This document shows, piece after piece, positions 1 through 64,000 of a stretch of 64,000 nt of DNA. Source of the stretch: an uncultured Alphaproteobacteria bacterium (lineage in GTDB: Bacteria; Pseudomonadota; Alphaproteobacteria; CADEGL01); contig CADEGL010000001.1 of the NCBI GenBank assembly GCA_902826885.1, positions 98,906 to 162,905 on the forward strand, given 5' to 3'. The stretch's first letter is position 1. Every line of letters begins with the position of its first letter. The notes under the pieces are model-generated. The model was given only the letters and a program-made list of their open reading frames with translations, was not told where the DNA came from and searched no databases. A program made the translations under genes and the position numbers.

Positions 1-1231
1 CCGAGCCCGAAATCCCCATTGCCGCGCGCAAACATCGCAAGTGAAGCGGCATCAATAAATATGAACGCACGGCCCATGCCACGACGACCACGGTGATCCC
101 GGCCCACGCGAACGCGAGTACGCCGAAGAGTCCCGTGGACAGGTACGCCAGCGACATCCAGAGCACGAATTCCGGTCGTCCCAACGCGCGATACGATGCG
201 CTGAAGAACATCGCGAAGAAGGATGTGAAAAGCTCCAACGCCAGGATCTGGAGCAGGAGAATGCTTGGTGCCCAGTTCTCTCCAAAAAACATGACGACCA
301 AAGGGTCGCCGACCGCCACGAGGGTTCCTGCGACCAGGAATCCAGCCAGGCAACTGAACTCGGTCGCACGGATAAAGCCGCGGCGCTGGTCTTCTGGTTT
401 GTCCTGCAGGCGCGAGAAGGCGCTGAAGCCGACATGATACATGGCGCCGGAGATGAGCCCGCGCACAAGCTGCACCATACGCCATGCGATATTGACGTAT
501 CCCAGAACAGTCGTGCCGAACAGCGCACCCGTGGCCAGATTAAGGAGCTGTTCGCTTGCTCCCGTCACGATTTGACCCGCAGATACCGTCGACCCGAAAC
601 GCCCCAACTCCCACAGCCGCGATTTCGACAGATTGAAGCCGGGCCGCCAGCCCCGGACGATGACGACGCCAACACTGGTGACCGCAACGCCCGAGACCTG
701 TTGCCCCACCAAGCTCCACAGCCCCATGCCCGTGAAGGCCATGCCGATGCCGACAAGCGCTCCCATGGCGCGGCCGCAAACGGAAAGCAGGGCAAGTTCT
801 CGAAATCTAAGATCGCGGCGATAAAGCGCCGCAGAGATATTGCCCACCGCGCCTAGAGGGATACTCAGCGCCAGGACTTCGAGAACTCGCTTCATGGCAG
901 GCTCTCGAAACAGATCTGCCAACAGCTCCGCGCCAAGTATCAACGAGACCGAAAGTATAAGGGCGACCGCGATCGTGCCCCAGAAAGCGGTATCCTTCGC
1001 GGCCGCATCGAGTTCACGCCGTTGGACGATGGCATCCGCGAAGCAATGGCCCGCGACAAGATTGCAGAAGAAGACGAAGACGCCGGCCAGCGCCACGAGT
1101 CCAAAGTCCTGCGCGTCCAGGACGCGGGCCATCACGAAGAAAGAAGCGAAAGAGAGCGCGGTAACACCCACGCCTTCCAGAACGCTCCACAAGGCGCCCT
1201 TTAGGCTCCGGGCGGCCAGCGTGGCGGCCAT
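1..1231 (-). CDS. Wzx-type polysaccharide flippase (C-terminus cut by window edge)
   Basis: Reading the reverse strand from an ATG at 1231 gives an uninterrupted frame to base 1 with no stop, so the C-terminus lies outside the window. The protein starts MAATLAARSLKGALWSVLEG and alternates hydrophobic stretches with short basic loops, as in the MOP-superfamily oligosaccharide flippases that move undecaprenyl-linked sugar repeats across the inner membrane. Phrases such as FVMARVLDAQDFGLVAL and SALYRRDLRFRELAL are typical of this family. An AGAGGG ribosome-binding site lies about 7 bases upstream of the ATG. It is divergent from the S41 protease gene and sits at the edge of a surface-polysaccharide region, which fits the role. 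The exact substrate cannot be told. The family call is fairly secure. Confidence 0.85.
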   Translation of the reverse strand, partial: MAATLAARSLKGALWSVLEGVGVTALSFASFFVMARVLDAQDFGLVALAGVFVFFCNLVAGHCFADAIVQRRELDAAAKDTAFWGTIAVALILSVSLILGAELLADLFREPAMKRVLEVLALSIPLGAVGNISAALYRRDLRFRELALLSVCGRAMGALVGIGMAFTGMGLWSLVGQQVSGVAVTSVGVVIVRGWRPGFNLSKSRLWELGRFGSTVSAGQIVTGASEQLLNLATGALFGTTVLGYVNIAWRMVQLVRGLISGAMYHVGFSAFSRLQDKPEDQRRGFIRATEFSCLAGFLVAGTLVAVGDPLVVMFFGENWAPSILLLQILALELFTSFFAMFFSASYRALGRPEFVLWMSLAYLSTGLFGVLAFAWAGITVVVVAWAVRSYLLMPLHLRCLRAAMGISGS

Positions 1232-1552
1232 CACACCCTCTTTTCGTGCGCGGGTGCCAGAATGGCAGCCGTTTGAATTCGTCACCGACACCGCTGACAT
1301 GACGACTCTTGCGCCAGCCGGAAATTCCATTGAGCCGAGAGACGGTCGGCGAACAGAGGGATCGGGCTTGGTAAGAATTACTTACGTTCGTTGGAAGCCA
1401 GCGGCGCAGACGCCTTACTGTCATGGGACGCCTCCGACCCAGCTTAAAAGCACTGCTTTCAGATCGCGATTGACCGATTCGCACCGGGACCGCATGATTT
1501 TGGCGCATTTATTGCGCCATCCCGAGACGATGTATTTGATGGCGCAAACCTC
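1232..1552. promoter_or_regulatory. Divergent promoter region between flippase and S41 protease
   Basis: No coding frame is convincing in these 321 bases. Two perfect inverted repeats are visible: GTAAG-AATTA-CTTAC at 1371-1385, and TGGCGCA-TTTAT-TGCGCCA at 1501-1519. A third direct copy of the heptamer TGGCGCA lies at 1540-1546, just before the protease start. The layout suggests an operator for a dimeric regulator, but the regulator is unknown. Confidence 0.4.
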
Positions 1553-3133
1553 ATGCGGGGGCACGTGACCTTCTCGTCGGTTCCACGCTCGACCGTGCGG
1601 GCGACCGTTGGCCTGCTGGTTCTGGCTCTGGCGGCATGCTCGAGCTCGCCTGGAAACGACCACCCCTCGTTCGAAGCGAACTCCAACCGCCTGTTCACCG
1701 CGAGTTACGGCAGCATTTCCGACCGCTATCTGGAACCTGTCACGTTCGAGACCCTGGCCATCAGTGGGCTCAACGGTCTGTCGTCCATCGATCCGACCGT
1801 GACCGCCAGCAAAGCGGACGGCAACATCAAGCTCGTGGCGCGTGGCCAAGATGCTGGCACGTTCCCAATGCCCAAGAACAACGACCCGAAAAGCTGGGCC
1901 GCGTTGACGTCTAGCGCCATCATCTCTGTTCGCGTGGTCTCCCCAGCTGTCAACGCCGCGGACGACGATGCGGTCTATCAGGCGGTTTTCGATTCGGCCC
2001 TCGCCAAGCTCGATGGATTTTCCCGCTATTCGGGCCCCGAGACCGCACGCGAGGAACGCAATCGGCGGGTCGGATTTGGCGGTGTGGGCGTGCGGCTGCA
2101 AACCGCTGGCGGCCGGATCGAGGTCCTGTCCGTGATGCCCGACACACCCGCCGCACACGCGGGCGTTAAGGCCGGCGACCGGATTCTCCAGATCGATGGC
2201 GTGAGCATCAAAAACCGCGACGTAAAGGATATTATCGAGCAACTGCGGGGCGGTTCTGGAACCCAGGTCCAGCTCGTCATCGAACGCGCCAACGTGCCGG
2301 ATTCCCTGACGTTCCAATTGGTGCGGGAGAAGATCATCCCGCGCACCGTGATTTCCCAGATGGACGGCCGCGTTCTCGAGATCAAAGTCAGCGCATTCAA
2401 TCAGGATACCAGCCGCGCGGTCTCTCAAGAGCTGGCCGAGGCGCTCGCGAAACCGAACACCCAAGTATCTGCGGTCGTTCTGGATTTGCGGGACAATCCG
2501 GGCGGTCTCTTGGATCAAGCCATTCAGGTCGCGGATCTGTTCCTGGAAAAAGGCGCGATCATGACCGCCAAGGGACGCCATCCCGATAGCGTCCAGCATG
2601 TGGACGCGAGCGGCACGGACGTAACTGGCGGATTGCCGCTCGCCGTCCTGGTCAACGGCGGAACCGCGTCCTCCGCGGAGGTGCTGGCCGCTGCCCTGCA
2701 GGACAACGGGCGCGCCGTCGTTATCGGGACCAACAGCTACGGCAAGGGCACGGTGCAGAGCGTCATCCACATGCCCAACGACGGTGAATTGGTGCTGACC
2801 TGGTCGCGGCTTTACGCCCCGTCGGGCTATTCGCTGCACCACTTGGGAATCCTGCCGATGCTATGCACCAGCGGTACTTCGGGGACGAGCGCATCGGCGG
2901 CCAAGATCTTGGAAAGCCAGCGGCGCCCCTCCGACCAGATGCAGGCAGCTGCCCAGCGTTGGCATGCCGTGACCTCGCCCGAATCGGACAGCATGTCCGA
3001 ACTGCGCGCCACCTGCCGCTCCGAGCGGACCACCCGGGGGGTCGATATGGAAGTCGCACGCCAGGTTTTGGCCGATTCCGGCGCTTATCGGCAGGTTATC
3101 CGCCTGTCCATGGCCGAGGTTGCCGGCCGCTGA
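1553..3133 (+). CDS. S41 family C-terminal processing peptidase (CtpA-like lipoprotein)
   Basis: This is a 526-residue periplasmic serine protease of the CtpA/Tsp family, which trims the C-termini of envelope proteins. A hydrophobic leader ends in LALAAC with Cys29 as the likely lipidated residue, so it is probably an anchored lipoprotein. A PDZ domain follows (about 170-260: VGVRLQTAGGRIEVLSVMPD, then GVKAGDRILQIDG). The catalytic S41 core contains GGTASSAEV, with Ser373 the likely nucleophile, and YGKGTVQ with Lys398 the general base 25 residues later, the usual spacing. The stretch after about residue 430 is less typical. The ATG at 1553 has a poor ribosome-binding site. A GTG at 1565 preceded by GGGGG is an alternative start that keeps the signal peptide. 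Confidence 0.9.
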   Translation: MRGHVTFSSVPRSTVRATVGLLVLALAACSSSPGNDHPSFEANSNRLFTASYGSISDRYLEPVTFETLAISGLNGLSSIDPTVTASKADGNIKLVARGQDAGTFPMPKNNDPKSWAALTSSAIISVRVVSPAVNAADDDAVYQAVFDSALAKLDGFSRYSGPETAREERNRRVGFGGVGVRLQTAGGRIEVLSVMPDTPAAHAGVKAGDRILQIDGVSIKNRDVKDIIEQLRGGSGTQVQLVIERANVPDSLTFQLVREKIIPRTVISQMDGRVLEIKVSAFNQDTSRAVSQELAEALAKPNTQVSAVVLDLRDNPGGLLDQAIQVADLFLEKGAIMTAKGRHPDSVQHVDASGTDVTGGLPLAVLVNGGTASSAEVLAAALQDNGRAVVIGTNSYGKGTVQSVIHMPNDGELVLTWSRLYAPSGYSLHHLGILPMLCTSGTSGTSASAAKILESQRRPSDQMQAAAQRWHAVTSPESDSMSELRATCRSERTTRGVDMEVARQVLADSGAYRQVIRLSMAEVAGR

Positions 3134-3143
3134 CCCCTAGGGA

Positions 3144-3171
3144 TTGACAGGGCGCGGCAGGCCGCTATTCT
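3144..3171 (+). promoter_or_regulatory. Sigma-70-like promoter for rpmG
   Basis: A perfect -35 hexamer TTGACA at 3144-3149 is followed after 16 bases by TATTCT at 3166-3171. This lies 10 bases after the stop of the S41 gene and about 30 bases before the rpmG start, which predicts a very short leader. Confidence 0.65.
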
Positions 3172-3200
3172 CCCGGCCTTCCGCACCCCGGAGAACGAAT

Positions 3201-3368
3201 ATGGCCAAGTCCAACACGGTCCTCATCAAGCTCGTCAGCAGCGCCGACACGGGCTTCTTCTACGTGGCCAAGAAGAACCCGAAGAAGGCGACGACGAAGC
3301 TCGAGATGCGCAAGTATGACCCCGTCGTGCGCAAGCACGTCGTGTTCAAGGAATCAAAGATGAAGTGA
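3201..3368 (+). CDS. rpmG: 50S ribosomal protein L33
   Basis: The product is a 55-residue basic protein starting [20 protein letters not shown] and containing [18 protein letters not shown], the Gram-negative type of large-subunit protein L33. This type lacks the zinc-binding cysteines found in the other L33 class. The ATG at 3201 has a GGAG ribosome-binding site. An in-frame start at 3144 would add 19 residues not present in the family and would overlap the promoter, so it is rejected. The gene is monocistronic, with its own promoter upstream and a strong terminator downstream. Confidence 0.98.
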
Positions 3369-3393
3369 GCCGTCCAAACGGCTTACCGTTCCG

Positions 3394-3425
3394 AACGGCC
3401 GCCTTGGGCGGCCGTTTTCATTTTT
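3394..3425. terminator. Rho-independent terminator between rpmG and divK
   Basis: A perfect 10-bp stem AACGGCCGCC (3394-3403) / GGCGGCCGTT (3407-3416) with a 3-base loop is followed by TTCATTTTT. It lies 25 bases after the rpmG stop and 7 bases before the convergent divK stop. It terminates rpmG; the reverse-strand tail is less T-rich, so bidirectional use is less certain. Confidence 0.85.
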
Positions 3426-3431
3426 AGGCTT

Positions 3432-3851
3432 CTATTTCAAGAAGCGTTTCACCGTCTCGAGGAACTGCGCCACCGAGATGGGCTTGGCGATATACGCCGA
3501 ACATCCACCCCGCAGCATGCGCTCCTCGTCGCCCTTCATCGCGAACGCCGTGACAGCGATGACTGGGATGTGCCGGAGCGTTGGATCCGCCTTCATCACC
3601 TGGGTGATCTCTAGCCCCGAGATTTCAGGAAGCTGGATGTCCATGACGACCAGGTCGGGCCGGTGCTGACGCACGAGGCTTAGCGCATCCAGGCCATGAG
3701 CCGCGGATAGCACACGATAACCCTGGGTCTGCAGCAAATCCTCGAAGAGCTTCATGTTGAGCTCGTTGTCCTCGACGACGAGAACCGTCTTCGAGGACAC
3801 GCCGGGGACGCGCGATCCGGACGACGTGGACGCAAGTAAACCCGATTCCAT
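3432..3851 (-). CDS. divK: DivK-type single-domain response regulator
   Basis: This 139-residue receiver protein has no output domain. The core matches DivK of Alphaproteobacteria closely: [18 protein letters not shown], then [14 protein letters not shown] with phospho-acceptor Asp71, [12 protein letters not shown], and [19 protein letters not shown] with the conserved Lys. In Caulobacter and relatives DivK relays signals between cell-cycle kinases (DivJ, PleC, DivL). About 18 extra residues precede the usual start. A GTG at residue 18 would give the canonical length but lacks a good ribosome-binding site, while the ATG at 3851 has AAAGG upstream. The usual neighbour pleD is not next to it here. 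Confidence 0.92.
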
Positions 3852-4068
3852 CACGGCACAGCCTTTCGCGGCCGGGGATAGGCAAAACAGACCCAGACGA
3901 TGGATGGGGTCGTGTTCGGCAGGCCTGTATGGATACTGTCAGTCGCGTGATGTTGCAATCTAATGTCCTTCGAAACCTAACCGCTTAGCAAAGCGTTCTG
4001 CCTCCCAAAAATAGGATACTCCCGCTTGGGTGGCCCCCTTATCCTGCTAAATGCAAAGGAGAGGCCAT

Positions 4069-4977
4069 TTGCGCATTGGCGTCGATATCGGGGGTACAAA
4101 GATCGAGGCTGTCATCTTGGCGGCGACAGGGGCTATCGCGGCTCGCGAGCGCGTGCCCACGCCCCAGGGCGACTACGCGGGCACCGTCGCGGCCACGGCG
4201 GCTCTTGTCCGCGGCCTGCAACAGTCTCTCGGAAAGCCCACCTCCATCGGAATTGGCATTCCTGGCACTTATTCGTCGGTAACTGGTCTGGTGACCAATT
4301 CGAACTCCGTGTGCCTGGTTGGAAAGCCGCTGCAAAAAGACTTGGAGGCCGCGATCGGTCAGGCCATTCGAATCGCGAACGACGCCAATTGCTTCGCCCT
4401 TTCGGAAGCAGCCGATGGTGCCGCCTCGGGGTTGCCAGTCGTTTTTGGCGTGATCCTGGGAACCGGAGTTGGCGGTGGTTTGGTTATCCGCGGGCAAGCC
4501 AATGACGGCCATAACGGAATCGCCGGCGAATGGGGCCACAACCCCCTGCCCGCCCCACGCGAAAATGAAACGCCGGGGCCAGACTGCTATTGCGGGCGCC
4601 GTGGCTGCATCGAACAATTTCTGTCCGGCCCGGCTTTTGCGCGCGACCACGCGGCCGCGACCGCCGCACCGCCGAAACAGCCCGCGCACATCGAGGCCGC
4701 GGCCCTGGCCGGCGACCGCGCGGCACGGGACAGCGTGGCACGCTATGCCGACCGCTTGGCGAGAGCCTTAGGCACCGTCATCAACCTGGTCGATCCCGAC
4801 GCGATCGTTCTGGGTGGCGGCATGTCCAAGATGAAATCCCTCTACGAGGACGTACCGCGCCTATGGCACCGCTACGTTCACGCGGAGCGGATCAGCACGG
4901 CTCTGCTGCCGCCCCAACATGGCGATTCCAGCGGCGTCCGCGGCGCGGCCTGGCTGTGGCCAGAAACCACGCAGTGA
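4069..4977 (+). CDS. ROK family sugar kinase (fructokinase/N-acetylglucosamine kinase type)
   Basis: This cytoplasmic kinase is predicted to phosphorylate a free hexose or N-acetylhexosamine with ATP. It has the N-terminal phosphate-binding motif GVDIGGTKIEAV, the catalytic NDANCFALSEA, the ATP-binding GTGVGGGLV, the ROK zinc motif CYCGRRGCIEQF, and a C-terminal LVDPDAIVLGGGMS. A strong AAAGGAG ribosome-binding site lies inside the first codons of the ATG frame that opens at 4051 and is properly spaced for the TTG at 4069, so I place the start at TTG. Substrate specificity cannot be read from the sequence. It overlaps dinB by GTGA, so the two are translationally coupled. Confidence 0.88.
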   Translation: MRIGVDIGGTKIEAVILAATGAIAARERVPTPQGDYAGTVAATAALVRGLQQSLGKPTSIGIGIPGTYSSVTGLVTNSNSVCLVGKPLQKDLEAAIGQAIRIANDANCFALSEAADGAASGLPVVFGVILGTGVGGGLVIRGQANDGHNGIAGEWGHNPLPAPRENETPGPDCYCGRRGCIEQFLSGPAFARDHAAATAAPPKQPAHIEAAALAGDRAARDSVARYADRLARALGTVINLVDPDAIVLGGGMSKMKSLYEDVPRLWHRYVHAERISTALLPPQHGDSSGVRGAAWLWPETTQ

Positions 4978-6236
4978 GCATAGCCGCGCCCGTCTGCCGT
5001 GACTGCGGCGCGGTCGCCCCGGACGAAGATATGCGCCGGTGCGGCACCTGCAGATCGCCCCGTCTCCTGTGCCACCCCGAACTGCACGCGCTGACCATCG
5101 CCCACGTCGATTGCGACGCATTCTACGCAGCCGTCGAAAAGCGCGATGCGCCGGAGCTGCGCGACCGCCCGGTGATCGTGGGTGGCGGAACGCGCGGCGT
5201 GGTCGCGGCCTGCTGTTATATCGCGCGGATGTACGGCGTCCGCTCGGCGATGCCGATGTTCAAGGCGCGGAAGCTGTGCCCGGAGGCGGTGGTGATCCCG
5301 CCCGACATGAAGAAATACGCACGCGTCGGCCGCGAAGTGCGCCAGCTTATGCTGGAGACGACACCCATGGTCGAACCACTTTCGATCGACGAGGCATTTC
5401 TCGACCTATCAGGCACCGAGAAACTGCACGACGGCAGCGCTGCCCAGACATTGGTCCGCTTCGCGCGCAAGGCCGACCACACACTGGGCATCACGGTGTC
5501 GGTCGGCCTCAGCTACAACAAGTTCCTGGCCAAACTGGCATCCGATATGGACAAGCCGCGCGGGTTTTCCGTGATCGGGCGCGGCGATGCCTTGGCGTTT
5601 CTGGCGCCACGGCCCGTCGGCACCATCTGGGGCGTGGGCCCTTCGCTGCAGAAGACACTAGCCCGCGATGGGCTTTTGATCATCGGGCAATTGCGCGAAT
5701 TGTCGGAAGATGACCTGGTTCGCCGCTATGGCTCCATCGGGCGACGTTTGTCGCGCTTTTCACGCGGTCAGGACGGCCGCACGGTGGAGCCCGATTCGCC
5801 CGCTAAAAGCATCTCCGCGGAAACCACCTTCGAGCGGGATCTGGCGTCCGAAGCGGCGCTCTCCAAGACGCTCTGGCCGCTGTGCGAAACCGTTTCCGAG
5901 CGACTGAAGACCGCAGGATTGGCCGGCCGAAGCGTCACGCTCAAGTTAAAGACGGCCGACTTCAAGATCCGCACCCGAAGCCGAATGACCGACGCGCCGA
6001 CCCAACTCGCCGAAGTCATTTTCCGCGCCGCCTCGAACCTCCTGAAGGGCGAGGTCGATAGCACCGCCTATCGTCTGATCGGCGTGGGCGTGAGTTCGCT
6101 TGAAAGCGCGGTCAACGCCGATCCGCCCGACCTGCTCGACCCGGATGCCACACGCCGCGCTCAAGTAGAGCGCGCCTTAGACCAAGTCCGAAAGAAGCTC
6201 GGTAAGGCCTCCATTGCCAAAGGGCGAGGGCTTTGA
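4974..6236 (+). CDS. dinB: DNA polymerase IV with N-terminal zinc-ribbon extension
   Basis: This is a Y-family error-prone translesion polymerase of 420 residues. The catalytic palm motifs are present: AHVDCDAFYAAVEKRD and SIDEAFLDLSG with the metal-binding acidic residues, plus YNKFLAKLASDMDKP. A C-terminal little-finger region follows (about 290-400). Before the polymerase core lies an extension, CRDCGAVAPDEDMRRCGTC, a four-cysteine (CxxC...CxxC) zinc-ribbon candidate seen in some alphaproteobacterial DinB proteins. The start is GTG at 4974, overlapping the ROK kinase stop as GTGA. Longer upstream frames read through the kinase gene and are not real. No SOS box was identified. Confidence 0.93.
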   Translation: MSIAAPVCRDCGAVAPDEDMRRCGTCRSPRLLCHPELHALTIAHVDCDAFYAAVEKRDAPELRDRPVIVGGGTRGVVAACCYIARMYGVRSAMPMFKARKLCPEAVVIPPDMKKYARVGREVRQLMLETTPMVEPLSIDEAFLDLSGTEKLHDGSAAQTLVRFARKADHTLGITVSVGLSYNKFLAKLASDMDKPRGFSVIGRGDALAFLAPRPVGTIWGVGPSLQKTLARDGLLIIGQLRELSEDDLVRRYGSIGRRLSRFSRGQDGRTVEPDSPAKSISAETTFERDLASEAALSKTLWPLCETVSERLKTAGLAGRSVTLKLKTADFKIRTRSRMTDAPTQLAEVIFRAASNLLKGEVDSTAYRLIGVGVSSLESAVNADPPDLLDPDATRRAQVERALDQVRKKLGKASIAKGRGL

Positions 6237-6282
6237 TGCGCTCTTGCCCGGCGCCGGGCGGAGCGGTACGACTGCCCCTGCC

Positions 6283-6804
6283 ATGCCTCCTTCATCCTCC
6301 CTTCGGCCAGCGGCTTTTCTCGACCGGGACGGAATCCTCAATCATGACACGGGGTACATCCATCGCTCCGCGGATTTCGTCTGGGTTGATGGAGCGATCG
6401 ATGCGATCCGCTATCTGAACGAGCGGAACTATCTGACCTTCGTGGTGACCAACCAGGCCGGGATCGCGCGCGGGCTTTATAGCGAGGCCGACGTATTGGC
6501 CCTTCATGGCTGGGTCGGCGAACAACTCGCGTACTCGAGCGCGCGGATCGACGCGTTCTATTTCTGCCCCCATCATCCGACGGAAGGCGCGCCGCCCTAC
6601 CGGATCACTTGCGAGTGCCGAAAACCGTCACCGGGAATGTTGCTCAGCGCGATGCGGGAATGGCCGGTCAACCTAGCCGGCAGCTTTCTGATCGGCGACC
6701 GGCAGACGGATTTGGAAGCTGCGACGGCAGCTGGAATACCGGGATATCTTTTTTCGGGCGGCAATCTGCTGCCGTTCGTACGGCGCATCGTCGACCGCAC
6801 ATAG
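6283..6804 (+). CDS. gmhB: D,D-heptose 1,7-bisphosphate phosphatase-like HAD phosphatase
   Basis: This HAD-IIIA phosphatase is predicted to remove the C7 phosphate in the ADP- or GDP-heptose pathway. The nucleophile motif FLDRDGILNHD, the VVTNQAGIARG motif and the late GDRQTDLEAA metal motif are all present. A Cys/His zinc loop (FYFCPHHP ... CECRKPSPGM) is diagnostic of GmhB against other HAD phosphatases. The ATG at 6283 gives 173 residues, normal for the family; a TTG at 6214 would add 23 non-conserved residues and overlap dinB. The related SIS isomerase and HldE-like gene lie about 12-14 kb away. A histidinol-phosphatase-type activity is a less likely alternative. Confidence 0.82.
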   Translation: MPPSSSLRPAAFLDRDGILNHDTGYIHRSADFVWVDGAIDAIRYLNERNYLTFVVTNQAGIARGLYSEADVLALHGWVGEQLAYSSARIDAFYFCPHHPTEGAPPYRITCECRKPSPGMLLSAMREWPVNLAGSFLIGDRQTDLEAATAAGIPGYLFSGGNLLPFVRRIVDRT

Positions 6805-6813
6805 TCACGCCGC

Positions 6814-7845
6814 CTACTCGCCTTGAGAACCTATCCCCGGCGTACGCGGTCCGCGCATCAAGCGTTCCCACGCGCCGCGCCGTGCGATATGCCCGCGAAT
6901 GAACATTCTTACCGAAACGGATGCGAACCGGGCCAGCACCAGCGTGCTAACCACGGCCATAAAGCTCGATGGATAATAGGCCGTGAAATTCTTGCGCAGA
7001 AACCGGACCAGAGAACGATGCTTATGCGCCTCGACCCGGATGGGACGGGTACGGCTACAAACGCCTTGGGTGTGCTCAACCACCGCGCTCGGCACGAACA
7101 GGATCTTAAATCCCGCCGACTGGAAGCGGAGGCACCAGTCCAGATCCTCGAAATGAAGGAAGTATCCGCTGTCCAAATAGCCCACCGCGTCGATCGCCGC
7201 GCGGCGCACCAGCATGCAAGCGCCGGAAATCGCCGGCACTTCCGACGGCCGGTCGGGCAGCACGGCGGCATCATAGGCAAAATCTCGAAACCGCGGATGG
7301 TCCGGCATCAGCCGATGCAAGCCGAACGCGACACAGAAGATTTGCCAGGGATTGGGGATATCACGCCGGCAGCCGCGCTGCTCGCTGCCGTCCGGATTGA
7401 CGATCAAAGGCCCGGTCATTCCCACGTCTGGACGCTCCTGAATCATCCATTTCAGAAGCGCCAAGGAGCCGTCATGCATCCGGCAATCGGGATTGAGGAG
7501 TAGAACCGCCCCCCCGCGCGATACCGTGATGCCGGCATTACAGGCGTGGGCAAAACCATAATTGCCGTCGAGTTCGATGATCCGGATGCTGCCGGCCGGC
7601 ACGCGGGCTCGCAGGGACTGCAAACTGCCGTCCGATGACGCATTGTCGACAACGATGACTTCCGTTTCGACTTCCGCTTGGCCCAAAACACTATCCACCG
7701 CTGCGGCGAGATAATCGCCAGCGTTGAAATTGACGATCACGACCGAGACGAGATCGTCTGAGCCGCCCGAAGTGTCTTTAACGGGCAAGATGCGAGACGG
7801 CGTGTTCACACCGGAACCTGCGTTATGAACCGCCGATATAGACAT
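6814..7845 (-). CDS. Family 2 glycosyltransferase (rhamnosyltransferase type)
   Basis: This 343-residue GT2 enzyme is predicted to add a sugar to a polysaccharide or lipid-linked acceptor at the inner face of the membrane. The N-terminal GT-A fold begins SVVIVNFNAGDYL, followed by EVIVVDNASSDGS, LLLNPDCRM as the DxD-like motif, and FLHFEDLDWCLRFQSAGF as the acceptor/base region. These are typical of WbbL-like rhamnosyltransferases. A hydrophobic C-terminal stretch with basic residues (about 290-330) suggests membrane association. The gene overlaps the hydrolase upstream by 23 bases, indicating one transcript from the outer-membrane barrel gene. Donor and acceptor are unknown. Confidence 0.85.
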   Translation of the reverse strand: MSISAVHNAGSGVNTPSRILPVKDTSGGSDDLVSVVIVNFNAGDYLAAAVDSVLGQAEVETEVIVVDNASSDGSLQSLRARVPAGSIRIIELDGNYGFAHACNAGITVSRGGAVLLLNPDCRMHDGSLALLKWMIQERPDVGMTGPLIVNPDGSEQRGCRRDIPNPWQIFCVAFGLHRLMPDHPRFRDFAYDAAVLPDRPSEVPAISGACMLVRRAAIDAVGYLDSGYFLHFEDLDWCLRFQSAGFKILFVPSAVVEHTQGVCSRTRPIRVEAHKHRSLVRFLRKNFTAYYPSSFMAVVSTLVLARFASVSVRMFIRGHIARRGAWERLMRGPRTPGIGSQGE

Positions 7846-8695
7846 ATTGCTTCAGCAGCCCAGGCCACCGCTCCTCCCAACAGCAATCGTGATCCACACC
7901 CGGAACTTCGATGATATTGATCCGGTCGGGATCTGAAAATCGGCTGCGATAAGACTGAGCAACCTTTGGCGGCACGCTGGTGTCGTCCTGGCCGACGAAA
8001 TGAATTTGCGGGATGCGGCTCAAAGAGGACGTCATATCGGCTGGGTTGAGCGAGGCCGAGAGCGGCGAAACCTTGCGAATCGAGGTCCAGGCGGCATGGT
8101 CGAGGTTACCGGCGACGGTCACAAGCTGAATCACGTCGGTACGGCGCGCCGCGATCAATGCCGCGACGGCGCCGCCGCCGGAATAGCCGAATAGCCGCAG
8201 GCGTTTAGCACCCGTGGCGCGCACCGTCTGATTGATCTCCGCATTCATCGCGGCGACCACCTCTTCCGAATACCGCGCGCCGGACCAGTATTTCGGGCTG
8301 CACCGCGCGAGCTCGGCTTCCGACTGGTATTGGCACGGCCGGGCCAGATAAAGCCGGTTGGCGGAGGGATCCTGCACCGCCAATTCCAGCGCGATCGGAA
8401 TGCGCGGCGTCGGGTCGGAGGAAAGTTGAGTAGAGGTCACCCAGGCGAAGCCGTCGCCTTCGATATAGACGCTGAGATCGCTGTTGGACGGCGTTCGGAT
8501 GGATCGGAAGCCAACCAGGCTGAAAGGGCCGGAGACGGTCTGAAAACGCTCCCAGCCGCTGCGCGCGGCCACCCGGTCGGCCAACTCGCGTCCGCCATAG
8601 AGGAACGCAGAATCGCCGCAAGCGGCCACCGACACGACGGCTAAAACGAAGAAGGCCCACCGTTTCAGGTGGGCCTTCGGACGTTCAGGTTTCAC
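7823..8695 (-). CDS. Putative alpha/beta-hydrolase lipoprotein
   Basis: The 290-residue product has a basic N-terminus, a hydrophobic segment and the lipobox-like SVAAC with Cys26, so it is probably a lipoprotein facing the periplasm. The hydrolase core shows RLFGYSGGGAVAALIAA with the nucleophile-elbow serine, HFVGQDDTSVPP as a likely acid region, and PGVDHDCCWEE with the candidate catalytic His. The substrate is unknown; an esterase or lipase-type role on envelope material is only inference. The start is GTG at 8695, three bases after the barrel-gene stop. A strong hairpin lies within its first codons (see the separate entry), so its expression may be reduced relative to the upstream gene. 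Confidence 0.7.
   Translation of the reverse strand: MKPERPKAHLKRWAFFVLAVVSVAACGDSAFLYGGRELADRVAARSGWERFQTVSGPFSLVGFRSIRTPSNSDLSVYIEGDGFAWVTSTQLSSDPTPRIPIALELAVQDPSANRLYLARPCQYQSEAELARCSPKYWSGARYSEEVVAAMNAEINQTVRATGAKRLRLFGYSGGGAVAALIAARRTDVIQLVTVAGNLDHAAWTSIRKVSPLSASLNPADMTSSLSRIPQIHFVGQDDTSVPPKVAQSYRSRFSDPDRINIIEVPGVDHDCCWEERWPGLLKQYVYIGGS
8651..8678 (-). terminator. Terminator-like hairpin inside the hydrolase leader codons
   Basis: A perfect 11-bp stem GAAGGCCCACC (8651-8661) / GGTGGGCCTTC (8668-8678) has a 6-base loop. On the reverse strand it is followed by TTCGTTTTA. It lies about 20 bases after the stop of the outer-membrane barrel gene and inside codons about 6-15 of the next gene. 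It looks like a partial terminator that would let the barrel be made in excess over the downstream genes. Confidence 0.6.
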
Positions 8696-8698
8696 GGA

Positions 8699-9760
8699 TC
8701 AGAACGCGTAACGGATGGTCCCCGAACCCGTGTAGGAGATGTAATCCGTCTGCCCCACCTGGGACTGGAACTGCACGCCACCCGAGAAACGCGGGCTGAG
8801 CGCGAACAGCAAGCCGCCACCGACATTGGCCGAGTTCTTATAGGCCGTCGGCTGCGTCTGCCCCGGGCCCACCGTCGGCAGGTCGTATTTGTAGGCATAG
8901 ACATACTGGGCCAAGAGGTAGGGCTGCACGTTGCCGAACTGGTAGCCCACCTGGCCGCCCGCCAGGAACTGGCCGAAATGCACCGTCGTATCGGGCACGC
9001 TCGGGTTCCCGCCCGTCCCGGTCTCGCTGTAGCCGTCGATGCCCTGGTACATCCAGTTGGCGCCGATCGAGGGCCGGAACTGGAAGTTGCCGGAGGCCAG
9101 CGTGGCCGTCAGGTTACTGGCCATGAAGAAGCGCGTGCCCGACGTATCACCCGTGATCGCGCCGTTGTTGCGCGTGAGGTCGATGCTGTTGCCGACATAA
9201 CCCGCCGTCGCATCCAGATACAACTGGTTCGGGATCAGCTGCACCAGGACGTAGGGCGCCACCACCGCGCCGTTGGCGTCCCAGGTGCCGTTGTTGAAGT
9301 TGGTGTTGATGTCCTGGCGCTCATAACCGACCGACAGGCCCGCCAAGACCCAGTTGTTGATGCGGTAGTCCGCGCCCAGCGCGAAGGTGTAAACCTGACC
9401 GCTGGTGTCGATCGCGCTCTGGGTCTCGCTGAAGCCCGAGCCCGTGAAGTTCGACCAAACGCCGAAACGCTGCTCGTCGGCACCCGCCGAAGCACCGGTT
9501 GCCGCTCCGCTGTCCGCGAAGCCGCCGCCCTGGCGCTTCCCGTTCACCGCATACTTCGATCCGGTGCCGGCGTCGCCCGTCTTTGTAAACATGCCGGAGG
9601 TGAAACCGCCGGAGATTGTATTGATCGAATTGCCGCTGGTGCCCGCAACCACCGTCGACGAGCCGGTCGAGGTCGAGTTCGTGTTGTACGCGGCGAGCGC
9701 GCTGGCACTAAAAAGCGCGACGGCCACCGTAACACCGCAAGCCAATAACCGATTGATCAT
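8699..9760 (-). CDS. Autotransporter-type outer-membrane beta-barrel protein
   Basis: This protein of about 353 residues has a signal peptide (hydrophobic core then SASALA) and a low-complexity Ser/Thr/Gly-rich N-terminal segment. From about residue 95 there is a barrel of alternating aromatic and hydrophobic strands ending in GTIRYAF, with the terminal Phe that directs BAM assembly. Strands such as VLAGLSVGYERQDINTNF and AGGQVGYQFGNVQPYLLAQY resemble the beta domain of autotransporters, but the passenger is very short, so it is more likely a barrel-only porin or adhesin-like protein. I prefer the ATG at 9760 (start MINRLLACG) over the GTG four codons upstream. It is the first gene of a three-gene reverse operon. 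Confidence 0.75.
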   Translation of the reverse strand: MINRLLACGVTVAVALFSASALAAYNTNSTSTGSSTVVAGTSGNSINTISGGFTSGMFTKTGDAGTGSKYAVNGKRQGGGFADSGAATGASAGADEQRFGVWSNFTGSGFSETQSAIDTSGQVYTFALGADYRINNWVLAGLSVGYERQDINTNFNNGTWDANGAVVAPYVLVQLIPNQLYLDATAGYVGNSIDLTRNNGAITGDTSGTRFFMASNLTATLASGNFQFRPSIGANWMYQGIDGYSETGTGGNPSVPDTTVHFGQFLAGGQVGYQFGNVQPYLLAQYVYAYKYDLPTVGPGQTQPTAYKNSANVGGGLLFALSPRFSGGVQFQSQVGQTDYISYTGSGTIRYAF

Positions 9761-10017
9761 AGACGTCCCCACCCGTGGCGATGGCCTTACGTTTGGCCTA
9801 TTAACCCACCGGAATTTTTAAGGAACACCGGATCAGGAGTCCAGGATCATCCGAACCTCACAGCCGGTTCTCGATCGTTCACAACGGAAAGTTGCAATTT
9901 TGCAACATACCAGAACCACAATATTTAGCGATAAAACGACCATCACCAACAAATGTTGCGTCATCATGTAATATTATTTGTTATCAGAGTCTTATCGGGT
10001 TTCGGCGCATTGCGCCG
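9761..10017 (-). promoter_or_regulatory. AT-rich promoter region of the beta-barrel gene, with palindrome
   Basis: This gene-free stretch is clearly richer in A+T than its surroundings. It holds the perfect palindrome GTTGCA-ATTT-TGCAAC at 9891-9906 and a further half-site TGTTGC at about 9954-9959, which look like regulator-binding half-sites. I could not fix -35/-10 elements with confidence. Confidence 0.4.
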
Positions 10018-12003
10018 TCAGGGCCCATTGCCCACGAGCCGAGGGCGAAGGTTCGCCGGGACGGGCGAAACCCGCTCGATTCCCGATACCAAGCTTTGGC
10101 GCAGCAAACCGATGCCGTTCTCTCGGGTGGATGGGTCCGGCGAGTTCACAAGGACCATTCCAGCAAACCACAACCCGACGGGATCTGCCGGGTCTCGGGC
10201 CAGAAGCCGGCGCGCGAACGCCAAGACCGACGCATAGTCGCCACGTTCCATGCGCCAAGCCAAATAGGGCCAAGCGATGTCGGTGCGCCGGGGCGCCCGC
10301 ACAAGAAAGCGGTCCAATGCGCGCTCCCAGGTGCCGAAGAGATCGGCAAATCGTGCCCGCATGTCTGGAAGCGCGGGATCGAACATGATCTCGCTGCGAA
10401 ACAACACTGGCACGATCAATAGATCGGCGGAGCGGGTTTTGCCGGCCGCGCGTCCGACCGCGCAAAGAAGGCGCTCCATCCGACTCATGCGCCCGGCGGT
10501 TACAGGCTTGCCGTCGCGCTCGTCGGCAAAAACATCGCCATAGGAGGCGGCAAATGCCTGCGCGAGCGTATAGCTGCCGCGGTCGAGATCAAGCGGCAGC
10601 TTCTCGCAAATGAGCGACGGGTCGGGCGCGATACTCTCCGAAAAATAGGCATGACGGAGAGAAAGGCCATAAACCGCAAGCCAGCCGGCCGCGCCCGCCG
10701 ATGACAGGGCGCACAGCATTAGAACCGCAGCCCATCCGGAGCGCGTGCCCAGCGCACGGCGCAGCCTCCCTCTAAGCCGTACCGGTCCTACCAGCCAGCC
10801 GGCGGCCAGAGCGACAAGAGGAACCGTCACGACGACCTGGAACCACAGCGCCAAGAGCGCCGCGATCGCGGTCGCGAAGCCGGTCGCAACGGCCAGCATG
10901 CCGCGCCGCGCGTAAAACGGCACCATTGCCATCATCGCGAGAATGCCGAGGAACGCGGGCACTCCGGCGGCCAACACGGATTCGAACATGACGTTGTGGA
11001 GATCGGTGTAACGGCGAGTCGTCGCATCCCAACTTCCGTCCCATAAAACGGCCCCGCTGGCGTTGAAATGAATGTTGATGATCTCGCTTGCCCGCCCCCA
11101 GCCTTGGCCGATCAAAAGGGAGAGAGGCTGGTCCCGGATCGCTTCAAGCCCGATGCGGTCGAGATAGAGACGCGCGGTCAGCGAGCGAACCCATCCTTCG
11201 TATCCCACGAAAGCGGCGCCAAGGGTGGCCGCGGCAAGCGCGGCAGGGACCAGCGACGCGGCAAGCCAGCGGTCGCGCCGCGCCGCGGGCAATCCGTCAC
11301 GTCCCAGCCAAAGGATGAACGCGGCCGAGAGGAGCGCGACGGCGAAAGCCCCCCATACCGTGTTGTTGTTGGAAAGAACCAGCGCGGGCACGCCCGCAAC
11401 CAGCCCGAGCACGACTGCCGAGCGTGGCGGCAGGCGGCGGCAGGCCGCGATCGCCAGCGCCGCCGAAGCGGGCGCAAAAAAAGAAACATACTCCGCGAAA
11501 AATTCCGGCCGCCCCACGTGTGCGGCGACCAGTGCAGGGATCAATGCGCCAAGGCCCACCCCGATGCCGGCCACCCAAGCGCCGATGCGGAAACGCCGCA
11601 ACACCATGGCCGCCGCCATGAACAGCGCGATTTCGGCGTACATCAGGACACCCTCGCCCGAGGAAGGACTCCCCAACAGCGAGTTGAACGGAAACTCCAC
11701 AAACGGAGACAAAAGCGCGCTCCATGCCGACACAGCGAGAGCGGCAAGAACCAGCGGATGGCCTAGGGAAGGGATCACGATCGCTGGGCGTTCGATGCAA
11801 ACGAGCAAAAGACCGACAGCCAAAATCGCGGCGCCGGCATGCATCATGACGATCATCGGCTCGATATCCGGCGACACGCCGAGATCGATTGGAATCAGCG
11901 ATGCGAAAAAATTTGCGGTGGCAATCATCGCGCCGGCGGCGGCGAGGACGAGTCCTGCGCGCGCGAAACCGCCCGATCGGGCGCTTCGAACGGATAACGT
12001 CAT
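10018..12003 (-). CDS. O-antigen ligase/polymerase family membrane protein (WaaL/Wzy-like)
   Basis: A 661-residue polytopic inner-membrane protein with roughly ten hydrophobic segments in the first 430 residues and a soluble C-terminal half. The large periplasmic loop contains LIGQGWG, followed by YTDLHNVMFESVLAAGVPAF; the conserved His in such a loop is typical of the O-antigen ligase/Wzy superfamily, which joins or polymerises lipid-linked glycans. The C-terminal region (about 480-661) is helical and repeat-like (RGDYASVLAFARRLLARDPAD), reminiscent of TPR-type tails on some ligases. The ATG at 12003 overlaps the stop of the 101-aa gene as ATGA, so I prefer it to the slightly upstream start. 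Ligase and polymerase cannot be told apart by sequence. Confidence 0.78.
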   Translation of the reverse strand: MTLSVRSARSGGFARAGLVLAAAGAMIATANFFASLIPIDLGVSPDIEPMIVMMHAGAAILAVGLLLVCIERPAIVIPSLGHPLVLAALAVSAWSALLSPFVEFPFNSLLGSPSSGEGVLMYAEIALFMAAAMVLRRFRIGAWVAGIGVGLGALIPALVAAHVGRPEFFAEYVSFFAPASAALAIAACRRLPPRSAVVLGLVAGVPALVLSNNNTVWGAFAVALLSAAFILWLGRDGLPAARRDRWLAASLVPAALAAATLGAAFVGYEGWVRSLTARLYLDRIGLEAIRDQPLSLLIGQGWGRASEIINIHFNASGAVLWDGSWDATTRRYTDLHNVMFESVLAAGVPAFLGILAMMAMVPFYARRGMLAVATGFATAIAALLALWFQVVVTVPLVALAAGWLVGPVRLRGRLRRALGTRSGWAAVLMLCALSSAGAAGWLAVYGLSLRHAYFSESIAPDPSLICEKLPLDLDRGSYTLAQAFAASYGDVFADERDGKPVTAGRMSRMERLLCAVGRAAGKTRSADLLIVPVLFRSEIMFDPALPDMRARFADLFGTWERALDRFLVRAPRRTDIAWPYLAWRMERGDYASVLAFARRLLARDPADPVGLWFAGMVLVNSPDPSTRENGIGLLRQSLVSGIERVSPVPANLRPRLVGNGP

Positions 12004-12305
12004 GGCCCCCAAATGCGCCCTTCCCGGCGCCCATGATTCATGTAGTGCTCCCGCGCGCCCAAGACGCCCATGCCACCCTTTTCACCGTACAGCGGGCTCG
12101 CGGCCACGTCGGGATAGCGCGTCCAGTAGGCGCGCGCCAGCTTCTCCTCCGCCGCCGTGTCGATATCCGCCGTGCGCGCGAGGACACGCAGCATCTCGCC
12201 GGTCTTCTCATCCATGAGCGGCGACTGCAGCGCACCGGCGGCATAGATCGCGAGACCAACGGCGAAGGCCGCAAACCCGACCCAAGCTGGAAATCGGCTT
12301 CTCAT
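12000..12305 (-). CDS. 101-aa membrane-anchored protein with YPDV...EGR motif
   Basis: A small protein with a single N-terminal membrane segment (FPAWVGFAAFAVGLAIYAAG) and a soluble tail ending YWTRYPDVAASPLYG ... AREHYMNHGRREGRIWGP. The tail matches the short motif YxxxxPDVxxA...HYxxHGxxEGR that recurs in glycosyltransferases and other surface-polysaccharide proteins; its function is unknown to me. It is coupled on both sides by ATGA overlaps, to the sulfatase-fold gene before it and the ligase gene after it, so it is clearly a real gene. A longer frame from 12539 runs through the upstream gene and is rejected. The periplasmic placement of the tail is inferred. Confidence 0.7.
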   Translation of the reverse strand: MRSRFPAWVGFAAFAVGLAIYAAGALQSPLMDEKTGEMLRVLARTADIDTAAEEKLARAYWTRYPDVAASPLYGEKGGMGVLGAREHYMNHGRREGRIWGP

Positions 12306-13936
12306 CGCTGGGATACCAGTTGGATGTCCAACCACTGGCTCCATAGATCGTTTCGGCCGGTGGGCCCGACACGAACGCGCACCCGGCCATAAGGGACGAC
12401 CCACCGGTCCCAGTACGCGCGGTCGACGGCGCCGAAATCCTTCACGGTGCCCGTGACCTGCATCTCGCCAGAGAAGGCTTTCCAGCCTTCGCCGACCTCG
12501 TATTGAATCACATAGGACTGATCTACGGCGCCGGTCCATTCCATACGGAACTTCCCGCCGAAATCGTCATAGCCCATCACCGGCTGTCCGACCGGATAGA
12601 CCCACACAGGACGCTCCGCCGAAGTCACCGCATTGGCCGCTCGCGCGGGCGATGGCGGCCGCATATTCGCGCGCTCGGCCATGAGCGCCGCCTCCATGCC
12701 AGCGGCGCGCTCGGCTTCGTCGCCAATCCGGTTTCGCAACTCGCCAGGATCCTGGGCCAGGTTGTAAAGCTCCCGCTTCGTGACCGCACCGTCGATGATT
12801 TCGATCTGCAGCTTCCACGGTCCGTCCTTGCGCGCGAAGACATAACGCCGGATTTGGTTCGGATCAGGCTCGGCGTAGCCAGCACCGCTGGTCACTGCGC
12901 TCCAGACACGGTTTTCGGAAGGCGGCATCAGGACGCTGCGGCCCACGAGCGTCACCGATGGCTTGCGTCCGAGCAGATCAAGCACGGTCGGCATGAGATC
13001 GGTATGCCAAGTCTCGTCTTCCCGCACCCCCGGCGCCATGCGTCCGGCCAGGCGCGGCGGTAACCAGATCACGAGCGGCACATGCACGATCTCTTCCGGC
13101 ATGTGCCCATGCCGGTTGGTCGACGCATGCCCGAGTTCACCGTGGTCGAGCTGCTCATCGCCGTGGTCGGCCGTAAGAATAAGGATGGTGTCGTCGCGCA
13201 GGCCGGAACGATTGAAAAATTCCCAAAAGGAGCCGAACCAGTCATCGAAGCCGCGCAGGTTGGCCAGATAAAGCGCGCGGATGGCCGGGCGATCGGTAGC
13301 TTGAAACGCTATCGAACCAGAAGGAATGACCGGCTCCGTCATCACCGCTTCCAGCCTCTTTTCGGCGGCGGCGTCGCCCGGCGGCAAAAGCGCGCGCCAG
13401 TCCGGCAGACGCTCCGCCGAGGGCGCATAGGGCAGATGGGTGGGAAGGTAGTGATACCAGAGCACGAACGGCTGCCGGTTACGAACCCGCACCGCGAGCC
13501 ATCCGTTCAGATCTCGTTCGGACTCGACCGATAGGCTTAGATGATCAAAGACGCTGATCGCCATAAAGGATTGCAGGCCGGCGACGCGCCAACCGTCCTT
13601 GGCCATCTCGGAAAGCGGGGTCGCGACGTCCTGCGGCAGGGACTGATCGCGCGCATGCACGCCTTGCGCGAAGGGAGAGAGACCCGACAGCACGGCGATG
13701 ATGTTGGGAGCGGTCCATGCCGAGACAGCGCGATGATTGACGAAACGCGTGCCGCTGCGTGCGGCGGCGAAGACCGCGGGAAAATTCGCCTCGGTAAAAT
13801 CCGACGCCCGCGTGCTTTCCACCGTCAAGACGATGACGTTCAACCGGCGCGACAAGGCAAGCTCGCCGATGGCCATAGCCGCCGCAGCAGCAAACGCGAG
13901 GGCTGCGAGGCTAGTTGAAAGCCAGCGGCGCGACAT
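12302..13936 (-). CDS. Sulfatase-fold hydrolase/transferase with Thr at the nucleophile position
   Basis: A 544-residue protein with an N-terminal signal-anchor and an alkaline-phosphatase-superfamily domain. The metal-binding core is visible: VLTVESTR near residue 37, and LTADHGDEQLDHGELGH with the Asp-His pair. At the usual Cys/Ser-x-Pro-x-Arg position it reads WTAPNII, so Thr75 replaces the formylglycine-forming residue and the Arg is missing. A Thr nucleophile is used by lipoteichoic-acid synthases and phosphoethanolamine transferases, so a phospho-group transferase or phosphodiesterase acting on envelope glycans is more likely than a true sulfatase. A C-terminal beta-rich domain (about 430-544) may bind ligand. 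It overlaps the VanZ-like gene by 26 bases. Confidence 0.75.
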   Translation of the reverse strand: MSRRWLSTSLAALAFAAAAAMAIGELALSRRLNVIVLTVESTRASDFTEANFPAVFAAARSGTRFVNHRAVSAWTAPNIIAVLSGLSPFAQGVHARDQSLPQDVATPLSEMAKDGWRVAGLQSFMAISVFDHLSLSVESERDLNGWLAVRVRNRQPFVLWYHYLPTHLPYAPSAERLPDWRALLPPGDAAAEKRLEAVMTEPVIPSGSIAFQATDRPAIRALYLANLRGFDDWFGSFWEFFNRSGLRDDTILILTADHGDEQLDHGELGHASTNRHGHMPEEIVHVPLVIWLPPRLAGRMAPGVREDETWHTDLMPTVLDLLGRKPSVTLVGRSVLMPPSENRVWSAVTSGAGYAEPDPNQIRRYVFARKDGPWKLQIEIIDGAVTKRELYNLAQDPGELRNRIGDEAERAAGMEAALMAERANMRPPSPARAANAVTSAERPVWVYPVGQPVMGYDDFGGKFRMEWTGAVDQSYVIQYEVGEGWKAFSGEMQVTGTVKDFGAVDRAYWDRWVVPYGRVRVRVGPTGRNDLWSQWLDIQLVSQR

Positions 13937-14726
13937 GAGAGATCACCGGATAGAGCGCGGTCGCGCCCGCGAGAAGAATAAGAACGACGAGCGCATGGCG
14001 CCATCCCTCGCCGTAGCCTGAAACGGCATCGGCGTATGCCCAAGCCAGCACGCCGCCGAGCAACGGCAAGATCGTCCAATAGGGTAAAATGGCCTCCTTG
14101 AACGCATTGAGTGCGACGAGTTCCAATCCTACCCCGGCCAGCACACTCAGCATCGCAACGATCACGGCCCGGGGCGGCGGTACGCCGTTCGGCCGGCCGG
14201 CTTCCATCCAGCCAAAGCCGTGGGCCAGCAACGATCCCGCCGCGGCGCCCCATGCATTGGTCAGAACATCAACCAGACCGAATGTCCGTTGCGGATGGAA
14301 ACCTTGAATGAGTTCATCATGGCAGCCGAGAATGACCGTAATAAGCCAACCAGAAAGGGTCAGAGGCCATCCCGATACGCGGGAGCACAAACCGCGGCGG
14401 ACCACCAGCGCCAGCGCGATATACTGGGGCACATGGATGCGCTTGGATGGAAATTCGGGATCGGTCGCCAATAGCCCGATCAACGCGCAGGCCAACGCCA
14501 AAACGACAATGAACCAATCCGTTCGCGCTCGCGTGCGTGCGGTCCGCACGGCGGCCACACCGAGACAGGCAAGCACGAGTAACGTGGCGACATATGGCAC
14601 GTTGCCCGCCGCGTCCCCCATCAGCGCGGATATCTCGCGCCAGAGCGCGAACATGTTGACGAAAGTCGCCATGAGCGCGAGCGCGACGCCATACCAGACG
14701 AATGGCGCCAGCCGCGCAGCCTTCAT
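13911..14726 (-). CDS. VanZ-like membrane protein
   Basis: The 271-residue product has about seven hydrophobic segments. The conserved VanZ signature is visible in HDELIQGFHPQRTFGLVDVL followed by TNAWGAAAGSLLAHGF. VanZ-like proteins are membrane proteins linked to resistance to glycopeptides and to surface polysaccharide metabolism; their biochemical role is poorly defined. The ATG at 14726 overlaps the upstream stop as ATGA; an upstream in-frame start is less likely. It belongs to a five-gene reverse operon with the SH3-like protein, sulfatase-fold enzyme, small tail-motif protein and O-antigen ligase. Confidence 0.75.
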   Translation of the reverse strand: MKAARLAPFVWYGVALALMATFVNMFALWREISALMGDAAGNVPYVATLLVLACLGVAAVRTARTRARTDWFIVVLALACALIGLLATDPEFPSKRIHVPQYIALALVVRRGLCSRVSGWPLTLSGWLITVILGCHDELIQGFHPQRTFGLVDVLTNAWGAAAGSLLAHGFGWMEAGRPNGVPPPRAVIVAMLSVLAGVGLELVALNAFKEAILPYWTILPLLGGVLAWAYADAVSGYGEGWRHALVVLILLAGATALYPVISHVAPLAFN

Positions 14727-15832
14727 CGCGCCCACGTCAATTGAGAGCGCGACAGCCATCCAGCCTTATCGGCAAGAATCAGCAGCACCCAACCATCCGC
14801 CTTCTCTTCGGCGATATAGCCTTGATAACGGCCCTTCGCGATCTGCCCGACGATTGCACATTCACCAGCGCCGCAACGCCTTAAATCCGCGGTATCGGTC
14901 ACCTCGATCGATATGAACTTGGCTGGCACGACGCTTTTCGGCGTGAACACGAGTGCCCCCGGGGGATCGTTACCGGATCGCTTTTCCGCGAGTGGCAGTC
15001 TCACGGGAACCGGATCGCCAACGGGCACGACGGTGGAACTACCAGGGATCGCGCCCAAGACCTGAATCGCCGCGTTGGGGCAGTAGGGCAGATATGCGAC
15101 ATAAAGCCGTCCGCGCCAGCCAGACGGTTCGAGGTTCGGATGAACGGTCTTCGCGACGTCCGGCCGAGGTGAACCGATCTTGGCATGCCCCACGATCTTG
15201 CCGCACATGCCGAACAGCACATCTTTGAAGCGCATACCGAGAGCCGGATCACCGCTCCAACCCGACAGCTCGATAAAGTCTGTCAGCTTTGGCATGACGT
15301 TGCCCAGCTTGCCGCCCGTGGAAGCGATTACGGCCGCGTCCACAAAACCCGCGTGTGCATCGAGCTTGCGCCATTCGGCGGCTGGATACTGAGCGGCCGG
15401 GAGGAACGAAGACGTAGCATGACCTGCGGGAGCGGAAAGCACCGCGGGCGGCGGCACCGCGGCGGCCGGCGGCGAGGGCTTACGGCGCTTGGCAAAGCTC
15501 GGAGGGGTATCCGCCACCTCCTCGGCCAGCGCGATCGGTCCCGCGGCTTCCATGGCGGACTGGAGCCGGAGAGACTCCGACAAATCACGCTCCCGCCCGC
15601 TTCCGGCCACCACGGATTCTCCAGCCGTGGACGTCTCCTCCGCCGCCACGCCCGGCTCCGCGGGCGCGCGGGCCGGAGCGTCAGTGCTCACCCCATAGAT
15701 GAGCCGAATGACCTGCTCCGGGAAAAAATGGGCAATTAGGAATCCACAGAACAGTCCGCTGAAGATGAAAAAGAACACCGCCCATACGCCAACGAGGGAA
15801 AGGCGTGTCCGTTTTTCGAGGCCGACGATCAC
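14723..15832 (-). CDS. Membrane-anchored protein with C-terminal SH3-like domain
   Basis: A 369-residue protein with one N-terminal membrane segment (VGVWAVFFFIFSGLFCGFLI), an Ala/Pro/Glu-rich linker (about 50-140), a central domain of unknown family (about 140-300), and a C-terminal stretch reading TADLRRCGAGECAIVGQIAK ... KAGWLSRSQL, which has the pattern of a bacterial SH3 domain. Such domains often bind cell-wall or glycan ligands in the periplasm. The start is GTG at 15832 with no strong ribosome-binding site. First gene of the reverse operon, divergent from the permease fusion gene. No specific function can be assigned. Confidence 0.6.
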   Translation of the reverse strand: MIVGLEKRTRLSLVGVWAVFFFIFSGLFCGFLIAHFFPEQVIRLIYGVSTDAPARAPAEPGVAAEETSTAGESVVAGSGRERDLSESLRLQSAMEAAGPIALAEEVADTPPSFAKRRKPSPPAAAVPPPAVLSAPAGHATSSFLPAAQYPAAEWRKLDAHAGFVDAAVIASTGGKLGNVMPKLTDFIELSGWSGDPALGMRFKDVLFGMCGKIVGHAKIGSPRPDVAKTVHPNLEPSGWRGRLYVAYLPYCPNAAIQVLGAIPGSSTVVPVGDPVPVRLPLAEKRSGNDPPGALVFTPKSVVPAKFISIEVTDTADLRRCGAGECAIVGQIAKGRYQGYIAEEKADGWVLLILADKAGWLSRSQLTWAR

Positions 15833-16004
15833 AAAAGCTGGCTCTATGTTTTTTCTAGCGCCCAGGCATTCGGGCCGTCATGAGTGTCCGAAATCGAACG
15901 CGTGTCGGCAAGATACCGGACCTGGCCACGGGATATCTCTGATTCTGGCCCCGAGAATTTCCTGATATATTGCGGCATTCCTATTGCCTGAACGTATTGA
16001 ACAA
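15833..16004. promoter_or_regulatory. Divergent intergenic region
   Basis: 172 bases without a credible gene, separating the divergent SH3-like and permease-fusion genes. It is A+T richer than its flanks and must hold both promoters. I see no clear repeat or hairpin. Confidence 0.3.
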
Positions 16005-17369
16005 ATGCAGGTCAACGCGCACGCAGCCCGGCATGGATTGCTCCGCACGCTCATGGCGGTGTCGATCAATGCCTGTGTGGTTCGCTACCGTCTCGACCGG
16101 CCAGTGGGCGCACTCTATCTGCTGGCGGCAACGCTCGACCCGTTCATCTATAGCGCCACGATCTATTTCGTGCTCGCCACGGTTTTCGATCGCTCCGAAC
16201 CTCTGCGATTCTATTTTCTCTTGCTTGGACTGATTTCATTTCGTTGGACCCTCAGCTGTCTTTTCCAAGCTCTGAATCTGCATGTCATCCGCACGCGCCT
16301 TTCCGAAGTCACGCGCTATGGCCATATCGGCGCCATCGTCGCGGTGATGACCCCTTCTACGCTCGCGTTCCTACTGTCTCTCTCGCTCGCCCTGGCATGG
16401 CTGATCGCGGTACGTGCGGAAGGGCAGTCTTTGGCCACACTGTGGGCCCTTCCTGTCGTCATTCTTTTTCAATGTCTCTGGACAGCAGTTCTCGTAATCG
16501 TCGTCGATATTCTGCATCGTGCGAGAGTCGTGGTTAGCCAGGCCCCGATCATCGCCTTCGCGGTGCTTGTCTGGTTCCTTTCGCCCTTCATGTACGGGAT
16601 GGAAGATATCCCGCCTTCGGCCAGCCGCATTTTGACCAGCTATAATCCGGTGACGCACGTTCTCGCCGCATACCGGCATACCTACTGGTACGGCACCATG
16701 CCTAGTTTGACCGTGCTGCCCGCCGCCGCCCTGCTCATGGTCGCCGGCATCATCGCATTTCGCCGCCTAGGCTCCCCAACACGGACCGTGGTGAATTCGA
16801 CTTTCGTGGCCTCGTCCCACACCGCACCGATGCTGGTGATGATCACGGGCACAGTTCCCCCGCTGAGATTGATCAAGTCAGACCGGCCCGAAATCGAAAT
16901 CTCCCTTTTCACGCGATGGCACGGACAAATTGGCGGCTTCAGCGGCGCGGGAATGGCGCGCTTAATACTGGCCGCGCAAGGAGCCTCCCGAGGGATCACC
17001 GTCAGGTTGAAAGAAGTTCAGGCAGCCAGCGGCGTAGGCCGATTGTTCGAACAAGAGCTCTCTATTTATCCTGACTGGGCTCTCGATCAATTGGCGTTCG
17101 CGCTCGCCATTTCTTCACCGGCCCACAACTTGATCCTCAACGGCTTGTTGAGCGCCACTACCGCCGAATTTACGGCATCCGCTTGGCACCGCGTGGAAGC
17201 GGACCTGGGAAAAGGCCGACTGATCACCGTCGTGACAGACCGCCCGGTTTCATTGCCCGCCAACGCATGCGGGCACTATCGCATTGTCGGCCCGAGCGGA
17301 ATTATCGCCGAGGGTGACCTAAGAGAGGGCATGGAGGCGATCAAATCGGCCTCCAACCTCCGTCCCTGA
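16005..17369 (+). CDS. ABC-2 type permease fused to a degenerate ABC ATPase domain
   Basis: A 454-residue protein. Residues 1-255 are a polysaccharide-exporter-type permease with about six membrane segments, ending in the family-like VWFLSPFMYGMEDIPPSASR and TSYNPVTHVLAAYRHTYWYG. Residues about 285-450 have the layout of an ABC nucleotide-binding domain, but the key residues are lost: GFSGAGMAR at 311-319 sits where Walker A would be, with Lys replaced by Met317 and Ser/Thr by Ala318. SIYPDWALDQLAFALAIS sits at the signature position, and LILNGLL sits at Walker B with Asp replaced by Asn379 and Glu by Gly380. The domain is therefore likely unable to hydrolyse ATP. I choose the ATG at 16005; a TTG at 15984 is an alternative. 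Confidence 0.7.
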   Translation: MQVNAHAARHGLLRTLMAVSINACVVRYRLDRPVGALYLLAATLDPFIYSATIYFVLATVFDRSEPLRFYFLLLGLISFRWTLSCLFQALNLHVIRTRLSEVTRYGHIGAIVAVMTPSTLAFLLSLSLALAWLIAVRAEGQSLATLWALPVVILFQCLWTAVLVIVVDILHRARVVVSQAPIIAFAVLVWFLSPFMYGMEDIPPSASRILTSYNPVTHVLAAYRHTYWYGTMPSLTVLPAAALLMVAGIIAFRRLGSPTRTVVNSTFVASSHTAPMLVMITGTVPPLRLIKSDRPEIEISLFTRWHGQIGGFSGAGMARLILAAQGASRGITVRLKEVQAASGVGRLFEQELSIYPDWALDQLAFALAISSPAHNLILNGLLSATTAEFTASAWHRVEADLGKGRLITVVTDRPVSLPANACGHYRIVGPSGIIAEGDLREGMEAIKSASNLRP

Positions 17370-17390
17370 TCGCCCTGGAATCAAAGACTG

Positions 17391-18413
17391 ATGTCCGCCG
17401 GCCCCCCGTTCTTTTCCGTTCTGATCGTCAACTACAATGCCGGCGAGTATTTGGAACGGTGTCTGAAGGCCTTGCGCGCGCAGAGCTTTGACGCGTTCGA
17501 GGCGATCATCGTGGACAACAACTCCCAAGACAATTCACTTTTCCACTGTCACGAACATTTGTCGGACCCCCGCATTCAGCTCATCCGTATGCCGCACAAC
17601 GTCGGTTTCGCCGCGGGTAACAATCGCGGCGCGAGCGTTTCCAGGGGCGAGTGGTTGGTCACGCTTAATCCTGACGCCTTCCCATCTCCCGACTGGCTAT
17701 CCGAGTTGAGCGCCGCCACACAAAAATATTCCGCCGCTGATATGTTTGGCTCTACTCAAATCAACGCACGGTCTCCGACCGAGTTGGATGGCGTCGGCGA
17801 TGCGTATTTGGCGATAGGCATTCCTTGGCGCGGCGGCATGGGGCATCCCGTGGAAACAGCCCCACAGGATTACGAAACGTTCGCCCCATGCGCCGCCGCT
17901 GCCGCGTACCGGGCATCGTCCTTTCGCCAGGTAAAGGGCTTCGACGAAGACTTTTTTTGTTATGTTGAAGACGTGGATCTGGCGTTCCGGCTTAGACTCA
18001 TGGGCAGCAAATGCATCCAGCTGAAAAACGCACAGGTGTATCACATTGGCGGCGCTACCAGCGATGCAGCGGGCTCCTTTGCCCGCTATCACGGCATTCG
18101 AAACCTGATTTGGGTCTTCGTGAAAAACATGCCTGCGGCGATTTTCTGGCTAATGCTTCCGCTCCACGTCTTGGCACTCCTGGTCCTGTTCGTAAAAGCG
18201 GTGCACCGCGGCAATGCTAGCGTGACGTCCAAGGCTATTCTCGATGGAGTGCGGGGTCTGCCGCCGGTTTGGCTGCAACGACGGAAGATACAGGCTGTCC
18301 GGCGCGCTTCCACCGCGGACGTGGCAAGCGCGTTATGTTGGAATCCGAAAACCTACTTCCAGCGGGATGCCTATGTGATCAGACCTTCGGCCAAAGCGCC
18401 CACACGGAGCTAG
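17391..18413 (+). CDS. Family 2 glycosyltransferase
   Basis: A 340-residue GT2 enzyme with SVLIVNYNAGEYLERC, EAIIVDNNSQDNS, VTLNPDAFPS as the DxD-like region and FFCYVEDVDLAFRLRLMGSK as the acceptor/base motif, again of the rhamnosyltransferase type. A C-terminal hydrophobic segment (about 245-275) suggests membrane association. It follows the permease fusion gene after 21 bases on the same strand, so the two are probably co-transcribed. The sugar transferred is unknown. Confidence 0.85.
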   Translation: MSAGPPFFSVLIVNYNAGEYLERCLKALRAQSFDAFEAIIVDNNSQDNSLFHCHEHLSDPRIQLIRMPHNVGFAAGNNRGASVSRGEWLVTLNPDAFPSPDWLSELSAATQKYSAADMFGSTQINARSPTELDGVGDAYLAIGIPWRGGMGHPVETAPQDYETFAPCAAAAAYRASSFRQVKGFDEDFFCYVEDVDLAFRLRLMGSKCIQLKNAQVYHIGGATSDAAGSFARYHGIRNLIWVFVKNMPAAIFWLMLPLHVLALLVLFVKAVHRGNASVTSKAILDGVRGLPPVWLQRRKIQAVRRASTADVASALCWNPKTYFQRDAYVIRPSAKAPTRS

Positions 18414-18422
18414 GCAAGCGCC

Positions 18423-19049
18423 TTAGCTCGTGGGCTTCGTCCGCAATGGCTTGGATGCGGAATAGACCGGACTGCCGATCAACAGATCGACCGCGGCCAT
18501 CAACCAAAACTGATGCGACGTCTCCACAATATTGTAGGAGTCGGAATCGCACCAAAGCGAGGGGGTGCCCAGCGCGCGAAGCGGGTTATCGGCCGCCATG
18601 CCCGTTAATGTTGCCACGGAAAGCTTGCGTTCCCGCGCCCGCGCGGCTGCCGCGATCGTATTGAGGGATTTTCCTGACGAACTGATCACCACCACTGAGT
18701 CGGCCGGCGTCGCCCAGATGTCGATGGCGCTGCGCATCCAGTTCTCATGTCCGTAATCGTTCGCCAAGCAAGTGACCGCGGCCACATCGAATGACATTGC
18801 CGGAATGCCGGCATTCTTCGACAAGTCGATGGCGATGTGGGCACAGATTGCGGCCGAGCCGCCGTTGCCGAACAGAAGCACGCGACCGCCGGCTTTGCCC
18901 GTCTTCCGCCATGCGTCGCGAAGCTGGATGATGCCTTCCCCCAAGGCCCCATCGACCCGCGCCGCGCGGCACAGGCGTGCGTAGTAATCGTCGAGGAACT
19001 CGCGGTCGTTCATGAAGGCCCCATTGACGGCCAATTTCCAATCGCGCAT
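18423..19049 (-). CDS. SIS-domain phosphosugar isomerase (GmhA-like)
   Basis: A 208-residue protein with a single SIS fold: LLFGNGGSAAICAHIAIDLS, then VVISSSGKSLNTIAAA and a C-terminal NIVETSHQFWLMAAVDLL resembling the catalytic end of GmhA. GmhA converts sedoheptulose 7-phosphate to D-glycero-D-manno-heptose 7-phosphate, the first step to activated heptose. The residue aligned with the GmhA glutamate in the first motif is Asp here, so the substrate could differ. With a GmhB-like phosphatase and an HldE-like enzyme in the window, a heptose or similar sugar pathway is inferred. A shorter start at the ATG at 19013 is possible. It is divergent from the DegT gene and converges with the glycosyltransferase gene. 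Confidence 0.75.
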   Translation of the reverse strand: MRDWKLAVNGAFMNDREFLDDYYARLCRAARVDGALGEGIIQLRDAWRKTGKAGGRVLLFGNGGSAAICAHIAIDLSKNAGIPAMSFDVAAVTCLANDYGHENWMRSAIDIWATPADSVVVISSSGKSLNTIAAAARARERKLSVATLTGMAADNPLRALGTPSLWCDSDSYNIVETSHQFWLMAAVDLLIGSPVYSASKPLRTKPTS

Positions 19050-19118
19050 CGGATAAGGCTTGCGATGGGCCGGAAGCGGCTATTATCAATAACCTTGGAC
19101 CATATCAAGGCAAGCCAG

Positions 19119-20225
19119 ATGCCCCACCCCGTACCCTTCGTCGACTTTCCGGCCCAGTACAAAGAAGAGAAGTCGGAGATCGCGGAGATCGTCGACCGGG
19201 TCTTTTCCCGGGGCGAGTTCATCGGCGGAACCGAGGTCGAAAGTCTCGAAAAGGACCTAGCAGCCTATTTGGGAGTCCGCGATGTGATCGCGTTGAACTC
19301 TGGCACCGACGCGCTCATCCTGGCCATGGCCGGGTTGGGCATCGGCGCCGGCGACGAAGTCATCACGCCGCCCAATTCCTTCGTCGCCTCTACGGCGGCC
19401 ATCGTTCACCTGGGCGCTCAACCGGTGTTCGCCGACGTAGGCGACGATCAGAATATTGACGTCGCCGACATCCGCCGCAAGATCACACCGCGCACGAAAG
19501 CGATCATGCCCGTCCACCTGACTGGCCGGATGTGCCGCATGGACGAGATCATGGCGCTGGCGCGCGAGTTCAACCTCAAGGTCATCGAGGATGCGGCCCA
19601 GTCCATTGGCTCGCGTTATCGCGGCCGTCTCTCCGGCACGATCGGAGACGCGGGCTGCTTCTCCTGCCATCCGTTAAAAAACCTCAACGCAGCGGGCGAC
19701 AGCGGCTTCGTCTCGACGAACGACCCTGCTCTGGCCTCCTGGATCAGGTTGGCACGCAACCACGGCCTGAAGGACAGGAACACCGTCGTCCGCTTCGGCT
19801 TCGTGTCCCGCATGGACGCGCTACAAGCCGCCATCCTGCGCATGCGTCTCAGCAAGTTGGACGCCGTTATCGAGCGGCGGCGGCAAAACGCCGCGATTTA
19901 CCGCGAGCACATCAAGACCAATCACGTTCAGGTTCCAGTCTGCGAGAAAGATGAGTTCAACAGTTTTCACTTATTCGTCATCCAGGCCGATCGGCGCGAC
20001 GAGTTGCAGCGCCACCTGGGCGAGCACGGGATCGGGTCGTCGATCCATTACCCCATTCCCATCCATCTGCAGCCTGCCGCGACGGGCTTAGGTCATGGCC
20101 CCGGCAGCCTGCCCGTCTCTGAGCGCCAGTCCGGCCGTATCCTCTCACTGCCCATCCATCAGTTCGCATCTGGACGGCAGATCGAAGGGGTGGCGCGGAC
20201 TATCAACGAATTTTTCGGCGCCTGA
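19119..20225 (+). CDS. DegT/DnrJ/EryC1/StrS family PLP-dependent sugar aminotransferase
   Basis: A 368-residue fold-type I aminotransferase. It has ALNSGTDALILAMAGLGIG in the cofactor phosphate region, VIEDAAQSIGSRYRG with the PLP-ring Asp, and the catalytic lysine in SCHPLKNLNAAGD. These enzymes aminate keto sugars attached to nucleotides. The start is ATG at 19119 with AAGG upstream; the longer in-frame ORF from 18837 crosses the divergent SIS gene and is rejected. A second, different DegT enzyme lies about 5 kb downstream in the same direction. The specific sugar is not known. Confidence 0.88.
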   Translation: MPHPVPFVDFPAQYKEEKSEIAEIVDRVFSRGEFIGGTEVESLEKDLAAYLGVRDVIALNSGTDALILAMAGLGIGAGDEVITPPNSFVASTAAIVHLGAQPVFADVGDDQNIDVADIRRKITPRTKAIMPVHLTGRMCRMDEIMALAREFNLKVIEDAAQSIGSRYRGRLSGTIGDAGCFSCHPLKNLNAAGDSGFVSTNDPALASWIRLARNHGLKDRNTVVRFGFVSRMDALQAAILRMRLSKLDAVIERRRQNAAIYREHIKTNHVQVPVCEKDEFNSFHLFVIQADRRDELQRHLGEHGIGSSIHYPIPIHLQPAATGLGHGPGSLPVSERQSGRILSLPIHQFASGRQIEGVARTINEFFGA

Positions 20226-20239
20226 CGGAACGCTCCGCC

Positions 20240-20707
20240 ATGGCTCGCCGCAACCTGCCGACGGTGGTGGATGTGGCCGCCCTTCTCCATACGCCGGACG
20301 GGCGATATCTCATGCAAAAGCGCGATGCCAAACCCTGGCTGCGCGTGGCCGGTCATTGGGCGCTTTTCGGAGGCGGGGCCAAGCCAGGCGAGACGCCTAA
20401 GGTCGCCCTCCTCCGTGAACTGGATGAGGAACTGGGTTTCCACCCTGCGGTCGCGCACCAATTTACGGAGATGGCGTTTAGCCTGCCCCAGCTCGGCGTG
20501 CCGTCCCGGCGCAAGCTGTTCTTCGACGTCCCTATCCAGCCCGGCGATATCCGCCGCATGGAACTCCGCGAAGGCGAAGCGATGCGCCTGTTCCGGGTGA
20601 ACGATCTGATCCGGCAACGCCTTGTGGTGCCATGGGACGCCTATGGGCTCTTTCTCCACGTCCGGCGCGAAACGACGTTCCAGCCGCCTCGCCCGCGGAA
20701 ACGCTAG
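20240..20707 (+). CDS. Nudix hydrolase (sugar-nucleotide/GDP-mannose mannosyl hydrolase type)
   Basis: A 155-residue protein with a full Nudix box from Gly45 to Phe67 (pattern GxxxxxEx7REUxEExGU), visible as GGAKPGET ... RELDEELGF. Nudix enzymes hydrolyse nucleoside diphosphates linked to another group; the size fits a sugar-nucleotide or NDP-sugar hydrolase, though others are possible. It lies 14 bases after the DegT gene and about 95 bases before the HldE-like gene on the same strand, so it is probably in the same operon and may control a sugar-nucleotide pool. Confidence 0.85.
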   Translation: MARRNLPTVVDVAALLHTPDGRYLMQKRDAKPWLRVAGHWALFGGGAKPGETPKVALLRELDEELGFHPAVAHQFTEMAFSLPQLGVPSRRKLFFDVPIQPGDIRRMELREGEAMRLFRVNDLIRQRLVVPWDAYGLFLHVRRETTFQPPRPRKR

Positions 20708-20803
20708 GACAAACCTCGACAAGGCCTGGGAAAGGATGTTTTCTCTTGCCCTGCCGACGCCGCCCATTCCGCGAAACGGCTCGTTTCAGGCCAAGAGTCG
20801 GTG

Positions 20804-22345
20804 ATGCCGGATGTGCCGCACATGATCACTTCCAAGATCAAGGATCTTAAGGATCTGGGTCGCATTGCCGCCGACCTCAAAAAGGACGGCGCGCGAATCG
20901 TGTTGTGCCATGGCACGTTCGATTTGCTTCATATCGGCCACGTCCGCCATCTCATGCAGGCGCGCCGGCATGGCGATGTGCTGATCGCCACGGTAACCAG
21001 CGACCGCTATGTGCGTCGGGGACCGGACCGGCCGGTTTTCCCGGCCGAACTGCGCGCGGAAATGCTGGCGGCGACCCAATATGTCGATTGGGTTGCAATA
21101 AACGACAGCCCCACGGCCGAACCACCAATTCGGATCATTCAGCCGTCCTTTTACGTGAAAGGCGCGGACTACAAGAACACGTCGGAGGACGTTACAGGAA
21201 AAATCCTGGACGAACGGCGCGCAGTTGAGGAAGGCGGAGGACAGCTTGTCTTCACCGAAGACATCACCTTTAGCTCCTCCTCGCTCATTAACCGATACGG
21301 CAACATTTATCACGACGAGTTGCGCAACTATCTGGAAACCGCGCGGACTCGCAACGCGGCCCCCCGGATCAACGATCTCATCGAACGGGCTGCCGACCTG
21401 AAGGTCGTTCTGATCGGCGACGCGATCGTCGACGAGTATCATTACGTGGATCCGATGGGGAAATCCTCCAAGGAGAACCTCGTCCCAACCCGCTTCCATC
21501 AGTCTGAAATCTTCGCGGGCGGTATTTTCGCCGCTGCTAACCACGTGGCTGATTTCTGCAAAGAAGTCGAAATCGTCACGGTTTTGGGCGAAGACGACTC
21601 AAACACGGGCATCATTCGCACGGCCTTGAAGCCAAACGTCTGCCTTACGCCGATCTTCCGCCCCAAGGCACCTACAACCCGAAAGGTGCGATTCGTCGAC
21701 CTTAGTTACGGGCGCAAGCTGTTTGAGGTCTACCACATGGACGACACGCCACTGCACGGCTCGCTGGAAGACGAGGTGCAGTCGACGGTCGACAAGGCGA
21801 TTCGGGCCGCGGATGTCACCATCGTTACGGATTTCGGTCACGGTTTCATGACCCCGGCCATGCAGGACTGCGCCTATGGCGCAAAATTTTTGGCAGTCAA
21901 CGCGCAAACCAATAGCGCCAACGTCGGTTTCAACCTGATCACGCGCTACAGAAGAGCGGATTACGTTTGTGTCGACGCCCCAGAGGCTCGGCTGGCGTGC
22001 GGCGCGCGCAGCGCGTCCATCGAAGAATTGGCATCGACTCTACTGCCCGACCGTATCGATTGCGACCGGATCGTCGTTACCCATGGACGCCATGGTTGTG
22101 TTGGATGGCGGCGCGCTCAAGAGCCTGTGCGGGCACCGGCTTTCACACGCGACGTTCTAGACACCATGGGAGCGGGCGACGCTTTCTTTTCGGTCACAGC
22201 CCCTTTGATTGCCATAGACGGTGAGATGGACGATATCATCTTCATCGGAAACGCCGCCGGCGCGCTTAAAGTCAACATCGTCGGTCACCGCAAATCCGTC
22301 GGCAAGATCGACCTTTTGAAATACTGCCACACACTGCTCAAATGA
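20804..22345 (+). CDS. HldE-like bifunctional protein with reversed domain order (nucleotidyltransferase then PfkB kinase)
   Basis: A 513-residue protein. Residues about 30-180 form a cytidylyltransferase-like domain with LCHGTFDLLHIGHVRHLMQA (the HxGH motif) and INDSPTAEPPIRIIQPSFYV. Residues about 200-510 are a ribokinase/PfkB domain with VLIGDAIVDEYHYVDPMGKS and the catalytic DTMGAGDAFFS. In HldE of heptose biosynthesis the order is kinase first, then nucleotidyltransferase; here it is reversed. The kinase end also differs from classical RfaE. It probably activates a sugar phosphate by phosphorylation and nucleotidyl transfer, with ADP-heptose as one option. Starts at 20801 (GTG), 20804 and 20822 are possible. 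The stop overlaps the E1 alpha start by ATGA. Confidence 0.78.
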   Translation: MPDVPHMITSKIKDLKDLGRIAADLKKDGARIVLCHGTFDLLHIGHVRHLMQARRHGDVLIATVTSDRYVRRGPDRPVFPAELRAEMLAATQYVDWVAINDSPTAEPPIRIIQPSFYVKGADYKNTSEDVTGKILDERRAVEEGGGQLVFTEDITFSSSSLINRYGNIYHDELRNYLETARTRNAAPRINDLIERAADLKVVLIGDAIVDEYHYVDPMGKSSKENLVPTRFHQSEIFAGGIFAAANHVADFCKEVEIVTVLGEDDSNTGIIRTALKPNVCLTPIFRPKAPTTRKVRFVDLSYGRKLFEVYHMDDTPLHGSLEDEVQSTVDKAIRAADVTIVTDFGHGFMTPAMQDCAYGAKFLAVNAQTNSANVGFNLITRYRRADYVCVDAPEARLACGARSASIEELASTLLPDRIDCDRIVVTHGRHGCVGWRRAQEPVRAPAFTRDVLDTMGAGDAFFSVTAPLIAIDGEMDDIIFIGNAAGALKVNIVGHRKSVGKIDLLKYCHTLLK

Positions 22346-23334
22346 CACCGAACCCCATCACCGAAAGCCATGCGCGCTTGGAAGAGCTGGTGCCGCTGTA
22401 CTCGGCCATGCGGCGAATCCGGCAGATCGAGTTGGAGATCGCCAAGCGCTATGCCGAGCAAAAAATGCGCTGCCCGGTGCACCTTTCCATCGGCCAAGAG
22501 GCCATCGCGGTTGGTGTCTGCGCTGCCCTCAAGCGCACTGACCAAGCAGTTAGCACCCACCGTTGCCACGCCCATTATCTGGCCAAAGGTGGTGACCTCA
22601 ACGCCATGATTGCCGAACTCTACGGTAAAAGTACCGGCTGTTGCGGCGGGCGCGGCGGCTCAATGCACCTTTTCGATACGGGTGCAGGCCTGCTCCTCTC
22701 GCTGCCTATCGTCGCTAGCTCGATCCCAATCGGCGTGGGCGCCGCGTTCGGCTTCGCGCGCCGCGGCGAGCCGCACGTGGCGGTAGTCTTCCTGGGCGAC
22801 GCCTCGCTCGAGGAAGGCGTATGGCATGAAAGCGCTAACTTTGCTGCGCGGCACAAACTGCCAGTGATCTTCGTTTGCGAAAACAATCTTTATTCGGTCT
22901 ATACCCATTTGGACGACCGTCAACCAAGCCGCCCCTTGACTAAGTTGGCGGAAGCGCACGGCATCCGCGCGCAGCATGTGGACGGTAATGACCTTAGCGC
23001 GCTGCTGCACGTCATGTCAGAGATGGTCGACCAGGCACGGAACAGCGAAGGACCGAGCTTCCTTTTGGCCGACACGTATCGCTGGCTCGAACATTGCGGC
23101 CCGAATTACGATAACCATATCGGCTACCGCACCGAAGACGAGTTCAACGCTTGGCGCATTCGATGCCCGGTGGAGAGGCTGCGCAACAAGCTCGAGAAGA
23201 GCGGTCTATGGAACGCGGCGCGCGAGGACACGCTCACCGCCCGCATCCAAACCGAGATCGACGCAGCCTTCCGCTTCGCTGAAGATTCCCCCTTCCCCGA
23301 ATTGCGCACAGCCGCGGAAGGCGTTTATGCCTGA
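22342..23334 (+). CDS. TPP-dependent dehydrogenase E1 component, alpha subunit
   Basis: A 330-residue protein of the 2-oxoacid dehydrogenase / acetoin dehydrogenase E1 alpha family. It has the substrate-side HLSIGQEAIAVGVCAAL, STHRCHAHYLAKGGD, and the TPP-Mg motif GDASLEEGVWHESANF followed by VIFVCENN. The start overlaps the preceding stop as ATGA and its own stop is overlapped by the beta subunit, so it is tightly coupled. No lipoyl E2 or E3 gene is nearby, which suggests the pair acts on a free or sugar-bound keto compound in the polysaccharide pathway rather than in a standard oxidative complex. Confidence 0.88.
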   Translation: MTPNPITESHARLEELVPLYSAMRRIRQIELEIAKRYAEQKMRCPVHLSIGQEAIAVGVCAALKRTDQAVSTHRCHAHYLAKGGDLNAMIAELYGKSTGCCGGRGGSMHLFDTGAGLLLSLPIVASSIPIGVGAAFGFARRGEPHVAVVFLGDASLEEGVWHESANFAARHKLPVIFVCENNLYSVYTHLDDRQPSRPLTKLAEAHGIRAQHVDGNDLSALLHVMSEMVDQARNSEGPSFLLADTYRWLEHCGPNYDNHIGYRTEDEFNAWRIRCPVERLRNKLEKSGLWNAAREDTLTARIQTEIDAAFRFAEDSPFPELRTAAEGVYA

Positions 23335-24421
23335 CGCCAGCCAGACAGAGCGAATACTGACCGCCGCGGAAGCCATTCTCGAAGCGCAAGATTTAGCGCT
23401 GGCGCGCGACCCCAACGTCTACCTGATGGGCGAAGGTGTTTGCGACCCCAAGGGCATATTTGGTACGACCAGCGGCTTGGTTGAGAAGTACGGTCCTCAG
23501 CGCATCGTCGAGATGCCGGTCGCGGAGAACGGCCTAACCGGTATTGCCATAGGCTCGGCGCTGGTCGGCATGCGGCCGATCATGATCCACCAGCGCGTCG
23601 ACTTCGCGTTGCTGGCCCTGGAACAGATCTTCAACAATGCGGCCAAGACGCACTATGTTTCGTCAGGCAAGCACCGCGTGCCGCTCGTGATCCGCATGAT
23701 CGTCGGCCGTGGCTGGGGACAAGGCCCTGCTCATTCCCAGAGCCTGGAAGCAATCTTCTCCCATATTCCTGGACTGAAGGTCGTGATGCCAGCGACACCG
23801 GCTGATTGCAAGGGGCTCTTGCTCGGCGCGATCGAAGACGGGAATCCGGTGGTCTTCATCGAACATCGCTGGATTCACTACGTCAAAGGCACCGTCCCGG
23901 CTGGCTACACCCCCCTGCCCCTCGATGGGCCGCGACGCATCGCCGAGGGCGATGGCGCCACCATCGTGGCCACGTCGTTGATGGCGATCGAGGCCCGCCT
24001 CGCGGCGGAAGCGTTGGCGGAGGCGGGCGTGAAATGCGACGTCTTCGACATGCGGGTTCTGCGGCCCTTGCGAACCGAGCCGATCATCGAATCCGTGCGG
24101 CGCACGGGTGGCTTGGTGGTGATCGATTCCGGATGGAAGACCGGCGGCTTCGGAGCCGAAATCGTCGCCAGAATCGCGGAATCGTGTCTGGGCGACTTGC
24201 GCGCACCGCCGGTTCGCCTCGGTCTGCCCGATCATCCGACCCCATCGACCCGCGCGCTCATGGAGGGCTTCTACCCCAGCAGCGACGCCATCGCGGCGGC
24301 GGCCGGAAAGCTGGCCGGGGCGTCCGCCGCACAGATCGACCGCGCCGTGTCCGCCTTGCGCCAGCAACGCGCGAAGGTTTCCATCGACCAGCCGAACCCG
24401 GCTTTCGCCGGCCCGTTCTGA
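23327..24421 (+). CDS. TPP-dependent dehydrogenase E1 component, beta subunit
   Basis: A 364-residue transketolase-like protein, partner of the alpha subunit. It contains RIVEMPVAENGLTGIAIGSA, MIVGRGWGQGPAHSQSLEAI, VVMPATPADCKGLLLGAI and the C-terminal transketolase domain with VFDMRVLRPLRTEPI. The ATG at 23327 overlaps the alpha gene by 8 bases; longer frames upstream run through the alpha gene and are not real. The tail after about residue 330 is Ala/Gln-rich and less conserved. Together the two subunits make a heterodimeric TPP enzyme. Confidence 0.88.
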   Translation: MPDASQTERILTAAEAILEAQDLALARDPNVYLMGEGVCDPKGIFGTTSGLVEKYGPQRIVEMPVAENGLTGIAIGSALVGMRPIMIHQRVDFALLALEQIFNNAAKTHYVSSGKHRVPLVIRMIVGRGWGQGPAHSQSLEAIFSHIPGLKVVMPATPADCKGLLLGAIEDGNPVVFIEHRWIHYVKGTVPAGYTPLPLDGPRRIAEGDGATIVATSLMAIEARLAAEALAEAGVKCDVFDMRVLRPLRTEPIIESVRRTGGLVVIDSGWKTGGFGAEIVARIAESCLGDLRAPPVRLGLPDHPTPSTRALMEGFYPSSDAIAAAAGKLAGASAAQIDRAVSALRQQRAKVSIDQPNPAFAGPF

Positions 24422-24444
24422 CCCCAGACGATCCGCGTGGATTC

Positions 24445-25548
24445 ATGAAAGTACGCTATTCCTACCTGCCTCAGCAATTCGGGCAAATCCATGATTTGCT
24501 CGACGCCATCGCCAAGTTCGTGCCCACGGGCGATTTCACCCTGGGCGCGCCCTTGCGTGAGTTCGAAACGCGGTTCGCCAAACTGATTGGCGCGAAGCAC
24601 GCCATCGGAGTTGGATCCGGCACCGACGCCATCAAGCTGCCTCTCAAGGCGCTGGGCGTAGGCCACGGCGACGAGGTGATCACCGCAGCCAATACCTTTA
24701 TCGCCACGGTCGGCGCCATCGCCGAAATCGGCGCAAAGCCGGTCTTCGTCGATTGCGATGACACGTTCTGCATGAACGTGTCGCAGGTCGAACGCGCCAT
24801 CGGGCCGAAGACCAAGGCCATCGTGCCCGTCCACTTCACCGGCTACATGACGGAGATGGAGCCGTTGATGGCGATCGCCGCCAAGCACGCGCTGCCCATG
24901 GTCGAGGATGCCTGCCAGGCGATCCTGGCGGACATCGGCGGGAAGCGTGCGGGTACCTGGGCCGCAGCGGGCGCGTTCTCTCTTCACCCGCTCAAGAACC
25001 TCAACGTCTGGGGCGACGGCGGCGTGGTGGTCACCAACGACGACGCCATGGACAAGAAGCTGCGCCTCTTGCGCAACCACGGTATGCGCAACCGGGACGA
25101 GATCGAAATCCTGGGCTACAACTCGCGCCTCGATACACTCCAGGCGCTCGTTGGCAATTGGCTGATCGACCAAACCGGCGACATCACGGCCAAGCGGATC
25201 GCCAACGCCGAGTACTACGACGCCCATCTAGGCAAGATCAAAGGCATCCGCATCCCACCCCGCCAGGCAAACCGGCGGCGCGTCTATCATCTCTATGTCG
25301 TCTTCGCCGAACGTCGAGACGAACTCCTCGCCCACTGCGTCAAGCATGGCATCGAGGCCAAGGTACACTATCCGATCCCGCTCTACCTGCAGGACGGGCT
25401 TCGCCACCTAGGCTACAAGGAGGGTGATTTCCCGATCTCCGACGCTCATGCCACCAGCATCATCACCTTCCCGACGGATCAGCATCTGTCGCGTGAAGAG
25501 CAGGATCACGTGATCAAGACGGTCCGGGAATTCTATTCGGGCCGCTAA
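24445..25548 (+). CDS. DegT/DnrJ/EryC1/StrS family PLP-dependent sugar aminotransferase (second copy type)
   Basis: A 367-residue fold-type I aminotransferase with GVGSGTDAIKLPLKALGVG, VHFTGYMTEMEPL, MVEDACQAILADIGG and the Schiff-base lysine in SLHPLKNLNVWGDGG. It is only partly similar to the DegT at 19119: that one reads GCFSCHPLKNLNAAG, this one AFSLHPLKNLNVWGD. They probably aminate different positions or sugars. It starts ATG at 24445, 23 bases after the E1 beta stop, and is likely the last gene of the forward operon that begins at 19119. It converges with the oxidoreductase gene. Confidence 0.87.
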   Translation: MKVRYSYLPQQFGQIHDLLDAIAKFVPTGDFTLGAPLREFETRFAKLIGAKHAIGVGSGTDAIKLPLKALGVGHGDEVITAANTFIATVGAIAEIGAKPVFVDCDDTFCMNVSQVERAIGPKTKAIVPVHFTGYMTEMEPLMAIAAKHALPMVEDACQAILADIGGKRAGTWAAAGAFSLHPLKNLNVWGDGGVVVTNDDAMDKKLRLLRNHGMRNRDEIEILGYNSRLDTLQALVGNWLIDQTGDITAKRIANAEYYDAHLGKIKGIRIPPRQANRRRVYHLYVVFAERRDELLAHCVKHGIEAKVHYPIPLYLQDGLRHLGYKEGDFPISDAHATSIITFPTDQHLSREEQDHVIKTVREFYSGR

Positions 25549-25561
25549 CCGATTGACGGCA

Positions 25562-26431
25562 TCACTCTTGAATTCTCACCGTCTGACCATCGGCTTCAAC
25601 GGAGCGTTCGGCCGCCGCGATAGCACGGACGACGGCCAGGCCTATTTCCAAGTGAGGCGAGTCCATCCGTCTCGACCGGACAGCCTGTAGGAACGCCTCG
25701 ATCTCGCGGGTAAGAGGCGGCTCATCGGAATAAGACGGATACGATATCTCGCCGTCCTTCCGGTAAAGCGCGAGCCGCCGGGCGGCCTTGTCGTCGAAGA
25801 TCAGGGTCGCTTTCTCGCAAACGATGGTGATCTTCCTGGTACGCACGAGAGAATGCCAGCTCATCGTGGAAACGACGCCGACGTCACCGAACTGGAAAAT
25901 AGACACGGCTACTTCCGCGCGCGCGCGTCCCAGAAGCTTCCAGGCCTTCGCCATGCTGGCATCACAGCCGAAAATCGCGCGCGCCATAGAGAGGTCGTGG
26001 GGGAGCCAATCCCACAGCACCGATGAGTCCGCACGCGGACTGTCGTTGGCTCCTTCGCAATGCAAATAGCGAATCAGCCCCAGCTCCGGCAGCAACCGCA
26101 AGGCGGTCGAGAATGCCGGGTTATATAAAAAAATATGCCCCACGAAGACCGGCGCACCGGAGCGGGCGGCCGCGCTCCGGATACGGTCGGCGTCCTCGAC
26201 CGATGTGGCCATCGGCTTTTCGATGAAGGTGGCGATGCCCGCTTCGATATACGGAAGGGCTACTTCAGCATGGGTCGCGCTCGGGGTGGCGATCAAAACG
26301 CCGTCAAGCGCCTCCTGGCAGCCACCCTCCCGCGATATCGGAACGATCGATACGTCAGGGAACAGCAGCAGTACGCGCTCGATGTTCCGCCCCCAGCGCC
26401 CGCGCCCCACCAGTCCCAGCCGCAGAGCCAT
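25562..26431 (-). CDS. Gfo/Idh/MocA family NAD(P)-dependent sugar oxidoreductase
   Basis: A 289-residue protein starting MALRLGLVGRGRWGRNIERV, a Rossmann GxGxxG-like motif. It has VLIATPSATHAEVAL, the family EKPMATSVEDADR (catalytic Lys in EKP), and VGHIFLYNPAF. Such enzymes oxidise or reduce a ring position of sugars and NDP-sugars and often act just before a DegT aminotransferase, so it may supply the keto group for one of the aminotransferases in this window. The start is ATG at 26431 with GAGG upstream. It is the last gene of a reverse operon with the SDR and methyltransferase genes. Confidence 0.85.
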   Translation of the reverse strand: MALRLGLVGRGRWGRNIERVLLLFPDVSIVPISREGGCQEALDGVLIATPSATHAEVALPYIEAGIATFIEKPMATSVEDADRIRSAAARSGAPVFVGHIFLYNPAFSTALRLLPELGLIRYLHCEGANDSPRADSSVLWDWLPHDLSMARAIFGCDASMAKAWKLLGRARAEVAVSIFQFGDVGVVSTMSWHSLVRTRKITIVCEKATLIFDDKAARRLALYRKDGEISYPSYSDEPPLTREIEAFLQAVRSRRMDSPHLEIGLAVVRAIAAAERSVEADGQTVRIQE

Positions 26432-26476
26432 CACACCTCGCGCCGTTCCGATGCGGTCCAGGCCCGCCGACCGTTG

Positions 26477-27562
26477 CTAGCCGTCCGGCTGCCCTCGATA
26501 GCTTTCGCGCTCGCTTGCCCACGTCACGAAGCGCCGTAATCCCTCTTGCAATTCGATCTTCGCATCATAACCCAAATCTTTTCTGGCCTTCGCGAGATCT
26601 GGGCAACGACGTTGCGGCTCACCAGCGGGATATGTGTTGGGATAAGGGATGAAACGGACCGTCGAGCCCGGCACCACGCGCCCATACATCTTGGCGAGGT
26701 CCGCCATGGAGATCTCGTTATTGCTATTGCCGATATTGTACGCGTCGCCGCGCTTTCCCTTGAGCAGCGCCTTGAGGAACCCCGAGATCGCGTCGCTGAT
26801 GTAGCAGAACGTGCGGGTCTGAATCCCGTCACCATGAACCGGAAGCGCGCGCCCATTGAGCGCTTCGTACGTGAACATCGGGATGACGCGCCGATCGTTG
26901 TGCTGCATGCCGGGACCGAACACGTTGAACGGCCGCACGATCGTGACCGGGACGCCATAACGCTGCTGGTACACGGTCGAAATGGTCTCACCCAGGCGCT
27001 TGGATTCGTCGTAGCAGGCACGCGGGCCAACGCTGGAGACGTAACCGTGATAAGTTTCGGGCGTAGGCACCGACTTCGGATCGGGGTCGCCGTATATTTC
27101 GCTGGAGCTGAAGTACAAAAATCCTTCAAGTCCCTTGTTCAGGCGCGCAAGCTCCAAAAGATTCTTCGTGCCCTGTACGGCACCTTCGATCGTCTCCAAC
27201 GGATACTTCATGTAGTAGACCGGGGAAGCGATGCCAGCCGCGTGGATCACGAAGTCCAGCTTTTCACGGACCGGCAGCGGATAAGTGATATCCGCCCAGA
27301 CGCTGACGATGCTGGGATCGTCGCGGCTATCCTCGGACAGCGCCACTTTGTCGCCGGTGATGAAGTTGTCGGCCGATAGCACCTTGCATGGTTCGGACAA
27401 AACCTCCTTGTTCAGGAAGCGGAAGACTGAAATGAAATGGCGCCCGAGAAAACCGGCGCCGCCCGCCAGAAGAACGGTCTTGCCCGAAAACCGATGCGCA
27501 TCGGCGCCAAGATTCCGAACCACGGCCCGGATGTCTTCCTGCATATGGTCGGCCGCGTTCAT
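26477..27562 (-). CDS. NAD-dependent epimerase/dehydratase, UDP-glucuronate decarboxylase-like
   Basis: A 361-residue extended SDR enzyme. It has VLLAGGAGFLGRHFISVF for NAD binding, VIHAAGIASPVYYMKYPLET, SSSEIYGDP, and the catalytic pair in ACYDESKRLGET (Tyr and Lys). The AGIASPVYYMKYP phrase resembles UDP-xylose synthases (Uxs), so decarboxylation of UDP-glucuronate or 4,6-type chemistry is likely. Closer assignment is not safe. The ATG at 27562 overlaps the upstream methyltransferase stop as ATGA. Confidence 0.82.
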   Translation of the reverse strand: MNAADHMQEDIRAVVRNLGADAHRFSGKTVLLAGGAGFLGRHFISVFRFLNKEVLSEPCKVLSADNFITGDKVALSEDSRDDPSIVSVWADITYPLPVREKLDFVIHAAGIASPVYYMKYPLETIEGAVQGTKNLLELARLNKGLEGFLYFSSSEIYGDPDPKSVPTPETYHGYVSSVGPRACYDESKRLGETISTVYQQRYGVPVTIVRPFNVFGPGMQHNDRRVIPMFTYEALNGRALPVHGDGIQTRTFCYISDAISGFLKALLKGKRGDAYNIGNSNNEISMADLAKMYGRVVPGSTVRFIPYPNTYPAGEPQRRCPDLAKARKDLGYDAKIELQEGLRRFVTWASERESYRGQPDG

Positions 27563-28740
27563 GTCAATTCCCTTGGCGGAATAGGTTGCAGATACCGATA
27601 TCGGCCGTTGGTCTTCTTTCGAATGTCGGCGAAGTACTCGTATGCGAAAACCACGAGGACATCCGGCTTATGGCTGTCCAAGTGCATCTTCGGCACGATC
27701 GGAATATGGGTTCCGGGCGTGAATCTGTTTTGCTTAAGCGGACTGTCGTCCACCGTGAAAGCAACTAGGGACGGGCCGATGTCGCCAAAGTTGCAAATCG
27801 TCGAAACGCGCGCGGGCGCGCCGTAGCCGGCCACCTTCAAGTTCGACTTCTTGTAGCTGGTTAACAGATCGCGAAACGCAGCAACCTGGACATCGACGCT
27901 CTCCTTGAACTCCCGGAGCCTAGCGATCGTGAGGCTCTGCTCCTCCTCAGCCAGCAGCGACGCCACGCGCACGGATGGAACGGCGTCGCCTTTACGCTGG
28001 ATCGTCACCTGCAGAGATCCGCCGTGCGGTTCGACATGCTCCGCGTCGACGATTGCCATATCATGCGCGTCGAACAGATGTTTCAGCGACGTAAGCGAGT
28101 AGTAGAAGATTCGGTCCAGGTAAAACCGTTCGAATTGCGTATGCCGGAGGATGTTGCCGATATACTCGACTTCGATGATGAACTTGCCCTTGGCGTCGAG
28201 AAGCGCGCGCACCGTATCGATGAAATCGTGTGGATTCTCAAGATGCGTGAAGACGCTGCTGGCGACGATGACGTCGGGCTTGCCGTGTTGCTTCTCCACC
28301 TCGGCGGCGGAGGCCGCGTCGAAGAACGCGCAGACGGTGGTCAACCCCCGATCGTTGGCGATCTTGGAAACGTTGAGCGACGGCTCGATGCCGACGCACT
28401 TCACGCCGCGCGCCTTCAGCGGTTTGAGCAGGATGCCGTCGTTCGAGCCGACATCGACGACGAAGCGCGCCCCGGCCAGCTTCTCGGCCAACCCCTCGAA
28501 GTGCCGGACCAGGCCGGCATTGACCGAGGAGAGATAGTAATAGTCCTCGAACATCAGCTCGCGAGACACGATGGTCGTCAACTGCACGTTCTTGCAGTTG
28601 GGACAGAAGAACATCGCCAACGGGAAAAACCGCTCGGCTTGGAACTGCGCTTCGGTGGGGTACTTGTTGGCGAGAGGCTGCTTCCCCAAGTCGAGGAATT
28701 CGACGAGATCAGCGCCGCGGCACAATTGGCATCTTATCAT
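27559..28740 (-). CDS. NDP-sugar C-methyltransferase-type SAM methyltransferase
   Basis: A 393-residue methyltransferase starting MIRCQLCRGADLVEFLDLGK with an N-terminal zinc-finger-like pair of CxxC motifs (CQLC, then CPNC). The SAM-binding region is VVDVGSNDGILLKPLKARGV, and the C-terminal domain contains GYGAPARVSTICNFGD. This three-part arrangement is that of the TylC3/CloU-type sugar C-methyltransferases (Methyltransf_13, _11/12, _14), which methylate keto sugars. A longer frame from 28854 adds 38 residues without similarity; the ATG at 28740 begins right at the Cys motif. First gene of the reverse operon. Confidence 0.87.
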   Translation of the reverse strand: MIRCQLCRGADLVEFLDLGKQPLANKYPTEAQFQAERFFPLAMFFCPNCKNVQLTTIVSRELMFEDYYYLSSVNAGLVRHFEGLAEKLAGARFVVDVGSNDGILLKPLKARGVKCVGIEPSLNVSKIANDRGLTTVCAFFDAASAAEVEKQHGKPDVIVASSVFTHLENPHDFIDTVRALLDAKGKFIIEVEYIGNILRHTQFERFYLDRIFYYSLTSLKHLFDAHDMAIVDAEHVEPHGGSLQVTIQRKGDAVPSVRVASLLAEEEQSLTIARLREFKESVDVQVAAFRDLLTSYKKSNLKVAGYGAPARVSTICNFGDIGPSLVAFTVDDSPLKQNRFTPGTHIPIVPKMHLDSHKPDVLVVFAYEYFADIRKKTNGRYRYLQPIPPRELT

Positions 28741-28937
28741 ATACGGCAATTTTCTGGATGTGATCGCGCGGCCGATTAGTACTATGAAAGGTCTTCGAGT
28801 TTCAACGGCGGCTGAGGGCGAGATAGAAGAATGACGCCTCACAGCCGCGTGCAATAGCGGCGCTTGAGACGCCGCCGAAAACCTGATTTAAGTGACGAGC
28901 GATCCTCGGGGGATCGACAGGATCAAGCCGGTACGAC

Positions 28938-29939
28938 ATGGGGTCTTCGCAAGACGATCGGCCAACGCAAGTCGACATGTGCGTCTTGCTGCCCGTCTAC
29001 AATGATTGGGCTTGTTTCCCTAGACTGTTGGCCGAGATCGACCGGGCGCTGATCGACAGCCGACGCACCGCGATCGTGGTCGTCATGAACGACGGCGGTG
29101 CTTCAAGCCCGGCGGATGCCGACTTTTTCACCAGAAAATATGAACGTATCAGCGAATTTCGAGTGGTCGAGTTGGTTCGAAATCTCGGGAATCAGAATGC
29201 GTTGGCCGTTGGCCTGAGCTTCGTTCGCGACGAAGTTCCCTGCGAGACAGTGGTCGTCATGGACTCCGATGGGCAGGATATTCCGGGCGATCTCGCGAAA
29301 CTTCTCGCGGCGCACGACGGTCATCCGTCTTCCCTGATCGTCGCCGAGCGGAGCGGCCGGTCGGAAGGCCTAGTCTTCAAGCAATGCTATAGACTGTATC
29401 GCGCGATGTTCAGGGTGCTCGTCGGCCAGCACATGACCTTCGGAAACTACTCCGTGATACCGCGACGCCATTTGCCACGTCTGTGCGCGATGGCCGAACT
29501 GCCGGTCAATCTTGCCGCGACGTTCATGAAATCGCGCCTTCCCATTGAGCGCGTACCGTGTTTCCGCGGCGCTCGTTATGACGGTCGCACGTCCCAGAAT
29601 ATCGTCAGCCTGATCATCCATGGTGTGAACGGCATCTTGGTCTTCAGCGAAATCGCGCTCGTCCGAGTCACGTTGTTGTCGGCGGCACTCATCCTTTGCG
29701 GTTTGGTTGGCATCGCGGCGGTTACAGCGATCCGTCTTTTCACGAACTATGCGGTTGCAGGATGGGCGACCTATGTCATCGGAATTCTCGCGCTATTGAT
29801 TGGTCAGGCCGTGCTATTCGCCCTTCTGGCGACTCTTGCCCGCGGCAGAAATCCGATCTCGCTTATCGTGGAGCCCGAGCGTTATAGGTTTGCGATTTCA
29901 TCGGTGACTTCCATCGATTGTGCCAGAGCACACCGATAG
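28938..29939 (+). CDS. Membrane-bound family 2 glycosyltransferase (polyprenyl-phosphate sugar transferase type)
   Basis: A 333-residue GT2 with CVLLPVYNDWACFPRLLAEI, VVMNDGGASSP, VVVMDSDGQDIPGDLAK (DxD-like) and two strong C-terminal membrane segments (about 240-265 and 277-305). This layout fits the dolichol/undecaprenyl-phosphate glycosyltransferase group (ArnC/DPM1 type), which loads a sugar onto a lipid carrier. Transfer to undecaprenyl phosphate is inferred from family. It is followed closely by a methyltransferase gene. Confidence 0.8.
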   Translation: MGSSQDDRPTQVDMCVLLPVYNDWACFPRLLAEIDRALIDSRRTAIVVVMNDGGASSPADADFFTRKYERISEFRVVELVRNLGNQNALAVGLSFVRDEVPCETVVVMDSDGQDIPGDLAKLLAAHDGHPSSLIVAERSGRSEGLVFKQCYRLYRAMFRVLVGQHMTFGNYSVIPRRHLPRLCAMAELPVNLAATFMKSRLPIERVPCFRGARYDGRTSQNIVSLIIHGVNGILVFSEIALVRVTLLSAALILCGLVGIAAVTAIRLFTNYAVAGWATYVIGILALLIGQAVLFALLATLARGRNPISLIVEPERYRFAISSVTSIDCARAHR

Positions 29940-29958
29940 ATAACGGCCGAGAGTCACC

Positions 29959-30672
29959 TTGCCGTACGCAACAGCAAATCTTACAGCCGAACTTGAGCTC
30001 TTCGACAACGCCAAAAATTGGAAATCCTACTGGGCGAGCATCATTCGACCATACGTACGCGGGCGCGTACTGGAGGTCGGCGCCGGCAGCGGCGGATCGA
30101 CCCCGTTTCTCGCCGCCGCCGCTGCCGAATGGATTTGCTTGGAGCCGGACCCGACGCTGGCGGCCCGGCTGCACCAAAAGCTCGATTCCGGTTCACTGCC
30201 GCCGCATTGCCGCCTGGAGACCTCCACGCTGCAGAACTTACCGGTCGACGAGCGCTTCGATGCTATTCTGTATTTGGATGTGCTCGAGCATCTGCCCGAT
30301 CATCGCGGTGAAGCAGCGCTAGCTGCCCAACACTTGGCGCCTGGTGGGGCGTTGATCGTGTTGTCCCCCGCGCATCAATTCCTCTTCAGCCCGTTCGACA
30401 AAGCCGTGGGGCACCATCGACGTTACAGCCGCAGCAGCCTGCGGGCGGCCATTCCCGACTCCCTCAGCTTGGTAAAGCTGGTCTACTTGGATAGTGTCGG
30501 CATATTGCTATCGCTCGCTAATCGCCTGATCTTACGGAGCGCAGCACCCTCCGAAGCTTCGTTGCGGATTTGGGACGGCTGGGTTGTCCCCGTATCTCAA
30601 CGCCTGGACCCGCTCTTTGGATACTCTATTGGCAAGTCCGTGCTTGGAATCTGGCGAAAGCCTACAGCGTGA
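29959..30672 (+). CDS. Class I SAM-dependent methyltransferase
   Basis: A 237-residue methyltransferase with a SAM-binding motif VLEVGAGSGGSTPFLAAAA, a D/E-type second motif WICLEPDPTLAARL and the FDAILYLDVLEHLPDH motif. The start appears to be TTG at 29959 with a GAGAG site upstream; no ATG lies nearby in frame. It lies 19 bases after the GT2 gene, on the same strand, so the two are likely co-transcribed. The C-terminal hydrophobic stretch (LVYLDSVGILLSLANRLIL) suggests association with the lipid-linked substrate. Substrate unknown. Confidence 0.82.
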   Translation: MPYATANLTAELELFDNAKNWKSYWASIIRPYVRGRVLEVGAGSGGSTPFLAAAAAEWICLEPDPTLAARLHQKLDSGSLPPHCRLETSTLQNLPVDERFDAILYLDVLEHLPDHRGEAALAAQHLAPGGALIVLSPAHQFLFSPFDKAVGHHRRYSRSSLRAAIPDSLSLVKLVYLDSVGILLSLANRLILRSAAPSEASLRIWDGWVVPVSQRLDPLFGYSIGKSVLGIWRKPTA

Positions 30673-30723
30673 AGCCAGTCGATTCACCCGGCGCACCAAA
30701 GCGACCGAGCCACTCTGGTAGAA

Positions 30724-33408
30724 CTAGACCCGGACGCCATCCGCCTGCCCGCCGGCCGGACGCCGCAGGCGTCGGTAAGCATACGTCGCGGCAAATCCGA
30801 TCAGCATCACCAAAAACGTGGCCGCACTGACCGCCACTCCAATCCAGACGCTATAAGGACGAAGAGTAACCATCACTTCTGATTTTCCGGCTGGGACCTG
30901 TACCGCCGCAAATATTCCATTCGCTCGAATAAGAGGTGCTGGCTGCCCATTAACGGTCACCTTCCACCATGGGTCGAACTTGGTTCCGATAAGCACAAGT
31001 GCCGAAGTGTCGGCCTCGACCTCTAGTTGAGTCCAACTGCCGGCTTCACCATCCGCCTTAACGATCTTTCCGCTCTGCCGAAATGTCTTCACACCACTTT
31101 CCGCCGTGATCCGCGCCTCAAATTCTGGGGCAAGCATGGCAAGAGCCTGCTCAGGGATAGCGGCTGTAGGAATCCACGGCTGATCAGGGCTTTCTAGCGC
31201 GCGGAGCGCGTCGCTTGCGCGATCCCCGAAAACAATACGGTCGGGCACATCGAACGCTGGCCGCGCGCCCAGATATTCGTAGAGACGATATGTGCTATCG
31301 GAGTAGATGAGTCTGCTCGACGCCAAAAACCGCTGCTCCCAACGATCAGCTGCGAAATCTTGGCGTCCGTTAAGCTTATCAATGACATCCGGCTGATGAC
31401 GTAGAACCCATCGGATACTGAACGCGTCCATAATATAGGGATGAAGTGTCGCCCGTTCTCCCATCGCCCGCCAAAACGGTTGGCCATAGTGCGGAATCAT
31501 CATGTCCGTATATTCGTTCGCTTGGGGCACGACATTTTGATATCCGGTTGTAACAGGGATTCGTTCACCGGCGAGAGCATTTGGCAATGTTCGGAAGCGG
31601 TTCTCTTCTGGACTGGCGCCTGTTATGCGCCACGTTTGCTCGGCTCCCGTTCTTTGCTCCTGGAAGTAAATATCGACATGCATCCGATACTTAACTGGGC
31701 CATGGGATACCTGCGCACCTGCCGCAATTAGAGCGTCCTCGACAGGATGCCGAACGCTCAACGAAGCCACCCTCCCTCCGCCCTCTGCTTTTTCGCGATC
31801 GATCACCTTGGCATACATCGCCCGAATTCCGGTGCTCTCGGAGTATGAATAAGCTTGGGCCAGTGCGAGAAGGCAAAGTAATGCGGTCAAGACTGCAGGG
31901 GTGACATATCCGCGTTCGGTGGCTCGACTTCGCAGACGAATAAAAGCCATAGCGGCGATCAACGACGACGAGATCGCCCAAATAAATGGCTGGCCGAACT
32001 CTTTCGTCAACGCTGCTGAATAGCTTCTGTAGAAGTTCCCTGCGGCGGATGGATCATAAGCAAGGTTGAATGCCGCCCTGGCGAAAGAGAAAGCATATTC
32101 GACGATAGCTTCCGGAAATTTGAAAAGCAGAATCGAGAAAAACAATATTGAAAACGCCAAACACCAAAGCGTGAATGCACCAGCAATTTTTCGATCATGA
32201 TTGATCCGATATAGCGCATAGCCAGCGATGATCGGGGTAACGATTTCCAGCAGCGCCGTCTGGCGTCCATAGGGCACCTCGGCCCCCAGGTTAATGAAAT
32301 AAAGCGCCATCACCCCAAACGACGTCACGACCGAAACAACGAGCAGGATGTACATGGCCCGAAAAAATCGAGGCGTACTCGAAAGAAATAGTCCGAACAC
32401 AGCGAGCATCGCGATCGGCAGGCCTTGGTAAACGCTAAACGATTCCAGCTCGCTCCAATTGCTTTCCCGAAGTGGCCACCAAGGAGCCGCGTGATCTTCG
32501 ATGCCGGGAACGAATAGGCGAATAAGATAAAAATCGGGGACGAGCTGTCGCATTATGTTTAGCTTGTCCGCGACTCGCGCCGCCGAAGAGCCCTCGGCGA
32601 TGTATAAATTATCGACGAGCGGGATGAGAAAGTGAGCGCTTGCTAGTGTCGCCACGATGCCGGAAGCCGCCAGCAGCGCTGTAACACGGGCTTTTTTGGG
32701 CCAAGGCGCCCAGAACAGGGCAAAAAACAAGGCCAACCAAATCACATACACGGAAAATTGAAGAAAGCCGTACGCAAATTGAACGTAAAGAAGGAAAAAT
32801 AACGCGGCAAAGATACAGCCTGACGGAGAATTTTGCGCCCGAACCAGGAAATATAAGATCCAGGGCAGTATGGAAAAATGCAAAGACATAGTGGGAAAAA
32901 CGAGAAACACGGCATATCCAAGCGAGAACGAGTAGGCCACCGCCAAGATCGCGCGCGTGTAACTCGGTATCTTGATGCCCAAGGCACCGAGCAAAAAGAA
33001 AATACCGAAATAGCCTACCAGTGGTTCCAGGATATAGGCCGGATTGAGAGGTCCATAGATCGCACTGGACCCGAAGAGAAAACCGACAAGCAATTGGATG
33101 GGGTTGGGCTGAAAAGTCGCATTTCCTAACAAGCGCTCGCCGGCGAAAAGAAATGGGTGATAGTAGAAAATCTCACCCTGTTTCATACCGTCGATGAAGT
33201 AGGTGAACAGCGGATAATAAGCATCCAGGCTATCCCCGTTGAGCAACATATACGGAAATTTCGCCGCCAGAAGCGGCATGCCGGACAAGAGAATAAAAAT
33301 AGCTCCAAGAACGGCTGGCCCGAACTTCGCCATGGCGCCCAGAATCAACTGAGGGTTATCCGCCAGCCGCTTAAGAACGCGCGGCGAATTCGTGTTAATC
33401 ATGGCCAT
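30724..33408 (-). CDS. YfhO-like large membrane protein
   Basis: An 894-residue polytopic membrane protein with about 13 hydrophobic segments, and a C-terminal periplasmic domain ending in a last membrane helix. The C-terminal region reads KVTVNGQPAPLIRANGIFAA then VPAGKSEVMVTLRPYS, the YfhO-family hallmark. YfhO proteins have a GT-C-like topology and are implicated in glycosylation of lipids or envelope polymers. The gene is noticeably richer in A+T than its neighbours, with many A/T-ending codons, which could reflect transfer or relaxed codon use. It converges with the methyltransferase gene. Confidence 0.8.
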   Translation of the reverse strand: MAMINTNSPRVLKRLADNPQLILGAMAKFGPAVLGAIFILLSGMPLLAAKFPYMLLNGDSLDAYYPLFTYFIDGMKQGEIFYYHPFLFAGERLLGNATFQPNPIQLLVGFLFGSSAIYGPLNPAYILEPLVGYFGIFFLLGALGIKIPSYTRAILAVAYSFSLGYAVFLVFPTMSLHFSILPWILYFLVRAQNSPSGCIFAALFFLLYVQFAYGFLQFSVYVIWLALFFALFWAPWPKKARVTALLAASGIVATLASAHFLIPLVDNLYIAEGSSAARVADKLNIMRQLVPDFYLIRLFVPGIEDHAAPWWPLRESNWSELESFSVYQGLPIAMLAVFGLFLSSTPRFFRAMYILLVVSVVTSFGVMALYFINLGAEVPYGRQTALLEIVTPIIAGYALYRINHDRKIAGAFTLWCLAFSILFFSILLFKFPEAIVEYAFSFARAAFNLAYDPSAAGNFYRSYSAALTKEFGQPFIWAISSSLIAAMAFIRLRSRATERGYVTPAVLTALLCLLALAQAYSYSESTGIRAMYAKVIDREKAEGGGRVASLSVRHPVEDALIAAGAQVSHGPVKYRMHVDIYFQEQRTGAEQTWRITGASPEENRFRTLPNALAGERIPVTTGYQNVVPQANEYTDMMIPHYGQPFWRAMGERATLHPYIMDAFSIRWVLRHQPDVIDKLNGRQDFAADRWEQRFLASSRLIYSDSTYRLYEYLGARPAFDVPDRIVFGDRASDALRALESPDQPWIPTAAIPEQALAMLAPEFEARITAESGVKTFRQSGKIVKADGEAGSWTQLEVEADTSALVLIGTKFDPWWKVTVNGQPAPLIRANGIFAAVQVPAGKSEVMVTLRPYSVWIGVAVSAATFLVMLIGFAATYAYRRLRRPAGGQADGVRV

Positions 33409-33596
33409 GTCCGTGGAAGTTTTTGATTTCCTGGCAGAGCTTTGCCAGCTTAAGTGCCCGCAGATCAGCTATCCAATATAGCGTAGTCAAACGCATAGTT
33501 CGCAAGCTTGGTGCGGTTCGCACTTTATTTCTTCCCAAAAAGTCACGTTCGTTTGAGAACTGCACGTCGTGCATTACCGATCGGGATGAAAACGTC
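33409..33596. promoter_or_regulatory. Divergent region between YfhO-like and GT4 genes
   Basis: 188 bases, A+T-rich on the left. An open frame from 33423 continues into the GT4 gene but shows no family similarity before residue 59, so I treat it as leader. I see no clear motif. Confidence 0.3.
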
Positions 33597-34787
33597 ATGC
33601 AACGGGTGCGGCATAAATTAGCCATAGGACTGCGGCGATTGTCCGCGCCGGGCCGCGCGAAGGCTCCGCTTCGCATCGGACGGCCATGGGTCACAGGGTT
33701 TCTGCGTAGCCCGAGCGGTATTGGAGCGGCAGGCCGGCTGACGTGGACGGCATTGTCCGACCGAGGCCTCGCTCCGGCGGCGGTCGATCTGTCCGCGCGC
33801 TTCCAACCCGAGGACATGATCTCCCCCTTGCCGGCGGAGCCGCCGCGTCAAACGGATGAGGGTCCGATCCTTTTCCATGCCAATCCGCCGGAATTCTGGG
33901 TGGCATTGACGAAGATTCGACGGCGCCATTTGGCGGGCCGAATGCGCATCGGCGCCTGGGTGTGGGAGCTGCAAGAACTGCCGCGCGCCTGGCGTTCCGC
34001 CGCCAACCTCGTCGACGAGATTTGGGTTCCCAGCCGATACTGCGCGGAGGTTTTTACGGGTTTGGGCCGGCCCGTTCGCGTCGTGCCTCACCCCGCCGCG
34101 GCGGGCTTTTTCGCCGCGCCGCGCGATCGCACCGCCTTCGGTCTGCCGGAAGAAAAGGTTATTTTCCTGGCTGTCTGCGATCTTCGGTCCAGCTTGGCGC
34201 GGAAAAACCCCTTGGGTGCGATTCAAGCCTATGCGTCCGCGTTCGACCAGACGAGCGCCGACCGCCCTGTTCTCGTGCTGAAGGTCGGCGGATACGCCGG
34301 TCACGAACATCTACTTGACAAGATCGGCGTGGCGGCTGGACGCGCGGGCGTGCGCCTCGTCACCGATGCACTTTCGCAAGAAGGCATGGATGCCCTGATC
34401 GCGGCCTCCGACGCCTTTGTCTCGCTCCATCGCGCGGAAGGATTCGGCCTGGTCGTCGCGCAGGCGATGCTGGCGGGCAAGCCCACGATCGTGACCGATT
34501 GGTCCGGCACGCGGGATTTCACCGACGACACGACCGCTTGCCTCGTGCCCGCCAAGGAGGTGCCTGTCGCGGACCCGCAAGGCATCTATCCGCCGACCGG
34601 GATCTGGGCCGAACCGGACATGGAGACGGCGATCGCCTGGATGCGCCGATTGACCAACGAGCCCAGCCTGCGCCAGGAAATGGGCGCGCGGGCCACCATG
34701 AAAGCTCGCTCGATCCTCTCGGTCGATGCCTGGTGGCGCAATGTGGGAGCAGATTTCCGAAACGCTTGTGGTGTTGCGGACGAATAA
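33597..34787 (+). CDS. Family 4 glycosyltransferase
   Basis: A 396-residue retaining glycosyltransferase of the GT-B fold. It shows GAWVWELQELPRAWRSA, DEIWVPSRYCAEVFTGL and VVPHPAAAGF in the acceptor half, and RAEGFGLVVAQAMLAGKPTI in the donor half. In that last motif the second Glu of the usual E-x7-E pair is Gln. The start at ATG 33597 is chosen because the region before it is not conserved. It converges with the epimerase gene at 34800. Sugar donor unknown. Confidence 0.84.
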   Translation: MQRVRHKLAIGLRRLSAPGRAKAPLRIGRPWVTGFLRSPSGIGAAGRLTWTALSDRGLAPAAVDLSARFQPEDMISPLPAEPPRQTDEGPILFHANPPEFWVALTKIRRRHLAGRMRIGAWVWELQELPRAWRSAANLVDEIWVPSRYCAEVFTGLGRPVRVVPHPAAAGFFAAPRDRTAFGLPEEKVIFLAVCDLRSSLARKNPLGAIQAYASAFDQTSADRPVLVLKVGGYAGHEHLLDKIGVAAGRAGVRLVTDALSQEGMDALIAASDAFVSLHRAEGFGLVVAQAMLAGKPTIVTDWSGTRDFTDDTTACLVPAKEVPVADPQGIYPPTGIWAEPDMETAIAWMRRLTNEPSLRQEMGARATMKARSILSVDAWWRNVGADFRNACGVADE

Positions 34788-34799
34788 CGCCGCAGCCGG

Positions 34800-35810
34800 T
34801 CAGGCCGTTCGTGCCGGATTGGTGAGATAGCGGAACCACGTCTCCGTCGCCTCGGCAATCGACGCCTGGTCCCAAAGCGGCGCATTGCGCCAGTAGTCGA
34901 TGTTCTCCACTACCGAGGCGACCCCCTCCTCGAAACTCACCTGCGGCGCCCATCCGAGCAGGCGCTTCGCCTTGCCGATATCGGCCCAGGTGCAATCGGG
35001 CTCGCCAGGGCGCTTTGGCACGCTGACGGTTTCGCCACCCAACAGATCGACCAGCCGATTGACCGATTGGGGGTTTCCGGCTCCAACGTTGAATGCCTCA
35101 CCCACCACCGGCGCTTCCGCTGCCGCCAGGAAGCCTCGCGCCACGTCGGTGACGTAGATGAAGTCCCGAGTCTGCGTTCCGTCGCCCACCACGGTGAACG
35201 GCTTGCCGGCCAGCTTCTGCCGCAGAAACACACCGAAGACCGCGCCATAGGCCCCGGAGGTGCGAGAGCGCGGGCCATAGGCGTTGAACAACCGAATCGC
35301 GTTGACCGGCAGGCCATAGACCTGATGCCAATGCATCACGGCCATTTCGCCGAGATACTTCGACAAAGCGTAAGGATATTGGGGTTGGATCGGATGGGTC
35401 TCGGCGGTCGGCGTTTCGGCCAAGCCGTAGCACGACGACGACGCGGCATAGACAGTCTTCGCCACCTTGGCCGCGCGCGCCGCCTCCAGGACCTTGACCG
35501 TGCCCTGGATATTCACGTCCATGTACTCGGCGGGCTTTTCAATCGACGGGACGATGTCTCCGATGCCGGCGAAATGGAAAACGTAAGTGGCGCCTTCGAA
35601 CAGGGAATCGTCCGCCGATAGCGAACGGATATCCCGCTCGTCGAGGACGACACCCGCATCGCGGGCGTGATGCGCCAGATTCTCGGCCCGGCCGCCGACC
35701 AGATTGTCGATCACACGCACGCCAAAGCCGCGCGTCAGCAGAAGGTCCACCATGTGGCTGCCGACGAAGCCCGCCCCGCCGGTCACGACCGCGATCTTCT
35801 TCGCCGTCAA
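34800..35810 (-). CDS. NAD-dependent epimerase/dehydratase (UDP-glucose 4-epimerase-like)
   Basis: A 336-residue SDR with VVTGGAGFVGSHMVDLLL, FHFAGIGDIVPSIEKP, AASSSCYGLAE and the catalytic YALSKYLGE (Tyr and Lys). FDxxD-type features and DFIYVTDVARGF are those of NDP-sugar epimerases of the GalE/WbpP type. The start is TTG at 35810, overlapping the upstream stop as TTGA. Together with the next epimerase it forms a reverse pair. The substrate is not resolved. Confidence 0.85.
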   Translation of the reverse strand: MTAKKIAVVTGGAGFVGSHMVDLLLTRGFGVRVIDNLVGGRAENLAHHARDAGVVLDERDIRSLSADDSLFEGATYVFHFAGIGDIVPSIEKPAEYMDVNIQGTVKVLEAARAAKVAKTVYAASSSCYGLAETPTAETHPIQPQYPYALSKYLGEMAVMHWHQVYGLPVNAIRLFNAYGPRSRTSGAYGAVFGVFLRQKLAGKPFTVVGDGTQTRDFIYVTDVARGFLAAAEAPVVGEAFNVGAGNPQSVNRLVDLLGGETVSVPKRPGEPDCTWADIGKAKRLLGWAPQVSFEEGVASVVENIDYWRNAPLWDQASIAEATETWFRYLTNPARTA

Positions 35811-36811
35811 CTGACGCCTCGGCTCTTGAGGACCTTGACGTTCGAATAACGCTCGTCGGTCATGCTTTCCGGCAGCTTGCCTTCCTTCATGGCGGCGCAG
35901 AGGTCGCGCACCGCGTCCTCGATGCTGTGGCGGGGCACGAAGCCAAGCTCGTTCGCGATCTTGTCGGAATTGACGTGGTAGGAACGCAGGTCGTTCGTCG
36001 ACACTTTCGCGATCTCGACCGGCTTGCCGGCGAATTCCGCCTCGACCACGTGCTTCACCATCTGAGCGATCTCGTCGACGGTGTAATTCTGATAGCCGGC
36101 GTTGTAAGTCCGGCCGGCGATCTTCGCCCCCTCGATATCGAGCAGGAGTTTATAGACGTCGCAGATGTCCTGGATGTGGATGTTCGGGCGTTTTTGCGAA
36201 CCGCCGAACACCGTGATCTTGCGGGCGTTGACAGCATGATTCGTCAGGATGTTGACCGTGAGGTCGAACCGCATGCGCGGGCTGTAGCCGCACACGGTGG
36301 CCGGCCGTACCGTCACGCAGACGAAATCCTGCGCCTGGTGGCGCTTCAGGACCTCCTCGCACATGCCCTTGTATTTGCTGTAGAGCGTCAAGGGCAGCAA
36401 CGGATGCTCCTCGCGCACGTCCGGTGCGTCCGACACGCCGTAGACCGAGCTCGACGACGCATAGATGAAGCGGCGGACGCCTTGCCGTTTGGCGGCCAGC
36501 ACCAGAGGCTCGAAGCAGTCGAAGTTGATCGACGTCGATAGGGTTTCGTCGAGCTCGAAGCTTGGGTCGTTGGAGATGCAGGCCAGATGAATGACCGCAT
36601 CGACCCCCCAAAGCGCCTCCTCGACCTTTTCTGCGTCCCGGATATCGCCTTGGACAAGCTTCAGGCGGGGCTGGGACTGGAGCTCGCAACCAAACCACAT
36701 CGTGTCGAACACGGTGACGGAATGGCCAGCGGCAAGCAATTGCGGCGCCAGCACGGTGCCCACATAGCCGGCTCCGCCGGTCACCAAGACGTTCTTAAGA
36801 TCGGGATTCAT
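35807..36811 (-). CDS. NAD-dependent epimerase/dehydratase
   Basis: A 334-residue extended SDR with VLVTGGAGYVGTVLAPQLLA, HLACISNDPSFELD, YASSSSVYGVSD and the catalytic pair in TLYSKYKGMCEEVL. Its closest feel is to SDRs of nucleotide-sugar pathways in alphaproteobacterial polysaccharide clusters, distinct from the neighbour at 34800. VCGYSPRMRFDLTVNIL is a recognisable family phrase. The reaction is unknown; epimerisation or dehydration of an NDP-sugar is likely. It precedes and is coupled to the second epimerase gene. Confidence 0.83.
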   Translation of the reverse strand: MNPDLKNVLVTGGAGYVGTVLAPQLLAAGHSVTVFDTMWFGCELQSQPRLKLVQGDIRDAEKVEEALWGVDAVIHLACISNDPSFELDETLSTSINFDCFEPLVLAAKRQGVRRFIYASSSSVYGVSDAPDVREEHPLLPLTLYSKYKGMCEEVLKRHQAQDFVCVTVRPATVCGYSPRMRFDLTVNILTNHAVNARKITVFGGSQKRPNIHIQDICDVYKLLLDIEGAKIAGRTYNAGYQNYTVDEIAQMVKHVVEAEFAGKPVEIAKVSTNDLRSYHVNSDKIANELGFVPRHSIEDAVRDLCAAMKEGKLPESMTDERYSNVKVLKSRGVS

Positions 36812-36878
36812 CGGCCAACAGGGTAACAGCGAAAAATAGAAAAGATCTGCGGAGACGAGTATTCACCTAATACATCCC

Positions 36879-38138
36879 ATGGACCGGGGGCGTATCGAGG
36901 CAAATATCTTCCGGTTTCGAGAGCATGCGCGCTACAATGCCTCCGACGTCTCCACCGCACAACCAGGGCCTTTATCCATCCAAATGGACCGTCTGGATTA
37001 CGACCGGCTTGCCCGCGAATACAACACGTCCTTGACCGACAAGTTGCGCGGGCACGGTGCCCAGGGCACCTTCCTCGAGCACTGGGTTCCCGACGAAGAC
37101 CCGATTCGCGGTCTTCTTAACATGATCGAGGCGGCCGAAATAGACCGTCTCGATGCCATATCGATTCAGGTTTCGGCGCAAACGCTTGGCATGGGCGATC
37201 TCGGGCGTTTGCGCGAGATGGCCGAAGGGCTGGCCTCGATCGACATCACCGCGCAGGAGGCCAGCTTCCTTATCGAGGCCACGGGCATCGGCCGACAAAG
37301 CGCCATAGCCCGCCGGGGGCACGGGCCCTCCCCTTCTTCGACCGCGGCGGCAAGGAACAGAAGCGAGTCGTCAGGCAAGCGGCGGGAAACAGCCGGCATT
37401 CACCCGAGCCTGGCCGCCAACCTCGCCACAGCGCACGGCAAGATCTCGCGCGAGGGATTGGTCGCGGTTCCGCAAGGTTCGGTCCGCTATCTGTGTCAAC
37501 AGGACGGGGATACTCTGTCGCTCGATGTGATGCCTGACGGACGAATCGCCCAGGCCCGTCACCAGGCGATCGCTTCCGCGGACCGCAAGACGCTCGTCGA
37601 CCTGATGTGCCAACTGATCGAAGGTCGGACCGTCCAGGACGCCAGCGACCATGCGGGGATACTTGTTATCGACCGGCTGCGCACGGCATCCGGCACCCCA
37701 CGCACCGTTCCCGGCGTTCTGCTGGTGGCCAACGCGGGACAAGACGTGGCGGCCGCCCTTCGCCTCGTCCGCGGCGCATGTCAGGCCCATGCGGCCGCGA
37801 CGGGAGCCGCCGGAACCGCCAACTTCTTCGAGGCCCCGCCCGCTCCGCAATGGCTCGCCCTGAAGCCGGAAGCCCGGCTGGAGCGCATTTCGGCCGCGGT
37901 AGCGGCCTTTATCGTCTCGGGCGGCTGGCCCTCCGGCACCATCCAGCCGCTGTCGTTGGACGAAGATTTGCTTGGGTACCCGGTCCGCGTTTTGGTAGAG
38001 TTGGGCGACGGTTTGTCAACCCAAACAAAGCCTTCGGTCCTTAGGGACTTGGAAAGATGGCTGAAAGGCCGCGTGGAACCGAAGCTTCAGGTCCATCTGG
38101 CGCCGTTGAAAGACAAGAACTCCATTCGCCGGCTGTGA
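36879..38138 (+). CDS. Protein of unknown function with possible degenerate NifU-like domains
   Basis: A 419-residue protein that I do not recognise as a known family. The stretch RYLCQQDGDTLSLDVMPDG (Cys206) followed by MCQLIEGRTVQDASDH has the layout of the NifU N-terminal scaffold domain (CGD...G.I..A...G.T..DA), and the C-terminal RLERISAAVAAFIVSGGW ... LRDLERWLKGRVEPKL recalls an Nfu-type fold, but the expected cysteine set is incomplete. The similarity is my own pattern reading and could be chance. The N-terminal 130 residues are unique. It lies 37 bases upstream of a radical SAM gene on the same strand, so an accessory role is plausible. The start may be the ATG at 36879 or at 36984. 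Confidence 0.45.
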   Translation: MDRGRIEANIFRFREHARYNASDVSTAQPGPLSIQMDRLDYDRLAREYNTSLTDKLRGHGAQGTFLEHWVPDEDPIRGLLNMIEAAEIDRLDAISIQVSAQTLGMGDLGRLREMAEGLASIDITAQEASFLIEATGIGRQSAIARRGHGPSPSSTAAARNRSESSGKRRETAGIHPSLAANLATAHGKISREGLVAVPQGSVRYLCQQDGDTLSLDVMPDGRIAQARHQAIASADRKTLVDLMCQLIEGRTVQDASDHAGILVIDRLRTASGTPRTVPGVLLVANAGQDVAAALRLVRGACQAHAAATGAAGTANFFEAPPAPQWLALKPEARLERISAAVAAFIVSGGWPSGTIQPLSLDEDLLGYPVRVLVELGDGLSTQTKPSVLRDLERWLKGRVEPKLQVHLAPLKDKNSIRRL

Positions 38139-38175
38139 GCAGGCGCGATTTGCGCCGCAAGGAAAAACGCGCGTC

Positions 38176-39300
38176 ATGACGGGAATGACCGAACACGTTG
38201 ATCTGATCCTCGATGGCACCAAGATTGCCTGGCATCAGGATCGCATCGAGGCCTGGGAGCGCGGCGAGAAGATCGCGCCCATCACGATCGACATGGCGCT
38301 CACCCGCGCTTGCAATTTCGCGTGCCATTACTGCTACGCGATGCTTCAAGAGAACGACCGCAAGGTCATAAACAAGAAAGTGATTTTCGATTTCCTCGAG
38401 GACTGCGCGGAAATCGGCGTCAAAGGTATCAGCCTCGTTTCCGATGGAGAGAGCACCATCTCTCCCGCTTTCGTGGACGCGGTCCGCAAGGGCAGCGAAC
38501 TTGGCATTTCGATGGCCTGCGGAACGAACGGCTTCGTTCTCAACGACCGCAAGCTCGAGGACGTCCTGCCGCACCTCACCTATCTCCGAATCAATATCTC
38601 CGCGGGCGAGTCCAAGAGGTACGCGGAGATCATGGGCGTCAAGGAGCACTGGTTCGAGCGGGTTTGCGAGAACATCCGCGCCATGATGCGCATCAAACAG
38701 CGCGACAAGCTGCCGGTCACGATCGGGCTCCAAATGGTGCTCATGCCCGAATACGCGGATCAGATCATGCCCCTCGCCAGGCTCGGCAAGGAGCTTCGCC
38801 CCGACTATCTCGTCATAAAACATTGCTCCGATGACGAGGACGGCTCCCTGGGCGTGAACTATGACGCCTATGAGAAGCTTCACGCCACTCTTCACGAGGC
38901 CGAGGCGCTTTCCGACGAGAGCTACAAGGTTGTCGTGAAGTGGTCGAAAATTCAGGCCGGCGCCAAACGTACCTATCAGCGCTGCTACGGTCCGCCGTTC
39001 ATGCTGCAGATTTCGGGGTCAGGACTCGTAGCGCCGTGCGGGATGCTTTTTAACGAGCGCTACAAAAAATTCCACATCGGCAACATTTGCGAGCAGCGGT
39101 TCCGCGACATCTGGGCATCGGATGCCTATTGGGATGTGGTCAATCATCTGGCCTCGCCGGATTTCAACGCCCAGACCATGTGCGGCACGCTTTGCCTCCA
39201 GCACAAAGTGAACGAGTTCTTGGACTCCTATCAAAAGGGCCAGGTCGCGCTGCCGTCCCTGGATGGCCAGCGCGCACCCATGCATCTGAACTTCGTCTGA
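38176..39300 (+). CDS. Radical SAM protein with SPASM-like C-terminus
   Basis: A 374-residue radical SAM enzyme. The CxxxCxxC cluster motif is CNFACHYC (Cys46, 50, 53). It is followed by LVSDGESTISPAFVDAV, INISAGESKRYAEIMG, and a C-terminal SPASM-type Cys set with CYGPPF, LVAPCGMLF, FHIGNICEQRFRDIW and TMCGTLC. SPASM proteins bind extra 4Fe-4S clusters and modify peptides, proteins or small molecules. The phrases resemble radical SAM/SPASM proteins found in polysaccharide loci. Substrate unknown. It begins at ATG 38176, or a few codons later at 38185. Confidence 0.88.
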   Translation: MTGMTEHVDLILDGTKIAWHQDRIEAWERGEKIAPITIDMALTRACNFACHYCYAMLQENDRKVINKKVIFDFLEDCAEIGVKGISLVSDGESTISPAFVDAVRKGSELGISMACGTNGFVLNDRKLEDVLPHLTYLRINISAGESKRYAEIMGVKEHWFERVCENIRAMMRIKQRDKLPVTIGLQMVLMPEYADQIMPLARLGKELRPDYLVIKHCSDDEDGSLGVNYDAYEKLHATLHEAEALSDESYKVVVKWSKIQAGAKRTYQRCYGPPFMLQISGSGLVAPCGMLFNERYKKFHIGNICEQRFRDIWASDAYWDVVNHLASPDFNAQTMCGTLCLQHKVNEFLDSYQKGQVALPSLDGQRAPMHLNFV

Positions 39301-39310
39301 TGCGATTTCC

Positions 39311-39637
39311 ATGAGTTCATCGCCACCATCAACGGTCCAGCGCCCGATCGTGCTTCCGGATTCGTCAGAAAACGATGCGACTGACTTTGCTTATTTGAAT
39401 CGCCTGCCGGAATACCGGCGCGAGGACGAATGGTTCTATCTCCGGCGCTGCTTTCGCTGCATGTTTTGGCGGCCAGACGGCGACGAGTTTGGCCGGCAAT
39501 CGGCGTCTAACGGTCAATGCCGGCGAAACGCTCCGCGTCCTTCACTGAATACCGGCCCGGCCCAAAACCCGATCTGGCCCGTTACGGAACGCCGGGACTG
39601 GTGCGGCCATTTTACGGACGTTTACAAGGCAGAATGA
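39311..39637 (+). CDS. Small Cys-rich protein (possible metal or Fe-S binding)
   Basis: A 108-residue protein with four candidate ligands in a pattern I recognise from a small-protein group: RRCFRCMFWRP, then GQCRRNAPRP, then WPVTERRDWCGHF (CxxC...C...C). It is 10 bases after the first radical SAM gene and about 50 bases before the second, so it is almost certainly part of the same unit. It may be a carrier, substrate or electron-transfer partner of the radical SAM enzymes. The start is ATG at 39311. No function is established. Confidence 0.6.
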   Translation: MSSSPPSTVQRPIVLPDSSENDATDFAYLNRLPEYRREDEWFYLRRCFRCMFWRPDGDEFGRQSASNGQCRRNAPRPSLNTGPAQNPIWPVTERRDWCGHFTDVYKAE

Positions 39638-39688
39638 GCCTCCTCCCCGTGCGCGGCATCGGAGCGTCGCCGGAGATCCACAAGGGAC

Positions 39689-41986
39689 ATGGACTTATCG
39701 CTAGCGTCTAGCTCCGCCATACGCCGCGCGCGACGCTTCATACGCCGGAATGTCCGATTCACGCGCACCCATCCCGCGATCATCAAGCTTACGCCCCAAC
39801 GCGTGGATATTCTCGGCAGAGGCGGTTTCGCGGGCCCTTCTCCAGTGCGATTGAAGATTAGCCGCGATGATCCTTCGGGCTTGTGTTTCGGAACCTGGAT
39901 TCGCGCCTCCCGCGCAGGCCGCGAGGTGCAAACACTGCTCGACTTCGTAAGCGGCGAGGCGGCCGGTGCCGCCCTCGAATTGCGGTTCGCCACTGCCGAT
40001 AAGACAAGAAGGATTGCGAAAATCCATTGGCGTGTCGCGAACGTCGACCTTACCCACGCCATCCCCGTGGGTCGATGGGTGCTGCTGTTCGGCGGTTATC
40101 ATGCCTTCGAGCGCCGCTGCTGGTTGTCCATCGACGGGGAAGCCTATAAGGAAGCGTCGATAGCGGCCGATCCCTTCGCCGCCTTACCCGCATCATTCTT
40201 TGCCGGCCTCGGCTGCCGTCTATCGTCCAGGCGGTCCGATTTCATGGGAACGATGCACGAGCTTGGCATCACGTCAGCCATAGATGGGATCGCGCGAGAG
40301 ACATGGCAGCGCTGGGCCAAGTCGGCCGACCCGAACAAGGTCATCGTGGCAGAAGCCGTTTCGCGGCCGCGAGAATGGCCGGCCCCCTGGTTCCAGCGCG
40401 TCGTCTTCGATAGCCGCCAAGACACGATACGGGTGAAGACGCGGTCCTGCCGCAAACGGGGAGAAAGAAAGACTGCTGCAACCGTCACAGAATCAGAAAC
40501 CACCACAAAGGTGCTGGCCACGGCGGAAAGCGATTTCGCTGCTTTCGTCGCACGCGCGAAGGCTGAAGATGCCGTCGGCGTCGCATACTATTTTGGCCGT
40601 TTGATCGAAACCGACCTGCCGCTGCGCGTGTGCGTAACCGGTGAAGGCCGTTTGACCGTCGAGCTTTCGACGGGGCGGAGCGGCATCTACCGGACCGCCG
40701 AGGACCTGATGGCTGTCGACTCGCGGGGCTTTCACGGCCTCGCATCGTTTGCCCTACGCGGAATGGTCGCCGGTGCGGCCCAGACGTTTTATCGTCGCGC
40801 CGAGCGGCCCAACGCACGGGCATTGATCGAAGGCTATCAACGGAAATTCGGCGCCGACTACTTCCTCACCGACGTCGACATGGCGCAAAGTCGCCACGAA
40901 CGAGAGGGTGCGCAGAACCATCCCCTCGTGCGAACGCTGGCTTGCGGCAGCCTGGAGTATCTCGACTACTTCAAGGGGAAATACTGTGGCAACCCATTCG
41001 GAGATTTCGAGGTGCGTTCGGATGGTGAAATCTTTGTCTGCTGTCCGTCTTATCTCCCTCATCCGGTTGGAAATCTGAACGTCATCGACAGCCCGCACGC
41101 ATTACGAGAATCGCCCCGATTGAAGAGCATTCACGCTTCCATTCGCGATCAGACGTTCCAGTACTGCCGCTGGCTTCACTGCGAAAAGATCATGGGCGGC
41201 CACCTTCCGATGAGGACGCCATTATCGAGCGGCAGCTACGTCCCACGGGACGTGCGACTATCTTACGATCCGTCCTGCAATTTATGGTGTCCGTCGTGCC
41301 GCACCGAGAAAATGGTCCTCAAGCGCGAGCGGCAGGATGAACTCATTCGCAAAACAGACGACATGGTCCTGCCCCTGCTGAAATCGGCGAGGACGGTGAT
41401 GCTAAACGGGTATGGAGACATTTTCTCCAGCCGTGTGTGCCGCCACATTCTCGGAAGCATAAGCAGATCGGAGATGCCCGATCTACGGCTTCGGTTCATC
41501 AGCAACGGCGTCATCTTTTCGGGCGAGTGGGAAAAATTCCCGAACATCCATGACATGGTCGAATCGATTCGGGTATCGGTCGACGCGGCGCAGGAGTGCA
41601 CGTACGAACGCATTCGCCTCGGCGGGGACTGGCGTACCGTGCGCGGCAATCTGGAGTTCATCTCGAAGCTGCGGCAACGTGGCCGGATCGAGAACTTCTC
41701 CATATCTTTCGTTGTTCAGAAAGAGAATTTCACCGAGATGGCTGATTTTGCTCTGCTCGGGCAGCGGCTGAAATGCGACGAAATCATCTATGAGGGGCTG
41801 CTCAACTGGAACACGTATGGCGTAGATGGATATCGGGAACGGGCGGTTCATTTTTCCGACCATCCGCTCTTCCCAGTGTTTCGGGAGGAATGGGCGCGCG
41901 TGGAAAAGATATGGGCGGAAGCCAAGGCTGATAAACGCGCGCTTCCAGCCCTAAGCTACGCGTCGCTCGTAGCCGTGCAGGCCTAA
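39689..41986 (+). CDS. Large radical SAM protein with N-terminal LamG-like domain
   Basis: A 765-residue protein. Residues about 40-220 have the beta-rich pattern of a LamG/concanavalin-like domain (RWVLLFGGYHAFERRCWLSI, FFAGLGCRLSS, FMGTMHELGI). After a linker and an uncharacterised region comes a SPASM-like Cys block, FVCCPSYLPHPVGNLNV (Cys451-452) with FQYCRWLHCEKI. The radical SAM core follows, with CNLWCPSC (Cys530, 534, 537), MLNGYGDIFSS and ISNGVIFSGEW. Normally SPASM follows the core; here a Cys block precedes it. Together with the first radical SAM gene and the Cys-rich protein it likely modifies a polypeptide or glycan, but this is inference. Confidence 0.75.
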   Translation: MDLSLASSSAIRRARRFIRRNVRFTRTHPAIIKLTPQRVDILGRGGFAGPSPVRLKISRDDPSGLCFGTWIRASRAGREVQTLLDFVSGEAAGAALELRFATADKTRRIAKIHWRVANVDLTHAIPVGRWVLLFGGYHAFERRCWLSIDGEAYKEASIAADPFAALPASFFAGLGCRLSSRRSDFMGTMHELGITSAIDGIARETWQRWAKSADPNKVIVAEAVSRPREWPAPWFQRVVFDSRQDTIRVKTRSCRKRGERKTAATVTESETTTKVLATAESDFAAFVARAKAEDAVGVAYYFGRLIETDLPLRVCVTGEGRLTVELSTGRSGIYRTAEDLMAVDSRGFHGLASFALRGMVAGAAQTFYRRAERPNARALIEGYQRKFGADYFLTDVDMAQSRHEREGAQNHPLVRTLACGSLEYLDYFKGKYCGNPFGDFEVRSDGEIFVCCPSYLPHPVGNLNVIDSPHALRESPRLKSIHASIRDQTFQYCRWLHCEKIMGGHLPMRTPLSSGSYVPRDVRLSYDPSCNLWCPSCRTEKMVLKRERQDELIRKTDDMVLPLLKSARTVMLNGYGDIFSSRVCRHILGSISRSEMPDLRLRFISNGVIFSGEWEKFPNIHDMVESIRVSVDAAQECTYERIRLGGDWRTVRGNLEFISKLRQRGRIENFSISFVVQKENFTEMADFALLGQRLKCDEIIYEGLLNWNTYGVDGYRERAVHFSDHPLFPVFREEWARVEKIWAEAKADKRALPALSYASLVAVQA

Positions 41987-42002
41987 GATCGCTCGTACCA
42001 TA

Positions 42003-42806
42003 TTACAGGAAGTACACGATCTGGCGGTTCAGGCGTTTGTAGGCATCGAGCCCCATGATCAGCATAACGATGCCTATGGCATAACTAGCGACCAAAAAAT
42101 CCAAGCTCGGCAAGGAGCGCCCGTGCACCACGATCTGCAGCGGCCCGATCAAGAGAGCTAGCGGATTGTAGCGTAGCAAATCCTGGAGGAAGAGCGGAGC
42201 TGCGCTCCAGTGATAAACGATGGGCACCGCCCAAAAAGCGACCGATAGCGTCACACTGAGCAGATGCTGCAGATCACGATAATGAACACTGTAATATGAG
42301 AAGAAGAGGCTGGCTCCGATGGTGAAAAGAACGATCGGCAACATCGCCAGTGGCACGTAAAGAAGATACCATCCAACAGGCTGGAAAACGGTGACAGCGA
42401 TAACTAGAAAAACGGCGTATGCGATCAAAAAACTCAGAAATTCGATCGTCACGTCAGAAATAACATATACGTAGGTCGCCACGGTACTGGCGTTGAGCTC
42501 ATGGACACGGGTCGTCAGAGAGGATGTCGACCCGACCACGGAGGTCGCCATGAACGCCCATGGCAACAGACCGCTCGCGAGATAAACAATGTAATTATGG
42601 ATTGGCATGGCCAGCACGAGCCCGAACGCAAATGACAAGGTGGCGACCTGAGCAATTGGATTCAAAAGCGACCAAGCAAGACCCAACATGGAACCGCAGT
42701 AGCGTCTGTAAAGGCCGATGAAAGCCAGAAACCAGATATCTCTGCAGATCTTTCGGACCGCACTCCAGATATCTCCTAGAGACTTATTCGCCAGCCCGTC
42801 GTGCAT
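42003..42806 (-). CDS. ABC-2 type polysaccharide export permease (Wzm-like)
   Basis: A 267-residue protein with six predicted membrane segments, starting MHDGLANKSLGDIWSAVRKI. The family phrases YRRYCGSMLGLAWSLLNPIA, ASGLLPWAFMATSVVGSTSS and LLRYNPLALLIGPLQIV are typical of Wzm/TagG-type permeases that export finished polysaccharides across the inner membrane. It follows the ATPase gene after 5 bases. It converges with the radical SAM gene. It is independent of the permease-pseudoATPase fusion at 16005. Confidence 0.88.
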   Translation of the reverse strand: MHDGLANKSLGDIWSAVRKICRDIWFLAFIGLYRRYCGSMLGLAWSLLNPIAQVATLSFAFGLVLAMPIHNYIVYLASGLLPWAFMATSVVGSTSSLTTRVHELNASTVATYVYVISDVTIEFLSFLIAYAVFLVIAVTVFQPVGWYLLYVPLAMLPIVLFTIGASLFFSYYSVHYRDLQHLLSVTLSVAFWAVPIVYHWSAAPLFLQDLLRYNPLALLIGPLQIVVHGRSLPSLDFLVASYAIGIVMLIMGLDAYKRLNRQIVYFL

Positions 42807-42811
42807 TTCTT

Positions 42812-43543
42812 CTACACCGTTGTCAGATTCTTATACGCCGCGAGGACGCGATCCGTCGGCCCGTCCATAACGACTCGGCCATGATCGATGAGTATGCAAC
42901 GCTGGCACAGCGCAACGACTTGGTCCTCGGTATGACTGACGAAAAACAACAGCGGCACGTCTTTGATGCGCTCCATCGTCAGCGCTTGTGCCTTTCGCAC
43001 GAAAGCTGCGTCGCCGGCGGCAAAGACTTCGTCAAGAACCAGAATGTCGGATTTTTGAAACATTGAGATCGCGAACGCAAGACGCGAACGCATACCCGAG
43101 CTGAGGACGGAAAACTGCCGGTCGGTGTACTCCTCCATTTCGCAGAACTCTAGAATCCGCGACTCGAAATCCGGATTCCATTCCTCCAAACGATTGGCAT
43201 GAAGAAGTGCCAGCCGGATGTTCAACCGGACCGACAATTGGTTATCAAATCCCAACCCTTGCGCGATTACCGGTGCGATCTTGCCAGCGGAACGACACGA
43301 GCCAGACAAGGGAGGCAGAATTCCCGCTATCATCTTGAGGAGCGTCGTCTTTCCCGCACCGTTCCGGCCCACTATACCGATTCGCTCACCCGGCCCTGCG
43401 GACAGCGTGATGTCGTGGAGCACGGTGAGCCATTCCTCAGCTTTCCGGCCATGCCGGCCCACCAGCCGGTGCTTGAGCGACATCGTGCGATGGTTTGGCG
43501 GGTATGCGACAGTCGCGCGGTCGAGCGAAACAAGAACCGACAT
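42812..43543 (-). CDS. ABC polysaccharide export ATPase (Wzt/KpsT-like)
   Basis: A 243-residue ATPase with intact motifs: Walker A IGIVGRNGAGKTTLLKMIAG, signature VLSSGMRSRLAFAISM, and Walker B DILVLDEVFAAGD. It is the short type without the C-terminal carbohydrate-binding domain that some Wzt proteins use to select the O-antigen end. It pairs with the Wzm-like permease just downstream. Because this complex has a complete ATPase, it provides a functional comparison for the degenerate domain in the fusion protein at 16005. Confidence 0.9.
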   Translation of the reverse strand: MSVLVSLDRATVAYPPNHRTMSLKHRLVGRHGRKAEEWLTVLHDITLSAGPGERIGIVGRNGAGKTTLLKMIAGILPPLSGSCRSAGKIAPVIAQGLGFDNQLSVRLNIRLALLHANRLEEWNPDFESRILEFCEMEEYTDRQFSVLSSGMRSRLAFAISMFQKSDILVLDEVFAAGDAAFVRKAQALTMERIKDVPLLFFVSHTEDQVVALCQRCILIDHGRVVMDGPTDRVLAAYKNLTTV

Positions 43544-43677
43544 ATTCTGGACTACCGTTGGAAACGAGTTGTCATCCGTACGCGCCCCTTAAGCTATTTC
43601 GCCACTCAGGGCAAACCGGCCCCTCGACCAACGGGCCAATACGATCACGGCACTCATAACCTTGCCATGGCCTCGCT

Positions 43678-44589
43678 ATGACCAGATTTTCCTATTTGAT
43701 ATGCAATTTCAATCATGCCCGGTCCTTGCCACGCGCCCTGAAAGCGATCGGCACAGAAGCCGGCCCCGACGACGAAATCATCGCGGTGGATGATGGCTCC
43801 ACGGACGAGAGTCCGTCAATTTTTGCGGAATTCGCGAGCAGGCACCCTCGCGCACGCTTTGTCAGCCTGCCGGAAAATAGAGGCCTCTTGGCGGCAAGCG
43901 CCGAGGCCCTGCTGCACGCGCGCGGACGATATGTAGGCCTTTTCGCGGCGGATGACCATTTGCTTCCAGGCTTCGGTATACGTATGGGCTGGCTGGCCGG
44001 CAGATATCCTGACGCCGGCATTCTGGCTCAAGAGGTCACCATCCGCGCTCCTTCGCAAGAGGTGCGGCGATATACGTTCGGTGCCTTGCGTGAATCGGGC
44101 TATCTGTCGCCACGCGCCTTGTCTCGAATCATGAGATACCGATATTTTTGGCTACCTACTGCTGCTGCGTTCTTGCGTCGCGACCTCCTGACAGAGGCTG
44201 GTGGATGGCGCATGGAGTTGGATTGGCTGGCGGACTGGTATGCAGCCTATGACGCCGCATGGCTTTCTGGTGTGGCCTGGACCTCTCATCCTGGCGCCGA
44301 GGTCACGGAAAATCCCGCCTCGTTCGGCCGCGCGGGGTTAAACGACCCCATTCGGCGCACATCCGTGTTGAATGCCTTCTTCGACCTTCTGCATGGGGCG
44401 CCTCAGTCTGGACTACGAGACCGCCTACTTGGCGCTCCGATCGCCCTCCTTGCAGCGCTTGGCGACGATCTCCCAAATCTGCTGGCCATGCGAGCAAAAG
44501 ATCGCGATTTTCATCTTGCGGTCACCCACTGTATGCGTGAAAGAGTCCGGCTGGGGCGAATTGGAAGACTGATGGCCTTGTTCCTGTAG
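43678..44589 (+). CDS. Family 2 glycosyltransferase
   Basis: A 303-residue GT2 starting MTRFSYLICNFNHARSLPRA, with EIIAVDDGSTDES and GRYVGLFAADDHLLPGFG (DD at the metal site). C-terminal hydrophobic stretches are short, so it is probably soluble or peripheral. It is divergent from the export ATPase gene and is followed about 75 bases later by another glycosyltransferase gene. Donor and acceptor unknown. Confidence 0.82.
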   Translation: MTRFSYLICNFNHARSLPRALKAIGTEAGPDDEIIAVDDGSTDESPSIFAEFASRHPRARFVSLPENRGLLAASAEALLHARGRYVGLFAADDHLLPGFGIRMGWLAGRYPDAGILAQEVTIRAPSQEVRRYTFGALRESGYLSPRALSRIMRYRYFWLPTAAAFLRRDLLTEAGGWRMELDWLADWYAAYDAAWLSGVAWTSHPGAEVTENPASFGRAGLNDPIRRTSVLNAFFDLLHGAPQSGLRDRLLGAPIALLAALGDDLPNLLAMRAKDRDFHLAVTHCMRERVRLGRIGRLMALFL

Positions 44590-44663
44590 AGTTCCATCAG
44601 AACGGACCTGTCGAGAAATTCAGCACTCCGGGCTGGGCTGGTGTGCATCAAGGGCGCGACGTC

Positions 44664-45905
44664 ATGAAAATCCTGATGATTCCAGCCGTGGCTAATCGAT
44701 ACGACCAAGTCATGACGGATGCGCTGGCCACCGAGCTGCGGGAACTTGGCGTGCAGGTTCATCTCCTCATGGGTCCGGTCAACGCTCGGACATTGCGTAG
44801 GCTGTGTCTACGATTAAAACCGGACGTCGTCTTCCGCATCAACGCCGGCCGTCCGCGTGCCGTGGAGTTGCCGAAGGGAATCCGGCACGTTTGTTGGTTC
44901 CAGGATTTTCACTACATTACCCAGAACAAAGAACTGAAGGTCATCGAGAAGGATGATCTCATCTACTTCCTAGGTGATGCGCGTTCGCTTGGCCTGAGAA
45001 AACAACTTCCTTGCAGGCTTTCCCATCTCTACACGGGCGTTTCGGCATCCGGACTGCCGACGGAGCCGGACGGTCCGCCGGAATATTCCATGTCCCTCGC
45101 CGGCTTCATCCCACCGCCAAGGGACCCAGCACTTCGATCGACGGGTGAGACCCTCATCGAGCAGGCACTGCGAGCGCCCGTGCGCATACCACGCTGGCTG
45201 CACATGCGGACCAAGATGAGCGAGATCTCCTACAAGCCGTGGCGACACGTTCCCGGGCTGGTGTCCGAATATCAGGCAACGGTCGAGGCTGGCCACGTCC
45301 CCTTGGCCGGCAAACTTGATGTTTATGAGATCGTCAATGCCCTGAAGGAAGTCTCGAAACGTTATTATCCGAAATGGCTACCCATCGAATACATGTGCCG
45401 AGACGACCTTGTTTATTTTTCCACCCACTATCCCAGAATGCTGGACCGCATCAATCTTATCCGACGAGCGATGAACATCACGTCCAAGCTGGTCCTCTAC
45501 GGACCGGGCTGGACCCAATATCCAGAGTTCGCTCCTTTCGCCAAAGGCACAATCCACGATACGCGCCAGTTGTACCGGCTATTCCAAAAGAGCCGACTCA
45601 ACCTCGCGAACAATACCCATGGTCTCGGCCTTCACAGTCGTACGCTGGAATGCATGCATGCAGGTGGCGTGGTAATGATGCACACCTCACCCCATGACGG
45701 GGCCGAAGGCGGGATGCACAACTATTTCGAACCAGGCATTCATTACATCTCCTTTGACAAGGCGAACTTCGACAATGTCGCCATGAAGTGGCTCACCGAT
45801 TCGACCGCGCGTGTCACCATGGCCAGGAATGCGCAAAAAGTTGTTTTGGCCAACCATCTCTGGCGCCATCGGGCGCAACAGATTTTGAAAGATCTGTCAG
45901 CTTAA
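44664..45905 (+). CDS. CgeB-like glycosyltransferase of the GT-B type
   Basis: A 413-residue protein starting MKILMIPAVANRYDQVMTDA. The C-terminal region contains RLNLANNTHGLGLHSRTLEC and MHAGGVVMMHTSPHDGAEGG, the spore-maturation-CgeB / DUF3880 type donor-binding pattern. I chose the ATG at 44664 with an AAGGG site upstream; a GTG at 44643 is an alternative. Central sequence (about 180-280) is less conserved. It is probably co-transcribed with the GT2 gene before it. The sugar is unknown. Confidence 0.75.
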   Translation: MKILMIPAVANRYDQVMTDALATELRELGVQVHLLMGPVNARTLRRLCLRLKPDVVFRINAGRPRAVELPKGIRHVCWFQDFHYITQNKELKVIEKDDLIYFLGDARSLGLRKQLPCRLSHLYTGVSASGLPTEPDGPPEYSMSLAGFIPPPRDPALRSTGETLIEQALRAPVRIPRWLHMRTKMSEISYKPWRHVPGLVSEYQATVEAGHVPLAGKLDVYEIVNALKEVSKRYYPKWLPIEYMCRDDLVYFSTHYPRMLDRINLIRRAMNITSKLVLYGPGWTQYPEFAPFAKGTIHDTRQLYRLFQKSRLNLANNTHGLGLHSRTLECMHAGGVVMMHTSPHDGAEGGMHNYFEPGIHYISFDKANFDNVAMKWLTDSTARVTMARNAQKVVLANHLWRHRAQQILKDLSA

Positions 45906-46563
45906 ACCTAGAGAACGGAAGTACGTCACCAACTTACGAAGAATAGACCCATATAATTCCGATAGAATTGTTCTATAGCTACTCGTGGCCATAGAATTTT
46001 GGCAGATCGGGCGCGAGCAGCGGCGTGGTCGCCGCGCGTTCGCGGGGTCGAGATCGGCCATGCGCTTGCTGGAGTCGCGGCTCTTGAAACGATGGACGCC
46101 GCGTTCCACGTCCTTGTGCAACCGGGGCAAGGCTTCCGGCAACGCCGAAGGCCGCGGTTGCTCCGGCACCACCGAGCGATGTGGTTTTCACCTCGCAAGG
46201 CAGAGCGCGATCGAAGAGCCCGTGTCCCAACGTCAAGGGCCCATCCTGGCGGGCGTATACCCGTATATCAGGCGTATCTTGCGGAGGACCGACATCTCCA
46301 TGATTTCAAATTTCAGGTCGCCGTCGGTCGCGCTGGCGAGCGGAAAATGATTGTGATGACGCCCGAACGTTTCTTTGGTTAGGAATTAAGACCAAGATGC
46401 AAATTATGCGCTCTCGCCCTCAGCGCAAGCAGTAATTGTGATGATTAAGTCGATAAAACGATTTCAATCACAAAAGAAATCATGTGGCTTCTTCAGCCGT
46501 ATCTTCGCCGATGATTAATCCTCGTCACACATCAAAAAAACCCCTCGCCAACGCTCCACCCTC
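45906..46563. other. Gene-free region with inverted repeats
   Basis: 658 bases between the CgeB-like and galE genes with no convincing coding frame. Several short open frames exist on both strands but none shows a family, ribosome-binding site or codon pattern I can support. Features seen: ATAGAA-TTG-TTCTAT inverted repeat at 45962-45976, another ATAGAA copy at 45991-45996, and a longer inverted repeat TTGTGAT (46436-46442) / ATCACAA (46467-46473). The right end is A+T-rich. A decayed gene or mobile remnant is possible but not shown. Confidence 0.4.
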
Positions 46564-47538
46564 TCACTGCAAGCGTTGGCTCCATTTGAGTGCATCTCCA
46601 ACGATTGACGGAAGGTCGGATCGTAGCGGCATCCATCCGAGCGTCTCTCGAGCGGCGCGACCTGCGGTGTAGAGGACAGGCGGATCTCCTGGACGCCTCG
46701 GCATCGTACGCCATGGAACCCGACGGCCAGTCGCCGCCTCGACGGCCGAAATAACCGCCAAGTTCGAGGTGCCCTGCCCCGTTCCGAGGTCGCACGTAAT
46801 GGGCTCGTCGTTCGCTTCCAACCACTCCAGTGCCGCGATATGAGCCCACGCCACGTCCGAGACATGGACATAGTCGCGGATGCAGGTGCCATCCGGCGTC
46901 GGGTAATCGTCACCAAATATGTCCAACGTTGGGGTCTTGCCCAGGGCTGCGGCGATCGCGTTCGGGATCAGGTGGGTTTCGGGATCATGAGATTCGCCCG
47001 TCTCACCGTCCGGATCGCCACCCGCAGCGTTGAAATAGCGCAGGATCGCATAGCGCAGTTTGCCGCCCTCCGCGGCGCGGCGGATAGCGTCCTCTGCAGC
47101 GGCCTTGGTCTCGCCATAGGGGTTGGTCGGTGCGACCGGCGTGGTCTCGGTGATGGGCAACCGCGTCGGCACGCCGTAAACCGCGGCCGTGCTGGAGAAG
47201 ACCAACGTCTCGACGTTCGCTGCGCGCATCGCGGCCAACAGACATTCCGTGCCCGCGACGTTCACGTCGCGATAAAGGTCCGGTTGCAAGACTGAAGCGC
47301 CAACCTGGCTCAGCGCGGCGAAATGTAAGACTGCTTGGGGCCGCCAGCGCGCGAGCACCGCATCGAGACGCGCGCGGTCGCGAATGTCGCCTTCTTCTAG
47401 CGGCCCCCATTTCACCAGTGCGCGATGACCTTGAGACAGGTCGTCGTAACTGACGGGACGCCAACCGCTCCGCGCTAGAGCCTTGCAAGCGTGGCTGCCG
47501 ATATAGCCGGCTCCCCCCGTGATCAACGCCGTTCGCAA
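46564..47538 (-). CDS. galE: UDP-glucose 4-epimerase
   Basis: A 324-residue GalE-type enzyme. It has TALITGGAGYIGSHACKALA, VLHFAALSQVGASV, STAAVYGVPTRLPITE and the catalytic pair in PYGETKAAAED (Tyr and Lys). The phrase DYVHVSDVAWAHIAAL and the LRYFNAAGGDPDGETGE region are GalE-like. It interconverts UDP-glucose and UDP-galactose, supplying galactose for surface glycans. It is transcribed away from the downstream rfbBCD genes and separated from them by the NAD-binding gene. Confidence 0.88.
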   Translation of the reverse strand: MRTALITGGAGYIGSHACKALARSGWRPVSYDDLSQGHRALVKWGPLEEGDIRDRARLDAVLARWRPQAVLHFAALSQVGASVLQPDLYRDVNVAGTECLLAAMRAANVETLVFSSTAAVYGVPTRLPITETTPVAPTNPYGETKAAAEDAIRRAAEGGKLRYAILRYFNAAGGDPDGETGESHDPETHLIPNAIAAALGKTPTLDIFGDDYPTPDGTCIRDYVHVSDVAWAHIAALEWLEANDEPITCDLGTGQGTSNLAVISAVEAATGRRVPWRTMPRRPGDPPVLYTAGRAARETLGWMPLRSDLPSIVGDALKWSQRLQ

Positions 47539-47697
47539 CCGCGATTCCCCTTTTGGCCGGCGCAGACGGCGCCACCCGGCGGTTTTAACCGTTTCGGCGC
47601 AGGGAGGCGAGCATCGCCGCGCCTTGCCGCTCTCTCCATGGCGAGTTTAGATGCGCCAAGCGCACCTGTTTCGTGCCTTCTCGATAGGACGATATGA

Positions 47698-48618
47698 ATG
47701 CAATCCTCCGGACCTGACAGTCGCGGAAGAACAATGGGGGTCGCCGTCATAGGCGCGTCTGGCAAGACCGGACGGCATCTCGTCGCGCGGCTCGTGATCG
47801 ATGGCATGCGCGTGATTGCCGTGGGCCGCTCCCCGGCGCGCTTGGCCAAATTCTCCGATCCCCGCGCTGAACGGCGGGTCGCGAGTTTCGAGGAGCCCAT
47901 CGCCCTTCGCGCCGCGCTCGATGGAGCCGAAGTGGTTGTTAATACGGCGGAGGCGCGTTTTGTCGATGCTCTGCTGGCCGCGCTCCCGTCCACCTGTCAC
48001 CGTGTCATCCAAATGGGAACCATGCGGCGGTTCTTGGCGGAACCGGATGAGCCCGGGCGATACGCCGCCCTCGCGGAAGAAGCCCTAGCTCGTTGCGGGA
48101 TACCGGCGCTGGTGATCCATCCCGGCCTGATCTATGGCCATGATGACGATCAGAACGTGGAGAAAGTTCTGGCTCTCATGCGCCGCTGGCCACGCGTCTT
48201 TCCACTTGTGCTGCCTCTGCCCGATGGCGGGCGCCGCACGGTGCAGCCCATCTTCATCGATGACATTGTGAATGCGTTGGCAGCCGCAGTGACAGACTCG
48301 GATGCGCCCGGGGCGCCGATCGCGGCGCCCGGCCCAGCGCTGTCTTATGCCGACATGCTGCGACTCTGCGCCAAAACGGCGGGACGGCACCTCCGCATCG
48401 CGCCAGTACCGACGGCCGCTTTATCGGCCGCGGCCCACATGGCGCAAGGGCTCGGTTTCAAGCCTCCGTTTGGCGCGGATTCATTCAACCGCGCAGGTGA
48501 AGACAAGCGCCAAAACGCCGCGGCGCTGGCCGATCGTCTCGGTATTGTGCCAAGGGCTTTTGCCGAAGGACTGCGCGACAGACAAAGCGCGTCGCGTGTG
48601 CTGGACCTCGCCGATTAG
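47698..48618 (+). CDS. NAD(P)-binding SDR-like protein of unknown function
   Basis: A 306-residue protein with an N-terminal Rossmann motif, GVAVIGASGKTGRHLVARLV, and a C-terminal helical region. The fold is like NmrA or atypical SDR proteins: HPGLIYGHDDDQNVEKVLAL, then IFIDDIVNALAAAV. No catalytic Tyr-x3-Lys pair is obvious. The start is ATG at 47698 with an AGGACG site; an ATG at 47734 is an alternative. It precedes rfbB by about 90 bases on the same strand but its role in rhamnose synthesis is unknown. Confidence 0.7.
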   Translation: MQSSGPDSRGRTMGVAVIGASGKTGRHLVARLVIDGMRVIAVGRSPARLAKFSDPRAERRVASFEEPIALRAALDGAEVVVNTAEARFVDALLAALPSTCHRVIQMGTMRRFLAEPDEPGRYAALAEEALARCGIPALVIHPGLIYGHDDDQNVEKVLALMRRWPRVFPLVLPLPDGGRRTVQPIFIDDIVNALAAAVTDSDAPGAPIAAPGPALSYADMLRLCAKTAGRHLRIAPVPTAALSAAAHMAQGLGFKPPFGADSFNRAGEDKRQNAAALADRLGIVPRAFAEGLRDRQSASRVLDLAD

Positions 48619-48708
48619 GCCTGCCTTGCCGGTTCGGCGAGGAGACGTTTAGATGGGCGATGATGCGGCCTCGTCGCCGCTACGGAAACCCCAATTGCCC
48701 AAGGCGTC

Positions 48709-49794
48709 ATGACCGGCTTCGCTACCTCTCTGCCGAGCCCCCTTCTCGTCACCGGCGGTGCCGGCTTCATCGGCGCGAACTTCGTTCACCGCGCGATCGT
48801 TTCCGGCGCGCGGGTGATCACTCTGGATGCGCTCAACTATGCCGGCAACCGCGCGAGCCTGGCTTCTCTCGACGGCAACCCAAACCACACCTTCGTTCAG
48901 GGTTCCATCACGGACCGCGCGCTGGTCGACCGGCTTCTGTCTCGCCACCGGCCGCATGCGGTCGTGAACTTCGCCGCCGAGACCCATGTGGACCGCTCGA
49001 TCGACGATCCCTCGCCGTTCGTCGAGACCAACCTCCTCGGAACCTTCACCCTTCTCGACGCCGCGCGCGCCCATCGGCGCGAATTGCGCTCCGCCGAAGC
49101 GGAAAGCTTCCGCTTGCTCCATGTCTCGACCGACGAGGTCTACGGCTCCATCGCGGAAGGGCGCTTCACCGAGAACAGCCCGTTCCAGCCCAGTTCGCCC
49201 TATGCCGCCACGAAGGCGGGAGCGGATGCGTTGGTGCTGGCCTATCACCGCACCTATGGGCTGCCGACCCTGATCACCAACGGCTGCAACAGCTACGGAC
49301 CCTATCAGTTTCCCGAGAAGCTGGTGCCGCTCGTGATCCTCAATTGCCTGGCCGAGACGCCCGTTCCGCTATACGGCGACGGCGCGCATGTTCGCGAATG
49401 GCTGCACGCCAGCGATCATTGCGCCGCCATCGCTGCCGTCCTGGCCCAGGGACGCCCGGGCGAGACATACAACGTGAGCGGCAGCGTCCAGTGCACGAAT
49501 CGCGAGATCATCACCGCCATTTGCGCGATCTTCGACAAGCTGCGTCCCCGCGCGGGCGGGAAACTCCATGCCGAACTGATCGTCAATGTGGCCGACCGGC
49601 CAGGCCATGACCGGCGCTATGCGATCGATTCCGCGAAGCTGACAGACGAGATCGGCTGGCGGCCCGAAATCACCCTGCCCGCCGGCCTGGAGGAAACCGT
49701 GCGCTGGTATGTGGCCAACGCAGCTTGGTGGCGCGAGACGCACCGCCGCTACCGCGGCCAGCGTCTCGGACTCGGACGAGTGGTTGAGCCGTGA
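48709..49794 (+). CDS. rfbB: dTDP-glucose 4,6-dehydratase
   Basis: A 361-residue RfbB/RmlB enzyme making dTDP-4-keto-6-deoxyglucose, the second step of dTDP-rhamnose synthesis. It has LLVTGGAGFIGANFVHRA, VNFAAETHVDRSIDDPSPF, HVSTDEVYGSIAEG with the catalytic Asp-Glu, and SPYAATKAGAD with Tyr and Lys. GCNSYGPYQFPEKLVPL and EWLHASDHCAAIAAVL match the family. The start is ATG at 48709. It is followed 7 bases later by rfbC. Confidence 0.95.
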   Translation: MTGFATSLPSPLLVTGGAGFIGANFVHRAIVSGARVITLDALNYAGNRASLASLDGNPNHTFVQGSITDRALVDRLLSRHRPHAVVNFAAETHVDRSIDDPSPFVETNLLGTFTLLDAARAHRRELRSAEAESFRLLHVSTDEVYGSIAEGRFTENSPFQPSSPYAATKAGADALVLAYHRTYGLPTLITNGCNSYGPYQFPEKLVPLVILNCLAETPVPLYGDGAHVREWLHASDHCAAIAAVLAQGRPGETYNVSGSVQCTNREIITAICAIFDKLRPRAGGKLHAELIVNVADRPGHDRRYAIDSAKLTDEIGWRPEITLPAGLEETVRWYVANAAWWRETHRRYRGQRLGLGRVVEP

Positions 49795-49801
49795 GGCCGA
49801 C

Positions 49802-50359
49802 ATGCGCGTGACGCCGACCTCCCTGCCGGAAGTCCTGCTGCTAGAGCCCGAGCGGCACGACGACGCGCGCGGGTCGTTCATGGAACTCTGGCGCGAAGAT
49901 AAGCTGCCAGCCGCGAGCATTCCCGCGCGTATCGTTCAGACTAACCTCACCACTTCGCACAAAGGCGTCATTCGCGGGCTCCATTTCCAGGAGCCCAACG
50001 CCCAGGACAAGCTGATCAGCGTGCTGTCCGGCGCGATCTTCGATGTGGCCGTCGACATCAGGCGCAGTAGCCCGCACTTTGGGCGTTGGGTCGGCGTCGA
50101 ACTGAGCGCGACCAACCGGAAGCAGCTTTGGATTCCGCGCGGCTTCGCCCACGGCTTCTGCGCCTTGACCGACGACACCTTGGTCCAGTACGGCTGCACG
50201 AATTATTATGCGCCCGCGCATGACCGGGCGATCCGCTGGGACGATCCCGCCATCGGCATCGCATGGCCGGTGACAGCGCCAATCCTGTCCGCCAAGGACG
50301 AGGCCGCACCTCTGCTCGCAAACGCGACCGTCCTGCCCATCTACCGGGCCGCGCCGTGA
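49802..50359 (+). CDS. rfbC: dTDP-4-dehydrorhamnose 3,5-epimerase
   Basis: A 185-residue cupin-fold enzyme that epimerises C3 and C5 of the keto sugar made by RfbB. It shows VIRGLHFQEPNAQDKLISVL with the catalytic His, FDVAVDIRRSSPHFGRWVGV, IPRGFAHGFCAL and the late YAPAHDRAIRWDDPAIGIAW. A longer frame from 49709 overlaps rfbB, so the ATG at 49802 with GAGG upstream is preferred. Its stop overlaps the rfbD start as GTGA. Confidence 0.95.
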   Translation: MRVTPTSLPEVLLLEPERHDDARGSFMELWREDKLPAASIPARIVQTNLTTSHKGVIRGLHFQEPNAQDKLISVLSGAIFDVAVDIRRSSPHFGRWVGVELSATNRKQLWIPRGFAHGFCALTDDTLVQYGCTNYYAPAHDRAIRWDDPAIGIAWPVTAPILSAKDEAAPLLANATVLPIYRAAP

Positions 50360-51264
50360 AGATCCTGCTCGCCGGCGCCCACGGCCAACTCGGCCGTGCT
50401 TTGGTGCAGCCGCTCAAACACATGGGGGAATTGACGGCACCCAACCGTAAGACGCTCGATCTGTCCGACGGCCAAGCGCTAAAGGATGCGCTGGAGTCCA
50501 TCCGGCCAGAGCTGGTTGTGAACGCCGCGGCCTATACCGACGTCGACCGGGCGGAATCGGAACCGCGCCAGGCCTATCTAGTCAACGCCGCCGCCCCGGA
50601 GATCATGGCGCGCTGGGCCGCAGCGCGCGGCGTGCCGCTGCTTCACGTCTCAACCGACTATGTCTATTCCGGCGCGGGCGACACACCGCACAAAGAAAGC
50701 GAAGTGCCCGCGCCGCTCAACACCTATGGCGCCTCCAAGGCGGCTGGCGATGAGGCCATCGCCCAGTCAGGCGCGCCGCATCTGATCCTGCGCACCTCGT
50801 GGCTCTACGACGCCACGGGCCACAACTTTCTCACCGCGATCCTCAGCGCAGCGCGAACCCGAGAAGAACTGCGCGTGGTCGACGACCAGATCGGCGCCCC
50901 CACGCCAGCCGTCCTCGTCGCTGCCATCGCCATGGAAATCCTCCAGGCCGGCGATCCGCACCAGACTTTCGCCACGTCAGGCGGCACCGTGCATGCCGCC
51001 GCTACGGGCACGGCCAGCCGCCACGAGTTCGCGCGCGCCATCGTGGACGGCCTGCTTAAACGCGGTTGTGCGCTGGAAACAAAGCGGGTGATACGGGTAC
51101 CGTCCGGCGAGATGCCAACGCCGGCCAAGCGGCCACTCAATTCACGCCTGTCGCTTGCGCGACTGTCCGAGCGCTTCGGTATCGACCCGCCCGATTGGCG
51201 CACAGCACTCCGCCCCGTGCTGGATGCGGTGGCGCGCACGGAGAAGAAAAAGTCCGCGCCTTGA
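50356..51264 (+). CDS. rfbD: dTDP-4-dehydrorhamnose reductase
   Basis: A 302-residue reductase giving dTDP-L-rhamnose. It has KILLAGAHGQLGRALVQPL for NADPH binding, NAAAYTDVDRAESEP, HVSTDYVYSGAGDTP and the catalytic pair in TYGASKAAGDEAI. The start is GTG at 50356, overlapping the rfbC stop. The three genes rfbBCD are contiguous; rfbA is not present in the window. rfbD ends just before the TPP riboswitch region. Confidence 0.94.
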   Translation: MKILLAGAHGQLGRALVQPLKHMGELTAPNRKTLDLSDGQALKDALESIRPELVVNAAAYTDVDRAESEPRQAYLVNAAAPEIMARWAAARGVPLLHVSTDYVYSGAGDTPHKESEVPAPLNTYGASKAAGDEAIAQSGAPHLILRTSWLYDATGHNFLTAILSAARTREELRVVDDQIGAPTPAVLVAAIAMEILQAGDPHQTFATSGGTVHAAATGTASRHEFARAIVDGLLKRGCALETKRVIRVPSGEMPTPAKRPLNSRLSLARLSERFGIDPPDWRTALRPVLDAVARTEKKKSAP

Positions 51265-51290
51265 CTTCGCGCGGCCGCAGACGCCATCCT
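51261..51290 (+). promoter_or_regulatory. Candidate promoter for the TPP-controlled ABC operon
   Basis: TTGACT at 51261-51266, overlapping the rfbD stop, is followed after 18 bases by CATCCT at 51285-51290. The -10 match is weak (3 of 6), but the implied start near 51297 falls right at the riboswitch. Confidence 0.35.
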
Positions 51291-51300
51291 CCTCGAACCA

Positions 51301-51395
51301 CGTGAGGCTGGGGTGCCCAGGCCGCTTCCCGCGCGCCGAGGCTGAGAACAGACCCAGGAACCTGAACCAGGTAATGCTGGCGGAGGGAGCAACAC
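51301..51395 (+). promoter_or_regulatory. TPP riboswitch (THI element)
   Basis: The conserved THI-element blocks appear in order with correct spacing: GGGGTGCC (51310-51317), CTGAGA (51342-51347), ACCC (51352-51355), ACCTGA-CCAG-TAATGCTGGCG (51360-51382 region) and GGAGGGA near 51382-51388. A closing stem CGTG (51301-51304) / CACG (51392-51395) flanks it. These are the residues that bind thiamin pyrophosphate. The element lies in the leader of the ABC importer operon and would repress it when TPP is plentiful. Confidence 0.95.
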
Positions 51396-51443
51396 GGGTC
51401 GTGATGCGTTCGAATCCACTCACTCGGCGTTTCGTGATCCAGC

Positions 51444-51464
51444 CCTCCCCCGCCGCAAAGGAGG
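51444..51464 (+). promoter_or_regulatory. Hairpin able to hide the ribosome-binding site of the ABC operon
   Basis: CCTCC at 51444-51448 can pair with GGAGG at 51460-51464, which is the Shine-Dalgarno of the first operon gene; the loop is 11 bases. This suggests translational control by the riboswitch rather than a classical terminator. Confidence 0.5.
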
Positions 51465-51469
51465 AACGG

Positions 51470-52588
51470 ATGAATCGCATCCTGCGCACCGCCACCATCG
51501 CAATCGCCCTGCTGGCCGCAGCGCCTCTCGCCGCGTCGGCGGAGAATGTGCGGATGCCAGTGCTGGTCCCCATCACAGGCATCCTGGCGCTCGAAGGCAC
51601 CAGCCAGCGCAACGGCGCGGTCATGGCGCTGGATGAAAAGCCCGGCGGCGTCGAGGCCGGCTATGACGTGACCGACACCGCGGCCTCGCCCGAGACAGCG
51701 GTGAATGCGCTGGAACGCGCGCTGGCCCAGCCCAATGTGGTGGCCGTCGCAGCTTCCATCTTCGGCCCGCAGATGCTGGCCATGATGCCCATCGCCGCCG
51801 AGCGCAAGGTGCCGCTGGTGACCATCTCCGGCACGGCTAAAATCACCGAGATGGGCAACGCGTATGTCTTCCGCTTCTTCCCAACCGACGCCGTGGTGAA
51901 GGTCGCCCAGGCACGCTATGTCGTGGAGGAACTGAAGAAAACGCGCGTGGCGCTTGTCTACCAGACCACGGCCTATGGGCAGAGCGGTCAGGCCCACTTG
52001 ATGGATAATTTTAAACGCCTAGGCGCACAGATCGTGTTCGAGGAAGGGCTGGCGCCCGCCGTGAAGGACATGGCGCCCGTTCTCGCCAAACTGAAAGCCG
52101 CCAATCCCGATGTGATCGTGCTCCAGCTCCACTCCGGCCCGACCGCGCTGTTCGTGAAACAAGCGGCGGCTTCGGCAGCCAACCTGCCCATCGTGGCGGG
52201 CTCGGCCATGCATCAGCCCTCGACCGCGGCGCTGCTCGAACCGGCCGAGTTGAAAGGTGTGTGCGCCGAAAGCGGCTCGTCGCCCATTTCCGGCGGCTCT
52301 CCCGCGATGGAGAAGTTCACCGCCGCCTACCGCGCCAAGTTCAACGCCGAGCCGGACGCCTTCGCCGTTGCGCAGTATGACGGCACACGCATGGTGCTGG
52401 ACGCCATCGGCAAGGGCGCGCGCAGCGCCTCCAAAGTGCGTGACGCGCTGGCTACCGGCAGCTATGAGGGGCTGGCGATGACCTACAAATCGGACGGCAC
52501 CGGCAACATGGCCCACGACGCGGTGATCGTCTGCTACAACGGATCGAGCCGCGTGCCCACGATCGTCAAACGCTACGCCGCGCGCTGA
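51470..52588 (+). CDS. Liv-type ABC transporter substrate-binding protein
   Basis: A 372-residue periplasmic binding protein with a signal peptide (IAIALLAAAPLAASA) and the Peripla_BP_6/Leu-Ile-Val fold: RMPVLVPITGILALEGTSQR, IFGPQMLAMMPIAAERKVPL, VALVYQTTAYGQSG. The family normally binds branched-chain amino acids, amides or related small molecules, but the TPP riboswitch upstream points to thiamine or a thiamine precursor as ligand. The ATG at 51470 has a strong AAAGGAGG site; longer frames upstream run through rfbD and the riboswitch. First gene of a four-gene operon. Confidence 0.9.
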   Translation: MNRILRTATIAIALLAAAPLAASAENVRMPVLVPITGILALEGTSQRNGAVMALDEKPGGVEAGYDVTDTAASPETAVNALERALAQPNVVAVAASIFGPQMLAMMPIAAERKVPLVTISGTAKITEMGNAYVFRFFPTDAVVKVAQARYVVEELKKTRVALVYQTTAYGQSGQAHLMDNFKRLGAQIVFEEGLAPAVKDMAPVLAKLKAANPDVIVLQLHSGPTALFVKQAAASAANLPIVAGSAMHQPSTAALLEPAELKGVCAESGSSPISGGSPAMEKFTAAYRAKFNAEPDAFAVAQYDGTRMVLDAIGKGARSASKVRDALATGSYEGLAMTYKSDGTGNMAHDAVIVCYNGSSRVPTIVKRYAAR

Positions 52589-52594
52589 CCGCCA

Positions 52595-53476
52595 ATGGAC
52601 GCGCTGACGCTCGTCCAGCTTCTGCTTAACGCCGCGGCCTTGGGCGCGGCCTACGCGCTGGTCGCACTTGGCTTCGTCCTGGTCATCAACGCGACAGGCG
52701 CCGTGAACTTCGCTCACGGCGACCTCGTGATGTCGGGCGGCTTCCTGTCGGTGGCGCTGGCCGGCGCGCTGCCCGTGCCGGGCATCGTTCTTTTGCCTTT
52801 GGTCGCCGCGCTGATGGCAATTCTCGGCCTTGCATTGTCGGCCGCGGCCTATCTGCCCCTGCGAAGCCGGCCGCCGGTCGCGGTCTTCATCTCGACGATC
52901 GCCGTCGGTGTCATGCTGCAGAACAGCGCCAACGCGATCTTCGGTGCCGCGCCGCGCGGCGGCCCGCCGCTCGCGGGCGACGGCGCACTGTCGCTCGGCG
53001 GCCTTACGCTTGATCGACAGTCAGCCGCCATGATCGCAGCCGCAGTGGTTCTCTTAGCCGCCACGCAGATTCTTCTCACGCACACCCAGATCGGCAAGAG
53101 AATGCGCGCGACGGCGCAAGATCCCGAGATGGCGCGCGCGCTCGGCGTGCGCACGGGCCGCATGATCGCCCTCACCTTTGCCCTTGCCGCAGCTCTCGCG
53201 GGCGCCGCCGGGCTGCTGCTCGGCAACCGCTACTTCGTTACGCCTGCCGAAGGGGGCAGCCTGATGCTCAAGGCCTATATCGCCGTGGTCATCGGCGGCT
53301 GGGGCCGTATCGGCGGTGCGGTGATCGGCGCGCTTTTGATCGCGCTTTTTGAAAGCGTGGTCGCAGCCTTCCTGTCCCAGCCGATCGCCGAGGCAGTGCT
53401 TTATGCCGTGCTTCTGATCGTGCTGTTTGTCCGGCCGGGCGGCATCCTAGGCGAAGTGGAAGGGCGGCGCGCATGA
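52595..53476 (+). CDS. Liv-type ABC transporter permease (LivH-like)
   Basis: A 293-residue inner-membrane permease with about eight hydrophobic segments, starting MDALTLVQLLLNAAALGAAY. The cytoplasmic coupling region KRMRATAQDPEMARALGVRT is typical of LivH permeases. It starts 6 bases after the binding-protein gene and overlaps the next gene as ATGA. Under the TPP riboswitch it should form part of the same vitamin-related importer. Confidence 0.92.
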   Translation: MDALTLVQLLLNAAALGAAYALVALGFVLVINATGAVNFAHGDLVMSGGFLSVALAGALPVPGIVLLPLVAALMAILGLALSAAAYLPLRSRPPVAVFISTIAVGVMLQNSANAIFGAAPRGGPPLAGDGALSLGGLTLDRQSAAMIAAAVVLLAATQILLTHTQIGKRMRATAQDPEMARALGVRTGRMIALTFALAAALAGAAGLLLGNRYFVTPAEGGSLMLKAYIAVVIGGWGRIGGAVIGALLIALFESVVAAFLSQPIAEAVLYAVLLIVLFVRPGGILGEVEGRRA

Positions 53477-55221
53477 GCGTCACCTCCGCACCCTCTCAAC
53501 CCGCGTTTCGCGCCGCCCACGCGCCTTGGATTGCAGGCGCAGCGCTGCTCGCGCTCTACGCGGCGTTCATGGGCGACCTCTATGGGTTGCGGCTTCTGAC
53601 CCAGGCCGGCGTCTATGCCCTGCTCGTCATTGGCTATCAATTCGTCTTCGGTCACGCCGGCGCGTTCTCGCTCGCACAAGGTGCCTTCTTCGGCCTCGGC
53701 GCATACGTCACTGGCATCCTAGGCACGAAGTTCGGTTGGGGTTTTCTCGCCACCTTCCCCCTCTCGGTCCTCCTACCCGCCGCATTTGCCCTCCTGATCG
53801 CAGCGCCGGTGTTACGCCTCGAGACACATTACTTCGCTCTCGCCACGCTCGGCCTGGCCCAGGTCGCGCTGATCGGCGCCGTGAACTGGGAATCGCTGAC
53901 CGGCGGCGCCAACGGCCTCGTGGGCGTGCCGCGCGTGACGCTGTTCGGCGCGCGCCTCGTCACCGGCTGGCCGCTCCTCCTGTTCGTCTGGAGCTTGGTC
54001 GCGGTCGGCGGCCTCCTGGCCTGGCGTCTGACGCGCGGCATGAAGGGCCTGGCCTATCACACGTTGCGTGAGCGCCCGTTGGCCGCCGCGTCCGTTGGCC
54101 TGGACGGCGGCATGCTGCGAGCCACCGCCTTCGTGCTGAGCGCGGCCTATGGCGGCGCGGCGGGCGCGTTGCACGCGACCACCCTCGGCGTCCTTTCACC
54201 CGAGGTGTTCGATTTCTCGATCATGGTGGCCTGTCTGACCATGGCCGTGGTCGGCGGGCGCGGCCGCATCGCCGGCGCGATCCTAGGCGCGGTGCTGCTG
54301 GTCCATCTGCCGGAATGGCTGCGCGGGCTCGAGCAGTATTACCTGATCGCCTATGGCGCGGCGCTGCTGCTGGTCGTGATCCTGGCGCCGGACGGGCTGG
54401 CGGGCATAGTCGACCGCTTCTGGCGCCGCGGGCGCGGGCGCAGCGAGACCCTGCCCTTCATACCGGCTTCGACCCGCGGAGCGCACGTCGGCGGAGCAGC
54501 GCTTCACGTCGAAAATCTAGCCAAGAGCTTCGGCGGCGTCGCGGCGCTTGACGGCGTCAACTTGCGCGTGGCGCCGGGCGAGATCGTCGGGCTGATCGGT
54601 CCCAACGGCTCGGGCAAAAGCACCCTCGCCAACCTCATCACCGGACTTTATCGCCCCGACCGGGGACGCATCCGCCTCGACACCACGCCGATCGAGACGC
54701 TGCGCCCCCACGAGATCGCACGGCTAGGCGTCAGGCGCACGTTCCAGACCGCCGAACTGATCGCCGGCGCGAGCCTGATCGACAATATCGCGGTCGCCTA
54801 CGCCGCGACGGCGAACCCGTCCCTGCCCCATGCGCGAAGCCGCGCGCTCACCGTGCTGGCAGAGGCTGGCTTGACCAGCCGGGCCTGGGAAGAGGCAGCC
54901 GCGCAGCCGGCCGGTGTGCGCAGGCTGGCCGAGGTCGCGCGCGCCACAGTGCGCGGGCCGCGCCTTCTGGTGCTGGACGAGCCGAGCGCGGGTCTGACCG
55001 AGGACGAGCGTACGACACTGGTCCGTCTTCTGCGCAACCTCGCAAGCAAGGGCGCCGCCGTGCTGGTGATCGATCACAATGTGCCGTTCCTGTCCGGCCT
55101 GGCCAGGCGGCTCGTCTGCCTGGAGGCCGGGCGCGTGATCGCCGAAGGCACACCCGGCGCCGTACTGGCCGACGAAGCCGTGCGCCGCGCCTATCTCGGC
55201 ACGGCGGAGAAAAAGCCGTGA
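53473..55221 (+). CDS. Liv-type ABC permease-ATPase fusion (LivM-LivG)
   Basis: A 582-residue fusion. Residues about 1-315 are a LivM permease (YQFVFGHAGAFSLAQGAFFG, LRERPLAAASVGLDGGMLRA). Residues about 335-582 are a LivG ATPase with Walker A GLIGPNGSGKSTLANLITGL and Walker B RLLVLDEPSAGLTEDER. At the signature position it reads QPAGVRRLAEVARATVRG instead of a clear LSGGQ, though the C-loop may be simply divergent. Start ATG at 53473 overlaps the previous stop; its own stop overlaps the LivF gene as GTGA. Confidence 0.9.
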   Translation: MSVTSAPSQPAFRAAHAPWIAGAALLALYAAFMGDLYGLRLLTQAGVYALLVIGYQFVFGHAGAFSLAQGAFFGLGAYVTGILGTKFGWGFLATFPLSVLLPAAFALLIAAPVLRLETHYFALATLGLAQVALIGAVNWESLTGGANGLVGVPRVTLFGARLVTGWPLLLFVWSLVAVGGLLAWRLTRGMKGLAYHTLRERPLAAASVGLDGGMLRATAFVLSAAYGGAAGALHATTLGVLSPEVFDFSIMVACLTMAVVGGRGRIAGAILGAVLLVHLPEWLRGLEQYYLIAYGAALLLVVILAPDGLAGIVDRFWRRGRGRSETLPFIPASTRGAHVGGAALHVENLAKSFGGVAALDGVNLRVAPGEIVGLIGPNGSGKSTLANLITGLYRPDRGRIRLDTTPIETLRPHEIARLGVRRTFQTAELIAGASLIDNIAVAYAATANPSLPHARSRALTVLAEAGLTSRAWEEAAAQPAGVRRLAEVARATVRGPRLLVLDEPSAGLTEDERTTLVRLLRNLASKGAAVLVIDHNVPFLSGLARRLVCLEAGRVIAEGTPGAVLADEAVRRAYLGTAEKKP

Positions 55222-55925
55222 GCGTGCTGTTGGAACTACGCGGCGTCACCGTCGCCTATGGCGGTGTGCCCGTCGTCGAAGACGTGTCGCTAACACTCGC
55301 CTTCCGCGAGGTGACGGCCCTGCTGGGCGCCAACGGCGCGGGCAAGTCCACCCTGCTCAAAGCCATCATGGGCCTAACTCCACTCGCGCGTGGCGAAATT
55401 CTCCTCCACGGGAAAACACTGGCCGGTATGCCGCCGGAGGAGCGCGCCCGGCGCGGTATCGCCTATGTGCCGGAGGGCCGCCGGATTTTCGGCGGCATGA
55501 CCGTGCAAGAGAATCTCGAGGTGGGCGCCTGGTGCGACGTGGCAACCCGCCGGCGGCGCCTGGAGGAAACCTTCTTCCTGTTTCCGCAACTGGAAGAAAA
55601 ATCTTCCGCGCGCGCTTGGACCTTGTCGGGGGGCCAGCAGCAGATGCTGGCGATCGGCCGTGCGCTGATGCAGGCACCGGCTCTGCTACTGCTCGACGAA
55701 CCGTTTCTCGGCCTGGCGCCTGTGCTGATACGCGACGTCGCCCACCAGATTCGCGCGGCCGCGATCGGCGGCCCCGGCATCCTGGTCGCCGAGCAGGCGT
55801 TCGATGCGGCGGCGGCGCTGGCGCCGCGCGGTTACGCGATGCGGCTAGGACGCGTGACAACGCAGGGAACGTTGGCCGAGTTGCGCGATTCGGGGATGCT
55901 GGCCGAAAGTCTGCTGCCGCGCTGA
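55218..55925 (+). CDS. Liv-type ABC transporter ATPase (LivF-like)
   Basis: A 235-residue ATPase with Walker A LLGANGAGKSTLLKAIMGLT, the signature LSGGQQQMLAIGRALMQAP, Walker B LLLLDEPFLGLAP and the LivF-typical VPEGRRIFGGMTVQENLEVG. It starts at GTG 55218. It completes the importer: binding protein, LivH, LivM-LivG, LivF. It converges with the small secreted protein gene. The signature is canonical, unlike the LivG half of the preceding fusion. Confidence 0.93.
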   Translation: MSVLLELRGVTVAYGGVPVVEDVSLTLAFREVTALLGANGAGKSTLLKAIMGLTPLARGEILLHGKTLAGMPPEERARRGIAYVPEGRRIFGGMTVQENLEVGAWCDVATRRRRLEETFFLFPQLEEKSSARAWTLSGGQQQMLAIGRALMQAPALLLLDEPFLGLAPVLIRDVAHQIRAAAIGGPGILVAEQAFDAAAALAPRGYAMRLGRVTTQGTLAELRDSGMLAESLLPR

Positions 55926-55929
55926 GCGT

Positions 55930-56274
55930 CTATTTGCACTGTTCGCGTGCGACGAAGGAACCGCCCGTGCCAGTCTCCGGCCAGATCGTGACCGTGGAAC
56001 CCTTGAATTTGACGATCTTGTCATAGCCGCACGCCAGTTCGCGCGCCAGCTTGCGCACATTGTCCGGCGACCTGTAGCCCTCGGGCTTCAGCGCGACCCA
56101 CACCACGCCGGGCTCCTGCACCGACATTTCGGCGACCAACGGCTTCTCCGCCGCCCAATCGAGAAAAGCGTCTTCCCTGTCGACATTCTGAGGCTTGGCA
56201 GGTGCCGCCCAGGCGCCCGCCACGGAGAGTATCAGGGCGGCAGAGGCCGCGATCATGCGTGTTCGGATCATCAT
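55930..56274 (-). CDS. Small secreted protein of unknown function
   Basis: A 114-residue protein with a cleavable signal peptide (IAASAALILSVAGAWA before APAKPQ). The mature part is short, with SVQEPGVVWVALKPEGYRSP and two late cysteines (ELACGY, REQCK) that could form a disulphide. I do not recognise the family. ATGs at 56274, 56271 and 56256 are all possible starts. It is divergent from pyrE and converges with the LivF gene. Confidence 0.6.
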   Translation of the reverse strand: MMIRTRMIAASAALILSVAGAWAAPAKPQNVDREDAFLDWAAEKPLVAEMSVQEPGVVWVALKPEGYRSPDNVRKLARELACGYDKIVKFKGSTVTIWPETGTGGSFVAREQCK

Positions 56275-56363
56275 CGCGTCATTCTAGCCGAGCGGGTTCC
56301 AGAATCCGATTGCCACCGGGCGGAGATGCGCCGTAAACAGCCACGAACCAAGGAGGGTCGGGC

Positions 56364-57047
56364 ATGGCCGCAGGCACGGACAAGAAAGAAGCGGCGCGCA
56401 TCACCGCGCGCGCCTTGCTGGATATCAAGGCGGTCAACTTCCGTCCCGACGAGCCCTATATTTTCACTTCGGGCCGCGTCAGCCCCGTCTACATCGACTG
56501 CCGCAAAATCATCGCCTTCCCCAAGCAACGGACTGAGATTGTGACGCTGATGTCGGACCTGATCCGGCGCGACATCGGCGTGGACGGCATCGACGCCGTC
56601 GCGGGCGGCGAGACGGCGGGCATCCCCTACGGCGCGTGGATGGCCGACCGGCTGAACCTGCCCATGCTTTACGTCCGCAAGCAGCCCAAGGGCTTCGGCC
56701 GTATGGCGCAAATCGAGGGCGACATGCCGCCGGGCTGGACCGTGCCGCTGGTCGAGGACCTGGCCACCGATGGCGGCAGCAAGCATGTCTTCATCAAGGC
56801 GCTGCGCGACGCGGGCGCGGTGGTGAAGGACGTCGTCGTCGTGTTCCATTACGGCATCTTCCCGAAGAGCGTGGAAAGCCTGAAGGAGATCGGCGTGCGC
56901 CTGCACGGGCTCGCCACGTGGCACGACGTGTTGGCGGAAGCGCGGCGCGGCAACGACTTCCCCACCGCGAACCTGGACCAGATCGAGAAGTTCCTGGCCG
57001 ACCCCGACGGCTGGGCCGCCGCGAACGCGCACAAGGCAAAGAAATAG
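56364..57047 (+). CDS. pyrE: Orotate phosphoribosyltransferase
   Basis: A 227-residue enzyme joining orotate to PRPP in pyrimidine synthesis. It has FTSGRVSPVYIDCRKIIAFP, AVAGGETAGIPYGAWMADRL, MLYVRKQPKGFGR and the PRPP-binding WTVPLVEDLATDGGSKHVFI (acidic pair then TDGGSK). An AAGGAGGG site precedes the ATG. It is monocistronic or at the head of its own unit, followed by the cobalamin riboswitch region. Confidence 0.95.
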   Translation: MAAGTDKKEAARITARALLDIKAVNFRPDEPYIFTSGRVSPVYIDCRKIIAFPKQRTEIVTLMSDLIRRDIGVDGIDAVAGGETAGIPYGAWMADRLNLPMLYVRKQPKGFGRMAQIEGDMPPGWTVPLVEDLATDGGSKHVFIKALRDAGAVVKDVVVVFHYGIFPKSVESLKEIGVRLHGLATWHDVLAEARRGNDFPTANLDQIEKFLADPDGWAAANAHKAKK

Positions 57048-57078
57048 CGCGTCTTCCGGATTTCCGAACCCTGGGCCC

Positions 57079-57107
57079 TTGACCAGCCCGGCGTGATCGG
57101 AAATTCT
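57079..57107 (+). promoter_or_regulatory. Candidate promoter before the cobalamin riboswitch
   Basis: TTGACC at 57079-57084 is followed after 17 bases by AATTCT at 57102-57107, which would start RNA near 57114 at the riboswitch edge. Not verified. Confidence 0.4.
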
Positions 57108-57111
57108 TCCT

Positions 57112-57297
57112 TCCGTGTTGGTTCCCCGACGTAAGGCCGGGGAGGAAAGAGGGAACACGGTCGGCCGCTTCCGCGGCCTAATCCGTGGCTGCCCCCGCAA
57201 CTGTCAGCGGCGAGCCTTGGTCCGCATGGCCACTGGGAAACCGGGAAGGCCGGACCGCCACAGGCACTGACCCGCGAGCCAGGAGACCTGCCAGCGC
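57112..57297 (+). promoter_or_regulatory. Cobalamin riboswitch
   Basis: The leader shows the cobalamin riboswitch blocks in order: TTGGTTCC, GGGAACACGGT near 57151-57161, AATCCGTGGCTGCCCCCGCA (57180-57199) with ACTGT, CCACTGGGAAACCGGGAAGG (57230-57249), and the B12 box GAGCCAGGAGACCTGCC at about 57276-57292. Pairings and spacing look intact. It should repress the downstream receptor and salvage genes when adenosylcobalamin is plentiful. Confidence 0.95.
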
Positions 57298-57554
57298 AGT
57301 CACCCAACCGATGGGCGGGGAGTCCATACGGAGCGGTTCTTTCGCAGCGGTGACGTTTGTTTCCGATGCGGGGGCCGTTGGGGGTGTTTCCTTCCACGTC
57401 ATTCCGGGACCTTGATCGACGAGCGGCCTTTCTCGCGGCCGCGATGACGATCGCACGCACGCCGCGCAAGCGGCCGCGCGTGACCCTACGTCCTTCGCCT
57501 CGGGTCAACCCCGCTTGGCGTCCTCCGCGGACGCCCGAGACGAAGGAGCACGTC
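57298..57554. other. Long leader between cobalamin riboswitch and receptor gene
   Basis: 257 bases between the B12 box and the receptor ATG. An open frame from 57357 runs in frame into the receptor but shows no family similarity, so I treat it as leader. The ribosome-binding site GAAGGAG is at 57542-57548. No clear terminator hairpin was identified, so the control mechanism is not resolved. Confidence 0.45.
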
Positions 57555-59624
57555 ATGCCTTGGAACTTCCACCTTAAGCGGTTGGGGCGAACCACCGCGC
57601 TGACCACGTTTGCCGCCGCCCTTTCCACCTCCGCCCTGGCCCAGCAGATCGCGCCGCAGCAGGAATTGCAGGAGGTCAACGTCACCGCGACGCGCCTGGG
57701 CACTGGCATCGCGGGCACCTCGACCACCGTCCTGACAGAAGAGGACATCAAGCGCTCACCCGACATGACCTTGCAGGACCTTCTGTCCCGCCAGGCCGGT
57801 ATCCAGGTGCAAAACCTATTCGGCGGCACGGACGGCGCGCGCGACACGATCGACATGCGCGGCTTCGGCGCCTCGGCCGTCTCCAACACGCTGGTCCTGA
57901 TCAACGGACGCCGCTTGAACGATGTGGACATGGCGGGTGTCGACTTCACCGCCATCCCAAAAGACAGCATCGAGCGTATCGAAATCGTGCGCGGCAACGC
58001 GGGCGTGGTCTTGTACGGCGATGGCGCGATGGGCGGCGTCATCAACATCATCACCAAGACCGGTGTCGCGGTGCCCAATGCCTACCGCGCCGACCTATCC
58101 TATGGTTCGTTCGACTACACCCAAGCCAACATCGCGGCGAACCAGTCGTTCGACAATCTGGCCCTCGCGCTCTACGGCACGCTGATCAACTCCAACGCCT
58201 ATCGCGAGAACAACCGGTTCCAGGAACGCAACATCCAGGGCGACGCGCGCTACCAACTCGAAGGCGGCGAGTTGTACCTCACGGTCTCGGCAGATACGCA
58301 ACGGCTGGGCCTGCCCGGCGGACGCCTGGTCACTCTGACCACCAGCGAGGTCGCCACCGATCCGACCGGCACATCGACGCCCTACGACTACGCCAACAAG
58401 CAAGGACTCAACCTCACCCTGGGCGGCACGCACAAGATTTCGGAAGGCGTGCAGGTGATTCTCGACGCCGGCGTCCGCAACAAGGACCAGCAATCAGGGA
58501 TCTTCAGCTCCTTTGGCCCCGCCTTCGATAGCTACAACAACACCACGCTGACGACCTCGTCCTTCACGCCGCGCCTGGATGCACAGCATCAGTTGCTGGA
58601 GATGCCGGGCAAACTTCTGACCGGCGTCGACACGTACGGCTCGCTTTACGATTCAGATCGCGCGCTCCATCAAGGCGACGCACCGATTCACCACTACGAC
58701 CTGACGCAGATCACCGTTGGTCCCTACTTCCAGGAGACGGTGACAGCCTTCGGCAATACCGATATCGCGCTGGGCGCGCGCACGGAGACGGCCTGGGTCT
58801 CCGCGTCCGACACCTACGACGCCAGCGCGCCAGGCGGCGCCTTCGGCGTGCAGGGCGTACCCTACAACAACACGCAGACGGATTGGGGCGCCCACCTGGG
58901 CGCCAGCCACAACTTGACCGACGTCTGGACCCTGTTCGGCCGCATGGGACGCAGCTTCCGCCTGCCCAACGTGGACGAGCGAGTCGGCTCGGTGCCGTTC
59001 GGAGTGCCGCCAAACTTCGCGCTGCAGACGCAAACCTCGCGCGACGTCGAAGGCGGCTTTCGTATCAACTGGCGCGGCCTCGAATGGCAGACCAGCGCCT
59101 ATGCGATGAGCCTCAACAACGAAATCTTCTTCAGCCCCGCCACCTTCACCAACACCAACCTGGACCCCACCCGCCGAGTCGGTGTCGAGAACGGCGTGAC
59201 GTACCACATCTCGGATCCAGTACTGCTGAAAGGCTCGTTGACTTATATCGACGCGACGTTCCGCAGCGGTGAGTTCGAGGGCAACGAGATTCCGCTGGTG
59301 TCGCGCTGGTCGGGCAATGCGGGCATCTCGTGGAACGTCTTCCAGAAGTACATCATGCTGGATGCCGACCTGCGCTATATCGGCAAGCGGCGCTTCGATA
59401 ACGACGCAGCCAACTTCCAGCCGATGATGCCCGCGGTCACGCTGGTCGATCTGAAGGTGAGCGGCCAAATCGACCGCTTCAATTGGGCGCTGACCGTCCA
59501 GAACTTGCTGAATAAAGAGAACTACTTCGACTATGGTATTGCCAGTACGGCGACCTACGGGACCTACAATGCCTATCCCATGCCGGGGCGTAACTTCACC
59601 GGCAAGATCGGAATCAAGTTCTAG
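57555..59624 (+). CDS. TonB-dependent corrinoid receptor (BtuB-like)
   Basis: A 689-residue outer-membrane receptor with signal peptide (TFAAALSTSALA), a TonB-box-like LQEVNVTATRL, a plug domain (DMTLQDLLSRQAGIQVQNLF, NTLVLINGRRLNDVDMAGVD, RIEIVRGNAGVVLYGDGAMG, GVINIITKTG) and a barrel ending GRNFTGKIGIKF with terminal Phe. The riboswitch upstream and CbiZ downstream indicate cobalamin or cobinamide uptake. The ATG at 57555 has a GAAGGAG site; an upstream in-frame opening is unlikely. Confidence 0.9.
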   Translation: MPWNFHLKRLGRTTALTTFAAALSTSALAQQIAPQQELQEVNVTATRLGTGIAGTSTTVLTEEDIKRSPDMTLQDLLSRQAGIQVQNLFGGTDGARDTIDMRGFGASAVSNTLVLINGRRLNDVDMAGVDFTAIPKDSIERIEIVRGNAGVVLYGDGAMGGVINIITKTGVAVPNAYRADLSYGSFDYTQANIAANQSFDNLALALYGTLINSNAYRENNRFQERNIQGDARYQLEGGELYLTVSADTQRLGLPGGRLVTLTTSEVATDPTGTSTPYDYANKQGLNLTLGGTHKISEGVQVILDAGVRNKDQQSGIFSSFGPAFDSYNNTTLTTSSFTPRLDAQHQLLEMPGKLLTGVDTYGSLYDSDRALHQGDAPIHHYDLTQITVGPYFQETVTAFGNTDIALGARTETAWVSASDTYDASAPGGAFGVQGVPYNNTQTDWGAHLGASHNLTDVWTLFGRMGRSFRLPNVDERVGSVPFGVPPNFALQTQTSRDVEGGFRINWRGLEWQTSAYAMSLNNEIFFSPATFTNTNLDPTRRVGVENGVTYHISDPVLLKGSLTYIDATFRSGEFEGNEIPLVSRWSGNAGISWNVFQKYIMLDADLRYIGKRRFDNDAANFQPMMPAVTLVDLKVSGQIDRFNWALTVQNLLNKENYFDYGIASTATYGTYNAYPMPGRNFTGKIGIKF

Positions 59625-59657
59625 GAACCGGCAAACGAGCAGGACAAGGAGACTGAA

Positions 59658-60236
59658 ATGACCCCTCTCAAGCTCTTCGGCGTCGGCGACCGCGCCGAGA
59701 CGGCGCAAAGCCGCGCCGTGAAGGCGGCCTGGATCGGCCTGCTGATCGTGCCGAGCGTCGTCGCGACCGGCGCCTTGGCGTGCGTCGCGCCCTTCGCGGC
59801 CGTGGCCGCATTGGCCGGCCTGACCCTGCCACGCCGCGAGGCCCTAGCCACCGTGCTGGCTCTCTGGATCGGCAACCAAGCCGTCGGCTTCCTGACCCTC
59901 GACTATCCGACGGACGTCTACACCTTGGGCTGGGGTCTGGCTCTGGGCATCGCCGCGTTGCTGGCCGCGTTGGCCGCCGGGCGCGTCCGCGCCCGCCGCG
60001 ACGTCGCAGGCCTCGCCATCGGCTTCGCGGCGGCCTTGATAGTCAACCAGCTGGCCCAGTGGGCGGCCTCGGCCTTCCTAGGCGCGGGCGCCGGTTTCAC
60101 GCCGGAGGTCATCGCCTATGTCGCCGTCATCAACGCGGTGTGGTTCGTCGCCTTGGCGGCAGGCCATCTCGTGCTGGTCGCCCTGGCGGAGCGCCGCGCG
60201 CGCGCCGCACTGGCGTCCCGCAAAGCAGCGGCCTGA
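59658..60236 (+). CDS. Membrane protein of unknown function in corrinoid operon
   Basis: A 192-residue protein with about six hydrophobic segments: AAWIGLLIVPSVVATGALAC, ALATVLALWIGNQAVGFLTL, LGWGLALGIAALLAALAAG and others. An AAGGAG site precedes the ATG. It lies between the riboswitch-controlled receptor gene and cbiZ, so it is probably involved in corrinoid transport across the inner membrane or in salvage. No BtuC/BtuD or BtuF gene is in the window, so it could be an uncharacterised inner-membrane transporter component. I could not place it in a known family. Confidence 0.65.
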   Translation: MTPLKLFGVGDRAETAQSRAVKAAWIGLLIVPSVVATGALACVAPFAAVAALAGLTLPRREALATVLALWIGNQAVGFLTLDYPTDVYTLGWGLALGIAALLAALAAGRVRARRDVAGLAIGFAAALIVNQLAQWAASAFLGAGAGFTPEVIAYVAVINAVWFVALAAGHLVLVALAERRARAALASRKAAA

Positions 60237-60244
60237 CGGATTGC

Positions 60245-60946
60245 ATGGACCGCCGCGCGGATTCCGGTCCGCGCGGCGGCGCGTTCCGCATGCAGCCGGA
60301 GCTTCGGCCGCCCTGGCTTCTCCTCGACTTCGGTAAAGACCACCGTCTTATTGGCTGGCCCGTCGTCGGCCCGGCAATGGGGCGCGCGCGCCGCGTGGCG
60401 TGGTTGCAGGTGCGCAATGCCGACCTGCCGCCCGACCGTGATCCCTCCGCCTATTTCGCCGAGCGCGCCGCGGCGGCCGGTATTTCGTTCGACGCAGGTT
60501 TGATGACGGCCGCCGACCTCGCCGGTTTTGCGGCCGCGCATCGCGCCGGCGTCTCCGTGATCGCCACAAGCGGCCTGGGCAACGCGGAAAGCGCGGTGCC
60601 GCCCATGGCCGTACCGGCTCCGATCAAGGCCGCGCGCGTCGGCACGATCAATGTCGTGGCTGTGATCGATCAACCACTCACCCTTGCCGCCCAGATCGAA
60701 GCCCTGTCCATCGTGGCGGAGGCCCGCACGGCTGCGGTCATGGGCTTCGGCCTGACCATGCCGGACGGCGCGCGCCCCGTCACCGGCACCGGCACGGATT
60801 GCATTCTGGTGGCGGCAATGGACGGCGAGGGCAGCCTGGCCCATTGCGGCCTCCACACGCCCATCGGCCGCGCGCTGGCCGAAACCGCTTACGAATCCGT
60901 CCGAGAGACTTGTGCATCATGTTTGCGCGCGCCTTCGCTCCGCTGA
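60245..60946 (+). CDS. cbiZ: Adenosylcobinamide amidohydrolase
   Basis: A 233-residue enzyme that cleaves the aminopropanol side chain of adenosylcobinamide (and of some corrinoids) to adenosylcobyric acid, allowing salvage and remodelling. It has ATSGLGNAESAVPPMAVPAP, ARVGTINVVAVIDQPLTLAA, EARTAAVMGFGLTMPDG and the family hallmark GTGTDCILVAAMDGEG. The ATG at 60245 lies 8 bases after the preceding gene; an ATG at 60290 is an alternative. It overlaps tonB by 28 bases. Confidence 0.88.
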   Translation: MDRRADSGPRGGAFRMQPELRPPWLLLDFGKDHRLIGWPVVGPAMGRARRVAWLQVRNADLPPDRDPSAYFAERAAAAGISFDAGLMTAADLAGFAAAHRAGVSVIATSGLGNAESAVPPMAVPAPIKAARVGTINVVAVIDQPLTLAAQIEALSIVAEARTAAVMGFGLTMPDGARPVTGTGTDCILVAAMDGEGSLAHCGLHTPIGRALAETAYESVRETCASCLRAPSLR

Positions 60947-61737
60947 CCGGCGCCGAAGGGCGCGAACGGCGGCTGGCGCTGGCCGCGTCGCTGGCGTTTC
61001 ATGCCGTCGTCATTGGCGCACTGATCTGGCTGTTCGTGCCATCGGGCGACGCGCCCGAGGCCACCGTCACCATTGAGGTCACTATCGTAGGTTCGGACGG
61101 CGCCGAGCAGCCAGCCGACACCGGCGCCACCCAGACGCCGCCCACGGCCCCGGGCACGGCCCGCGCGAACAAGCCGCCTCCGCCGGCCGCACAAGAGAGC
61201 CAGCCGCAGACAATGCCGTCTGCTCCCGTGGCTTTGCCTCCAGCGCCGTCGCAGAGCGATGCCGTCACGCTGCCCCCGCCCCTAACGCCCGCGCCGCAGT
61301 CCGCGCCCGCATCCGCCGCCGCGCCGGCCGCAAGCAGCGCCGCGCCGCCCTCGCCTTCTAGCAGCTCGGGCCAATCCGGCGGCATGTCGGGTACGGCCGC
61401 CATCGGCGCGAACGCCGCCGCATCGTCAGGGCAGCAGGGTACGGGCGAAGGAGACCGTCCGCCGCGCTACAGGCTGGGTTCCGGCTCCACGCCTTACCCG
61501 CCCTACCCCATGATCGCGCGCCGGAACGGCTATCAGGGACGCGTGGTCGTGCGCCTCGCCGTCGCCGCGGACGGGCGCGCAACGGGCGCGGAAGTTTTGG
61601 AAAGCAGCGGTTATGACGTGCTGGACCGGTCCGCCGTCGACACGCTCAAGGACTGGAAGCTGGAACCCGCCCTGACCGGTGGTAAACCAGTACCGGGCAG
61701 CGTGAACGTGCCGGTTCGCTTCCGCCTGAGCGGCTAA
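60919..61737 (+). CDS. TonB energy-transducing protein
   Basis: A 272-residue TonB with one N-terminal membrane segment (LAASLAFHAVVIGALIWLFV), a long Pro/Ala/Ser-rich linker (about 60-180) spanning the periplasm, and a C-terminal TonB domain with YPPYPMIARRNGYQGRVVVR and SSGYDVLDRSAVDTLKDWKL. It overlaps cbiZ by 28 bases, so it is a dedicated TonB for the corrinoid receptor two genes upstream. No exbB or exbD is nearby. It converges with and touches the DUF427 gene. Confidence 0.88.
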   Translation: MFARAFAPLTGAEGRERRLALAASLAFHAVVIGALIWLFVPSGDAPEATVTIEVTIVGSDGAEQPADTGATQTPPTAPGTARANKPPPPAAQESQPQTMPSAPVALPPAPSQSDAVTLPPPLTPAPQSAPASAAAPAASSAAPPSPSSSSGQSGGMSGTAAIGANAAASSGQQGTGEGDRPPRYRLGSGSTPYPPYPMIARRNGYQGRVVVRLAVAADGRATGAEVLESSGYDVLDRSAVDTLKDWKLEPALTGGKPVPGSVNVPVRFRLSG

Positions 61738-62015
61738 TTCACCGTCACGTCTTCCCAGAAGCCAATCCAATGATCGACCGGCTTCATCGATGCTTGCGGC
61801 GCTTCGTAAGACCAGGCGGCACGCGCGCTCGTCGCGGTGCCGTCGGTCACGTCGTAGAACTGAACTCCGTGCGGGCATTCCCGATCGTCGTCAGTCCTGG
61901 GCGTAGCCCGCAGCATGTCCATCCGCACGGCAGCGCGCGGGAAGTAGCGATAGCCATCGACCTCGAGCGTCTGCTCGCTGTCCGCCACCACCCGCCCGCG
62001 CCATACGGCCTTCAT
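61734..62015 (-). CDS. DUF427 family protein
   Basis: A 93-residue protein matching the DUF427 pattern: MKAVWRGRVVADSEQTLEVD, GYRYFPRAAVRMDML, and DHWIGFWEDVTVN at the C-terminus. Its function is unknown to me. It lies 4 bases after the DUF1428 gene on the same strand, so the two are co-transcribed. Confidence 0.8.
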   Translation of the reverse strand: MKAVWRGRVVADSEQTLEVDGYRYFPRAAVRMDMLRATPRTDDDRECPHGVQFYDVTDGTATSARAAWSYEAPQASMKPVDHWIGFWEDVTVN

Positions 62016-62019
62016 GGCG

Positions 62020-62379
62020 TCAGGTCATGATGGCGACTTTGAAGCCGCCGAAGATCATGCGCTTGCCGTCGAACGGCATCGCCTTCGGGTCCATCATCTT
62101 GGCCAGACGCGGGTCCTTCATCACCTTCTTCATCACCGCATCGCGGTGCTTGCGCGACTTGTAGAGAATCCAGGAGAAGATCACCGTTTCGCTCGGCTTC
62201 TTCTTCACGCTGCGGGGAAATGACGTCCACTTGCCCATCGGCACGTCGTCGGCCACCGCCTCGCACGTCCCGAGCGCGCCATGGTCTTTCCAGACCTTCG
62301 CGGCCAAGCGCGCCAACTTCAGATAGGCCTGCACCTTTTTCTTGGGAACGGGAACGACGAAGCCATCGACATACGACAT
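62020..62379 (-). CDS. DUF1428 family protein (YbaA-like)
   Basis: A 119-residue protein starting MSYVDGFVVPVPKKKVQAYL with ARLAAKVWKDHGALGTCEAV and MPFDGKRMIFGGFKVAI, the DUF1428/YbaA pattern of a dimeric alpha/beta-barrel fold. A strong GAGGAGG site precedes the ATG at 62379. Function unknown. Candidate operator repeats lie just upstream. Confidence 0.88.
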   Translation of the reverse strand: MSYVDGFVVPVPKKKVQAYLKLARLAAKVWKDHGALGTCEAVADDVPMGKWTSFPRSVKKKPSETVIFSWILYKSRKHRDAVMKKVMKDPRLAKMMDPKAMPFDGKRMIFGGFKVAIMT

Positions 62380-62403
62380 GGAATCCTCCTCGAAACGATG
62401 GTT

Positions 62404-62432
62404 TATAGTTAACTCTATAGTTAAGTATTAAC
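62404..62432. repeat. Tandem 9-bp repeats and palindrome before the DUF1428 gene
   Basis: TATAGTTAA occurs twice, at 62404-62412 and 62416-62424, spaced 12 bases apart, and GTTAA-GTA-TTAAC (62420-62432) is a perfect palindrome. The A+T-rich cluster lies 25 bases upstream of the DUF1428 ATG on the reverse strand and looks like an operator overlapping a promoter. Confidence 0.5.
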
Positions 62433-62549
62433 GGCGATAAGCGGCCGGTCAACCCTGCTCGGCTACTTTGACGCGTTCGCGCGACAAAGCATCGCCGCCG
62501 CTTGTGACTATCCGGTGACGGTGCGGACTGGTTCTGCTATCTCCAAGGC

Positions 62550-64000
62550 ATGAGCCGCGCCCCACGCCGCGCCTGGAGAATCCGCCCGCTCGGCAGTCTG
62601 CTCCTGGCCCTTCTCGCCCTTACCCTCCCCACCGAAAGCCGCGCGCAAACGGCACCGCGCGAACAGCTCACCATCGGCATCACCCAGTTCCCCTCGACCT
62701 TCCATCCCATGATCGACGCCATGGTGGCCAAGTCCTACATCCTGGGCATGGCACGGCGGCCGATGATGACGTACGACAAGGATTGGAAGCTCGTCTGCCT
62801 GATGTGCACCGAGATCCCGACCTTCGAGAACGGCCGCGCCAAACTGGAGACGCTCCCGGACGGCAAGAAGGGTGTCGCGCTGCGCGTGACCATCGACCCC
62901 GCCGCGCGTTGGGGCGACGGCAAGCCCATCACCACCGCCGATGTGATCTTCACCTGGGAAGTCGGCAAAGACCCCATGTCGGGGGTCAGCAGCGCCGAAG
63001 GGTTCCGCCGCATCCTCAAGATCGACACGGTCGACGAAAAGACCTTCGTCATGCACGTCGACCGGGTCACCTTCGACTACAATCACATGACCGGCTTCGA
63101 CATCCTGCCCGCGCACCTGGAGCGCGCGGCCTTCGCGGACCCGGCCCAGTACAAGAACAAGACACTCTACGACACCGACACGACCAACCCCGGCCTCTAT
63201 GCTGGGCCCTACCGTATCGCCGAAGTGGTGCGCGGCTCGCACGTCGTGCTGGATCAGAACCCAAACTGGTGGGGCAAGAAGCCTTACTTCAAGCGCATCG
63301 TCGTACGCGTGATCGAGAATACGGCGGCGCTGGAGACCAACATTCTATCGGGCGGAATCGACTATATCGCCGGTGAACTCGGATTGACGCTGGATCAGGC
63401 GCTGGCCTTCGAAAAACGGCAGGGCAAGCGCTTCAACATCGTCTACAAGCCCGGCCTGATTTATGAACACATCGATCTCAATCTCGACAACCCGGTGCTG
63501 GCGGACAAGCGCGTGCGCCAAGCGCTTCTCTACGCGCTGAACCGCCAAGCCATCGACAAGAAGCTGTTCGACGGCAAGCAGGCCATGGCCAACTCCTTCG
63601 TCAACCCGCTCGACTGGATGTACGACAAGGACGGCAAGACTTATCCCTACGACCCCGCGCGCGCGGCGGTGCTGCTGGATGAGACCGGCTGGAAGAAGGG
63701 CGCGGGCGGCATGCGCAGCAAGAACGGCGCCCCCCTGCAGTTCGAAATCAACTCGACCGCGGGCAACCGTTCGCGGGAGCTGGTCGAACAGGTGCTGCAG
63801 AGCCAGTGGCGCGCCTCCGGCATCGAGGTGAAGATCAAGAACGAACCGGCACGCGTCTTCTTCGGCGACACGGTGCGGATGCGCCGTTTTCCCGCAATGG
63901 CCATGTTCGCCTGGATCAGTTCGCCCGAAAACGTGCCGCGCACGACTTTGCGCTCGACCGAAATCCCGACCGCGGCGAACAACTATGCCGGCCAGAACTA
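62550..64000 (+). CDS. Peptide/oligopeptide-type ABC solute-binding protein (C-terminus cut by window edge)
   Basis: A family 5 extracellular solute-binding protein, open from an ATG at 62550 to the window end with no stop. A signal peptide (LGSLLLALLALTLPTESRAQ) is followed by QLTIGITQFPSTFHPMID, the domain WGDGKPITTADVIFTWEVGK and the C-terminal-lobe entry DKRVRQALLYALNRQAIDKK. This family binds peptides, nickel or other compounds for Dpp/Opp-type importers; the permease genes should follow outside the window. An AAGG site precedes the start. It is divergent from the DUF1428 gene. Confidence 0.9.
   Translation, partial: MSRAPRRAWRIRPLGSLLLALLALTLPTESRAQTAPREQLTIGITQFPSTFHPMIDAMVAKSYILGMARRPMMTYDKDWKLVCLMCTEIPTFENGRAKLETLPDGKKGVALRVTIDPAARWGDGKPITTADVIFTWEVGKDPMSGVSSAEGFRRILKIDTVDEKTFVMHVDRVTFDYNHMTGFDILPAHLERAAFADPAQYKNKTLYDTDTTNPGLYAGPYRIAEVVRGSHVVLDQNPNWWGKKPYFKRIVVRVIENTAALETNILSGGIDYIAGELGLTLDQALAFEKRQGKRFNIVYKPGLIYEHIDLNLDNPVLADKRVRQALLYALNRQAIDKKLFDGKQAMANSFVNPLDWMYDKDGKTYPYDPARAAVLLDETGWKKGAGGMRSKNGAPLQFEINSTAGNRSRELVEQVLQSQWRASGIEVKIKNEPARVFFGDTVRMRRFPAMAMFAWISSPENVPRTTLRSTEIPTAANNYAGQN

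Follow-up and report, generated by a model that had tools for sequence, protein, structure and literature searches.

A TPP riboswitch precedes an operon for a Liv-type ABC importer in an uncultured alphaproteobacterium, and the four-gene, five-component importer on balance probably carries the thiazole half of vitamin B1 into cells that mostly possess no recognised thiazole synthase. The operon lies in a window of 64,000 nucleotides, by which we mean the whole stretch of DNA analysed, and its features are given in Table 1. An earlier note on this DNA had left the choice between thiamine, a thiamine precursor and a related vitamin. Judged from sequence, the cargo would most likely be the thiazole half, intact thiamine being the strongest competitor.

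Table 1. Features of the riboswitch-led importer operon (positions within the window).
Feature	Position	Strand	Basis
TPP riboswitch aptamer (THI element)	51299..51405	+	RF00059 49.5 bits, full length
Predicted expression platform	51406..51469	+	thermodynamic folding only
Periplasmic substrate-binding protein, Peripla_BP_6, 372 aa	51470..52588	+	PF13458 167.7 bits
LivH-like permease, BPD_transp_2, 293 aa	52595..53476	+	PF02653 127.7 bits
LivM-LivG fusion (permease + ATPase), 582 aa	53473..55221	+	PF02653 39-302, PF00005 359-505, PF12399 554-579
LivF-like ATPase, ABC_tran, 235 aa	55218..55925	+	PF00005 110.4 bits

The aptamer matches the Rfam model RF00059 at model positions 1-105 of 105, with an E-value of 5.6e-9 when 321 nt were searched with all 4227 Rfam families and of 1.6e-8 for RF00059 alone over the whole 3.87 Mb genome. 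Its 49.5 bits stay below the gathering score of 54.3, so that at the curated threshold no TPP riboswitch is called at this place, and the match is recovered with an E-value threshold. The claim that a TPP model would match the leader therefore holds for significance and length but not for the curated cut-off. The conserved core blocks stand in order in the Rfam alignment, as the earlier note had described them ahead of the Liv-type genes. There are non-standard pairs in several helices, including P1, and an unusual insert ahead of the CTGAGA block. The sole Rfam call at the gathering threshold is a cobalamin riboswitch at 57102-57309.

The arrangement is conserved over several alphaproteobacterial groups. 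We fetched 80 related loci and ran the Rfam genome search, whose stricter filters may lose weak matches, for 50 of them. In 35 of the 50, referred to as linked, an RF00059 match was found 0-246 nt before the binding-protein match, which bears out the suggestion that the same riboswitch-operon link be sought in related genomes. Locus L069 is among the 35: judged by position, its match is the one on contig C21 of genome G044, and the other match of that genome belongs to L077. The remaining 30 of the 80 loci (23 of them Azospirillum) were judged by the core motif only. Of 77 upstream stretches, 63 carry this motif, versus 3 occurrences in 1.8 Mb elsewhere in the same loci, a count made without L044, L059 and L065, which have less than 400 nt upstream. 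L044 is also left out of the 49-genome table used below, but it is among the 15 of 50 loci without a riboswitch match. On a quick binding-protein tree without bootstraps, the presence and absence of the link needs only two changes. The riboswitch-importer link is old.

The low score of the window's aptamer, together with two riboswitch-less groups of relatives that share nearly the same binding pocket, would fit a riboswitch that is real but decayed, in front of an importer with other regulation or cargo. We regard this as very improbable. The core blocks are intact both in the window and in L004, which has the same core and a different variable loop region, and five of the 35 linked relatives (L004, L045, L048, L070 and L082) likewise score below 54.3 bits, while the other 30 reach it.

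Downstream of the aptamer, folding predicts that the C-rich stretch CCCTCCCCCGCC has two alternative partners, the 3' end of the aptamer and the Shine-Dalgarno sequence AGGAGG. The unpaired probability of the Shine-Dalgarno in the window's leader is 0.73 in the free fold and 0.24 with the aptamer made unavailable. Among the related leaders compared in this way, with L034 unscored, L004 and L050 shift in the same direction as the window, and the masking is not reproduced in the three Azospirillum leaders L005, L006 and L012, where nothing changes. No terminator-like site was found in the window's leader, and the whole leader RNA is no more stable than its shuffles (z 0.04), which is evidence neither way. 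At low TPP, the aptamer would be empty and its 3' end paired with the C-rich stretch that precedes the first gene, so that the Shine-Dalgarno would remain open and the importer would be produced. At high TPP, the aptamer would bind TPP and release the C-rich stretch, which would then mask the Shine-Dalgarno. The sub-cut-off aptamer and the unchanged Azospirillum leaders count against the thiazole-importer reading as a whole, of which this mechanism is a part.

The genes of the operon are separated by gaps of 6 nt or overlap by 4 nt. Their Pfam domains, namely one Peripla_BP_6, two BPD_transp_2 and two ABC_tran domains, with BCA_ABC_TP_C at the end of the fusion protein, make up the full Liv/HAAT set and agree with the four gene products named in the earlier note. 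The binding protein was modelled by AlphaFold2 with a mean pLDDT of 93.3, and its nearest solved folds are LivK/LivJ-type proteins. Genes next to the operon in riboswitch-less relatives were considered as a clue to the cargo and rejected, being mixed and not decisive. They include Fe-alcohol and aldehyde dehydrogenases, AurF-like, TctC, UbiD and PstS-like proteins and a sulfite-reductase-like cluster. A PyrE cluster 3' of the operon in 17 loci, including the window, looks like plain synteny.

Acetolactate synthase needs TPP. An importer with the fold and family of Leu/Ile/Val-binding proteins could thus bring in branched-chain amino acids or other products of TPP enzymes, so that low TPP would call for a by-pass and not for vitamin uptake. 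We find this very improbable, as all four proteins score far below the NCBIfam equivalog cut-offs for Liv (LivH 131.7 of 379, LivG 165.5 of 362, LivF 178.4 of 441, and the LivK-type model 68.7 of 477 for the binding protein) and for Urt (UrtB 125 of 250.3, UrtD 164 of 304.1, UrtE 211.1 of 285.8). The last ATPase nonetheless scores highest with UrtE among the NCBIfam models.

The binding pocket also argues against an amino acid. In LivJ/LivK, Glu226 presumably holds the alpha-amino group of the bound amino acid. It aligns with Ser245 of the window's binding protein, where the alignment has Ser in 64 of 64 linked rows and in 78 of 78 rows counted, linked or not, with three short-upstream rows left out. 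The LivJ/LivK-type acidic residue is thus absent from this place. Trp/Tyr18 is replaced by Glu42 and Tyr202 by His221, both without exception in the 64 linked rows, and Ser79 aligns with Gly99. The best PDB matches, 3td9 and 4gnr, have Asp at the Glu226 place. The Anabaena relative 4obb has Asn there with a keto acid bound, and PDB entries named as its N280D mutant, among them one that by its title contains a bound compound with a name beginning with 'v', have Asp, which is in line with an acidic residue reading the amino group. 4ey3 binds an aromatic acid yet has Asp, and therefore an acidic residue at this place is no sure mark of an amino acid. The pocket comparison that the earlier note had proposed favours a non-amino-acid cargo, and the invariant Ser together with the conserved link supports the prediction of a thiamine-related importer on the Liv scaffold.

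The vitamin B1 pathway genes point to the thiazole half. The window's genome (96.9% complete) encodes ThiC (1069.6 bits, cut-off 650), ThiE (187.3 bits, cut-off 145.1) and ThiL (303.1 bits, cut-off 184.15). Searches of it gave no ThiG, no ThiM and no thiamine pyrophosphokinase, and of Thi4 only a 49-position piece in place of the full length. G001, a genome of the same genus that is 100% complete, has the same pattern. ThiE without a detected thiazole synthase is what salvage of thiazole would lead one to expect, and keeping ThiC and ThiE in this state is hard to explain unless thiazole comes from outside. According to the 49-genome table, 29 of the 35 linked genomes have no ThiG, and six of these keep ThiC; six others, all Azospirillum or Skermanella, have both proteins, and ThiG without ThiC occurs in none. 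Thi4 as an alternative thiazole synthase was rejected: matches in 26 of 50 genomes mostly cover about 40-64 of 235 positions (the longest 91 and 125), nearly all lie within frames of more than 400 aa, and we read them as the nucleotide-binding ends of unrelated proteins.

The pyrimidine half, that is HMP or its amino or formyl forms, would be an alternative cargo. TenA is present in 38 of the 50 genomes, and auxotrophy for the pyrimidine is called the commonest B1 auxotrophy in plankton in the accessible part of PMC11452348. We nevertheless regard it as very improbable. A second TPP riboswitch leads a protein of a ThiY-like cluster, as part of a ThiXYZ-like importer, in 16 of the 20 genomes looked at among the 23 linked ones without ThiC, so that the pyrimidine already has a route; one member of the cluster was checked by Pfam and is NMT1 (245.8 bits). 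Furthermore, in the window's genus ThiC is present and TenA absent, but a recognised thiazole source is lacking, and a genome with ThiG but without ThiC, as noted, is missing among the linked ones. The available text of PMC10881298 assigns ThiY to pyrimidine and possibly also B1 transport. This wider role, and two other ThiY-like proteins that fall under the SsuA-family cut-off and have no Thi label, count against the thiazole reading.

An importer of intact thiamine, or of TMP or TPP, would act like ThiBPQ elsewhere for cells unable to finish the vitamin, which we consider unlikely though the most serious of the alternatives. It would cure at once all 23 of the 35 linked genomes that miss both ThiC and ThiG, and the invariant Glu42 with aromatic pocket residues would suit the positive charge of thiamine, which counts against thiazole as the cargo. 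The thiamine kinase ThiK belongs, we presume, to the APH family; APH-family proteins occur in 50 of 50 genomes, and the family is too broad to be informative as a proxy. On the other hand, import of thiamine would leave idle the ThiE-type protein found in 47 of 50 genomes and the ThiC of the window's genus. None of the 50 genomes has a thiamine pyrophosphokinase, and ThiXYZ-like importers are kept alongside. G024 carries both this importer and a ThiBPQ operon led by another TPP riboswitch (ThiB 419.2 bits, cut-off 317.15), and thiamine thus already has a route there.

The thiazole half is the likeliest cargo because of the ThiG gaps, the kept ThiC and the separate ThiXYZ-like route for the pyrimidine. 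The predicted substrate is hydroxyethylthiazole, its 2-carboxy form or the phosphate of either. The binding protein would hand it to the LivH/LivM channel, and the LivG/LivF ATPases would drive import. A kinase, ThiM in two relatives and presumably another in the rest, would phosphorylate the thiazole. ThiE would then couple it with the pyrimidine that ThiC supplies, and the last step to TPP would fall to ThiL. In G028 and G037, a TPP riboswitch lies directly 5' of thiM. ThiM is present in only 2 of the 50 genomes, at odds with the kinase expected of a salvage system, and this counts against the thiazole reading unless the thiazole enters already phosphorylated or a different kinase does the work. 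The six ThiG-bearing linked Azospirillaceae genomes and the loss of ThiG in 6 of 14 unlinked genomes also weigh against it, and an unrecognised thiazole synthase would close the pathway gap on which it is built. A further point against it is that very few independent events underlie the correlation of the link with ThiG loss: the tree offered only one to two pairs for the comparison, and the sign test gave p = 1.

More tentatively, the operon may represent a widespread, unrecognised high-affinity importer of thiazole, possibly carboxythiazole, refitted from the Liv type by way of an invariant Glu/Ser/His pocket. Many alphaproteobacteria would then have, with ThiXYZ for the pyrimidine, one TPP-riboswitch-controlled importer per vitamin half, which would explain how ThiG-less lineages survive. 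Sources now label these binding proteins as branched-chain amino acid transport proteins, and if the thiazole reading is true, a set of them is mislabelled. It would then be easier to predict from sequence which B1 requirements many uncultured alphaproteobacteria have, and the importer would be a clear test case for a change of cargo in an amino-acid-binding fold. In open-licence PMC literature, mostly titles and abstract openings and with supplementary regulon lists (PMC3766115) outside this scope, no TPP-riboswitch-led Liv-type importer was recognised. The B1 literature treats thiazole and carboxythiazole as exchanged nutrients, and the texts covered name no bacterial high-affinity thiazole importer; the accessible part of PMC5899164 presumes low-affinity transport or diffusion for the entry of HET into E. 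coli.

Several known systems resemble the importer in part. Urea importers (UrtABCDE) use the same scaffold for a cargo that is not an amino acid, and the window's proteins are below every Urt cut-off. The Liv/HAAT family (E. coli LivJ/LivK-HMGF), which we take to be TC 3.A.1.4, shares the binding-protein fold, two BPD_transp_2 permeases, two ATPases and the gene order H-M-G-F. Unlike LivJ/LivK-HMGF, the window's operon has LivM and LivG fused and a TPP riboswitch in front, and its binding protein is 20-22% identical to LivK/LivJ, with the amino-group residue replaced. ThiBPQ, ThiXYZ and YkoEDC share TPP-riboswitch control and presumed vitamin salvage, and ThiXYZ-like and ThiBPQ operons co-occur with the window-type importer in the same genomes. 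They differ in their binding-protein families, the ThiY-like one being NMT1, and in the BPD_transp_1 permease of the set checked. The same function, TPP-controlled thiazole uptake, would be served by ThiW of Firmicutes, for which thiazole transport is predicted. ThiW is a single membrane protein of another phylum and not a binding-protein-dependent ABC importer. In the accessible part of PMC6478431, thiW is described with tandem TPP/HMP-PP riboswitches.

The Rfam TPP riboswitch model (RF00059) matches end to end ahead of the importer genes, with E-values of 5.6e-9 in the 321 nt searched and 1.6e-8 genome-wide, which are significant, though the score lies under the curated cut-off, at which Rfam does not call the site a TPP riboswitch. 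Behind it, four tightly packed genes encode, in this order, a Peripla_BP_6 binding protein, a LivH-like permease, a LivM-LivG fusion and a LivF-like ATPase. Both the riboswitch and the full Liv-type gene set described in the earlier note are thus present. None of the operon proteins qualifies as a Liv or Urt equivalog in NCBIfam, all scores being far under the cut-offs.

Features of the window at and downstream of the riboswitch-led operon
Feature	Position	Strand	Remarks
TPP riboswitch	51299-51405	+	RF00059, full-length match, 49.5 bits (curated cut-off 54.3)
Binding-protein gene	51470-52588		Peripla_BP_6
114-aa reading frame	55930-56274	-	between operon and pyrE; no family match
Orotate phosphoribosyltransferase	56364-57047	+	326.7 bits, cut-off 245 (window protein alone scored); no Pfam-A match
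Cobalamin riboswitch	57102-57309	+	strong, 107.2 bits; also in the related locus L004
TonB-dependent receptor	57429-59624		downstream of cobalamin riboswitch; best models are B12 receptors, under cut-off

In 17 loci, the window among them, the operon is followed by the orotate phosphoribosyltransferase cluster, which in L067 overlaps the last ATPase gene.

The leader has a strong Shine-Dalgarno sequence, AGGAGG, and upstream of it CCCTCCCCCGCC, which is able to pair with GGCGGAGGG of the aptamer or, alternatively, with the Shine-Dalgarno sequence. Folding predicts the latter to be 73% unpaired with the aptamer free to pair and 24% with the aptamer unavailable. The leaders of L004 and L050 shift in the same direction; in three Azospirillum leaders the predicted Shine-Dalgarno pairing is unchanged by aptamer availability (L034 unscored). 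No terminator-like site was found in the leader. Control would act at translation, with CCCTCCCCCGCC swapping between the aptamer and the Shine-Dalgarno sequence, and such translational control of the importer by the riboswitch is likely on these folding models.

A protein search gave 1779 relatives among 7997 candidates scored. We also used a 28-sequence alignment to scan one genome per species (84,980 species); of the 145 encoding stretches this detected, the 80 best loci were retained. The genomes of 50 of these were searched whole with RF00059, and the link to the operon, which the earlier note had proposed to look for in related genomes, was present at 35 of the 50 loci, where a same-strand match lies 0-246 nt ahead of that to the binding protein (above the curated cut-off in 30). 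Of the 77 loci whose upstream sequence was long enough, 63 have the riboswitch core motif there; in the rest of these loci, 1.8 Mb, it occurs 3 times. A LivM-LivG-like frame of more than 500 aa is present in 66 of the 80 loci, the remainder including cut-short contigs or stretches. The five available genomes of the window's order, its own among them, each carry a single such gene with an RF00059 match directly upstream. The closest named relative found is L004, with 93% identity in the binding protein; it comes from a Lake Pavin metagenome genome that bears the label Alphaproteobacteria, and its riboswitch matches share contigs and coordinates with those of G001, a genome of the window's genus. 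On a tree of 81 binding proteins (a quick tree with no bootstrap and several long branches) two changes suffice to explain the link, and two groups have no riboswitch, the first made up mainly of betaproteobacterial records, the second centred on Stella. Judged from these sequences, the riboswitch-importer link is old.

Two metagenome bins, L055 and L034, are titled Klebsiella pneumoniae and Rhizobium. The binding protein of L055 clusters with a betaproteobacterial record and that of L034 with relatives of the window, and both organism names look wrong.

The AlphaFold2 model of the binding protein has a mean pLDDT of 93.3, and among solved structures its fold is closest to proteins of the LivK/LivJ type and to Rhodopseudomonas aromatic-acid binders. 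In the alignment it is 20% identical to E. coli LivK and 22% to LivJ. Glu226 of LivK/LivJ, the residue holding the amino group, aligns with Ser245. Among other pocket positions, Ser79 aligns with Gly99, Trp/Tyr18 with Glu42 and Tyr202 with His221, while Thr102 is kept as Thr122. Sorting the rows by motif or Rfam, we found Glu42, Gly99, Ser120, Thr122, His221 and Ser245 invariant in 64 of 64 linked rows (riboswitch upstream) and 14 of 14 unlinked ones, and His248 in all 64 linked rows but 11 of the 14 unlinked. Since these residues are invariant and Ser245 takes the place of Glu226, the pocket is strongly constrained and has no LivJ/LivK amino-acid signature; this answers the comparison with characterised Peripla_BP_6 proteins suggested earlier. 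Ser245 alone is no proof: at the equivalent position 3td9 and 4gnr have Asp, but so does 4ey3, which binds aromatic acids, and 4obb, with a keto acid bound, has Asn. The protein does not resemble a usual binder of amino acids, and the cargo of the unlinked relatives is probably identical or similar.

Thiamine pathway genes were searched in 50 genomes, mostly metagenome bins. ThiC was found in 19, ThiG in 15, TenA in 38, ThiE/TenI in 47, ThiM in 2 and ThiL above the cut-off in 44, with weaker matches in 4 more; thiamine pyrophosphokinase was found in none of the 50, and Thi4 gave partial matches only. The window's genome (3.87 Mb, 134 contigs, 96.9% complete) has ThiC, ThiE and ThiL above curated cut-offs; ThiG, ThiM, TenA and the pyrophosphokinase were not found in it. 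G001 (100% complete) has the same genes and gaps. Such gaps recur in isolates of Nisaea (G046 and G047, ThiC and no ThiG) and Thalassobaculum (G028, neither). For 49 genomes we compared link and pathway. Out of 35 linked genomes, 23 have neither ThiC nor ThiG, 6 ThiC only, none ThiG only and 6 both, the last all Azospirillum or Skermanella. The 14 unlinked genomes divide into 4, 2, 3 and 5, so ThiG is also missing from 6 of them, and once shared ancestry is counted the link and ThiG loss provide only 1 to 2 independent contrasts; both points count against a thiazole cargo.

Because ThiC and ThiE are kept without ThiG, the need would be for thiazole and not for pyrimidine. A serious rival is that the importer carries intact thiamine; this is less favoured, as keeping ThiC and ThiE would then bring little gain, and one linked, ThiC-less genome (G024) already has a riboswitch-led ThiBPQ. 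No thiazole kinase was recognised in 48 of the 50 genomes, which also speaks against a thiazole cargo unless the importer brings in phosphorylated thiazole or is served by another kinase. The alga Ostreococcus requires ThiM to use carboxythiazole, according to PMC5899164.

Further TPP riboswitches in these genomes agree with a thiazole cargo. The window's genome has one other, and it leads thiC. We read 31 stretches behind such additional riboswitches in 29 genomes, and one ThiY-like protein cluster is represented in 24 of the stretches, mostly with an ATPase and a permease (one set checked: NMT1, 245.8 bits, BPD_transp_1 and ABC_tran). A riboswitch-led ThiY-like importer occurs in 16 of the 20 linked ThiC-less genomes examined (of 23). 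Among the four exceptions, G024 has ThiBPQ instead, the G003 stretch runs off its contig, and G028 and G037 were read only at a TPP riboswitch immediately upstream of thiM, followed in G028 by thiE. One survey assigns ThiY to pyrimidine and possibly B1 transport (PMC10881298). With TPP-controlled importers already present for pyrimidine and, in G024, for thiamine, the Liv-type importer would be left with thiazole. The thiamine-related importer on a Liv scaffold envisaged in the earlier note is therefore favoured, its predicted cargo narrowed to the thiazole half.

Other genes also occur near TPP riboswitches. In L098 (G035, contig C22) a TPP riboswitch heads a single same-strand run of LuxE-like and LuxC-like genes followed by a ThiXYZ-like importer. 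In L117 (G014) and L122 (G018) TPP riboswitches of 75.8 and 57.7 bits lie immediately upstream of phnS2-type binding proteins (2-aminoethylphosphonate by name; 464.6 and 447.4 bits, cut-off 392.75); either the phnS2 label is wrong here or there is a connection between TPP and the uptake of phosphonates. A thiL gene immediately precedes the riboswitch in G018. In the window's own genome, thiC with its TPP riboswitch has, a few kb away, genes for a 2-aminoethylphosphonate transaminase and for another phnS2-type binding protein (positions 7472-9778 of L003, on contig C41).

Searches of open-licence papers turned up neither TPP-riboswitch control of a Liv-type importer nor an ABC importer for the thiazole half, and the transporters named in a recent B1 survey are ThiB, ThiT, ThiY, ThiV, CytX, YkoF, Omr1 and ThiPerm, with a Liv-type importer absent from the list (PMC10881298). 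The Liv/HAAT scaffold of the importer is of an already known kind, and TPP control is likewise already known from vitamin importers.
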